Part shown: positions 1-38,018 of the stretch, in pieces | Layout: each line of letters opens with the position of its first letter | Position numbering within the stretch: the stretch's first letter is position 1 | From: an uncultured Alphaproteobacteria bacterium | GTDB lineage: Bacteria; Pseudomonadota; Alphaproteobacteria; Sphingomonadales; SMXR01 | Length of the DNA: 38,018 nt | NCBI GenBank assembly: GCA_937126915.1 | Contig: CAKZLM010000010.1 | Coordinates: 1 to 38,018, forward strand | Direction of reading: 5' to 3' | Translations under genes and position numbers: made by a program | Notes under the pieces: model-generated | Databases searched by the model: none | What the model was told of the DNA's origin: nothing | What the model saw: the letters and a program-made list of their open reading frames with translations, nothing else

Positions 1-1
1 G

Positions 2-799
2 GTTAATCAAAAAATTGCTCAAATCAAAAAGCGCTTGTCTGAGTGGTCAGCCAAGAGGTTGGATAAACAAATTGTGCGCTTGCCGTCTGCTCTTTGGATT
101 GCGGAAGATCAAAACACAATTGAGCAAAATATCCGCCTGATGGATGCCACCGATAAGGCGAAACAGGACTTAGGTGTGATGGTGCGCCCACAAGATGATG
201 GTCGGGCAACACTTTTGTCGGTTTACACCAAAGATGAACCGGGCGCTTTTGCCCGCATTGCAGGTGGTTTGGCGGCATCGGGTGGCAGCATTGTTGACGC
301 CAAGGTTTTCACCACCAAAGACGGCATGATTTTGGATAATATATTATTCCAAACACCGCGATCAGAAGCAGTGGTGATGGCAGAAACCTTATCCCATATT
401 CAAGCTACCGTAACAGTAGCGTTGGCAACGGATGTTGATCAAATCAAAGGCATTCGCCGCCAAGTGATTAATCAACGCATCAGTGATAAATATTTGACCG
501 TCGAACCCTTCATTGTGATCGACAATAAAGCCAGTAAAAATTACACCGTTGTTGAAATTAATGCCCGCGATCGAACCGGTCTTATTTTTGATTTATCACG
601 GGTGTTTTTCGAGCGCGGCATTGCGATTCACTCAGCCCATGTTGCCACTTTTGGCGAACGCGCGGTTGATGTGTTTTATATCCATGATGGTGAAGGCAAA
701 AAAATTACTCATGGTGCCAGTGTTAAGGCATTAGAAAACCGATTGTTGGCAGCAACAGAATTAAATCCACAATTTTTAGGCACCGACGATTCAGGTTAA
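2..799 (+). CDS. glnD: GlnD (PII uridylyltransferase/uridylyl-removing enzyme), C-terminal part
   Basis: This is the 3' end of a gene whose reading frame is open from base 2, so the start lies outside the window. GlnD uridylylates PII proteins when glutamine is low and removes UMP when it is high, signalling nitrogen status in the cytosol. Only the C-terminal ~265 residues are visible. They hold two tandem ACT domains, the glutamine-sensing part: the first around TLLSVYTKDEPGAFARIAGG and the second around VVEINARDRTGLIFDLSRVF. The nucleotidyltransferase and HD domains must lie upstream. The following murJ and trpS make the glnD-murJ-trpS order common in Alphaproteobacteria, which supports the call. 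Confidence 0.95.
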   Translation, partial: VNQKIAQIKKRLSEWSAKRLDKQIVRLPSALWIAEDQNTIEQNIRLMDATDKAKQDLGVMVRPQDDGRATLLSVYTKDEPGAFARIAGGLAASGGSIVDAKVFTTKDGMILDNILFQTPRSEAVVMAETLSHIQATVTVALATDVDQIKGIRRQVINQRISDKYLTVEPFIVIDNKASKNYTVVEINARDRTGLIFDLSRVFFERGIAIHSAHVATFGERAVDVFYIHDGEGKKITHGASVKALENRLLAATELNPQFLGTDDSG

Positions 800-840
800 T
801 GATACGATGATAACATTTTGTGACGTCATTTTAGGCCCCG

Positions 841-869
841 TCGACCTAGATGACTGAGGCTTTTATAAT
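841..869 (+). promoter_or_regulatory. Candidate sigma-70 promoter for murJ
   Basis: TCGACC (841-846), a 17-base spacer and a perfect TATAAT (864-869) lie in the glnD-murJ gap. The inferred start is near 876, giving a ~42-base leader. The assignment rests on consensus match alone. Confidence 0.45.
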
Positions 870-917
870 AGGGGCTTTTGACCAAATGTCATCGGCTTGT
901 TTTAGAGGAAACTATTT

Positions 918-2471
918 GTGAGCTTGTTAAAAACCATATCCACCATTGGCGGGCTGACCTTGATTAGCCGCATTATGGGGTTTGCCCGTGATATTTTGAT
1001 GGCGGCGTTTTTGGGAGCTGGTTTGGTGGCAGATTGTTTTTTTGTGGCATTTAAGCTACCCAATTTTTTCCGTCGATTGTTTGCTGAAGGGGCTTTTAGC
1101 AGTGCCTTTGTGCCTATTTTCGTTCAAAATTTACGCAGTGAAGGCGGCAATGAACTACAAGCCAAAGGCTTTGCCGAGGAAGCCTTGGCGGTTTTATTAC
1201 CCACCCTGATTTTGGTGGTGGCAGTTTTTCAAATTTTCATGCCGTGGATCATGCCAGCGTTGGCACCAGGTTTTACCGATGATGCTGAAAAATTTAATCT
1301 AGCGGTGGATTTTACCCGCAACACTTTTCCTTATTTACTGCTTATTTCGTTGGTGTCTTTATTGTCTGGCGTGTTAAACGGGTTGAAGCGTTTTGCCGCC
1401 GCCGCCGCCGCACCGATTTTTCTTAACATGACCTTGATCACCAGTTTACTGCTTTATAATGGCAGTGAGGTGGAAGCAGGCCGCGCCCTGTCAATCGCTG
1501 TGTCAGTGGCGGGTGTGGTGCAATTTTTATGGTTAGTGGTGGCGGTTAAGCGGGCAGGCATGGGCCTTGCCATTCGCATGCCAAAACTAACCCCCCGGGT
1601 GCGTGAATTGGGCCGTGTAATGTTGCCCGTGGCGCTGGGGGCGGGGGCGATGCAAATCTCCCTGGTGTTGGATGTGATATTGGCATCATTGCTGGACGAT
1701 GGCGCTCTATCTTATTTGTTTTATGCGGACCGTTTAAATCAATTACCCTTGGGGGTGATTGGCGTGGCAGTAGGCACGGCCTTGTTGCCAACGCTTTCAG
1801 GATTGTTGGCTGAAAATACTCCTGAAAAGGCGGCTTACCAACAAAACCGCGCCATGGAAGCGGCAATGTTTTTAACTGTTCCAGCGGCCTTTGCCCTGAT
1901 GGCGATCCCCGATGTGTTAATTGGGGTGATGTTTGAACGCGGCAATTTTACTGCCACTGACACAGGTCAAACCGCCCTTGCTTTGGTGGCATATGCGGCG
2001 GGTTTGCCAGCCTATGTTTTGATTAAGGTATTAGCGCCTGGATTTTTTGCCAGAAAAGACACCAAAACGCCCGTTCGTATCGGCATGATTGCGTTGCTGG
2101 TTAATTTGGTTTTAAACATTATTCTGATGCAGTTTTTGGGGCATGTGGGCCTTGCCCTTGCCACCGCCATAGCGGCATGGATGAACTGCTCGTTGCTCTA
2201 TATTACACTTAGGAAAAATGGCTACTTTCAGCTGGATGCAAGGATGAAATCACGCGGGGTTAGAATGGTTTTAGCGGCCTTGATTATGGCTGTTGTGGTT
2301 AGTTATTTATCGCACATTCTGGCAACGCCCTTGGCTGGGTCATTATCGCATAAAATTTGGTCGCTGTTGGCCGTGGTTGTGGCGGGCAAAGTGAGCTATG
2401 CCATCTTGTGTCATATCACAGGGGCGATGACCCTTAGCGAGATTAAGAACTTTAAGCGCGCAAAATCTTGA
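918..2471 (+). CDS. murJ: MurJ, lipid II flippase (MviN family)
   Basis: This 517-residue polytopic inner-membrane protein is predicted to flip lipid II from the cytoplasmic to the periplasmic face for peptidoglycan synthesis. It is hydrophobic throughout, in keeping with about 14 transmembrane helices. The N-terminus (ISRIMGFARDILMAAFLGAG) and the following FFVAFKLPNFFRRLFAEGAF segment are hallmarks of the MviN/MurJ family. The GTG start at 918 is preceded by GAGG at 905-908. Length matches the family. It lies between glnD and trpS, a common alphaproteobacterial arrangement. Nothing looks truncated. Confidence 0.96.
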   Translation: MSLLKTISTIGGLTLISRIMGFARDILMAAFLGAGLVADCFFVAFKLPNFFRRLFAEGAFSSAFVPIFVQNLRSEGGNELQAKGFAEEALAVLLPTLILVVAVFQIFMPWIMPALAPGFTDDAEKFNLAVDFTRNTFPYLLLISLVSLLSGVLNGLKRFAAAAAAPIFLNMTLITSLLLYNGSEVEAGRALSIAVSVAGVVQFLWLVVAVKRAGMGLAIRMPKLTPRVRELGRVMLPVALGAGAMQISLVLDVILASLLDDGALSYLFYADRLNQLPLGVIGVAVGTALLPTLSGLLAENTPEKAAYQQNRAMEAAMFLTVPAAFALMAIPDVLIGVMFERGNFTATDTGQTALALVAYAAGLPAYVLIKVLAPGFFARKDTKTPVRIGMIALLVNLVLNIILMQFLGHVGLALATAIAAWMNCSLLYITLRKNGYFQLDARMKSRGVRMVLAALIMAVVVSYLSHILATPLAGSLSHKIWSLLAVVVAGKVSYAILCHITGAMTLSEIKNFKRAKS

Positions 2472-2496
2472 CCTTTTTTAAGAAGCCCTGCATAAA
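2468..2496 (+). promoter_or_regulatory. Candidate promoter for trpS overlapping the murJ stop codon
   Basis: TTGACC (2468-2473) overlaps the murJ stop, and CATAAA (2491-2496) follows after 17 bases. The -35 is a good match and the -10 a moderate one. It would give trpS its own transcript besides read-through from murJ. Confidence 0.35.
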
Positions 2497-2553
2497 GCGC
2501 GGGTTCAATATGGCATAAGCACATAGGGTGCCTAATAAAGGAGACCATCGGTC

Positions 2554-3579
2554 ATGACCGAAAGCCAAGCAAGCAACTTTACACCGCGTGTGTTTTCAGG
2601 CGCACAGCCCAGCGGCAATATGCATCTTGGAAACTATCTGGGTGCGTTTCGCAATTGGGTGAAATTGCAAGACCAATTTGACGAATGTCTTTATTGCGTG
2701 GTTGATATGCACGCCATTACGGTATGGCAAAACCCCAGTGACTTGCGTGATCAAATTCGTGAAGCAGCGGCGGCTTATATTGCCTCAGGCGTGAACCCTG
2801 AAAAAAGTATTTTGTTTAACCAAAGCCAAGTGTCTGGTCATGCTGAATTGGCGTGGGTATTTAATTGTGTGGCGCGCCTTGGGTGGTTAAACCGCATGAC
2901 CCAATTCAAAGATAAGGCCGGTAAAAACCGCGAAAAAGCGACCACGGGTTTATATGTTTATCCAAACCTGATGGCGGCGGATATTTTGCTTTATAAAGGC
3001 ACCCATGTTCCCGTGGGTGAGGATCAAAAACAGCACCTTGAATTAACCCGTGATATTGCCAGCAGTTTCAATGAAAATTATGAAGCTGAGGTCTTCCCTC
3101 TCACTGAACCGTTAATCCAAGCCGAAGGGGCACGGATTATGAGCTTGCGCGATGGCACAAAGAAAATGAGCAAGTCTGATCCGTCTGATTTGTCACGCAT
3201 TAATTTGACCGATGACGTGGATGCCATTTCGAAAAAAGTGCGTAAGGCCAAAACCGACGCTGATGCCATTCCATCCGAGGTAGATGGATTGGAAGGCCGC
3301 CCTGAAGCGAAAAACTTGCTGGGTATTTATGCCGCCCTTAGCGATAAAAGCTTGGCGGATGTGTGCCAGCAATTTGGCGGGCAGGGATTTGGTGATTTCA
3401 AAAAAGATTTTGCTGATTTGGCGACCAGTCATTTGGCCCCCATTACCACGGAAATGGCGCGTTTGATGGAAAACCCAGATCATGTCGATGATGTCTTGCG
3501 CAAAGGGGCCGAGCGCGCCCGCGCTATTGCCGAACCAGTGATGAATGAGGTTAAAGACGTGATCGGATTTTTGCGTTAA
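2554..3579 (+). CDS. trpS: Tryptophanyl-tRNA synthetase
   Basis: A class I aminoacyl-tRNA synthetase that charges tRNA-Trp with tryptophan using ATP in the cytosol. Its 341 residues match bacterial TrpRS. The HIGH-type signature is SGNMHLGN (residues ~20-27) and the second ATP loop is KMSKS (204-208). The [15 protein letters not shown] segment is also characteristic of TrpRS. The ATG at 2554 has an AAGGAG ribosome site at 2538-2543. It is the last gene of the glnD-murJ-trpS group and is followed by a strong terminator at 3665-3699. Confidence 0.97.
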
Positions 3580-3604
3580 ACGCCAACAATTCGGCATCTA
3601 AGAA

Positions 3605-3648
3605 CCCAAAGTTTTACTTCTAAAAGCCCAAAGTTTTACTTCTAAAAG
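3605..3648. repeat. Perfect 22-bp tandem direct repeat upstream of the DUF4136 gene
   Basis: Two identical, abutting 22-base copies occupy 3605-3626 and 3627-3648. Each begins CCCAAAG and ends TCTAAAAG. They stop two bases before a candidate -35 box (3651). The 22-bp period is about two DNA turns, so both copies would face the same side of the helix, as tandem regulator sites do. A recent slippage duplication would look the same. Confidence 0.9.
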
Positions 3649-3650
3649 CA

Positions 3651-3678
3651 TTGAAATCTATGGAATATCCGCTACATT
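3651..3678 (+). promoter_or_regulatory. Candidate promoter embedded in the trpS terminator
   Basis: TTGAAA (3651-3656), 16 bases, then TACATT (3673-3678). The -10 overlaps the left arm and loop of the terminator hairpin. Transcripts starting near 3685 would lack the left arm and so escape termination, while read-through from trpS would be stopped. This is inferred from consensus match and geometry. Confidence 0.35.
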
Positions 3679-3699
3679 AGGAGTAGCGGATATTTTTTT
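3665..3699 (+). terminator. Rho-independent terminator after trpS
   Basis: A perfect 11-bp stem (3665-3675 with 3683-3693), a 7-base loop and a run of seven T (3693-3699). It ends only 26 bases before the next start codon. Confidence 0.85.
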
Positions 3700-3725
3700 G
3701 ATAATCGCCAAAATTGGGGAATAAA

Positions 3726-4325
3726 ATGCGTCAATTCATTGCTTTATTATCGGTTCTTTTGCTATCAGCCTGCGCGTCAAATATGCGGTCAGAAGTTGCT
3801 AGCTTTTATGAAACGGTGCCACAGACGGGGCAAAGTTTTAAGGTTGTTGCCTTGGATGATAAAAAGCAGGGCGGCATTGAATTTGGCAAATATGCCACGC
3901 TTTTGGCTAACGAATTCGCACGGTTAGGGTATCAACATACCCCTGATGCTGAAAACCCTGATTTGGTGATCCGCTTTGATTATGAAGTCTCCAATGGGGA
4001 AGACCGCTTAAGGGTCATCCCTGATAGTCATATAGGCATGCGTTATGGCTGGGGCATTGGAATGCACTGGGGCTATTACGACCCCTTTGGCGTGTCGTTT
4101 TTTGGACGTCATAATGATGTTTTGCCGGTCACGGTTTATACCCGCAAATTAGCTATTTCCATTACCAAAGATGATGTGGTGGTTTATGAGGCACGCCTTG
4201 CCAACACCGACCGCGATAAAGATTTACCCAAAGACATGCCGCTTTTGGTGAAGTCACTGTTTGTTGATTTCCCTGGTGAATCTGAAAAATTACGCCGCGT
4301 CACCATCCCCAAAAACCCACAATAA
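3726..4325 (+). CDS. DUF4136-like lipoprotein, function unknown
   Basis: A predicted 199-residue lipoprotein. The N-terminus is a short lipoprotein signal with lipobox LSAC, the Cys at residue 16 being the expected lipidation site. The mature part resembles the DUF4136 family: an early 'Y/F-x-T' segment, a central FARLGY...NPDLVIRFDY region and a Gly/Tyr/Trp-rich stretch (GMRYGWGIGMHWGYYD). Function is not established for this family. I chose ATG 3726 over an in-frame TTG at 3714 because it gives a clean signal peptide and has GGGG just upstream. It appears to be transcribed alone, from a promoter lying inside the preceding terminator. The family call is by pattern only. Confidence 0.75.
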   Translation: MRQFIALLSVLLLSACASNMRSEVASFYETVPQTGQSFKVVALDDKKQGGIEFGKYATLLANEFARLGYQHTPDAENPDLVIRFDYEVSNGEDRLRVIPDSHIGMRYGWGIGMHWGYYDPFGVSFFGRHNDVLPVTVYTRKLAISITKDDVVVYEARLANTDRDKDLPKDMPLLVKSLFVDFPGESEKLRRVTIPKNPQ

Positions 4326-4370
4326 AGCTCAGATTGGTCGCGATAATTCCTATGGTAGGTTTTCGGCCGC

Positions 4371-4401
4371 TATAATGTGCTTCATTTCAGTCACTGAAAT
4401 G
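4371..4401 (+). promoter_or_regulatory. TATAAT box followed by an 8-bp inverted repeat in the DUF2333 leader
   Basis: A perfect TATAAT lies at 4371-4376, though no convincing -35 is seen at 16-18 bases. The expected start coincides with CATTTCAG-TCA-CTGAAATG (4383-4401), a perfect 8-bp inverted repeat with a 3-base spacer and no T-run. It could be an operator at +1 or a 5'-terminal mRNA hairpin. The rest of the 196-base gap shows nothing I can name. Confidence 0.4.
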
Positions 4402-4521
4402 CCTTGGACATCCGGACCATGGAAGTATTGAACTGTCGATGACTTATCTTGATTTTTTAGCGACAAGGCCCATTTAAAGAAGAGATAATAATAAGATAAA
4501 ACGACAGGTAGAGGACCCCTC

Positions 4522-5526
4522 ATGTGGCAAGATATGAAAGATTGGATCAAAGAAGCGCTTTCAAATCGATGGCAAGGTTTGAAAGATTGGCTGGCCGCGG
4601 TCAGTGGTGAAACATGGAAAAAAGTGGCTCTTATTGGTGTGGCTTTAGCGGTGATTTATTACCCCCTTGGCATGATTTGGTCGCATAAAATTGATGATGA
4701 CACCACCGCGCCCATGGCGATGGTTACCGCCAACGCAAAAGCCGGTGGCAGCCGCGCCGTTGATATGGTTTCTTATTTGATTGAACGTGAAGTTGATAAC
4801 CACGGTTGGGTCATGAATGATCCGTTTTTAAAGGCCTCATCATTGTTGGATAATATGCCCAATTATCAACAAGGCATGATGAATGCCTTTTCACGCTTTT
4901 CCATCGAACTGCGCGATCAAATTGGTCGCACCCGTGGGTCAAGTGCTGCCGATAGTGATTTAGAAACCGCTGCTGGCTTATTACCTTATCCGGGCGATGT
5001 GTGGATTTTTAATTTCTCCACCAGTTGGTTGCCAACAGCCAGTGCTGAACAGCAATATCGCAAAGCCAAAACTGCGTTGGATATTTACAACGCGCGCTTG
5101 GCCGAAGGGGTGGCGGTTTATGAACGTCGTGCCGATAACCTAGAAGCTACGCTAGACCGCATTGCAAAAGATGTTGGCGCCTCAACTGCGGCGGTGGAAA
5201 ACCATATTCGCGAGCGCTCTCACGACTGGATTGATTTTGAAGCCGATGATTTGTTTTATAACATCAAAGGCCAAGCCTATGGCTATTATATGATCCTACT
5301 TGGTTTGCGACAGGATTATCAGTCGGTGATCGCGGGCAAAGAATTATCACAAGCCTATGAGCAAATGTTAGAGAGCTTTAAACAGGTAGCAGTCCTTGAC
5401 CCGTTGATGGTGACCAATGGCGCGCCAGACAATATGATTTTCGCCAACCATCTGGCGGTACAAGGGTTTTATTTGATGCGGGCGCGCACCCAATTACAAG
5501 AAGTTGGCAATATTTTATTGAAATAA
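4522..5526 (+). CDS. DUF2333 family membrane-anchored protein
   Basis: A 334-residue protein of unknown function that I recognise as DUF2333-like. A cytoplasmic N-terminus rich in Trp and Lys is followed by one hydrophobic segment (about residues 35-52, VALIGVALAVIYYPLGMIW). The large remainder is probably periplasmic and mostly alpha-helical, with the stretch LLPYPGDVWIFNFSTSWLPTAS. It has no obvious catalytic motif. The ATG at 4522 follows AGAGGA at 4511-4516. The closely following uspA gene may be co-transcribed, since the gap is 74 bases with no terminator. The family name is firm by pattern; the role is unknown. Confidence 0.8.
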   Translation: MWQDMKDWIKEALSNRWQGLKDWLAAVSGETWKKVALIGVALAVIYYPLGMIWSHKIDDDTTAPMAMVTANAKAGGSRAVDMVSYLIEREVDNHGWVMNDPFLKASSLLDNMPNYQQGMMNAFSRFSIELRDQIGRTRGSSAADSDLETAAGLLPYPGDVWIFNFSTSWLPTASAEQQYRKAKTALDIYNARLAEGVAVYERRADNLEATLDRIAKDVGASTAAVENHIRERSHDWIDFEADDLFYNIKGQAYGYYMILLGLRQDYQSVIAGKELSQAYEQMLESFKQVAVLDPLMVTNGAPDNMIFANHLAVQGFYLMRARTQLQEVGNILLK

Positions 5527-5600
5527 TTCTTATTTCCTGAAAAGCTGTAGCGGTGTATGGTATCCGATCGAAGAGATTGGAAAGGTGAGGGGGGCTTTAT

Positions 5601-6086
5601 ATGCCGTTTCGTCCAATTGTTGAAAGACGCCGCCGCTTTGTTGTTGTGGTTGATGATTCGCCTGAGTGCCGCGTTGCAATGCGCTTTGCCAGTGCCCGTG
5701 CAGCGCACGTTGAAGGTGGCTCGTTAATTTTGTTTCATGTAATTCCACCGGTTGAATTTCAACACTGGTTAGGCGTGCAAGAAACCATGCGTGAAGAGCA
5801 ATTTGAAGGGGCGGAAGAATTGCTTGGTCAAATTTCTGAAGAATTGTCGGATTACTGTGGGGTTCGTCCTGAGATCTATATCCGCGAGGGTAACCCACCA
5901 GAAGAATTACAGAAATTCATCGAAGAAGAAAAAGATTTATTCGCCTTATTCTTAGGGGCCAGCACCGACGAATCGCCGGGACCATTGATCGATTATTTTA
6001 CCGGACCAATGGCGGGCAAGTTAACCTGTCCTGTGGTTATTGTACCGGGTAATTTAGCCATCGATGAAATTGATGAAATGGCTTAA
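5601..6086 (+). CDS. Universal stress protein (UspA family)
   Basis: A 161-residue single-domain UspA protein. The N-terminus (RRFVVVVDDSPECRVAMRFA) matches the family's VxVDxS-x-x-x-x-AxxxA start, and the C-terminus ends in LTCPVVIVPG, the typical last strand. The usual ATP-binding Gly-Ser loop is poorly conserved (LGASTDESPG...GPMAG). Nucleotide binding is therefore uncertain; it may belong to the non-ATP-binding UspA type. UspA proteins are cytosolic and linked to stress survival, but the specific role is unknown. A GGTGAGGGGGG purine tract precedes the ATG. The adjacent DUF2333 gene is probably in the same operon. Confidence 0.9.
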   Translation: MPFRPIVERRRRFVVVVDDSPECRVAMRFASARAAHVEGGSLILFHVIPPVEFQHWLGVQETMREEQFEGAEELLGQISEELSDYCGVRPEIYIREGNPPEELQKFIEEEKDLFALFLGASTDESPGPLIDYFTGPMAGKLTCPVVIVPGNLAIDEIDEMA

Positions 6087-6182
6087 GTCTTATCGACTTA
6101 TAACGGAATTTACATTCACCCCTTGACCCCAGCGTCATCATGGCCCACATAAAGGCCATTAGATGACAAAGGAAGGCAATCG

Positions 6183-6728
6183 ATGTTTATTCAAACTGAA
6201 CAAACCCCAAACCCAGCAACCTTAAAGTTCATTCCTGATCACCCTGTTTTGGCAGAGGGAACGCGTTATTATGGCAGCATTGAAGATGCTGAAACATCGC
6301 CTTTGGCAAAACGCTTGTTTGGTTTTGAAGAAGTCACCGCGGTTTTTTTGAGCACAGATTTTATTTCCATCACCCAAACAGGCACCGATTGGGATGATCT
6401 AAAGTCATTATTATTGGGCGCGGTGATGGATCATTACACCTCTGGCCTGCCTGTGGTTGAGGCTGAGGCTGAGGCAAATGATGATGAAGACGATGATGAT
6501 ATCGTTCGTCAAATTAAAGATATTCTAAACGAAAAGGTGCGCCCTGCTGTGGCCCGTGATGGCGGTGATATTGTCTTCCATTCGTTTGAAGAGGGAATTA
6601 TTTATTTGCACATGCAGGGGGCTTGCTCAGGTTGTCCGTCATCCAGCATGACATTGAAACACGGCATTGAAAATTTGATGAAATTTTACATTCCAGAGGT
6701 TTTGGAAGTGCGTCAAATCGAGGCCTAA
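6183..6728 (+). CDS. NfuA-type Fe-S cluster carrier (Nfu N-domain plus NifU C-domain)
   Basis: A 181-residue protein predicted to carry and deliver Fe-S clusters to apo-proteins in the cytosol. Residues 1-~87 are the Nfu N-terminal domain (FIQTEQTPNPATLKFIP...). A highly acidic linker follows (~93-106), then the NifU-like C-domain with its cluster-binding CSGC (Cys148 and Cys151). This layout matches Nfu proteins of alphaproteobacteria and mitochondria. An AAAGGAAGG site (6168-6176) precedes the ATG. MiaB, encoded downstream, is a double Fe-S enzyme and a plausible client, but nothing here shows that directly. A terminator follows at 6752-6780. Confidence 0.95.
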   Translation: MFIQTEQTPNPATLKFIPDHPVLAEGTRYYGSIEDAETSPLAKRLFGFEEVTAVFLSTDFISITQTGTDWDDLKSLLLGAVMDHYTSGLPVVEAEAEANDDEDDDDIVRQIKDILNEKVRPAVARDGGDIVFHSFEEGIIYLHMQGACSGCPSSSMTLKHGIENLMKFYIPEVLEVRQIEA

Positions 6729-6751
6729 GAATTTAAACAACCACTGTTGTG

Positions 6752-6780
6752 AAAGGCACCGCATTGTCGGTGCCTTTTTT
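6752..6780 (+). terminator. Rho-independent terminator after the Nfu gene
   Basis: A 10-bp stem (6752-6761 with 6768-6777), a 6-base loop CATTGT and a T-run to 6780. The convergent deacetylase gene ends at 6785, so this is the only terminator between the two. Confidence 0.85.
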
Positions 6781-6784
6781 ATGT

Positions 6785-7861
6785 TTAGTCTTTTTGAAAG
6801 CCTTTAAAATTAAAAAAGGGGCGACCAAACCAATACCAACGCCCATTGCCCGCGGGGGCGGTGCAATTGACACGACTTCTGCCCGGCGGGAAGGCTTCTG
6901 ACAGCATGACCTCAATTTGACCATCAGGGCCAAACTGAATATCTGCTGCGCCCTCCATGTGCGATGGAAAGCATGACATATTGGTTAGTTGGTTCGCTTG
7001 TGGGCTGGTGAAGGTAAAGCGCGGTGGGTTTTCTCCCTCCACCACAACCGGTGTCGAGGGGCGAACATTGCCCACAGGCATGGCCTTGCTATTTGAAATG
7101 ATGGTAAAGCGATCCATATTGCCATAGCGTTCATTAATGGCAAAACGCGGCATGCTCATCAGATCGCTGGCCGGGCCCAAACTGGCGGAATATTGTCCAA
7201 AGGCGGCATCAAGGCCATTTTCTTTTAAAATCGCATAATGATCAGGATTATATTCACCATAAGGCCAAGCAAAAACGTTGGGGACGTAACCTAATTCATC
7301 CAAAAAGCGTTGATTGGCTTGTTGCAGGTCAGCATCAATGTCTTTCGCGCTGGCATCTGCCATGTGCATGTGACTGGCACCATGGTGACCAATGGTGACA
7401 CCTTCAGCGTCAAGATGCCTGATTGTATCCCACGACATATAATTACTGCTGCCAGCATCAATTGGGCTGGTGGCCACAAACAGGGTGAGGGGGATGCCCG
7501 CAGCCTTTAACATGGGCCAGCCATTATCAGCGATAGATTGATAACCATCATCGGCGGTGATTAAAATATTTTTGCCGGGTAGGGTTTCACCACGTTTATG
7601 GGCATCAACCACTTGTTTAAGGGTTGGAAAACTGAAACCATTTTCTTTCAACCACTTGATTTGCGTCTCAAATTGATCCATGCGCACATTGGTGGAAGGA
7701 TAGCGATCATCACCAAAGCGATGATAAATCAGCACTGAAATGCTGCCCTCTACCGCCTGTTTGGTTGGGCTATCGGTGGTGTTGTCCTGTGCCACGCCAT
7801 GGGTTATGCCAGTCATGGTTAAAAAGCTTGTGATAAGGGATATAAGAATAAAGTGTTTCAT
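6785..7861 (-). CDS. Secreted polysaccharide deacetylase family protein (NodB homology)
   Basis: A predicted exported carbohydrate esterase of the CE4/NodB superfamily, 358 residues from the chosen start. The signal peptide (MKHFILISL..., likely cut after GVA near residue 24) precedes the catalytic domain. Motif 1 is TADDGY (102-107) with the two Asp residues, and metal-site motif 2 is HGASH (His160, His164). The opening VLIYHRFG is typical of the family. After about residue 270 comes a C-terminal region (INCTAP...RWYWFGRPFF) that I do not recognise. An in-frame ATG at 7885 would add 8 residues before the signal peptide, so the inner ATG is preferred. It sits alone on the minus strand among plus-strand genes. 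Substrate unknown; N-acetyl groups of peptidoglycan or a surface glycan are possible. Confidence 0.85.
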   Translation of the reverse strand: MKHFILISLITSFLTMTGITHGVAQDNTTDSPTKQAVEGSISVLIYHRFGDDRYPSTNVRMDQFETQIKWLKENGFSFPTLKQVVDAHKRGETLPGKNILITADDGYQSIADNGWPMLKAAGIPLTLFVATSPIDAGSSNYMSWDTIRHLDAEGVTIGHHGASHMHMADASAKDIDADLQQANQRFLDELGYVPNVFAWPYGEYNPDHYAILKENGLDAAFGQYSASLGPASDLMSMPRFAINERYGNMDRFTIISNSKAMPVGNVRPSTPVVVEGENPPRFTFTSPQANQLTNMSCFPSHMEGAADIQFGPDGQIEVMLSEAFPPGRSRVNCTAPAGNGRWYWFGRPFFNFKGFQKD

Positions 7862-7973
7862 AAATGTAAGATAGGCGATTGCCATAAAATAACAAGACGT
7901 AAGTGGGGATAAGGTATGGTAATCTATAGAAAAACTTATTATAGCTTTTAAAGCATAGTGCGTGAGGCTTTAA

Positions 7974-8702
7974 ATGATCTTGTTGATTGATACATGTACA
8001 AAATTTTGTTCGGTTGGCTTGCTTGGGCAAGTGGGCCAACTGTTTGTGCAAGATAGCTTGGTGAAAGATATCGGCACAGGCCATGCCGAAACACTGCCAA
8101 GCCTGATCCAAGACATTTTGCAAAAGCATGGCCTCAAAATGGCTGACTTAGAAGCCTTGATGGTGAATGTAGGGCCAGGCAGTTTTGCTGGTGTGCGGGT
8201 TGGTGTGGCAACGGCCCGAGGGTTAAGTTTGGCCTTAAAAATACCGATTATATCTTATACCGGCTTTGATGCGTATCTTCAAAAAGCGCACAGGAATAAT
8301 TTGATGAAAGAGGGCCAAATTATCACCGTTCTTTGGGATGCCAAACGCCATGAAGTATATGGTCAAACATATCACTTGTCCGAAGGTGCGTTTAGTTTTA
8401 ATTCGCCCCCCCAAAAAGAGCCCGTGATCTGGCATATTGATCAACTTGATGAGGTTATAAAGAAGGCCGGCGCAAATTTAGTGTTGGGCGCAGGCGCGGT
8501 TCATCTCCCTGTCAACACTGGCGTGACATTAGCGTTGATAGAGGAGCTGCCAACCACTCAATGGATGATAGAGGGCACTGATTTGGACTGGGTTAAAAAT
8601 TGCCTTCTAAAAGCCAGTTGGCATCCCAGCCCGCTTTATATCCGCCCACCTGATGCCAAGCCCAGTGTCAAACTTTGGGAAGCGTTATCGTTTGATGACT
8701 GA
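7974..8702 (+). CDS. tsaB: TsaB, tRNA threonylcarbamoyladenosine biosynthesis subunit
   Basis: TsaB partners TsaD and TsaE in making N6-threonylcarbamoyladenosine at position 37 of ANN-decoding tRNAs. It has the ASKHA-fold start (MILLIDTCTKFCSVGLL), GHAETLPSLI near residue 38 and the NVGPGSFAGVRVGVATARGL signature. At 242 residues it has the usual length. As expected for TsaB, the metal-binding HxxxH pair of its paralogue TsaD is absent. The ATG at 7974 has GAGG at 7964-7967. The stop overlaps the rimI start (ATGACTGA), so the two are translationally coupled. Confidence 0.95.
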   Translation: MILLIDTCTKFCSVGLLGQVGQLFVQDSLVKDIGTGHAETLPSLIQDILQKHGLKMADLEALMVNVGPGSFAGVRVGVATARGLSLALKIPIISYTGFDAYLQKAHRNNLMKEGQIITVLWDAKRHEVYGQTYHLSEGAFSFNSPPQKEPVIWHIDQLDEVIKKAGANLVLGAGAVHLPVNTGVTLALIEELPTTQWMIEGTDLDWVKNCLLKASWHPSPLYIRPPDAKPSVKLWEALSFDD

Positions 8703-9186
8703 AAGGCATTTAAAACAATCACCCCCCCTTCTGGTGCGTCCAGCCACCCTAGACGATGTGTCTAGTATTGCTCACATCATGCAGAAATGCTTTGACCCGG
8801 TTGAGGAAACCCATTGGCATAACCAGCAGATAAAAGAGGCTATTTCAGGCAACCATTTATCTGTTTTTGTGATTGTGGTGTCCGACCAAATGGTGGGTTT
8901 TTTGATAACGCAAATTGTGGTCGATGAGGCTGAAATTTTGCTGATAGCCATTGAGCCAGAACGACAAGGCGTTGGCTTTGCGAGCCATTTATTGCAGGGT
9001 TGGCTCAATGCAGAAAAACAAAAAAGTCGCCTTAAAAAAATATCTTTAGAAGTGGCAGAAGATAATATGGCCGCGATAAAGTTTTATCATTCAGCCCATT
9101 TCGAACAAGTGGGACTGCGCAAAGCTTATTATAAAAAAGCCAACGGGGAACGAACAAACGCGATGATTTTGGCACGCAGGCTTTGA
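8695..9186 (+). CDS. rimI: RimI-type GNAT N-acetyltransferase
   Basis: A 163-residue GNAT acetyltransferase that would transfer acetyl from acetyl-CoA. RimI acts on the N-terminal Ala of ribosomal protein S18 in E. coli. The acetyl-CoA pyrophosphate loop is seen in ERQGVGFASHLLQ (a variant of Q/RxxGxG/A), followed by LEVAEDNMAAIKFYHSAHFEQVGLRKAYY, the typical RimI C-terminal pattern. ATG 8695 overlaps the tsaB stop by 8 bases. An in-frame ATG at 8653 would add 14 residues inside tsaB and looks less likely. The tsaB-rimI pairing is widely conserved. The exact substrate is inferred from context. Confidence 0.88.
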   Translation: MTERHLKQSPPLLVRPATLDDVSSIAHIMQKCFDPVEETHWHNQQIKEAISGNHLSVFVIVVSDQMVGFLITQIVVDEAEILLIAIEPERQGVGFASHLLQGWLNAEKQKSRLKKISLEVAEDNMAAIKFYHSAHFEQVGLRKAYYKKANGERTNAMILARRL

Positions 9187-9253
9187 TTGTTATAAGAGGT
9201 TGATTCGTGCTTAATGCGCTATTTATGACAGAACAAATAATCGTGATAGTTTT

Positions 9254-9307
9254 ATTAAAATTTAATTTGTCATAAGTATTGATATACTTTATTAGCGCGT
9301 CTATACT
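9254..9307 (+). promoter_or_regulatory. mucR promoter with overlapping palindromes
   Basis: TTGATA (9279-9284), a 17-base spacer and TATACT (9302-9307) make a near-consensus sigma-70 promoter in a very AT-rich gap. Two palindromes sit on it: ATTAAA-A-TTTAAT (9254-9266) and AAGTAT-TGAT-ATACTT (9274-9289), the second covering the -35. MucR proteins bind AT-rich DNA and repress their own genes in other Alphaproteobacteria, so autoregulation is the likely reading. Confidence 0.65.
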
Positions 9308-9376
9308 TTAATCAACTAAATAAAAAATATTACTAATAAATAAAATCGGGTGAAACTCTCTACAGGACATTTTAAA

Positions 9377-9772
9377 ATGCCACATCAAGATAAAAATCTG
9401 CTCGGACTAACGGCTGATATCGTTTCCGCCTATGTGTCCAACAACACGATTGCAGAAGATCAATTGCCGACATTTATTAATACTATCCATCAATCACTGG
9501 CCAATTTAGGCAATGAATCGCCCGCAAGCCGATCATCAAAAGAGCCTGCTGTTCCGATCGAGCAGAGTATCCATAATGATTATTTAATCTGTTTGGAGGA
9601 TGGCAAAAAATTAAAAATGCTGCGTCGGTATCTTAAAAAAACCTATAACCTAACCCCTGAGGAATATCGTCTGCGCTGGGGGTTGCCTGATGATTATCCG
9701 ATGGTAGCGCCAAGTTATAGCCTTAAGCGTCGTGCGTTGGCGAAAGAAATTGGCCTTGGTAAAAAAGACTAA
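9377..9772 (+). CDS. MucR/Ros-family transcriptional regulator with a degenerate zinc finger
   Basis: A 131-residue regulator of the alphaproteobacterial MucR/Ros family, which acts as a global, often repressive, H-NS-like DNA-binding protein. The N-terminal half (LLGLTADIVSAYVSNN) matches the family's oligomerisation region. The C-terminal half has the signature ICLEDGKKLKML...YNLTPEEYR...WGLPDDYPMVAPSY. Aligned to Ros, the ligands Cys-Cys-His-His become Cys72, Asp75, Tyr85 and Tyr90, so zinc is unlikely to bind. I chose ATG 9377, with AGGA 9 bases upstream, over a GTG at 9350, because other MucR proteins begin just before the LTADIVSAYV segment. It lies between rimI and fur. Confidence 0.9.
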   Translation: MPHQDKNLLGLTADIVSAYVSNNTIAEDQLPTFINTIHQSLANLGNESPASRSSKEPAVPIEQSIHNDYLICLEDGKKLKMLRRYLKKTYNLTPEEYRLRWGLPDDYPMVAPSYSLKRRALAKEIGLGKKD

Positions 9773-9905
9773 GCCTTAGAGCGTTTGTTTCGTCATTTTT
9801 TGACCTTTCGGATGTTTTTTGGGACTGCAGCCCTAAAAGCAATGGATTTTTTGTGCAATTAGCTTTAGATTGACGGCAAAATAATCAAGGGATCATGAGG
9901 AAAAC

Positions 9906-10328
9906 ATGCCTGATACAGTGCTAGATATTGAACAATTATGTGTTGATAAAGGGTTGCGCCTAACCGACCAACGCAAGGTGATTGCCAAGGTTTTATCCGA
10001 AGCAGACGATCATCCTGATGTGGAAGAGGTGTGTGCGCGCGCTAAAAAAATTGATGAAGGCATCAGTATTGCCACAGTTTATCGTACCGTTCGCCTTTTT
10101 GAAGAAGCGGGCATTTTAGAACGCCACGATTTTCGCGATGGACGCTCTCGTTATGAACCTGTCTCGGACGAACATCATGACCATTTAATCAATGTTGAAA
10201 ATGGTGAAGTGATTGAGTTTCATAACGAACAAATTGAGCGTTTGCAGAAAATGGTCGCTGAAGAATTAGGCTTTAAGTTGGTTGATCATCGACTAGAGCT
10301 TTACGGCGTTCCGCTGAAAAAAAATTAA
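9906..10328 (+). CDS. fur: Fur-family metal-responsive repressor (alphaproteobacterial Fur/Mur type)
   Basis: A 140-residue ferric uptake regulator homologue: an N-terminal winged helix (GLRLTDQRKVIAKVL, then ISIATVYRTVRLFEEAGIL) and a C-terminal dimerisation/metal domain (HHDHLINVENGEVIEF). Candidate metal ligands include His36, His90, His91, His93 and Glu84. The structural zinc CxxC of E. coli Fur is replaced by NVEN (96-99), as is usual in alphaproteobacterial Fur/Mur proteins, so it may sense Fe or Mn. The absence of an Irr-type haem motif argues against Irr. The ATG at 9906 follows GAGGAAAAC. It sits in the tsaB-rimI-mucR-fur-miaB series. Confidence 0.92.
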   Translation: MPDTVLDIEQLCVDKGLRLTDQRKVIAKVLSEADDHPDVEEVCARAKKIDEGISIATVYRTVRLFEEAGILERHDFRDGRSRYEPVSDEHHDHLINVENGEVIEFHNEQIERLQKMVAEELGFKLVDHRLELYGVPLKKN

Positions 10329-10433
10329 TCCATTTTTCACCTGTAAAAAACGGGTTTTGCTTGACTTGTGTGGCTGCAAATGTCACACAACGCCGCGCTT
10401 TGAGCACAGTTTCAGTGAAGGCAGGATTATAAC

Positions 10434-11816
10434 ATGACGCAAAAACTTTACATCAAAACCTATGGCTGTCAGATGAATGTTTATGACACCAAGCGTATGA
10501 CCGATGTGTTGGCCCCGTTGGGTTTTGAGCGCACCGAAGACCCTGCAGATGCGCATTTGGTTATTTTGAACACCTGCCATATTCGCGAAAAGGCCGCTGA
10601 AAAAGTTTATTCTGACATTGGCCGCATTCGTTTGATGAAAGAAAAGCGTCTGGAAAATAATGGCGATGATATGGTCATTGCGGTTGCAGGTTGCGTGGCA
10701 CAGGCTGAGGGTGCTGAAATTATGCGTCGCCAGCCAGTGGTTGACATGGTGCTTGGCCCACAAACCTATCACCGTTTACCAGATATGTTGGAAAAGGTGG
10801 CGGAACAGAAAAAAGAACGCCGCACCGCCCGCGTGATGGACACTGACTTTCCAACCGAATCAAAGTTTGACCATTTACCAGAAGAAAAAGTCGTGGAAGG
10901 CCCTGCGTCATTTCTGTCGGTTCAAGAAGGCTGTGATAAATTTTGCACCTTCTGTGTGGTGCCCTATACCCGCGGCGCTGAATTTTCGCGCCCTGTTGAG
11001 CAAATTGAAGAAGAAGCCCGTCGCTTGGTGGAACTGGGTGTGGTTGAGGTGACCTTGCTTGGTCAAAATGTTAATGCCTATCACGGCACCAGCAAAGCCG
11101 GTAACACGGTCAGCTTGGCAGAATTGATCGCCCGCCTTGATAAAATTGAGGGGCTTGAGCGCATTCGCTATACCACCTCACACCCACGCGACATGCAGGA
11201 TGATTTGATCGACGCTCATGGTGAGATCGCGTCCTTGATGCCTTATTTGCACCTGCCTATTCAATCAGGCAGCAACGCCATTTTAGAAGCGATGAACCGC
11301 AAGCATACCACCGATCGTTATTATGATATTATTGAGCGCCTTAGAAAAGCACGCCCAGATATTTCCCTCTCATCTGACTTTATCGTAGGTTTCCCAGGTG
11401 AAACCGATGCCGATTTTGAAGACACCATGACATTGGTTGATACAGTGAAATATGGCAGCGCCTATAGCTTTAAATATAGCCCACGCCCCGGCACCCCTGC
11501 CAGCGTGATGGAAACACAAGTGGATGAAGCGGTTAAAGCGGAACGTTTAGCCCGTTTACAAGACTTGATCAACCAGCAGCAATTTGATTATAACAAAGCC
11601 GCCGTGGGGCAAACCATGCGCGTGTTGTTAGAGCGACCAAGCCGCGATGTTGGCTTCTTGGCAGGCCGCAGCCCTTATATGCAAGCGGTGCATATGGATG
11701 TGCGTAAAATGCTGGACGGAAAGCCGGAAGAAGAGTACACTTCTCTTATCGGTCAGTTTGCCGAGGTTAAAATCACAGGCGCTGGTCCGAACAGTCTTCA
11801 GGGGGAACTTGTTTAG
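10434..11816 (+). CDS. miaB: MiaB, tRNA-2-methylthio-N6-dimethylallyladenosine synthase
   Basis: A radical-SAM methylthiotransferase that adds a methylthio group to i6A37 of tRNAs, using SAM and two [4Fe-4S] clusters. All expected cysteines are visible. The N-terminal UPF0004 cluster is Cys12, Cys48 and Cys87; the radical-SAM cluster is Cys167, Cys171 and Cys174 in GCDKFCTFC. A C-terminal TRAM domain begins near residue 385. Its 460 residues match the family. AGGAT at 10422-10426 precedes the ATG. Many related genomes carry a plsC-like acyltransferase between fur and miaB; it is missing here. The gap to phoH is short, so co-transcription is likely. Confidence 0.97.
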   Translation: MTQKLYIKTYGCQMNVYDTKRMTDVLAPLGFERTEDPADAHLVILNTCHIREKAAEKVYSDIGRIRLMKEKRLENNGDDMVIAVAGCVAQAEGAEIMRRQPVVDMVLGPQTYHRLPDMLEKVAEQKKERRTARVMDTDFPTESKFDHLPEEKVVEGPASFLSVQEGCDKFCTFCVVPYTRGAEFSRPVEQIEEEARRLVELGVVEVTLLGQNVNAYHGTSKAGNTVSLAELIARLDKIEGLERIRYTTSHPRDMQDDLIDAHGEIASLMPYLHLPIQSGSNAILEAMNRKHTTDRYYDIIERLRKARPDISLSSDFIVGFPGETDADFEDTMTLVDTVKYGSAYSFKYSPRPGTPASVMETQVDEAVKAERLARLQDLINQQQFDYNKAAVGQTMRVLLERPSRDVGFLAGRSPYMQAVHMDVRKMLDGKPEEEYTSLIGQFAEVKITGAGPNSLQGELV

Positions 11817-11869
11817 AAGACGACTTGTCCTCTTGGAGGGGGGTTGAACCACCTTTAAAGGAATTGACA

Positions 11870-12982
11870 TTGCAAAGCAAAATTGAGCGTGACAGCTCTG
11901 ATATCTCCGGCCCTAATGGGGCCTCTAAGGGCCATAAAGTGGTCCTAAGCTTTGACGATAATAGTCTACTCTCTTCTCTTTTTGGGCAGCATGATGAACA
12001 TCTGGTTCTCATTGAAGCTGCTCTAGAGGTTTCTCTTAATAACCGCGGCAATTGTGTGGCCATCGAAGGCCCGCCTGAAGCGGTGGATCGTGCTAAAAAT
12101 ATCTTGGAAAGCCTGTATCGGCGCCTGCAATCAGGTCTTGCGGTTGAACCCGCTGATGTTGATGGTCAAATTCGTTTGTCTGCGGTCCCTATTGAAGAGC
12201 TTTTAGCCACCAAGCATCCCATTGTTGAACAAGATATCGCCCATGATGCGGTTGATCATACCTTGGCAGCAGCGGTAAAATTAAAAACCCGCCGCCGTAT
12301 CATTACCCCGCGGTCTCCCGCGCAAGCTAATTATATGCATAAACTGATCGAAGATGAGATGGTTTTTGGCATTGGCCCTGCGGGTACGGGTAAAACTTAT
12401 TTGGCGGTGGCAACAGCGGTAGCTAAATTAATGACCGGCGAGGTTGAGCGCATTATCTTATCGCGCCCCGCTGTTGAGGCTGGTGAAAATTTAGGCTTCT
12501 TACCAGGGGATTTAAAAGAAAAAGTCGACCCCTACTTACGGCCTTTATATGACGCCTTAAACGATACCTTATCGAAAGAAGAGGTTGAAAAGCGTATGTT
12601 ACGCGGCGACATTGAAATTGCGCCGTTGGCTTATATGCGCGGTCGCACACTTTCTAATGCTTATGTGATTTTGGATGAAGCGCAAAACACCACGCCCATG
12701 CAAATGAAAATGTTCCTCACCCGTTTTGGTGAAAATTGTCGTATGGTTGTGTGTGGTGATCCCACCCAAATTGACCTGCCCCATCATACCAAATCTGGCT
12801 TGATTGAGGCGGTTCAGGTATTGCGCAATGTTAAAGGCATTAGCATGGTTCGCTTTGGCGAGGCAGATATTGTGCGTCACCCATTGGTTGGTAAAATTGT
12901 TCATGCTTACGGCCAGGCTGATGCCCGCACCCGTGAACGGGATGACGCCAAAGAACGCAAAGGCAAGAGTTCAAAACAATGA
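11870..12982 (+). CDS. PhoH-family ATPase (PhoH/YbeZ)
   Basis: A 370-residue PhoH-like P-loop NTPase, often called YbeZ and linked to RNA metabolism with YbeY. The Walker A motif is GPAGTGKT (169-176) and Walker B is VILDEAQN (266-273). A KH-like N-terminal region precedes them, as in other PhoH proteins encoded next to ybeY. No ATG begins this frame. TTG 11870 is chosen because AAAGGA sits 7 bases upstream; a TTG at 11825 would add 15 residues of unlikely composition. The last four bases overlap ybeY (ATGA), so translation is coupled. Confidence 0.92.
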   Translation: MQSKIERDSSDISGPNGASKGHKVVLSFDDNSLLSSLFGQHDEHLVLIEAALEVSLNNRGNCVAIEGPPEAVDRAKNILESLYRRLQSGLAVEPADVDGQIRLSAVPIEELLATKHPIVEQDIAHDAVDHTLAAAVKLKTRRRIITPRSPAQANYMHKLIEDEMVFGIGPAGTGKTYLAVATAVAKLMTGEVERIILSRPAVEAGENLGFLPGDLKEKVDPYLRPLYDALNDTLSKEEVEKRMLRGDIEIAPLAYMRGRTLSNAYVILDEAQNTTPMQMKMFLTRFGENCRMVVCGDPTQIDLPHHTKSGLIEAVQVLRNVKGISMVRFGEADIVRHPLVGKIVHAYGQADARTRERDDAKERKGKSSKQ

Positions 12983-13578
12983 GCGAAGACCCGTCATCGA
13001 GTATCAATGAGGCATGTCTCATAGATCATGTCTCCAGTTTCATGCCTTCCTTAGATTTGGTAATTGAAGAGGCCGCATGGCAGCAAGCCTTACCCCATGC
13101 CAATGCTTTAACCTATGAAGTGGTGCGCGAAGTTTTTACCGATGCTAACTATCATTTGTGCGATGAGATGGAATTAAGCATCATCTTAAGCAATGATGAC
13201 ACCCTACAAACTTTAAACAAAGACCATCGCGGTAAGGACAAGCCCACCAATGTGTTGTCATTTAATGCGTTTGAATGGCAATGCCCCCTGTTGATGGAAG
13301 AGGGTCAATGGTTTGAAGGACAGCCTATAATTTTGGGTGACATTGTGTTGGCTTTAGAAACTGTGCAACTTGAAGCAAAAAGAGATGGTAAATCTTTTGA
13401 GCATCATTATATGCATTTACTTATCCATGGCTTGTTACATTTGCTAGGGTATGATCATATTGACGATGCAGATGCAGCAGAAATGGAACAAGTGGAAACA
13501 ACAATTTTAAGACGGTTAGGCGTATCCGATCCTTATCATCGCGAGATAGGAGATTGGGATAGGGCAACAGGAACATGA
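12979..13578 (+). CDS. ybeY: YbeY, rRNA maturation endoribonuclease
   Basis: A zinc-dependent endoribonuclease acting in 16S rRNA 3'-end maturation and ribosome quality control. The metal motif HGLLHLLGYDH gives ligands His150, His154 and His160. The preceding KPTNVLSF and LGDIVLA segments are family-typical. At 199 residues it is longer than E. coli YbeY (about 155), because of ~25 extra N-terminal residues and an insertion near 100-115; alphaproteobacterial forms often carry such extensions. It overlaps phoH by 4 bases and the next gene begins one base after its stop. Confidence 0.95.
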   Translation: MSEDPSSSINEACLIDHVSSFMPSLDLVIEEAAWQQALPHANALTYEVVREVFTDANYHLCDEMELSIILSNDDTLQTLNKDHRGKDKPTNVLSFNAFEWQCPLLMEEGQWFEGQPIILGDIVLALETVQLEAKRDGKSFEHHYMHLLIHGLLHLLGYDHIDDADAAEMEQVETTILRRLGVSDPYHREIGDWDRATGT

Positions 13579-13579
13579 A

Positions 13580-14515
13580 ATGAGTGATGTGTCGGATCAA
13601 AATTCGGGTCAATCTTCCCCTAACGCGGGACAGGCTGGTCAAGGCCAAAATTCTGGTGGATTTTTCCGTGGGCTGATGAAATTTTTGGGCTTTGGCCGTG
13701 CAGAGGGTTCTTTAAAAGAAAGCCTTGAAGAGGTCATTGAGGAACATGATGAAGGTGGCGCTGATCTGACCGATATGGGGCATGACGAACGATCCATGTT
13801 GATGAATGTGTTGAAATATGACGATCAACGGGTTGATGAAATTATGGTGCCGCGTGCTGATATTATTGCCATCAGCGATAAGGCCACCATGCGCGATTTG
13901 GTCGATTTAATTTCAGAAGCCAGCCATTCTCGCATTCCCGTTTATGGTAACACTTTGGATGATATCACTGGCATGATCCATGTGAAGGATGTGGTCAAGT
14001 GTGTGGCTGAAAATATTGCCATGGATAAATTAATGCCTTTAGACAAATTGATGCGCCCGGTTTTATTTGTGGCCCCTTCTATGAAATTGCCTGACCTTTT
14101 AAAGCGTATGAAGCAAAGCCGTACCCATTTGGGGGTTATTGTTGATGAATATGGCGGCACTGATGGCTTGGTTTCCATTGAAGATTTGATCGAGCAAATT
14201 GTCGGTAACATTGAAGACGAACACGATGACGATGACATTCCCGCCATGCATAAAGTTAGCAAGAATGAATGGCATGTGGATGCGCGCCTTGATTTTGAAG
14301 AATTTGAATCGGTATTTGATACCGACTTGCTGCCAGATGACCGCGACGATGATATTGAAACAGTGGGTGGTTTGGTGGTTTCATTAGCGGGCCGTGTGCC
14401 AAAAATGGGCGAAACCGTTAGCCATGAAGCGGGCTTTGATTTTACCGTGATCGAGGCAGATATGCGCCGTTTGACCAAAATTTCCGTCAAACGTGTTGAT
14501 AGTATAGATGACTAA
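13580..14515 (+). CDS. CorC/HlyC-type CBS-domain protein
   Basis: A 311-residue cytosolic protein with a pair of CBS domains (about residues 85-205; VDEIMVPRADIIAISDKATM and HLGVIVDEYGGTDGLVSIEDLIEQIVGNIEDE are diagnostic). A C-terminal CorC_HlyC domain (~220-305, RVPKMGETV near the end) follows. The family is annotated as magnesium/cobalt efflux protein CorC; it lacks membrane segments, and its exact role is debated. The order ybeY-corC-lnt is conserved in many proteobacteria. The start lies 2 bases after the ybeY stop, and the end overlaps lnt by 8 bases. Confidence 0.93.
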   Translation: MSDVSDQNSGQSSPNAGQAGQGQNSGGFFRGLMKFLGFGRAEGSLKESLEEVIEEHDEGGADLTDMGHDERSMLMNVLKYDDQRVDEIMVPRADIIAISDKATMRDLVDLISEASHSRIPVYGNTLDDITGMIHVKDVVKCVAENIAMDKLMPLDKLMRPVLFVAPSMKLPDLLKRMKQSRTHLGVIVDEYGGTDGLVSIEDLIEQIVGNIEDEHDDDDIPAMHKVSKNEWHVDARLDFEEFESVFDTDLLPDDRDDDIETVGGLVVSLAGRVPKMGETVSHEAGFDFTVIEADMRRLTKISVKRVDSIDD

Positions 14516-16064
14516 TTCCTCAGGCAGATTTATCGTAATGGGGCAACAATGGGTCACAGTGTTTAAATCTTTATCGCCCTTAAAGCAGCGGTTGCTATTG
14601 GTTATATCTGGGGCGTTATTATCGTTCAGCTTTGCTCCGTTTGATTGGTTTTTCTCCGCCATCCCTGCTTTTGCTCTGTTATCTCTCGCTTTGATCACGG
14701 CTTCGTCGTTGAAAGAAGGCGCCGTGGCTGCGTGGTTTTTTGGTTGGGGACATTATATTAGCAGCCTGTATTGGATTGCTGAAAGTTTTTTCAAACAAGA
14801 CGCAGTACCTGCTGCATTGGGGCCAGTGGCTGTCTTGCTTTTAACGGCGGTATTGGCGCTTTACTGGGCCTTGGTTGGAGGGGCCTTCGTAAAATTCCGC
14901 CGTGTCGGCTGGTGGAATGTTTGGCTTTTCATGGTGCTGGTTGGTGTGATGGAATGGCTGCGTGCCACCCTCTTCACAGGGTTTCCATGGAACCCCCTTG
15001 GTTTAATGTGGGTTGATTGGGGCTTTGGTCAGTTGGCGGCACTAGGTGGGAATGGCTTGTTGAATTATCTAACGGCGTTTTTAGGGGGCCTCATGTTTTT
15101 GTTATGGTCACCTTCAAAAGCAATCAAGCTGCCTATGGGCGTTATTGCCCTTTTCTTTGTTGCGGCATTTACGTGGGGCCAACATCGCATCCAATCCTTT
15201 CACAATGAGAACCTGCCCCGCGCTGAAAACGGCGCCATGGTGCGGTTGGTGCAAGCTAATATTGCCCAAAGGGACAAATGGCGGCCTGACCTTCGCGAAC
15301 AACATTTTGATGATTATATTAGCCTTTCCACCCAACCCACCGAGGGTGAGGATGGTGATTTAAGTCCCGATTATGTAATATGGCCCGAAACAGGTTTAAC
15401 CTACCCTATCAGCCAACAGCCGGTGCGACGCACCTATTTAATGACCCAATTGGCAGGTGCGACATTGATCAGCGGTGCGCTAAGATACGAGCGCGAGCAG
15501 GGTCGCTTATCAGCCGCCTATAACAGCCTTCATGTTATTGATCCAGAAGCCAGTATCGCGGCCACCTATGATAAGGCGCATTTGGTGCCCTTTGGTGAGT
15601 ATTTACCCTTTCGGGGGTTGTTGTCTTTAATTGGTTTGCGAAAGCTAACCGAGGGGGGCATTGATTTTTCAACTGGCCCCGGGGCAGAGACTATAAAAGT
15701 TGATGGTTTGCCTGCCTTTAGTCCGTTCATTTGTTATGAAGTGATTTTCCCCGATCAGGTGGTGCCAAGCGATGGCCCCCGCCCAAGTTGGATGTTAAAC
15801 CTGACCAATGATGCGTGGTTTGGATCATCAGGCGGCCCATGGCAGCATTTAGCGATGGCAAGAATGCGGGCTATTGAGCAAGGTCTTCCTCTGGTCAGGG
15901 TGGCAGGAACAGGCATTAGCGCCAAAATTAATGCTGTTGGTAGCATTGAGAAACATATCCCGCTTAATCAACAAGGGACGCTAGACTTCCCCTTAAGTCA
16001 TTTGCATAATCGCAGTATTGACACGCTATATTCGAGAATATTACCATATTTATCATTTTTTTAG
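14508..16064 (+). CDS. lnt: Apolipoprotein N-acyltransferase
   Basis: An inner-membrane enzyme that N-acylates the lipidated N-terminal Cys of lipoproteins, the last maturation step. Residues ~25-225 hold about seven transmembrane segments. The periplasmic nitrilase-like domain shows the catalytic triad Glu294 (WPETG), Lys356 (YDKAHLVPFGEYLPF) and Cys409 (ICYEVIFP). At 518 residues it has the usual length. The ATG overlaps the upstream corC stop (ATGACTAA). A nearby client could be the lipoprotein at 3726-4325. This is the last gene of the phoH-ybeY-corC-lnt unit. No clear terminator follows; the next 193 bases are AT-rich. Confidence 0.96.
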   Translation: MTNSSGRFIVMGQQWVTVFKSLSPLKQRLLLVISGALLSFSFAPFDWFFSAIPAFALLSLALITASSLKEGAVAAWFFGWGHYISSLYWIAESFFKQDAVPAALGPVAVLLLTAVLALYWALVGGAFVKFRRVGWWNVWLFMVLVGVMEWLRATLFTGFPWNPLGLMWVDWGFGQLAALGGNGLLNYLTAFLGGLMFLLWSPSKAIKLPMGVIALFFVAAFTWGQHRIQSFHNENLPRAENGAMVRLVQANIAQRDKWRPDLREQHFDDYISLSTQPTEGEDGDLSPDYVIWPETGLTYPISQQPVRRTYLMTQLAGATLISGALRYEREQGRLSAAYNSLHVIDPEASIAATYDKAHLVPFGEYLPFRGLLSLIGLRKLTEGGIDFSTGPGAETIKVDGLPAFSPFICYEVIFPDQVVPSDGPRPSWMLNLTNDAWFGSSGGPWQHLAMARMRAIEQGLPLVRVAGTGISAKINAVGSIEKHIPLNQQGTLDFPLSHLHNRSIDTLYSRILPYLSFF

Positions 16065-16144
16065 TTGTAGTTCATTAGGATTTATTGATATTACTATTAT
16101 GTGCCTGAAAAGATTAGCCAAGGTTCGTAAGTTAAAGGTCATCA

Positions 16145-16198
16145 AATATTTATCAAATGATCAAAATATTGACGTGATAAATATTCGGCACATTCAAT
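16145..16198 (+). promoter_or_regulatory. Operator-like inverted repeat and promoter candidate before the XRE gene
   Basis: A perfect 10-bp inverted repeat, AATATTTATC (16145-16154) and GATAAATATT (16176-16185), has a 21-base spacer. It brackets and overlaps TTGACG (16169-16174), a candidate -35; the best -10 is TTCAAT (16193-16198). The layout fits autorepression by the XRE protein encoded 60 bases downstream. No binding site is proven. Confidence 0.45.
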
Positions 16199-16257
16199 AT
16201 AAGTGGGAAAAACCCATACAAACATTATATAAACATATATAAAAAAGGTGCAAAACT

Positions 16258-16662
16258 GTGATATCTAAACCAGATCCAATCGACGTACACGTAGGATCAC
16301 GTGTTAGATTACGTCGAACATTATTGGGCATGAGCCAAGAAAAGCTTGGTAATGCTCTGGGATTAACATTCCAACAAATTCAGAAATATGAACGCGGTGC
16401 CAACAGAATTGGTTCATCACGTCTTTATCGTCTAGGCCGCATTCTTGATGTGCCTGTCAGCTTCTTTTTCGAAGAAGCGCCAGATGTGATGGCAACTGAT
16501 AAAAAAGGCATGAGCGAAGAAGCGGATACTTTTGAATCAGATAAGTTATCAAAGCGCGAGACCCTAGAATTGGTGCGTGCCTATTATAAAATCACTGACC
16601 CTAAAGTGCGCAAACGCATGTTTGAGCTGGTTAAGGCAGTGGGTAATTCTGCTGACGATTAA
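16258..16662 (+). CDS. XRE-family helix-turn-helix transcriptional regulator
   Basis: A 134-residue DNA-binding protein. The HTH covers about residues 10-65 (RVRLRRTLLGMSQEKLGNAL, then FQQIQKYERGANRI). A linker and a helical C-terminus (ETLELVRAYYKITDPKVRKRMFELVKAVG) follow; this tail is common in alphaproteobacterial XRE proteins. The GTG at 16258 has AAGGTG 7 bases upstream. It is encoded directly before metK, a placement I have seen in other Alphaproteobacteria, which suggests a link to methionine/SAM supply or simply conserved synteny. The target genes are unknown. A terminator at 16691-16715 separates it from metK. Confidence 0.9.
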   Translation: MISKPDPIDVHVGSRVRLRRTLLGMSQEKLGNALGLTFQQIQKYERGANRIGSSRLYRLGRILDVPVSFFFEEAPDVMATDKKGMSEEADTFESDKLSKRETLELVRAYYKITDPKVRKRMFELVKAVGNSADD

Positions 16663-16690
16663 GTCCTTTGAAACAGAATTCTAATGAAAG

Positions 16691-16715
16691 TCGGGCCCTG
16701 TGCCCGATTTTTTTT
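16691..16715 (+). terminator. Rho-independent terminator between the XRE gene and metK
   Basis: TCGGGC (16691-16696) pairs with GCCCGA (16702-16707) around a CCTGT loop, followed by eight T (16708-16715). Confidence 0.85.
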
Positions 16716-16812
16716 GTCTTTGGGCTAAATGCGACCCGGATGAGTTTTTTTATTGTTCTTTCCCAAAGACAATGATATAGGAATTCATAACAATATAAAC
16801 ATTTCTTTATAT
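16716..16812 (+). promoter_or_regulatory. metK upstream element: 9-bp inverted repeat, extended -10 and AT hairpin
   Basis: GTCTTTGGG (16716-16724) and CCCAAAGAC (16762-16770) form a perfect 9-bp inverted repeat enclosing 37 bases. A TGATATAGG extended -10-like sequence follows (16773-16781), and then an AT-only 7-bp hairpin (16793-16799 with 16806-16812) just before the Shine-Dalgarno. If transcription starts at the -10, the 9-bp repeat is an upstream operator. If it starts further upstream, it could be leader RNA. I could not fit a known SAM riboswitch to it. Confidence 0.4.
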
Positions 16813-16832
16813 ACTTTCAATGGAGACGTAAT

Positions 16833-17999
16833 GTGGCTTTAAAGGATTATCTATTTACCAGTGAATCTGTTTCTGAAGGGCATCCTGATAAGGTTGCTGA
16901 TCGCATTTCGGATTCCATAGTAGATATCTTCTTATCGCAACAGCCTGAGGCCCGTGTGGCCGTTGAAACAATGGTGACAACCAACCGCATTGTGTTAGCG
17001 GGGGAGGTGCGCGGCCCTGCCAGTATTACAAAAGATGTCCTAGAAGGTGTGGCAAGACAAGCGGTCAAAGAAATAGGGTATGCTCAAGAGGGCTTCCATT
17101 GGAAAGACGCTGAATTTGAATGTTATGTGCACGAACAATCAGCCCACATTGCCATGGGTGTTGATAGCGGTGAAGATAAAGACGAAGGAGCTGGTGACCA
17201 AGGTATTATGTTTGGTTACGCCTGCGATGAAACCGATGTGTTGATGCCAGCGCCAATTCATTATTCGCATCAAATATTACGAAATTTAGCAAAAGACCGT
17301 CATTCGGGTGCGCAACCGGGTTTAGAGCCTGATTCTAAAAGCCAAGTAACCTTGCGCTATGAAAATGGTGTGCCTGTTGGTGCCGCATCTGTTGTGGTTT
17401 CGACCCAGCATAAAGAAAATTTCTGTGGTGACGAACTGCGGGAATATGTCCGCGGTAAGGTTGAAGCTGTTCTTCCAGAAGGCTGGATGTGCCCAGATGA
17501 AGAGTTTTACGTAAACCCTACAGGTTTGTTTATTATTGGCGGCCCTGATGGTGATGCGGGTCTGACGGGTCGCAAAATCATCGTTGATACTTACGGGGGT
17601 GCAGCGCCGCACGGTGGCGGTGCCTTCTCTGGAAAAGATCCGACCAAGGTTGATCGTTCTGCTGCTTATGTGTCTCGTTATTTGGCGAAAAATGTTGTCG
17701 CAGCTGGCTTGGCGAAAAAATGCACCATTCAGCTGTCATACGCCATTGGTATTTCTAAGCCATTGTCGGTATATGTGGATTTGCATGAAACTGGTAATGT
17801 TGATGAAGAGCGCGTCTCTAAAATTCTTCAAGAATTGGTAGACTTAACGCCGCGCGGTATTCGTACCCACCTTGCGCTTAACAACCCAATTTATAAAGCC
17901 ACATCTGCCTATGGCCACTTTGGCCGTACCCCAACGGAAGATGGTCACTTTACATGGGAACGTACAGATTTGGTTGACGCCTTGCGTAAGGCATTCTAA
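16833..17999 (+). CDS. metK: S-adenosylmethionine synthetase
   Basis: Makes SAM from methionine and ATP in the cytosol, feeding MiaB, TrmB and other methyl transfer. Its 388 residues match the family. The N-terminus [20 protein letters not shown] is the classic signature, with the ATP-site [12 protein letters not shown] at about 117-128 and the C-terminal glycine loop [19 protein letters not shown]. The start is GTG 16833, with GGAG at 16822-16825. An out-of-frame ATG two bases upstream opens the mini-ORF ATG-TGG-CTT-TAA over this start. The gene follows the XRE regulator and precedes trmB. Confidence 0.97.
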
Positions 18000-18016
18000 A
18001 GAAACGATCCAAGGAT

Positions 18017-18047
18017 GGGAGAGGCGCAATCCTCTCCCTTTCACTTT
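18017..18047 (+). terminator. Possible weak terminator after metK
   Basis: A perfect 8-bp stem, GGGAGAGG (18017-18024) with CCTCTCCC (18031-18038), has a 6-base loop. The T-run is interrupted (TTTCACTTTT), so termination may be partial and trmB may be read through. Confidence 0.5.
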
Positions 18048-18062
18048 TAGGAGTGTCGTTTC

Positions 18063-18809
18063 ATGTCGTCTGACCCATCATCACCATCTTCTTCTACAGG
18101 TGCAAAAAGCGCCACGCCTGAGAATCCGCAGCGTTTATATGGCCGCCGTAAAGGCCCAACAATGTCGCAACGCCAAGAGCAGTTGCTTGAAACCTTGTTG
18201 CCAAAAATTCGCGTCCCTGCCGCTAAAGAGATGGATGAGACGATCAACCCAGCCGATTTATTTTCAAAAGAGATCACGGATTACTGGTTTGAGGTTGGAT
18301 TTGGAAAGGGCGAGCATCTTTATTGGCAGGCAGAACATTTCCCGACTACAGGCATGATTGGCTGTGAGTTTTATCTAAACGGTGTTGCCAGCTTATTGGG
18401 TAAGATTGATGAAAACACACGCGATAATATTCGCCTTTATGAAGGCGACGCTCGCCATGTTATGAAAGCCCTGCCTGAGGCCAGCATTGGTCGTGCCTTT
18501 TTATTGCACCCTGATCCATGGCCCAAAAACCGCCATGCAAAACGCCGCTTTGTCAGCCAAGAAAACCTTGATCTGTTTGCCCGTTTGTTAAAAGATAATT
18601 GCGAACTGCGCATTGGAACGGATCATCCTGTTTATGCCCGCTGGACCATGCTGCAAATGAGCCTGCGTGATGATTTTGTTTGGATGGCAGAAGGTCCGGA
18701 TGATTGGCGTAAAAGCCCAGCTGATTGGCCCGAAACACGCTATGAACAAAAAGCCAAAGACGGCATCCCTGTTTACCTACGTTTTAAGCGATTAGCGCGC
18801 ACCAAATAG
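18063..18809 (+). CDS. trmB: tRNA (guanine-N7-)-methyltransferase TrmB
   Basis: Methylates G46 of tRNA at N7 using SAM. The SAM-binding motif is EVGFGKGEHL (about residues 77-86, a form of E-x-G-x-G-x-G). The catalytic-region signature FLLHPDPWPKNRHAKRRFV is diagnostic of the family. The 248 residues include a ~35-residue Ser/Pro-rich N-terminal extension before YGRRKGPTMS. AGGAG at 18049-18053 precedes the ATG. The metK-trmB order puts SAM synthesis next to a SAM user. It is followed by a terminator-like hairpin in the rimP leader. Confidence 0.96.
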   Translation: MSSDPSSPSSSTGAKSATPENPQRLYGRRKGPTMSQRQEQLLETLLPKIRVPAAKEMDETINPADLFSKEITDYWFEVGFGKGEHLYWQAEHFPTTGMIGCEFYLNGVASLLGKIDENTRDNIRLYEGDARHVMKALPEASIGRAFLLHPDPWPKNRHAKRRFVSQENLDLFARLLKDNCELRIGTDHPVYARWTMLQMSLRDDFVWMAEGPDDWRKSPADWPETRYEQKAKDGIPVYLRFKRLARTK

Positions 18810-18864
18810 GGCTTAAATTAGCCCCATGATAAAACACTTGATTCTCTGCCTATTTGGCTGTAGT

Positions 18865-18894
18865 TTGCGCACAGTTTCATGATTCTAATATGAT
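18865..18894 (+). promoter_or_regulatory. Candidate promoter of the rimP-nusA-infB operon
   Basis: TTGCGC (18865-18870), 18 bases, then TATGAT (18889-18894). The inferred start is near 18900, directly before the hairpin at 18902-18926. It rests on consensus match only. Confidence 0.4.
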
Positions 18895-18901
18895 GATGTG
18901 G

Positions 18902-18926
18902 AAGTGGGCGAGAGCCCGCTTTTTTT
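18902..18926 (+). terminator. Intrinsic terminator in the rimP-nusA leader (trmB terminator or attenuator)
   Basis: An 8-bp stem with one G-U pair (18902-18909 with 18914-18921), a GAGA tetraloop and T to 18926. It lies 61 bases before the rimP start. It may simply end trmB transcripts, or it may attenuate the nusA operon if the promoter at 18865-18894 is real. Confidence 0.75.
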
Positions 18927-18987
18927 GTTATTAGGACCCTTGTTATCATTGGAATGATGAGAAATTGCTTTTAAGGAACGTGCTTTA

Positions 18988-19485
18988 ATGATTTTGGAAA
19001 AACACCCAAGCCTGCATGATATGATTGAACCTGTGGTCACTGACCTTGGTTTTGAATTGGTGCGTGTGGCTGTCATGGGTGCGCAAAAAGCGGTGTTGCA
19101 AATTATGGTCGAAGGGCCTGATGGCAATATTTCTATTGATGATTGTGCCAAGGTTTCGCGCGAGGTGTCTGCCCTTTTGGATGTGGAAGACCCGATTAAA
19201 AGTGATTTCGTATTAGAAGTAAGCTCTCCAGGTCTTGACCGCCCTTTAACACGGGTCAAAGATTTTGAGCGTTTTGCTGGTTTTGAAATAAAACTAGAAA
19301 CCACCGAAGCTATTAATGGTCAACGCCGCTTTAAAGGCCCTTTGACCAAGGTGACGGAAGCGGTGATTTCAATCACCACCCAAGAAGGTGACTTTGATAT
19401 TGAGTTTAGCAATATTCAAAAAGCCAAATTGGTTATTACAGATGACTTAATTAAGGCATCGCAAAAAGATCAGCTTTTGAGCTAA
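18988..19485 (+). CDS. rimP: RimP, 30S ribosome maturation factor
   Basis: RimP helps assemble the 30S subunit. The 165 residues show the conserved N-domain (LGFELVRVAVMGAQKAVLQI, then DGNISIDDCAKVSREVSALL) and EVSSPGLDRPLTRVKDFERF, the most diagnostic stretch, followed by the small SH3-like C-domain. AAGGA at 18973-18977 supports the ATG. It is the first gene of the rimP-nusA-ylxR-infB-rbfA-truB-rpsO unit, a widely conserved order. Confidence 0.95.
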   Translation: MILEKHPSLHDMIEPVVTDLGFELVRVAVMGAQKAVLQIMVEGPDGNISIDDCAKVSREVSALLDVEDPIKSDFVLEVSSPGLDRPLTRVKDFERFAGFEIKLETTEAINGQRRFKGPLTKVTEAVISITTQEGDFDIEFSNIQKAKLVITDDLIKASQKDQLLS

Positions 19486-19549
19486 AACCTATTTTGCGAT
19501 GATACTGACAAATCAAGTCGGGCATGGCCCGCAAATCGGAGTATGACAT

Positions 19550-21157
19550 ATGGTGCTGGCGATTGGTGCGAACAGATTAGAGCTTTTGCAAATTGCAGAC
19601 GCTGTTGCGCGTGAAAAATCCATCGATAAAGGCATTGTGCTTGAAGCAATGGAAGAAGCCATTCAAAAGGCGGCTCGTGCCCGTTATGGCGCTGAGAATG
19701 AAATTCGTGCCCAGATTGATCGTAAAAACGGTGACATTCGTTTGTTCCGCATGTTGGAAGTGGTTGAGCATGTTGAAAACCATGCCACTCAAATCACTCA
19801 AAAAGAAGCGCAATTGGATAAAGAAGGCGTTGAAATAGGTGAATTTATTGCCCAATCACTGCCGCCAATTGATTATAGCCGCATCGGTGCGCAAACGGCC
19901 AAACAAGTGATTGTTCAAAAAGTACGTGAAGCCGAGCGTGAGCGTCAATATGAAGAATTTAAAGATCGTGTTGGTGAAGTTGTTTCTGGCATGATTAAGC
20001 GCGTTGAATATGGCAACGTGATCGTTGATTTGGGTCGCGCCGAGGCCATCATGCGCCGTGACCAAGTGATCCCGCGTGAACATATGCGCCAAAACGAGCG
20101 TGTGCGTTGCTTTATTAAAGATGTGCGACGCGAAAACCGTGGTCCACAAATTTTCTTATCACGCACTGCCCCAGAATTTATGAAAGAATTATTTACCCAA
20201 GAAGTGCCGGAAATTTATGACGGTGTTATCGAGGTGAAATCTGTTGCTCGTGACCCGGGTAGCCGCGCTAAAATTGCCGTTGTATCAACCGATTCATCGA
20301 TTGACCCAGTAGGCGCCTGTGTGGGTATGCGTGGTAGCCGTGTTCAAGCGGTTGTTAATGAATTGCAAGGCGAGAAGATTGACATCATTCAATGGTCTGC
20401 TGATCCAGCAACCTTTATCGTAAACGCTTTGGCCCCAGCCAATGTTGTGAAGGTGGTGATGGATGAAAGCCGTAACCGTATTGAGGTTGTTGTGCCTGAT
20501 GATCAGTTAAGCTTGGCGATCGGTCGTCGTGGCCAAAACGTTCGTTTGGCCTCACAGCTTACGGGTTGGACCATCGACATCATGACTGAGGCGGAAGAAT
20601 CAGAGCGTCGTCAAGAAGAGTTTAATGCCTTGACCAAAAACTTTGTTGCTGCCTTGGATGTTGATGAAACATTGGCGCAATTGTTGGTGGCTGAAGGTTT
20701 CTCTGACATTGAAGAAGTAGCCTATGTTGAGCCATCTGAATTGATGAGCATTGAAGGCTTTGATGAAGACTTGGTAGCGGAACTGCAAAAACGTGCAACC
20801 GATGCCATTGAATCTGCCGAACGTGAGGCGGAAGAGCGTCGCCTAGAACTTGGTGTATCTGACGAGTTGGCTGAGTTGGGCTTAAACGCCCAAATGATGG
20901 CTGCTGTTGGTGAAGATGGTGTCAAAACCATGGAAGACTTTGCTGGTTATGCGGCTGACGAGTTAACATCACCAGAAGATGGCGTTTTAAAAGCCTTTAA
21001 CATTGCTGAGGAAGATGCCGAAGCGGTGATTATGGAAGCCCGTCGTCGTGTGGGTTGGATCACCGAAGCGGAAGAAGCCGCAGAAGAAGCCGCAGAAGAA
21101 GCGACTGATGAGGCTGAGGCTGCTGAAGGTGAAGCTGCAAGCGAAGACGAGGCCTAA
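19550..21157 (+). CDS. nusA: Transcription termination/antitermination factor NusA
   Basis: NusA binds RNA polymerase and nascent RNA, influencing pausing, intrinsic termination and antitermination. Domain order over 535 residues: N-terminal polymerase-binding domain (1-~125), S1 domain (~135-200, VVSGMIKRVEYGNVIVDLGRAE), KH1 (~230-300) and KH2 (~300-350, with SLAIGRRGQNVRLASQLTGW). Two helix-hairpin-helix acidic repeats (~360-490) follow, then a very acidic Glu/Ala tail. The extended C-terminus with AR-like repeats is typical of proteobacteria. GGAG lies at 19538-19541. Coupled with rimP upstream; autoregulation through the leader terminator is possible. Confidence 0.97.
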   Translation: MVLAIGANRLELLQIADAVAREKSIDKGIVLEAMEEAIQKAARARYGAENEIRAQIDRKNGDIRLFRMLEVVEHVENHATQITQKEAQLDKEGVEIGEFIAQSLPPIDYSRIGAQTAKQVIVQKVREAERERQYEEFKDRVGEVVSGMIKRVEYGNVIVDLGRAEAIMRRDQVIPREHMRQNERVRCFIKDVRRENRGPQIFLSRTAPEFMKELFTQEVPEIYDGVIEVKSVARDPGSRAKIAVVSTDSSIDPVGACVGMRGSRVQAVVNELQGEKIDIIQWSADPATFIVNALAPANVVKVVMDESRNRIEVVVPDDQLSLAIGRRGQNVRLASQLTGWTIDIMTEAEESERRQEEFNALTKNFVAALDVDETLAQLLVAEGFSDIEEVAYVEPSELMSIEGFDEDLVAELQKRATDAIESAEREAEERRLELGVSDELAELGLNAQMMAAVGEDGVKTMEDFAGYAADELTSPEDGVLKAFNIAEEDAEAVIMEARRRVGWITEAEEAAEEAAEEATDEAEAAEGEAASEDEA

Positions 21158-21190
21158 TCGCCCTGTCTAGAAGATTGGACCAAACGGATT

Positions 21191-21799
21191 ATGTCAAAGA
21201 GTGTGACCCGTACTTGTCAGTTAACTGGCACCGAGCGTAGCACCAGAGAAATGATCCGTTTGGTGATCGACCCCGAAGGGGTTGTGGTGCCAGATTTGGC
21301 AGAAAAATTACCTGGTCGAGGGGTTTGGATAACAGCGTCAAAGGCGTTGTTGGAAAAAGCCGAGGCCGATAAAAAGTGGCCATCACCCTTGGCGCGCGGC
21401 TTTAAAACCGGGCCCATTAAGGTTAGCGATAAACCGTTATCCTTAATGATTGATGAGTTGCTTCAGCGCAAATGCCTATCCCAAATTGGGTTAGAGCGCA
21501 AAAAAGGGATGCTGATCCCTGGCTTTGAAAAGGTCAAAAAAGCACTGGCAAATGGTCGGGCAAGCGCCCTTATCATTGCCAATGATGCGGCAGAGGATAG
21601 CGAGCAATCCTTGCTTAATTTGGCGCGTCACACAGCAAAAGATTTGCCACAGGTACGGTTGTTTAGCCGCGATCAGTTGGCGCAATCTTTGGGTCGGGAA
21701 ACAGTGGTTTTTCTGGCTTGGACAGGAGTTCAAACAGAAGGGCGGTTTTGGCTGGATTTACAGCGATTATCGCAGTTCAGAGAGAATTCTGTGTCTTAA
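21191..21799 (+). CDS. YlxR-type RNA-binding protein fused to an L7Ae-like domain
   Basis: A 202-residue protein encoded between nusA and infB, as in most bacteria. The N-terminal YlxR (DUF448) domain (~5-85) shows RTCQLTG and PDLAEKLPGRGVWI. The C-terminal half (~105-195: KKGMLIPGFEKVKKALANGR and FSRDQLAQSLGRETVVFLAW) resembles the ribosomal L7Ae/L30e-like RNA-binding fold. The two-domain form is common in Alphaproteobacteria. YlxR is an RNA-binding protein linked to RNase P or transcription in some species; its role here is unknown. Confidence 0.88.
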   Translation: MSKSVTRTCQLTGTERSTREMIRLVIDPEGVVVPDLAEKLPGRGVWITASKALLEKAEADKKWPSPLARGFKTGPIKVSDKPLSLMIDELLQRKCLSQIGLERKKGMLIPGFEKVKKALANGRASALIIANDAAEDSEQSLLNLARHTAKDLPQVRLFSRDQLAQSLGRETVVFLAWTGVQTEGRFWLDLQRLSQFRENSVS

Positions 21800-21867
21800 T
21801 TGAGAGAATTGAGTTAAATTAAAACGGTTATTGGCAACCGTGAACATGACTGAAGGCAAGAGGCAGT

Positions 21868-24534
21868 ATGAGCGAAGATCGCAAACTGACATTAGGATCC
21901 AACAAACTTGGCTTGAACAAGGGTGGTGACAGTGGTCGTCCACGTCAAAACTTCAGTCAGGGCCGTAACAAGCCCGTTGTTGTTGAGCGTAAAAAGCGTC
22001 GCATTTTCAAAAAAGATGGTGCTGATGCACCAGCAGTTGAAACCTCAACGGCGAAACCTAAAACTTCTTTGAAGGTGCCCGGTGCGGCTGAGAAAAAAGA
22101 AACAACGCTGACCAATGCCGAGCATGAAGCACGTGCTGCAGCCTTAAAGCAAGCCGCTGCTGATGAAGCCAAGCGTAAGGCTGAAGAAGAAGCCCGCAAA
22201 AAAGCTGAAGAAGAGCGTAAGAAAAAAGAAGCAGCTGCCGCTGCTGCCGCCGCTGCCGCTGCTAAAGAAGCGGGTGAAGAAGCGCCACAGGTTGTTGCTA
22301 AGACGGAAGAAGCTGCCCCTGCAAAAGCAGATGCGCCTAAGGCAAAAGCCAAAACAGAAGAAGAGGTGGCTGAGGATGAAGCCCGCCGCCTAGCAGAAGA
22401 AGCTGCCCAAAAAGCCGCGCAAGAAAAGGCCCGCAAGAAAAAAGAAGCGGAAGACCGCAAAGCCGCGGAAGCAGCCAAGCAAGAAAAATCGGCTGAGACC
22501 AGCAAAAAAGATAGCGATGCCGCTAAAACATTAGCGGCTAAACGCGCTCTTGATGCGCGCCGTGAAAATGAAGAAGATCAACGCCGCAAAAAAGACGCTA
22601 AGAAAAAAGCCTCTAAGGTTGTGCGTAACCCTAATGATCGCCGACGTGGCAAATTGTCGGTTAACCGCGCCTTTGACGGTGATGAAGGTTATCGTCAACG
22701 CTCAATGGCGTCATTAAAGCGCGCCCAAGCCAAGCAAAAGCGTCAATTGCATGGTGATGATAAGCCAAAGCAGAAGAAAAAACGCGAAGTGGTTGTGCCT
22801 GAGGCGATCACGGTTCAAGAATTATCAAACCGTATGGCTGAAAAGGTCACAGACGTTATTAAGTTTTTGATGGGCATGGGCGTTTTAGCCACTATCAATG
22901 AAGTAATTGACCAAGATACTGCTGAATTGGTTGTGGCTGAATTTGGCCACGAATTAAAGCGTGTAAGCGATGCTGACGTTGAGGTTGGCTTGTTTGGTGA
23001 GGCAGACAACGAAGAAGACATGGACCCACGTGCTCCTGTGATCACTGTAATGGGCCACGTTGACCATGGTAAAACCTCGCTTTTGGATGCCCTGCGCAAA
23101 ACTGACGTTGTTGCGGGCGAAGCAGGCGGCATCACCCAGCATATCGGTGCTTATCAAGTAACCTTGGCGGGTGGTGAGAAAATGACCTTCCTTGATACGC
23201 CAGGCCACGAAGCCTTCACGGCGATGCGTGCCCGTGGTGCCTCGGTAACGGACATTGTTATTTTGGTGGTGGCTGCCGATGACGGCATCATGCCTCAAAC
23301 CATTGAAGCTATCAGCCACGCTAAAGAAGCCAAAGTGCCGATGATTATTGCCATCAACAAAATGGACAAAGAAGGCGCTAACCCTGATCGTGTTCGTCAA
23401 GAGTTGTTGCAGCACGAAGTGGTGGTTGAAAGCTATTCTGGTGATGTTATTGATGTTGAAATCTCTGCCAAGCAAGGCACTGGCCTTGATAAGCTGCAAG
23501 AGATGATCATGTTGCAAGCCGAAGTGATGGAATTGAAAGCCAATGCTGACCGTAATGGTGAAGGTGTGGTGGTTGAAGCCCAGCTTGATAAAGGCCGTGG
23601 CCCTGTGGCAACCGTGTTGGTGAAACGCGGTACTCTTAGCGTTGGTGACATTTTTGTTGCCGGTAACGAATGGGGTAAGGTGCGTGCCTTGGTTAATGAT
23701 CATGGTCAACAAGTTGATTCAGCGGGTCCATCAGTACCAGTTGAAATTTTGGGTCTAAACGGTACGCCAGCGGCGGGTGATGATTTCGCCGTGGTTGAAA
23801 ACGAGGCCCGTGCCCGTGAAATTACCGCGTATCGTCAAAACCAAGCCAAAAACGCCCGTGTTGGTGGTGGTAACAAGCAATCACTTGAAGCAATGTTCAC
23901 AGCCTTGAAAGAAAACCAAGCGGAAGAGTTTCCATTGGTTGTTAAGGCTGACGTACAAGGCTCGCTTGAGGCCATTCATGGCGCCCTTGAAAAACTGGGC
24001 AATGATGAAGTGCAAGCCCGTATCATTCATGGTGCCGTTGGTGGTATCACTGAATCTGACGTTATTTTGGCGTCTGCATCAAATGCGCCGATCATTGGCT
24101 TTAACGTGCGTGCCAACAAACAGGCCCGTGAGCATGCTAACCGTGACGGTGTGCCGATCCAGTATTTCTCAATCATCTATGATTTGGTTGATTTTGTGAA
24201 AGAAGGTATGGAAGGCCGCTTGGCACCAATGGTCGAAGAAAATGTTCTTGGCTATGGTGAAATTAAAGATGTCTTCAGCGCTGGTAAGGTGGGCAAAGCC
24301 GCTGGTGTGTTTGTCACCGAAGGTGTTGTTAAGAAAGATGCTAAGGTTCGCTTAACCCGTAACGATGTTGTGGTATACGAAGGTGCCTTAACCAACCTAC
24401 GTCGCTTTAAAGATGATGTGGCTGAGGTACGCGCGGGTACTGAGTGTGGTTTGACCTTAGAAAACTTCACCGATATGAAAGCAGGCGACAACCTTGAAAT
24501 TTACGAATTGATTGAAAGCGCTCGTACCCTATAA
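21868..24534 (+). CDS. infB: Translation initiation factor IF-2
   Basis: The GTPase that brings fMet-tRNA to the 30S P site and promotes subunit joining. In its 888 residues, a long Ala/Lys/Glu-rich N-terminal region (~40-270, low complexity, likely helical) precedes the IF2_N domain ([20 protein letters not shown]). The G domain opens with GHVDHGKT (396-403), followed by DTPGHEAF and NKMD. Domains II, III and IV follow to the end. The N-terminal repeat-like composition is normal for IF-2. It lies in the nusA-ylxR-infB-rbfA operon. Confidence 0.98.
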
Positions 24535-24560
24535 GGGGCTTTTAATCAGGGTTATTTGAG

Positions 24561-24586
24561 GGCGGGCTTTCATCAGGCCCGCCTTT
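24561..24586 (+). terminator. Possible weak terminator between infB and rbfA
   Basis: GGCGGGC (24561-24567) pairs with GCCCGCC (24577-24583) around a 9-base loop, followed by only four T. It probably reduces rather than blocks transcription into rbfA. It could also protect an mRNA 3' end. Confidence 0.5.
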
Positions 24587-24605
24587 TCCGTTAAAGGAAA
24601 ATCAC

Positions 24606-25034
24606 ATGTCTCGATTTAAGGAAAATCAATCAGGTGGACGCAGCGTGCGTTTGTTGCGAGTGGGTGAAAGTGTGCGCCATGCCTTATCGCAAATTTTAAT
24701 GCGTGGCGATGTACAAGATGATGATTTGATCAAAACACCTGTCACTGTGACCGAGGTGAAGGTCAGCCCAGACCTGCGCAATGCAACGGTTTATTTCTTG
24801 CCCCTTGGTGGTGAGAAAAAAGATGTGATTAAGGCCGCCTTAAAACGCAATTCTGCCTATATTCGGGGACAATTGGCAAAGGCGGTTCATATGAAATATT
24901 TGCCCGCCTTGCGGTTTGAATTGGACCCTTCATTTGATGAAGCGGGTAAGGTGAATGACCTGTTGGCATCGGCCCATGTCCGTCAAGATATCTCATCCGC
25001 CCCTAAAGCCAATGATGGCGACGAAGAAGAGTAA
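24606..25034 (+). CDS. rbfA: RbfA, 30S ribosome-binding factor
   Basis: A small KH-fold protein that binds the 30S subunit and aids 16S rRNA 5'-end maturation. Of its 142 residues, RLLRVGESVRHALSQILMRG and VTVTEVKVSPDLRNATVYFL are the diagnostic stretches, and LRFELDPSFDEAGKVNDLL ends the domain. A ~15-residue acidic tail follows. AAAGGAAAA precedes the ATG. truB starts 9 bases after the stop. Confidence 0.96.
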   Translation: MSRFKENQSGGRSVRLLRVGESVRHALSQILMRGDVQDDDLIKTPVTVTEVKVSPDLRNATVYFLPLGGEKKDVIKAALKRNSAYIRGQLAKAVHMKYLPALRFELDPSFDEAGKVNDLLASAHVRQDISSAPKANDGDEEE

Positions 25035-25042
25035 GCTTATTC

Positions 25043-25957
25043 ATGGCGCGGCGTAAAAAGGGCAATAAAATTGATGGTTGGATCATCATTGATAAGCCAC
25101 AAGGCATTGGCTCAACCGATGTGGTGCGGCGCTTAAAATATCTTTTAAAACCCCTAAAAATTGGCCACGGTGGCACCCTTGACCCTCTTGCAACGGGTAT
25201 TTTACCCATTGGTTTGGGTGAGGCTACCAAGACCATGCCGTTTGTCACCGATGCGCGTAAGGTTTATCAATTTAAATTGGTGTGGGGCGAAGAGCGCAGC
25301 ACCGACGATTTGGAAGGCGACGTGACGGTCACCAGTGATGTGCGTCCAACTGAACAGCAAATCAACGATATTTTACCCAGTTTTTTAGGCGCTATTGAAC
25401 AAATTCCACCGGCCTATTCAGCGATTAAAATTGATGGCAAGCGTGCTTATGATTTGGTTCGTGCAGGTGAAGAGGTTGAGATGAAAGCGCGTACGGTGGA
25501 AATTCATGATCTGACCTATCTTGGCGACAATGATCAGGGCGAATCACTGTTTGAAGTGATGTGCGGCAAGGGCACTTATATTCGCTCATTGGGACGGGAT
25601 ATTGCCCGTAAATTAGGGTCAGCAGGCCATATTCGCGATTTAAGGCGCACAAAAGTAGGGCCTTTTGACCTAAAGAGTGCGATTTCACTGGAAAAATCTG
25701 AACAATTGAGTAATAGTGCGCCCGCTCATGAATGGGTGCTTCCCGTTATGACCGCGCTGGACGACATCCCGGCGCTGGCCTTAACCGAAGCAGAGGCAAC
25801 AAAGGTTCGCCACGGCAATGCCGTTAAACGCACCGATGATTTGTCTCAGCCCGACCAAAAGTATGGGTTCATTCGTCTGCTGTTTGAGCAACAGTTATTG
25901 GCTATCGCCAAATATGAAGACGGTTTGATCAAGCCCGTGCGTGTTTTCAATCTTTAG
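25043..25957 (+). CDS. truB: TruB, tRNA pseudouridine(55) synthase
   Basis: Converts U55 of the tRNA T-loop to pseudouridine and also acts as a tRNA chaperone. Its 304 residues contain the catalytic Asp47 in [10 protein letters not shown], the KKPAGIGS-like N-terminus ([16 protein letters not shown]) and the conserved [11 protein letters not shown] and [12 protein letters not shown] motifs. The C-terminal PUA-like region runs from about residue 250. It starts 9 bases after rbfA and precedes rpsO by 32 bases, so it is part of the same unit. Confidence 0.97.
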
Positions 25958-25989
25958 GCCCTTGGCTTAAAAAATTTAAGGAGAAGACG

Positions 25990-26259
25990 ATGTCGATTAC
26001 AGCTGAGCGTAAGCAAGAGCTAATTAAGGAATATGCCACCAAAGACGGTGATACAGGTTCCCCAGAAGTGCAAGTTGCCATTCTAACTGATCGCATCAGA
26101 ACGTTAACTGAGCACTTTAAAACGCACAAAAAAGATAATCACTCTCGTCGTGGTTTGCTTAAAATGGTAAACCAACGTCGTCGTTTGCTAGACTATTTGA
26201 AGAAGGTTGAAGAAGCACGCTATCAATCTTTAATTCAGCGTCTTGGCATTCGTAAATAA
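25990..26259 (+). CDS. rpsO: 30S ribosomal protein S15
   Basis: S15 binds 16S rRNA early in 30S assembly. The 89 residues are standard length and collinear with other S15 proteins ([23 protein letters not shown], then [20 protein letters not shown]). AAGGAGAAG immediately upstream is a strong ribosome site, as expected for a ribosomal protein. A strong terminator follows at 26278-26307. S15 represses its own translation in E. coli; the 32-base gap here is short and I see no clear control structure. Confidence 0.98.
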
Positions 26260-26277
26260 TGACGAATTGTTGATGCG

Positions 26278-26307
26278 AAAAGCCGGGCTATGTGCCCGGC
26301 TTTTTTT
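26278..26307 (+). terminator. Rho-independent terminator after rpsO
   Basis: A perfect stem with GCCGGGC arms (26282-26288 with 26294-26300), extended by A-T pairs, has a TATGT loop and seven T (26301-26307). It closes the rimP-rpsO operon, so pnp needs its own promoter or read-through. Confidence 0.9.
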
Positions 26308-26557
26308 GTTTTGGGCTTTGGCATGTGACAATATTGTGAAATTCACGGAAATCCCCAGAATATCCCTGAATAGCCCTAGTAACAGCGGGTTTAGCATGTT
26401 ATAGGCTGTCTGTATTAGTTACGTGAATTGAAAGTGGAATAGGCCACTTTTGTGAAATTGGCGGATATGATCCGCGCGCCCATCTTCGATCAAGCGGCAA
26501 TGGGGTCTCTTGATAAGGTATGACAAAACTGGAAGTGGGTGTTTAAAAGGTAAAGAT
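26308..26557 (+). promoter_or_regulatory. Hairpin-rich leader of pnp
   Basis: About 250 bases separate the rpsO terminator from the pnp ATG and hold no gene. Three perfect inverted repeats lie in the second half: AAAGTGG/CCACTTT (26431-26437, 26444-26450); GCGGAT/ATCCGC around ATG (26461-26475); and ATCAAG/CTTGAT (26489-26494, 26509-26514). The E. coli pnp leader is cleaved by RNase III and controlled by PNPase itself, so these are candidates for the same kind of control. I see no convincing promoter. Confidence 0.55.
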
Positions 26558-28717
26558 ATGTTTGATATTACGAAAAAAGAGATCACATGGGGTGGTCGTA
26601 AACTAACGTTAGAAACAGGCGGCATTGCTCGTCAAGCTGATGGTGCCGTTTTGGCAACCTATGGCGAAACCACTGTTTTATGTACAGCGGTTGCTGCTAA
26701 ATCTATTCGTCCTGGACAGGACTTTTTCCCGTTAAGTGTTCATTATCAGGAAAAAACTTATGCTGCCGGTAAAATCCCTGGCGGTTATTTTAAGCGGGAA
26801 GGCCGCCCGACGGAGAATGAAACTTTGACCAGTCGTTTGATCGACCGTCCGTTGCGCCCTTTATTCCCTTCAGAATTTAAAAACGAAACTCAGGTTATTT
26901 GTACTGTGTTGTCACACGACATGGAAAACAACCCTGATATCGTTGCGATGATTGGTGCGTCTGCAGCCCTTACCATTTCTGGTATGCCTTTTATGGGGCC
27001 AATTGGTGGCGCGCGCGTTGGTTACATTGACGGCGAATATGTACTAAACCCAACCATTGAACAAATGGAAGGCACCGACCTTGATTTGATCGTTGCGGGT
27101 ACCTCAGACGCTGTTTTGATGGTTGAATCAGAAGCCAACGAATTATCTGAAAGCGTTATGCTTGATGCGGTAACCTTTGGTCATGAGCAAATGGCTCCTG
27201 TGATCGACATGATCATCGACATGGCTGAAGATTGTGCCAAAGAACCTTGGGATCTGCCTGAGCAAGCTGACACATCTGATCTTTATAACAAAATTTGTGA
27301 GATGGCTGAGGTTGGCTTGCGTGATGGTTATAAAATCATCGACAAGCAAGAGCGTACGCAGAAACTTGCTGCGGTTAAAGAAACCGTATTTGAAGCGTTT
27401 GCTGATGACGAAGAGGTTGAAGCAACCCTTCTTGGCGATTTGTTGAAAAAGCTAGAGAAGAAAATTGTTCGCGGTAACATTCTTCAAACGGGCGAGCGTA
27501 TTGATGGCCGTACCACCGTTGACGTTCGTGCCATTAAGGCTGAAGTTGGCGTGCTTCCTCGCACCCACGGTTCTGCTTTATTCACCCGTGGTGAAACGCA
27601 GGCCCTAGTGGTTGCCACTTTGGGTACTGGCGATGACGAGCAAATGGTTGATACGCTTTTGGGCATGCAGAAGCAAAACTTCATGTTGCATTACAACTTC
27701 CCGCCATATTCTGTTGGTGAAGCTGGTCGCTTTATGGGCCCTGGTCGTCGTGAAATTGGTCACGGTAAGTTGGCATGGCGTGGTGTTCATGCGGTTCTTC
27801 CAACCAAAGAAGAATTCCCTTACACCATTCGCGTTGTTTCTGAGATCACTGAATCAAACGGTTCGTCTTCAATGGCGTCTGTGTGTGGTTCATCTTTAGC
27901 GATGATGGATGCCGGTGTGCCATTGGCGCGTCCTGTTTCTGGTATTGCCATGGGCTTGATTAAAGAAGGTGACGACTTTGCTGTTCTTTCTGACATTTTG
28001 GGTGATGAAGATCACCTTGGTGACATGGACTTTAAAGTTGCCGGTACCACCAAAGGTATCACCGCCCTTCAAATGGACATTAAGATCACGGGCATTACCC
28101 GCGAAATTATGGAAGTAGCGGTTAATCAGGCCAACGGCGGTCGTTTGTACATCTTGGATGAAATGAATAAAGCAATTGAAGGTGCGCGCACGGGCTTGTC
28201 TGAGCATGCGCCGAAAATTGAATCATTCCAAATCAACAAAGACAAGATCCGTGAAGTGATCGGTACTGGTGGTAAAGTGATCCGTGAGATCGTGGAAACC
28301 ACAGGTGCAAAAGTTGATATCGAAGACGATGGTACCATCAAAGTTGCCTCATCTGACCAGAAAGCCATTGATGAAGCGGTTGCTTGGATTAAAGGCATTG
28401 CCGACGATCCAGAAGTAGGCGTTATCTATGATGGTAAGGTGGTTCGTGTTGTTGACTTTGGCGCGTTTGTGAACTTCTTCGGTTCACGCGATGGCTTGGT
28501 TCATATTTCTGAATTAGCTCCAGAGCGCGTTGAAAAAGTAACCGATATCATTAACGAAGGTGACACTGTTAAAGTTAAAGTCCTTGGCATTGATGACCGC
28601 GGTAAAGTGAAGCTTTCTATGCGTCTTGTGAACCAAGAAACAGGTGAAGAGTTGGAAGATACACGTCCTCCTCGTCAGCCTCGCGGTGATAAGCCACGTC
28701 GTGGTCGTCGCGATTAA
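26558..28717 (+). CDS. pnp: Polynucleotide phosphorylase (PNPase)
   Basis: A 3'-to-5' phosphorolytic exoribonuclease, a core RNA-decay enzyme. Its 719 residues carry two RNase PH domains, the first from [20 protein letters not shown] and the second from residue ~315. A KH domain ([20 protein letters not shown]) and an S1 domain ([20 protein letters not shown]) follow, with a short Arg-rich tail. ATG 26558 with AAAAGG upstream is preferred over a TTG at 26510, which would add 16 residues within the leader. The rpsO-pnp order is widely conserved. Confidence 0.98.
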
Positions 28718-28726
28718 GGAACCATT

Positions 28727-28797
28727 AATTGTGGCTGTGCTATAGGGTAAAAGGTGCAGCCGCAATTTCCCAACAATGGTTGGCCAACAGAGGTTGG
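28727..28797 (+). promoter_or_regulatory. Structured pnp-oxidoreductase intergenic region with tandem CCAAC-N4-GTTGG
   Basis: A large hairpin (11-bp stem with one G-U pair, 28727-28737 with 28757-28767, 19-base loop) is followed by two abutting 14-base elements, CCAAC-AATG-GTTGG (28770-28783) and CCAAC-AGAG-GTTGG (28784-28797). They end six bases before the GGAG ribosome site of the next gene. There is no T-run. They could be operator dyads or translation-controlling hairpins. Confidence 0.5.
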
Positions 28798-28812
28798 AAA
28801 GTGGAGTATTAA

Positions 28813-30210
28813 ATGAAAAAAATAAATTCGATAAAAGTAGGTGGACGCGAAGTATTACCCCTGATTGAGGGTGGTAAGGGTATTGCTGTGTCATCTGGTG
28901 CCAGTTCTGGTCCATGGGCGAAAGCAGGTGGCATCGGCACGGTTTCAGCTGTGAATGCTGATCATTATGATGAAGATGGCAACATTATCCCTCAGGTGTA
29001 TCAGGGAAAAACCCGTCGTGAACGTCATGAAGAGCTTATTCAATATGGCATTCAGGGTGGCGTAACGCAGGTTCAAAAGGCCCATGAATTATCCAATGGC
29101 GAAGGGGCGTTGAACATCAACGTGCTATGGGAAATGGGTGGCTCTGAAAGCATTTTGCACGGCGTTTTGGACAAAACCCGTGGCATGGTAAACGGCGTTA
29201 CCTGTGGTGCTGGTATGCCTTACCGTTTGGCTGAAATTGCCTCATCATACGGTGTTTATTATTATCCAATTATTTCTTCTGCCCGTGCCTTTGGTGCCTT
29301 GTGGAAACGCGCGTATCAAAAATGTGCCGATTATTTAGGCGCGGTGGTTTATGAGGATCCGTGGCTAGCAGGCGGTCATAATGGCTTGTCTAACAAAGAA
29401 GACCCCTTGAAACCACAAGACCCATATCCACGGGTTTTGGAATTGCGCAAAATGATGCGAAAATTTGGTTTGGGTGAAACCCCCATTGTGATGGCGGGTG
29501 GCGTTTGGTATTTGCGTGATTGGGAAGATTGGATCGACAATGAAGAATTGGGTCCGATCATGTTCCAATTTGGTACCCGTCCTTTATTAACTAAAGAAAG
29601 CCCTATCTCAGAAAGCTGGAAAGATAAATTACCAACTTTGAAACCAGGTGAAGTGAAATTGCATCGCTTCTCACCAACGGGCTTTTTCTCATCGGCGGTT
29701 GAAAACTCTTTCTTGAAAGAGCTTTATGAGCGCTCAAAGCGTCAAATTTCGTTCAGCACCAAACAAACTGATGAGCATTCTGAGCCCTTAAGCTATGGCG
29801 AACGTGCCCGCACTATTTTCACCAGCCTTGCTGAAAAAGTAAAGGCCGAGGGATGGATGCGTTTAGGGTTCACTGAAGGCCTGAAAACACCTGATGAAAC
29901 CATGGTGTTTGTTGACGCTGAAAAACGTGATGATATTCGCAAAGATCAGGTTGATTGTATGGGTTGCCTTAGCATGTGCGGTTTTTCTAACTGGGCCGAT
30001 AATGAGAAAAACTCTTCCGGTCGTAAGGCTGACCCGCGCAGCTTCTGTATTCAAAAAACCTTGATGGACATCGCCCACGGTGGTGACATTGATAACAATT
30101 TGATGTTTGCTGGCCATTCTGCCTTTAACTTTGCCAAGGACCCGTTCTATTCCAACGGTTTTGTGCCAACGGTTAAGCAATTGGTTGACCGCATCATGAC
30201 GGGCGATTAG
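28813..30210 (+). CDS. NMO/2-nitropropane-dioxygenase-type FMN oxidoreductase with a C-terminal cysteine cluster
   Basis: A 465-residue cytosolic flavoprotein of the nitronate monooxygenase-like (TIM-barrel, FMN) superfamily. Supporting segments are the Gly-rich N-terminus (ISSGASSGPWAKAGGIG-like, 26-42), GVTCGAGMP (128-136), GGHNG (187-191) and VMAGGVW (226-232), which fit the FMN phosphate and active-site loops. It is longer than typical nitronate monooxygenases (about 320-360). The extra C-terminal region has Cys382, Cys385, Cys389 and Cys412, a CxxCxxxC-x22-C set that could bind an Fe-S cluster or zinc. GGAG lies 6 bases before the ATG. Substrate unknown; 'nitronate monooxygenase' is a superfamily label only. 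Confidence 0.8.
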   Translation: MKKINSIKVGGREVLPLIEGGKGIAVSSGASSGPWAKAGGIGTVSAVNADHYDEDGNIIPQVYQGKTRRERHEELIQYGIQGGVTQVQKAHELSNGEGALNINVLWEMGGSESILHGVLDKTRGMVNGVTCGAGMPYRLAEIASSYGVYYYPIISSARAFGALWKRAYQKCADYLGAVVYEDPWLAGGHNGLSNKEDPLKPQDPYPRVLELRKMMRKFGLGETPIVMAGGVWYLRDWEDWIDNEELGPIMFQFGTRPLLTKESPISESWKDKLPTLKPGEVKLHRFSPTGFFSSAVENSFLKELYERSKRQISFSTKQTDEHSEPLSYGERARTIFTSLAEKVKAEGWMRLGFTEGLKTPDETMVFVDAEKRDDIRKDQVDCMGCLSMCGFSNWADNEKNSSGRKADPRSFCIQKTLMDIAHGGDIDNNLMFAGHSAFNFAKDPFYSNGFVPTVKQLVDRIMTGD

Positions 30211-30234
30211 GGCTTGCTCTTATTAAAGTATCTG

Positions 30235-30263
30235 AAAAAAGCGGGATTTTTCCCGCTTTTTTT
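30235..30263 (+). terminator. Rho-independent terminator after the flavin oxidoreductase
   Basis: GCGGGA (30241-30246) pairs with TCCCGC (30251-30256), extended by A-T pairs on both sides, with seven T (30257-30263). The A-run on the left arm would let it also work on the minus strand. Confidence 0.88.
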
Positions 30264-30291
30264 GTGCTTAATCAATCGGATAGCGTATGAT
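30262..30291 (+). promoter_or_regulatory. Weak promoter candidate for the TonB-dependent receptor
   Basis: TTGTGC (30262-30267), 18 bases, TATGAT (30286-30291). The -35 is poor. I saw no Fur-box-like repeat in this gap. Confidence 0.25.
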
Positions 30292-30330
30292 TTGCGTATG
30301 ACCTTTAAAGGTATAAACAAGGATTAAGTC

Positions 30331-32709
30331 ATGCAGCGTTTTTTGGTTTCTAGTTTGGTGATGGCAATGATGTCGGTATCGGGGGTGGCTTTGGCTCAAA
30401 ATTCCACCGTTAGCGGCATCGTGCGCGATGCTAGTACGGGGCGGCCGGTGGCCAATGCCTCAATAGTGGTGCGCTTAAATGATGGCAGCAGCCAAGCTGT
30501 TGAAACCAGTGATGCGGGGGAATTTACCCTCACTATTGAAGGCGAAGGAACTGCAACCCTAAACGCGACGCAATCAGGATATCGCCTTGGTGCATATCGT
30601 GTGCGTCTAAGTATGGATAAAACCATCATTCAAGATGTTAGCTTAATACCCGACAGCGGCCAATTGGATGAAATTGTCGTGACGGCGGAACAAGGCCGCG
30701 GGCAAGATTTGGGCAGCCTGTCGCAAACCACCCTTAGTCGTGAAGACATACGTCGCGCCCCTGGCACGGCGGGTGACATCTTTCGAGGGTTAAACTCTCT
30801 ACCCGGTGTTCAGTCAACGGGGGAGTTCTCAAACTTTTCGGTGCGTGGGCGTGGACCGCGCGACAATCTCATTTTGATCGACGGTATTCCGTATGATCGC
30901 TTGGTGCATTTTGATCAATCTTTGGGCGAGGAAGATGACCTTGCTGGCGGTGGCCGTTTTTCTATCTTTGGGCAAAATGTTGTTGGCTCGGCTGAGTTTG
31001 CTGCTGGCGGTTGGGGTGCTCCTTATGGCGGTGCCAATGGATCGTTTCTGAATTTAGAGCTGGCCGATGGTAACCGCGCCGACCCTTTCACCAGTGTGAA
31101 GGTTGATTTAGCAGGGGCGGAATTATTGTATGATGGCCCGATGGCGGGAACCGAAGACACGGGGCTGTTGGTTTCGGCGCGTTATTATAATTTTGGGCAA
31201 TTGTTCAAAATCATTGGTGAAAAATCCATCGGTGCACCCAAATTAACCGACATCATTATCAAATCCACCACCCAAGTAAATCTTGACACCCGTGTTAAAT
31301 TATTGGCGATTTACACGCCTGAAAGCTATACCCGCGATGCTGAAAACGCTTTAGCGTCAGACAATTATGAAGACGCCAGTTTGGTTGATCAGTCTTTGGA
31401 TACAGGCTTGTTCGGTATTGTTTTAGAATCGTTGGTTGGTCAATCAGGGCAGTGGCAAAATGCACTTTATGGCCGTTTTGCCGATGATAAAACGCTGGTG
31501 GGTGAGGCCTATCCTGAACGCTCACCTGATCCAGTTAATTTGGATAATTTGGTGACTGAGCCTGACATTCTATCTTCCAGCGAGGAAGAATTAGCCTTTG
31601 GTTGGCGCTCAGATTATCAACAACTGAATAGCTTTGGCACCTTCCGTGCGGGGTTTGAGGTTGAGCATGTCTCGCTTGATTTTGCCCAATCGGTGGCCCG
31701 TGATTATGCACAATTTGTCTATGACCAAAGCGATTTTCGCGCCTCGCCCGACCAGAAATATATCGTTTTAAGGCCTGAAACCTTTAATGCCCGTTTGGAT
31801 GAAAGCTCGCTTGATGGGGCGGTTTATGTGGATCAATCCTTCAGCTTTGATCAGATCACCATTCGCCCAGGTGTGCGGGTTAACTATAACCAATTGCTGG
31901 ATTATAGTGCCATCTCCCCAAGGCTGTCGGTAACATGGCAAGCGGCGGCGGCTACCACTCTCTCCTTTACCGCTGGGCGTTATGACCAAGATCCGCGCCT
32001 TTTAGAAGTGGCGGCAAACCCCGCAAATATTTCGCTAAAACCCGAAACCAGTTGGCAAACTAGCTTGGGGCTAACCCATTATTTTGGCGACGATTATAAA
32101 GTGTTGGTGGAGGGTTATTATCAAGACCTTAGCAATCTAATCCTAAACGAGGCGGGTGATCGTGGCACGGGATTCTTAACCAATGATGGTGATGGTTGGA
32201 CCGCGGGTTTTGATACGGTGCTCTCGAAACGTTTTAGTGATAATTGGTCAGCAACGGCGCGCTATTCTTATGCTAAAACCAAGCGCCGCGCCAATCAGGC
32301 AGCAGCTTATTTGCCGGCTGAATTTTCGCGCCCTCACTGGGCTGGTTTTACGGTTAATTATGAACTGAATGACCGTTGGGCCTTTGCTGCGCAATATAAC
32401 ATTGCCTCTGGCCTGCCAAGTGATGATTATGTTTTACACCAAGACGTTTTCAATGATCCTACATTTGTTCGTGCCTCAAAAGAAATAACAGCCCGCAAAA
32501 CGGGCCGCAGCAAAAGCTTCCAAACCCTTAATGTGCGGGTTGATTATCGCCGCACCTTTGGCGGTGCCACGCTTATTGCCTTTGTAGATGTGGTCAATGT
32601 GCTGGCCCGCAAAAATGTCGATGGCAGTGACTTTAGCCCCCGAACAGGCGAATTGCTTGAGCAGGGTCTCACAACCTTCCCACAACTAGGCCTAACAATC
32701 GAGTTTTAA
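30331..32709 (+). CDS. TonB-dependent outer-membrane receptor with N-terminal carboxypeptidase-regulatory-like domain
   Basis: A 792-residue outer-membrane transporter. A signal peptide (cut near VALAQ, residue ~22) precedes a ~80-residue CarboxypepD_reg-like beta-sandwich (STVSGIVRDASTGRPVANAS). A TonB-box-like segment (DEIVVTA, 113-119) and the plug domain (GDIFRGLNSLPGVQSTGEFS, VRGRGPRDNLILIDGIPYD) follow, then a beta-barrel ending in the expected aromatic residue (LGLTIEF). It would import a substrate using TonB-ExbB-ExbD energy. No siderophore, haem or sugar-utilisation gene adjoins it, so the substrate is unknown. It is transcribed alone and converges on the next gene with an 11-base gap. 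Confidence 0.93.
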   Translation: MQRFLVSSLVMAMMSVSGVALAQNSTVSGIVRDASTGRPVANASIVVRLNDGSSQAVETSDAGEFTLTIEGEGTATLNATQSGYRLGAYRVRLSMDKTIIQDVSLIPDSGQLDEIVVTAEQGRGQDLGSLSQTTLSREDIRRAPGTAGDIFRGLNSLPGVQSTGEFSNFSVRGRGPRDNLILIDGIPYDRLVHFDQSLGEEDDLAGGGRFSIFGQNVVGSAEFAAGGWGAPYGGANGSFLNLELADGNRADPFTSVKVDLAGAELLYDGPMAGTEDTGLLVSARYYNFGQLFKIIGEKSIGAPKLTDIIIKSTTQVNLDTRVKLLAIYTPESYTRDAENALASDNYEDASLVDQSLDTGLFGIVLESLVGQSGQWQNALYGRFADDKTLVGEAYPERSPDPVNLDNLVTEPDILSSSEEELAFGWRSDYQQLNSFGTFRAGFEVEHVSLDFAQSVARDYAQFVYDQSDFRASPDQKYIVLRPETFNARLDESSLDGAVYVDQSFSFDQITIRPGVRVNYNQLLDYSAISPRLSVTWQAAAATTLSFTAGRYDQDPRLLEVAANPANISLKPETSWQTSLGLTHYFGDDYKVLVEGYYQDLSNLILNEAGDRGTGFLTNDGDGWTAGFDTVLSKRFSDNWSATARYSYAKTKRRANQAAAYLPAEFSRPHWAGFTVNYELNDRWAFAAQYNIASGLPSDDYVLHQDVFNDPTFVRASKEITARKTGRSKSFQTLNVRVDYRRTFGGATLIAFVDVVNVLARKNVDGSDFSPRTGELLEQGLTTFPQLGLTIEF

Positions 32710-32720
32710 GGATATGCGAT

Positions 32721-33251
32721 TTATTCTTCGATTAGCTCACTGGTGAAAGTGCCCCAGATGTGGCCTTCTGGCAGCCAGCCTTCACGGCCTGCCATGTTAA
32801 GTTGGCACCAACCTTTGGTACATCTTAAAATAGGGGCAACCACGCCGGGGCGGGCTTTGATCACAATTTCAGAACCGCGATTGGGTTCGGCATAAAGATT
32901 GCGAATAACAGAGCCTGTCACGATGGCGGTGCGCTCGCCCGATAAAAGGGCGCGGTGCATCCACCCGCTGGTGCCTTCAAAGTCACGAACACGACGCCAT
33001 TGCCCATATTCTGACGTCACAACCAAAGGCAGATCATTGCGTTGATACACCCATAGAATGGGGTATTGATCGCCAGGGCCTGTACGCATATTAACTTTAT
33101 CAGTATCAATGGACACAAAGCGCGGAATGGTTAGACCAGATTCGCCAACAACGGCCTGACCTTTATCCAACGCTTGGGCAAAGGCGCTATCGGTTTGAAC
33201 CGTGGAAAATGACAAAAGAATCAAGGCAAAAGTTACAATAAAGCGGCTCAT
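32721..33251 (-). CDS. Secreted protein with two bacterial SH3 domains
   Basis: A 176-residue exported protein. The signal peptide (MSRFIVTFALILLSFS..., cut near SAFAQ) precedes two SH3_4-type domains (DUF1058-like): VNMRTGPGDQYPILWVYQR...WRRVRDFEGTSGWMH, then RNLYAEPNRGSEIVIKARPG...WCQLNMAGREGWLP. Such domains often bind peptidoglycan or mediate envelope interactions; the role here is unknown. Two Cys (ILRCTKGWC) in the second domain could form a disulphide. ATG 33251 is chosen because GGGGA lies 10 bases upstream and the signal peptide starts cleanly; an ATG at 33269 adds six residues. Confidence 0.88.
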   Translation of the reverse strand: MSRFIVTFALILLSFSTVQTDSAFAQALDKGQAVVGESGLTIPRFVSIDTDKVNMRTGPGDQYPILWVYQRNDLPLVVTSEYGQWRRVRDFEGTSGWMHRALLSGERTAIVTGSVIRNLYAEPNRGSEIVIKARPGVVAPILRCTKGWCQLNMAGREGWLPEGHIWGTFTSELIEE

Positions 33252-33324
33252 AAAAGCGTGTGTCCCCATAATGATTATGATTAGTCTACTATGCTGATTT
33301 TCAATTTAACGGTCAAGCATATGG

Positions 33325-34095
33325 TTACTTTTGACCACAAATTGGGCAGGCAGGATCAGCGGGTAGGGCAATTTTACGCGTGCTGCTGGATAAGCCATCA
33401 TACATTAAAATATGTCCAGCTAAACTGTCGCCAAGGCCTAATATTTCTTTGATTACCTCAGTGGCTTGTAGGGTGCCCACAACCCCGGCTATCACCCCTA
33501 AAATGCCTTCGGTGGCGCAGGTTCTGGTGGCCTCGTCATTGGGCACGCTTGGCACAAAACATTGGTAACAGGGCAGCGGCTTATCGCCCTTGCGGCTTTT
33601 ATGGGGGGCAAATACGGACACCTGTCCGTCAAACTTACTAAGGGCTCCAGAGACCAATGTTTTTTGGTGCTTAACACAGGCAGCATTAACAATCAGGCGG
33701 GTGGTGAAATTATCACAGCCATCAGCAACAATGTCATAATCAGTCATGATCTTATCAACATTTTGATCGTTTAATCTAACCGGATAGCAGTTGATGGTGA
33801 TCTCGGGGTTAATGGCGTTCAGGGCATTCTCGGCACTGGCGGTTTTTGGTTGATCAAGGGCGTTGGTTGGGTGGATGATTTGACGTTGTAGGTTAGATAG
33901 GGCGACATGATCATTATCGACAATGCCAATGGTGCCAACGCCAGCAGCGGCCAGATACATTAATAAAGGCGAACCCAAACCACCAGCGCCGACCACCAAA
34001 ACTTTAGCGTTAAGCAATTTGCTTTGGCCTTGACCACCCACCTCATGCAAGATGATATGGCGGGCATAGCGTTCTAATTGTTGGTCTGTTAGCAC
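33325..34095 (-). CDS. MoeB/ThiF-family adenylyltransferase
   Basis: An E1-like enzyme that adenylates the C-terminal Gly-Gly of a sulphur-carrier protein (MoaD in molybdopterin synthesis or ThiS in thiamine synthesis), 256 residues. The ATP site is GAGGLGSP (36-43). The N-terminal LSDEQLERYARHI-like start, RQIIH, DGCDNF and the zinc pairs CYQC (Cys176, Cys179) and CPIC (Cys250, Cys253) are all present, plus Cys193 in the TCATEGILG loop. No rhodanese domain is fused. GTG 34095 is preferred: it has GGGGAA upstream and follows a terminator at 34110-34140, which a TTG at 34131 would overlap. MoeB and ThiF cannot be told apart here. Confidence 0.9.
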   Translation of the reverse strand: MLTDQQLERYARHIILHEVGGQGQSKLLNAKVLVVGAGGLGSPLLMYLAAAGVGTIGIVDNDHVALSNLQRQIIHPTNALDQPKTASAENALNAINPEITINCYPVRLNDQNVDKIMTDYDIVADGCDNFTTRLIVNAACVKHQKTLVSGALSKFDGQVSVFAPHKSRKGDKPLPCYQCFVPSVPNDEATRTCATEGILGVIAGVVGTLQATEVIKEILGLGDSLAGHILMYDGLSSSTRKIALPADPACPICGQK

Positions 34096-34109
34096 CGATG
34101 TTTCCCCAT

Positions 34110-34140
34110 AAAAAAACGCCCCTTCAGGCAAAGGGACGTT
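34110..34140 (-). terminator. Minus-strand terminator between the Rrf2 gene and moeB/thiF
   Basis: A 10-bp stem with one G-U pair (34131-34140 with 34115-34124), a 6-base loop and a T-run on the minus strand (34110-34114 on). It ends the dut-rrf2 transcript and places the downstream start at GTG 34095. Confidence 0.75.
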
Positions 34141-34197
34141 TCTTTTTTAATAGATTGCGGTGATAAATTCAATCACCAACAAAAAGCTAAATAGACT

Positions 34198-34629
34198 TTA
34201 AGCGGCGGCGCGCTCGTCTTTTTCTTGGTGTTGGTTCAACAATTTTTCAATTGTTAAGCCTTCCAAACGGCCCATGATAATGCTGTTAAACTCGTCCATC
34301 AAAGGGGCCAATGCGATGGCACCTGTGGTGTGTGGTGCTTTTTCTAAGATATCACCTTTTGATTGGTCAAGTTTTAGAACAATCTCAACGATTTCAGCGA
34401 TGGTGATTTGGTCCGCTTCACGACCCAATAAGTAACCGCCGCGGGGACCACGAACACCAACCAAGATGCCAGCACGCACAAGGCGCTGCATCACTTGTTC
34501 CAAATAACGCTCAGGAAGGTCGTTTTTCTTGGCTAAATCGCGGGATTGTAAGGGCTTGCTATTTTCTGAGCTGGCAATGTCGAGTACTACTTCAATGGCG
34601 TACATCATTTTTTTAGAGAACTTAAACAT
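34198..34629 (-). CDS. Rrf2-family transcriptional regulator lacking cysteines
   Basis: A 143-residue winged-helix regulator of the Rrf2 family. The N-terminus (MFKFSKKMMYAIEVVLDIA), SRDLAKKNDLPERYLEQVMQ and RGPRGGYLLGREADQITIAE match the family. IscR, RirA and NsrR carry three Cys ligands for an Fe-S cluster; this protein has no Cys at all, so it cannot sense through such a cluster. It resembles the cluster-free CymR-like type, which instead acts with a protein partner or another signal. ATG 34629 is preferred to a far upstream start inside dut. It follows dut by 55 bases, so it is probably co-transcribed. Confidence 0.88.
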   Translation of the reverse strand: MFKFSKKMMYAIEVVLDIASSENSKPLQSRDLAKKNDLPERYLEQVMQRLVRAGILVGVRGPRGGYLLGREADQITIAEIVEIVLKLDQSKGDILEKAPHTTGAIALAPLMDEFNSIIMGRLEGLTIEKLLNQHQEKDERAAA

Positions 34630-34684
34630 ACTTATTATGTAACCTTTTTTAGTTTTAGTGTTTGCTTGATGAGTTTTGTTATAT

Positions 34685-35140
34685 CTAGACACCAGTTGAC
34701 CCAAAACCACCGGCACCGCGATCGGTTTCGGATAATTGGTCGGTGATAATCCAGCTTGCTTGTGTAACAGGCGCGATCACCATTTGGGCAATGCGCATAC
34801 CTCGATCAATCTTAAAGGGTTTTTGCCCTAAATTGATTAAGATAACCTTAACTTCACCACGATAATCAGCATCAATGGTGCCGGGCGTGTTTAAAACCGT
34901 TACCGCATGCTTGGCGGCAAGGCCTGAACGTGGGCGCACTTGTGCCTCATAGCCCGCGGGTAAAGCCATGGCAAAACCAGTGGGAACAAGGGCATGTTGA
35001 CCGGGTTCTAAAGTGATTTCTTCACCTTCTGCTACAGCAGCGGGTAAGTCCATACCAGCGCTTTGGGCCGTTTCGTAAGACGGAATATTAAGGCCGTGGC
35101 CATGTTCCAATTGTTTTAATTCAATCGAGACAGATTGCAT
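34685..35140 (-). CDS. dut: Deoxyuridine 5'-triphosphate nucleotidohydrolase (dUTPase)
   Basis: Hydrolyses dUTP to dUMP and pyrophosphate, keeping uracil out of DNA and supplying thymidylate synthesis. The 151-residue trimeric-type enzyme shows all five motifs: [29 protein letters not shown], the RIAQMV region and the C-terminal arm GAGGFGSTG. It lies directly after coaBC, the standard coaBC-dut order in proteobacteria. The gap to coaBC is 26 bases, so they share a transcript. Confidence 0.97.
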
Positions 35141-35166
35141 AAGAGAACCCTTTGTGGTGAAAATAA

Positions 35167-36369
35167 TTACTTAATAAGACAGTCTTTTATATGTGTTGCT
35201 AGCAAATTACCAACATCTTTTTTGGTCATTTTATCAAAAGTTTTATACGTGTCTTTTTTGATAATGATAATGCTGTTTTCATCGCCGCCCATAACATTGG
35301 TTTGCAGCGAAACATCGTTGGCGATAATCCAGTCACAGCCTTTGCGCGCCAATTTTGCCTGTCCATTTTCCAGGACATTTTCGGTTTCAGCGGCAAAGCC
35401 CACTACCAGTGTTGGGCGATTTGCCCCCACTTGACTGATGGTTTTTAAAATGTCGGGGTTTTCAATCAGGGCTAGTTGGCTAAAGTCGCTTTGTCCCTTT
35501 TTTAATTTTTGATTAGCTTGATCCGCGACGCGGTAATCAGCCACGGCTGCGACACAAATGGCGGCATCGGCGGGCAGGGCCGCTTCAACTGCGCTTAGCA
35601 TGTCACGGGCTGATCTGACAGCCACAAAAGACACCCCCTCAGGCACCGACAGCGAAGTTGGGCCGCTGACCAATGTAACCTTTGCGCCGAAATCTCGAAG
35701 GGCCTCAGCCAGCGCATAACCTTGTTTGCCCGATGATTTGTTGGCGATATAACGCACGGGATCAATGTCTTCATGGGTGGGACCAGCGGTTACAATGAAA
35801 AGCTGGCCAGAAAGAGGTTTGGTTTCTGACCCAAAATGCTTGATCACAGCCTCGACAATGTCACTGACCTCTGCCAAGCGACCCGCACCCATTTCACCGC
35901 AAGCCAGCATGCCTTCACCCGGCGGAACGACTGTAGCACCATCGCTCAGCAGTGTTTTTAAATTGCGCTGTGTGGCGGGTTTGTCCCACATTTCCACATT
36001 CATCGCAGGGCATAACATCACAGGCTTATCAGTTGCCAAAAGAGCTGTTGAGGCTAAATCATTGGCCAGGCCGTTCGCCATTTTTGCCATCAGGTCCGCG
36101 GTGGCGGGGGCCACCAACACCAAGTCCGCCTCGCGCGATAGGCGAATGTGGCCCATTTCGGCCTCATCGGTTAAATCAAATAGGTCTGTATAGGCTTTGT
36201 CGCCCGTTAAACTAGCCACCGATAGAGGGGTGATAAATTCGCTACCGCCCTTGGTTAAAATGCCCCGCACAGATGCCCCTTGATCCTGCAAACGACGGAT
36301 CAGGTCCAACGCTTTATAAGCTGCGATGCCGCCGCCAATAATCAATAATATGCGTTTACCATGTAACAT
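35167..36369 (-). CDS. coaBC: CoaBC: phosphopantothenoylcysteine decarboxylase / phosphopantothenate-cysteine ligase
   Basis: A bifunctional CoA-biosynthesis enzyme (formerly Dfp), 400 residues. The N-terminal flavin decarboxylase CoaC has catalytic His74 ([12 protein letters not shown]), Asn124 (PAMNVEMW) and Cys157 ([12 protein letters not shown]), matching E. coli His75/Asn125/Cys158. The C-terminal CTP-dependent ligase CoaB begins near [21 protein letters not shown] and contains AVADYR and a KLKK segment. ATG 36369 is chosen over a TTG at 36387. Two inverted repeats lie in its leader. It continues the ubiE-ubiB-coaBC-dut order. Confidence 0.96.
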
Positions 36370-36391
36370 CTTTATGGTGCTTCCCAATTGG

Positions 36392-36438
36392 GGGCTCTTT
36401 GACCGGAGCCCAGTTCATTCAAGGCCTTTCTATAGGCC
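36392..36438 (-). promoter_or_regulatory. Two small inverted repeats between ubiB and coaBC
   Basis: GGGCTC (36392-36397) with GAGCCC (36406-36411), 8-base loop, and GGCCT (36423-36427) with AGGCC (36434-36438), 6-base loop. Neither has a T-run on either strand. They could be mRNA processing hairpins that set different ubiB and coaBC levels. Confidence 0.35.
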
Positions 36439-36471
36439 ATAAAGGTTAGTGTCAAATAGTCTGTGAAGCAA

Positions 36472-37947
36472 TCATGCGGGTGCGGTGGGGCTGGGCACCA
36501 TCTTTTTTAAAAAATCAATCAGGTGTGCCAATAGCTTTTGCACAAAATCAGGCATCATCTGGGCAAGGTTTGTGAGCAGGTCAAACAGCATTTGGATGAA
36601 CCAAAACAGTGGGTTATCCTTTTTCAATTGCGTCATAACCCATGCTTTTAAAGTTGGGCGCGACAACTCCCACATATTGGCTTGGCGATCTAAATGTAGG
36701 GCAATGCCCTCTGCCATAACCATGGTGCGCTGTAGGATCAGCAATTGCGGCTGGGTTTGCATTTGAAAACGCTCGGTGGTGGCCATCAGGTTGCGCATCA
36801 AATCGCCAAAGGAAATATCTTCAATGGCTTTTTGAAAGATCGGCTCGCTAATTTTGCGCAAGGCCTCGGCAAAGGCATCGCGGTCTTGGTCGCGTGGTAC
36901 ATAGCCCGCTTCAAAATGAATATCGGCCACTTTATAATAATCTTGCTGTTGAAAGCCCCATAAAATTTTCGCCAAATATTCGCGGGTTTCTTCATTCAAG
37001 CGGCCCATGATACCAAAATCAATGGGCACTAAGGTGCCATCGGGTTCAACAAAATAATTGCCTTGATGCAAGTCACCATGGAAAAAGCCATCGCGAATGG
37101 CTTGTGTCAAAAACACGGTGATTACCCTTTCTGACAAGGATTTACGATTATGACCAGCGGCTTCAAGCGCTTGATGATTGCGCAACGGGATGCCATCAAT
37201 CCATTCTAAGGTTAAAACATCAGGGCCAGTGCGAAGCCAGTCAATGCTGGGCACGCGGTAACCTTGTTGATCTTGCATATTGTGGCGTAATTCATCCGCC
37301 GCCTTGCCTTCAAGGGCAAGGTTCAATTCTTCGCGGATGGTGCGCTCCATCAAGGCAACAACGCGGCGCGGTTGAAGGCGGCGTGCTTGCGGCACATGTT
37401 TTTGTATAAGCTTGGCAAAATAATGAAAGGCTTCAATGTCGCGCGCCATGGCAACGCGAATGCCGGGTCTTAATATCTTTACGGCCACCATCACACCCTC
37501 AGTTGTTTTGGCTTTATGCACTTGCGCGATGGAGGCGGCAGCGACCGCGTCTTCCTCAAACCATTGATAAAAGTCTTCCAAGGCCCCGCCAAGGGCATTT
37601 TCGAGGGGTGTTTTAATGTTTTTAAAAGCAATGGCGGGCAAGCGATCTTGCAGACTGGAAAGGTCGCCTGCCATTTCGTCGCCAATCATGTCAGGGCGGG
37701 TGGCCAGGGTTTGCCCAAGCTTAATATAGGCAGGACCAAGGCGTGTTAGGGCCATCACAAGGCGTTGACCGTCACTTAATTTGCGGGTTCCAGCTTTGCG
37801 AGGAGTGAACAGGTAAAGAAAGGTTTTTAAGGTGCCAATGGCGGGTTTTTTGTCTTTCACCAAATCAAGAAAAAACAGCGCCCTAAAGCGCGCCAAAATA
37901 AGCGCAACGCGTATCAATCTCCAACTATATTTAAGGGCTTTAACCAT
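36472..37947 (-). CDS. ubiB: UbiB, ABC1/ADCK-family protein of ubiquinone synthesis
   Basis: An atypical protein-kinase-like ATPase needed for ubiquinone synthesis, membrane-anchored. The 491 residues contain the family's KxGQ motif (Lys76-Gln79 in YIKLGQ), the Ala-rich loop AAAS (136-139), the VAVK lysine (157), HGDLHQGN (290-297) and DFG (310-312). The C-terminus has amphipathic/hydrophobic helices (LFWFIQMLFDLL and QKLLAHLIDFL), the membrane anchor. UbiB is thought to extract lipid intermediates rather than phosphorylate proteins. The ubiE stop lies 18 bases upstream, as in many proteobacteria. Confidence 0.96.
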   Translation of the reverse strand: MVKALKYSWRLIRVALILARFRALFFLDLVKDKKPAIGTLKTFLYLFTPRKAGTRKLSDGQRLVMALTRLGPAYIKLGQTLATRPDMIGDEMAGDLSSLQDRLPAIAFKNIKTPLENALGGALEDFYQWFEEDAVAAASIAQVHKAKTTEGVMVAVKILRPGIRVAMARDIEAFHYFAKLIQKHVPQARRLQPRRVVALMERTIREELNLALEGKAADELRHNMQDQQGYRVPSIDWLRTGPDVLTLEWIDGIPLRNHQALEAAGHNRKSLSERVITVFLTQAIRDGFFHGDLHQGNYFVEPDGTLVPIDFGIMGRLNEETREYLAKILWGFQQQDYYKVADIHFEAGYVPRDQDRDAFAEALRKISEPIFQKAIEDISFGDLMRNLMATTERFQMQTQPQLLILQRTMVMAEGIALHLDRQANMWELSRPTLKAWVMTQLKKDNPLFWFIQMLFDLLTNLAQMMPDFVQKLLAHLIDFLKKMVPSPTAPA

Positions 37948-37965
37948 AAAATGTGATGATCCAGC

Positions 37966-38018
37966 TTAAATTTTCCAGCCGCTGTGTAAGGCCACAATAC
38001 CGCCTGACATGTTGCGAT
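37966..38018 (-). CDS. ubiE: UbiE C-terminus (ubiquinone/menaquinone methyltransferase), partial
   Basis: Only the last ~17 codons are inside the window, read from the right edge to the TAA at 37966-37968. They translate to RNMSGGIVALHSGWKI, the very conserved C-terminus of UbiE, the SAM-dependent C-methyltransferase of ubiquinone synthesis. The neighbour ubiB, 18 bases downstream, is its usual partner. The fragment is short, so the call relies on this C-terminal signature and synteny. Confidence 0.85.
   Translation of the reverse strand, partial: RNMSGGIVALHSGWKI

Follow-up and report, generated by a model that had tools for sequence, protein, structure and literature searches.

A long-form FabX/UfaA-like flavoprotein as the probable unsaturated fatty acid enzyme of FabA-less Alphaproteobacteria

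Known FabA-independent enzymes and the gene in the window

It is already known that 2-nitropropane-dioxygenase-like proteins make unsaturated fatty acids (UFAs) in bacteria without FabA, the described cases being UfaA and FabX. As described in PMC8626469, H. pylori FabX (HP0773, PDB 7e1q) is an acyl-ACP dehydrogenase/isomerase with FMN and a [4Fe-4S] cluster that does FabA's job in UFA synthesis; its authors counted homologs at >50% identity and said that they occur mostly in microaerophiles. UfaA (NGO1024) of Neisseria gonorrhoeae (Isabella and Clark 2011) belongs to the same superfamily and is likewise tied to UFA synthesis in a FabA-less bacterium; as cited in PMC11300592 and PMC4549310, it is reported for anaerobic UFA synthesis with an unknown acceptor. 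FabX, like the long form described here, occurs without FabA and FabB. The E. coli-type pair FabA-FabB has a fold unrelated to these flavoproteins and uses redox-neutral dehydratase/isomerase chemistry. FabK and the nitronate monooxygenases (NMO; PF03060) share with the protein described here a TIM barrel, FMN and an active-site His, but no cluster has been described for them, and FabK uses NAD(P)H. Neither of these two groups is known to be tied to the absence of FabA.

The window analyzed here, a stretch of 38,018 nucleotides from an uncultured alphaproteobacterium of the Sphingomonadales, carries a relative of these enzymes as a single intact ORF of 465 amino acids that starts with ATG (Table 1). 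The gene lies between one that we take, from its sequence, to be pnp and a TonB-dependent receptor gene, in which a Plug domain was found. Because no fatty-acid gene adjoins it in the window, we rejected the gene neighborhood as a direct clue to function. Among the literature matches listed, judged by titles and abstract openings, no study deals with this alphaproteobacterial long form or with the in-place exchange described below; Isabella and Clark 2011 and Bi et al. 2016 could mention homologs.

Table 1. Features of the long-form gene, in window coordinates
Feature	Position	Strand	Evidence
Long-form FabX/UfaA-like flavoprotein, whole gene	28813..30210	+	ORF, Pfam, PDB sequence search, Foldseek, VIA
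FMN-binding TIM barrel, NMO type (~residues 1-310)	28813..29742	+	PDB sequence match, VIA, alignment
Basic helix R158, K165, R166, K170, aligned with the ACP-binding helix of FabX	29284..29322	+	Alignment
His189, aligned with catalytic His182 of FabX	29377..29379	+	112/112 rows
Extra subdomain (~residues 311-381), predicted as bb-a-bb-a; pLDDT 90-97 (block means)	29743..29955	+	Structure model
Predicted [4Fe-4S] ligand stretch C382-x2-C385-x3-C389-x22-C412	29956..30048	+	Cys conservation, alignment

The top match in a PDB sequence search (E 4e-23) is a "2-nitropropane dioxygenase," 9lt5/7e1q, which the fold search shows to be H. pylori FabX. A structure model built from 25 sequences (mean pLDDT 80.8, pTM 0.82) gave the same ranking. 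With this predicted model, Foldseek placed FabX first in the PDB (E 5.6e-18, versus 8.3e-12 for FabK), as did VIA (Z 34.3, rmsd 3.0, 352 aligned residues over model positions 1-464, versus Z 27.0 for FabK). The NMO-like TIM barrel proposed in an earlier note on this DNA is thus confirmed, both by these fold matches and by Pfam, whose NMO model (PF03060) matches residues 126-341. Sequence identity to FabX is low, at 18-26% (26% over the structural alignment), which places the protein under the >50% bar.

Two more conventional assignments bear weighing here. The protein could be a nitronate monooxygenase or NADH:quinone reductase used in detoxification, with a structural metal site, and its Pfam score of 31.4 bits does exceed the cut-off of 28. 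However, that match is weak and covers half of the protein, and we regard it as a superfamily-level label. A better NMO match is encoded elsewhere in the genome (contig C149, 82.4 bits), PA1024 and the NMO structures reach at most Z 26.6 against 34.3 for FabX, and a detoxification enzyme predicts neither the exclusion of FabA (in samples of 398 and 396 genomes) nor the exchange with fabA-fabB reported below. The window protein is not an ordinary nitronate monooxygenase, and we consider a detoxification role extremely unlikely. An enoyl-ACP reductase of the FabK type, the second-best fold family, seems scarcely credible: the protein reaches 16.8 bits with the FabK model TIGR03151, whose cut-off is 453.1, so FabK membership is not indicated, and the full NCBIfam search of the 465-residue protein gave no model above cut-off. 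In addition, according to PMC8626469, the cluster domain of FabX stands where FabK binds NAD(P)H.

Active site, cysteines and extra subdomain

Conservation was assessed over 112 aligned rows, comprising the window protein and 111 of the 115 loci that gave a match; near-duplicates were kept, and the window's own gene appears three times. A second alignment, A1, holds 25 members at <80% identity. The roles of FabX residues used for comparison (FMN ligands, catalytic His and ACP contacts) are those given in PMC8626469. By sequence alignment, the FabX FMN ligands N99, E175, Q240 and T243 correspond to the invariant N103, E181, Q252 and T255; the catalytic H182 corresponds to H189, present in every row, and its partner S273 to S287, which is invariant too. 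The ACP-binding residues K152, K159, R160 and R164 align with R158, K165, R166 and K170, of which R158 and R166 occur in 112/112 rows. Position 170 is basic in 103/112 (K in 100, R in 3, N in the other 9). The FabX ACP contacts T130 and N131 are not kept, their places being taken by Y/F and K/R. Model confidence is low near the FMN and His loops (pLDDT <50 at 23-27, 187-195 and 255-257). In all, the FMN ligands, the catalytic His and the basic ACP-binding patch of FabX are conserved in the long form.

The protein has six cysteines, at positions 131, 171, 382, 385, 389 and 412. The earlier note had singled out the last four, and these are Cys in all 112 rows, whereas position 171 is Cys in only four. 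All four are invariant in A1, where the last stands in the context D407-P-R-S-(F/Y)-C412-I-Q-K-T, and L173-L180, eight members that have diverged further, keep all four as well. Cys131 is an unlikely ligand, since it is missing from L180. A second, weakly scoring domain of the profile match sets C412-I against C320-I of FabX and continues into the tail, which lines up with the tail residues F339-G341 that contact FMN in FabX; the other three cysteines precede the C412 equivalent in every subgroup examined. The four cysteines line up with those that hold the [4Fe-4S] cluster in H. pylori FabX, and a cluster is predicted.

These comparisons refine the earlier picture of a C-terminal iron-sulfur module. 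It had been put at about 110 residues, but some 150 residues follow the barrel, made up of a subdomain, the cysteine stretch and the tail. Its cysteines did not vary among homologs, which was the check that the note had proposed, and the module has a precedent in FabX. An iron-sulfur cluster beside FMN, with a reaction other than nitronate oxidation, is well supported because the invariant cysteines align with the FabX ligands. The suggestion that the cluster serves as a donor feeding FMN needs changing: PMC8626469 describes the cluster of FabX as a depot for an electron that comes from FMN and goes back to it. As for the reaction, which had been left unnamed, the evidence points to UFA synthesis.

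The long form differs from FabX in size (465 versus 363 aa) and in the extra subdomain of ~70 residues between the barrel and the first Cys, which FabX does not have. Modeled alone from 33 sequences, the subdomain (85 residues) reached pLDDT 91.9, and in the whole model it is also confident. Pfam searches with subdomain copies gave no match for the window protein or L034 and one chance-level match for L179 (E 0.18), and PDB searches with the subdomain gave no clear match (Foldseek best E 0.58, VIA best Z 2.4). No function could be read from the subdomain, and the missing match does not show that its fold is new.

Cysteine spacing also separates the subgroups: C-x2-C-x3-C-x22-C in the long form, C-x3-C-x3-C-x11-C in FabX and C-x5-C-x3-C-x12-C in L162-L164, which have no extra subdomain and which we take as UfaA-like on the basis of an intermediate FabX match (L163, E 4e-51). 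Shorter relatives (~367-402 aa; L161 and L163-L172) with four C-terminal cysteines are found in other FabA-less genomes of the phylum, and PDB searches with two of them gave FabX at E 5e-81 and 4e-51. Within one phylum, the UFA role may be shared by at least three subfamilies.

We built a tree of 34 rows from 13 of the 25 A1 members, eight more long forms, seven of nine FabX-like sequences, three UfaA-like sequences, H. pylori FabX and two outgroups from the window's own genome; L004 was left out, as its frame looked wrong. The 21 long forms make up one group (support 100/95) beside the FabX-like and UfaA-like sequences (95/88), on long branches. The root is uncertain because both outgroups are very distant: L001 is a distant NMO, and L002 is presumably an IMP dehydrogenase, from its appearance. 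With the extra subdomain and the other cysteine spacing, the best reading is that the long form is a distinct clade beside FabX and UfaA.

Mutual exclusion with FabA and exchange with fabA-fabB

We called FabA where TIGR01749 scored over cut-off and, in the phylum sample, the long form where profile A1 matched at E <1e-100, including clear fragments. In a control set of 14 known genomes, the FabA model was over cut-off in two, E. coli and Caulobacter vibrioides. Across a phylum sample of 398 genomes, 166 match A1 (109 long forms and 57 weaker matches) and 199 have FabA; neither a long form nor a weaker A1 match occurs together with FabA in any of the 398 (relatedness uncorrected), and 33 genomes lack FabA and A1 matches alike. 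The window's own class contributes 135 genomes: the long form alone is found in 40, FabA alone in 93, both in none and neither in two (Fisher p 2.7e-32, uncorrected for relatedness). The remaining 69 long-form genomes belong to families f43, f62 and f83, outside the class. The two class members that have neither FabA over cut-off nor a long form, G304 and G456, have a stated completeness of 100%. Four genomes (G149, G288, G108 and G235) have intermediate FabA-profile matches under the cut-off (E 1e-20 to 1e-26), which may come from FabA-like domains in polyunsaturated fatty acid synthases.

The same pattern is seen closer to the window. Its own genome has no FabA over cut-off. The long form occurs in 96 of the 99 nearest relatives, a set that counts the window's own genome, and FabA is over cut-off in exactly two, both among the three without the long form. 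In an order sample of 396 genomes that includes these 99, 372 have the long form, 22 have FabA, none has both and two have neither (relatedness uncorrected). In other words, all 22 FabA genomes are without the long form, which is found in 372 of the 374 others; the two exceptions are G008 (430 contigs, 90% complete) and G482 (76% complete). Of the 24 order genomes without the long form, 20 were listed as such (18 with FabA, plus G008 and G482), and four FabA genomes (G756, G763, G764 and G767) are absent from the list of 372. A query with the FabB of G067 in 11 genomes recovered FabB proper only in G067 itself and G090, and the remaining genomes gave FabF-like matches at 38-41% (38% in the window's own genome).

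It could be argued that the exclusion of FabA reflects shared ancestry only, with no functional link, and that UFAs come from desaturases. Related genomes are indeed not independent, and a desaturase-family protein (PF00487) is found in 90 of the 99 relatives, own genome included, so a contribution of such a desaturase to UFA supply is possible. However, the FabA genomes of the order fall in four genera (g16, g32, g260 and g271), each of which also has long-form genomes. In nine relatives PF00487 was not matched; each of these carries the long form, none has FabA over cut-off and six are at least 99% complete, so that the long form is the sole one of the three sought (long form, FabA, PF00487). 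Furthermore, G067 and G090, the FabA genomes among the 99 relatives, keep PF00487. Desaturases as the UFA source behind the pattern were rejected, as they do not account for the exchange with fabA-fabB, and we give almost no credence to ancestry alone.

That exchange emerged from 14-kb stretches compared in 11 of the 22 FabA genomes and four long-form relatives. Gene names at this slot, other than FabA, the SH3 protein and the long form, are our reading of the sequences rather than tool annotation. Ten of the 11 FabA genomes share the order PBP - prfB - methyltransferase - fabA - fabB - reductase - SH3 protein - thiolase, fabA-fabB keeping one position and one strand throughout. In G017, G049 and G076, a single long-form gene occupies the place of fabA-fabB, on the same strand. 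The gap after the methyltransferase gene is 0.07-0.11 kb before the long form and 0.1-0.3 kb before fabA; the gap to the reductase varies, from 0.5-1.3 kb after the long form to 0.9-3.5 kb after fabB. The exception, G763, carries fabA-fabB in the opposite orientation, ~3 kb away from the reductase-SH3-thiolase block, and its 14-kb stretch showed no PBP, prfB or methyltransferase gene. In G731, a member of the same genus, the reductase and SH3 genes come ~4 kb beyond the long form.

Across loci L186, L187 and L190-L198, from four genera, FabA and FabB each average 93% identity between genera, against 92 and 93% within them, whereas all six flanking genes measured drop between genera (e.g., prfB from 92 to 84, PBP from 78 to 67 and thiolase from 88 to 84). 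This pattern is as expected if a fabA-fabB cassette moved horizontally and recombined into one locus. Together with the exclusion of FabA, the in-place exchange is the decisive evidence.

Two further features of the slot were observed. The gap between prfB and the methyltransferase gene holds 1.8-3.1 kb of extra DNA in five FabA loci (L186, L191, L195, L196 and L198), and the two genes are no more than ~0.12 kb apart in L185, L187-L190, L193, L194 and L197. The SH3-domain protein (PF06347, PF08239), encoded in the window at 32721-33269 on the minus strand, stands beside the slot also where fabA-fabB replaces the long form. Among the 61 flanking loci holding at least 13 kb (out of 80), it was matched in 48 and pnp in 17.

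Proposed reaction and its meaning

The long form is very probably the enzyme that introduces the double bond into UFAs in this bacterium and its FabA-less relatives, acting as an FMN/[4Fe-4S] acyl-ACP dehydrogenase/isomerase like FabX. This is the best explanation because the active site, ACP patch and cluster ligands of FabX are joined by occurrence in FabA-less genomes and exchange with fabA-fabB. Fold, conserved residues, mutual exclusion with FabA and exchange at the same locus are observed; the substrate, the two reaction steps, the presence of a cluster and the electron acceptor are predicted. We hold the UFA double-bond role to be nearly certain, and FabX-like oxidative chemistry to be highly likely. 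Points against a FabX-like reading are the 26% identity, the other cysteine spacing and the extra subdomain, and the literature searched yielded no biochemistry or genetics on the long-form clade. The PF00487 proteins in most relatives, the 33 phylum genomes without FabA or an A1 match, the deviating G763, the lack of an adjoining fab gene, and FabX homologs described as mostly from microaerophiles beside a largely aerobic order also count against it.

By analogy with FabX, a medium-chain saturated acyl-ACP (decanoyl-ACP in FabX) would dock on the basic helix at residues 158-170. His189 and FMN would take two hydrogens to give trans-2-enoyl-ACP, which would be shifted to the cis-3 isomer inside a bent tunnel. 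The predicted product, cis-3-decenoyl-ACP, is the one shared with FabA-FabB. One electron would be parked on the cluster of C382/C385/C389/C412 and then passed back to FMN, which would be reoxidized by O2 or another acceptor. A FabF-type synthase is proposed for the elongation of the cis-3 product because no FabB was found.

The comparative evidence bears on the role rather than the chemistry, and it would fit any enzyme that yields cis-3-enoyl-ACP. FabA could then have been replaced by a redox-neutral route, a FabM-like isomerization to cis-3 of trans-2-decenoyl-ACP made by FabZ, in which the flavin and cluster only hold the site together. Against this, the four-Cys module and the FMN site are conserved as in FabX, for which dehydrogenation has been shown in PMC8626469, and we judge such a route improbable. 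A bolder version of the oxidative reading is that the long form makes up a class of oxidative UFA synthase of its own, the third, in which the bb-a-bb-a subdomain would let the reduced flavin/cluster pass electrons to a partner other than O2 (an electron-transfer flavoprotein, ferredoxin or quinone), coupling membrane desaturation to respiration in Alphaproteobacteria, and that it has been repeatedly displaced in place by horizontally moving fabA-fabB. This is a speculative proposal that we think rather unlikely to hold in full.

Since fabA-fabB occupies the place of the long form in some relatives, the idea of a UFA role is directly testable, and the in-place exchange amounts to a natural complementation experiment. 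If the FabX-like acyl-ACP dehydrogenase/isomerase reading is true, UFA synthesis in FabA-less Alphaproteobacteria would become a testable one-gene hypothesis, and a misleading "nitronate monooxygenase" label would be replaced on a gene present in 372 of 396 genomes of the order. The order to which the window's genome belongs is largely aerobic. FabX-like chemistry would thereby be extended from mostly microaerophiles to a large, mostly aerobic group.
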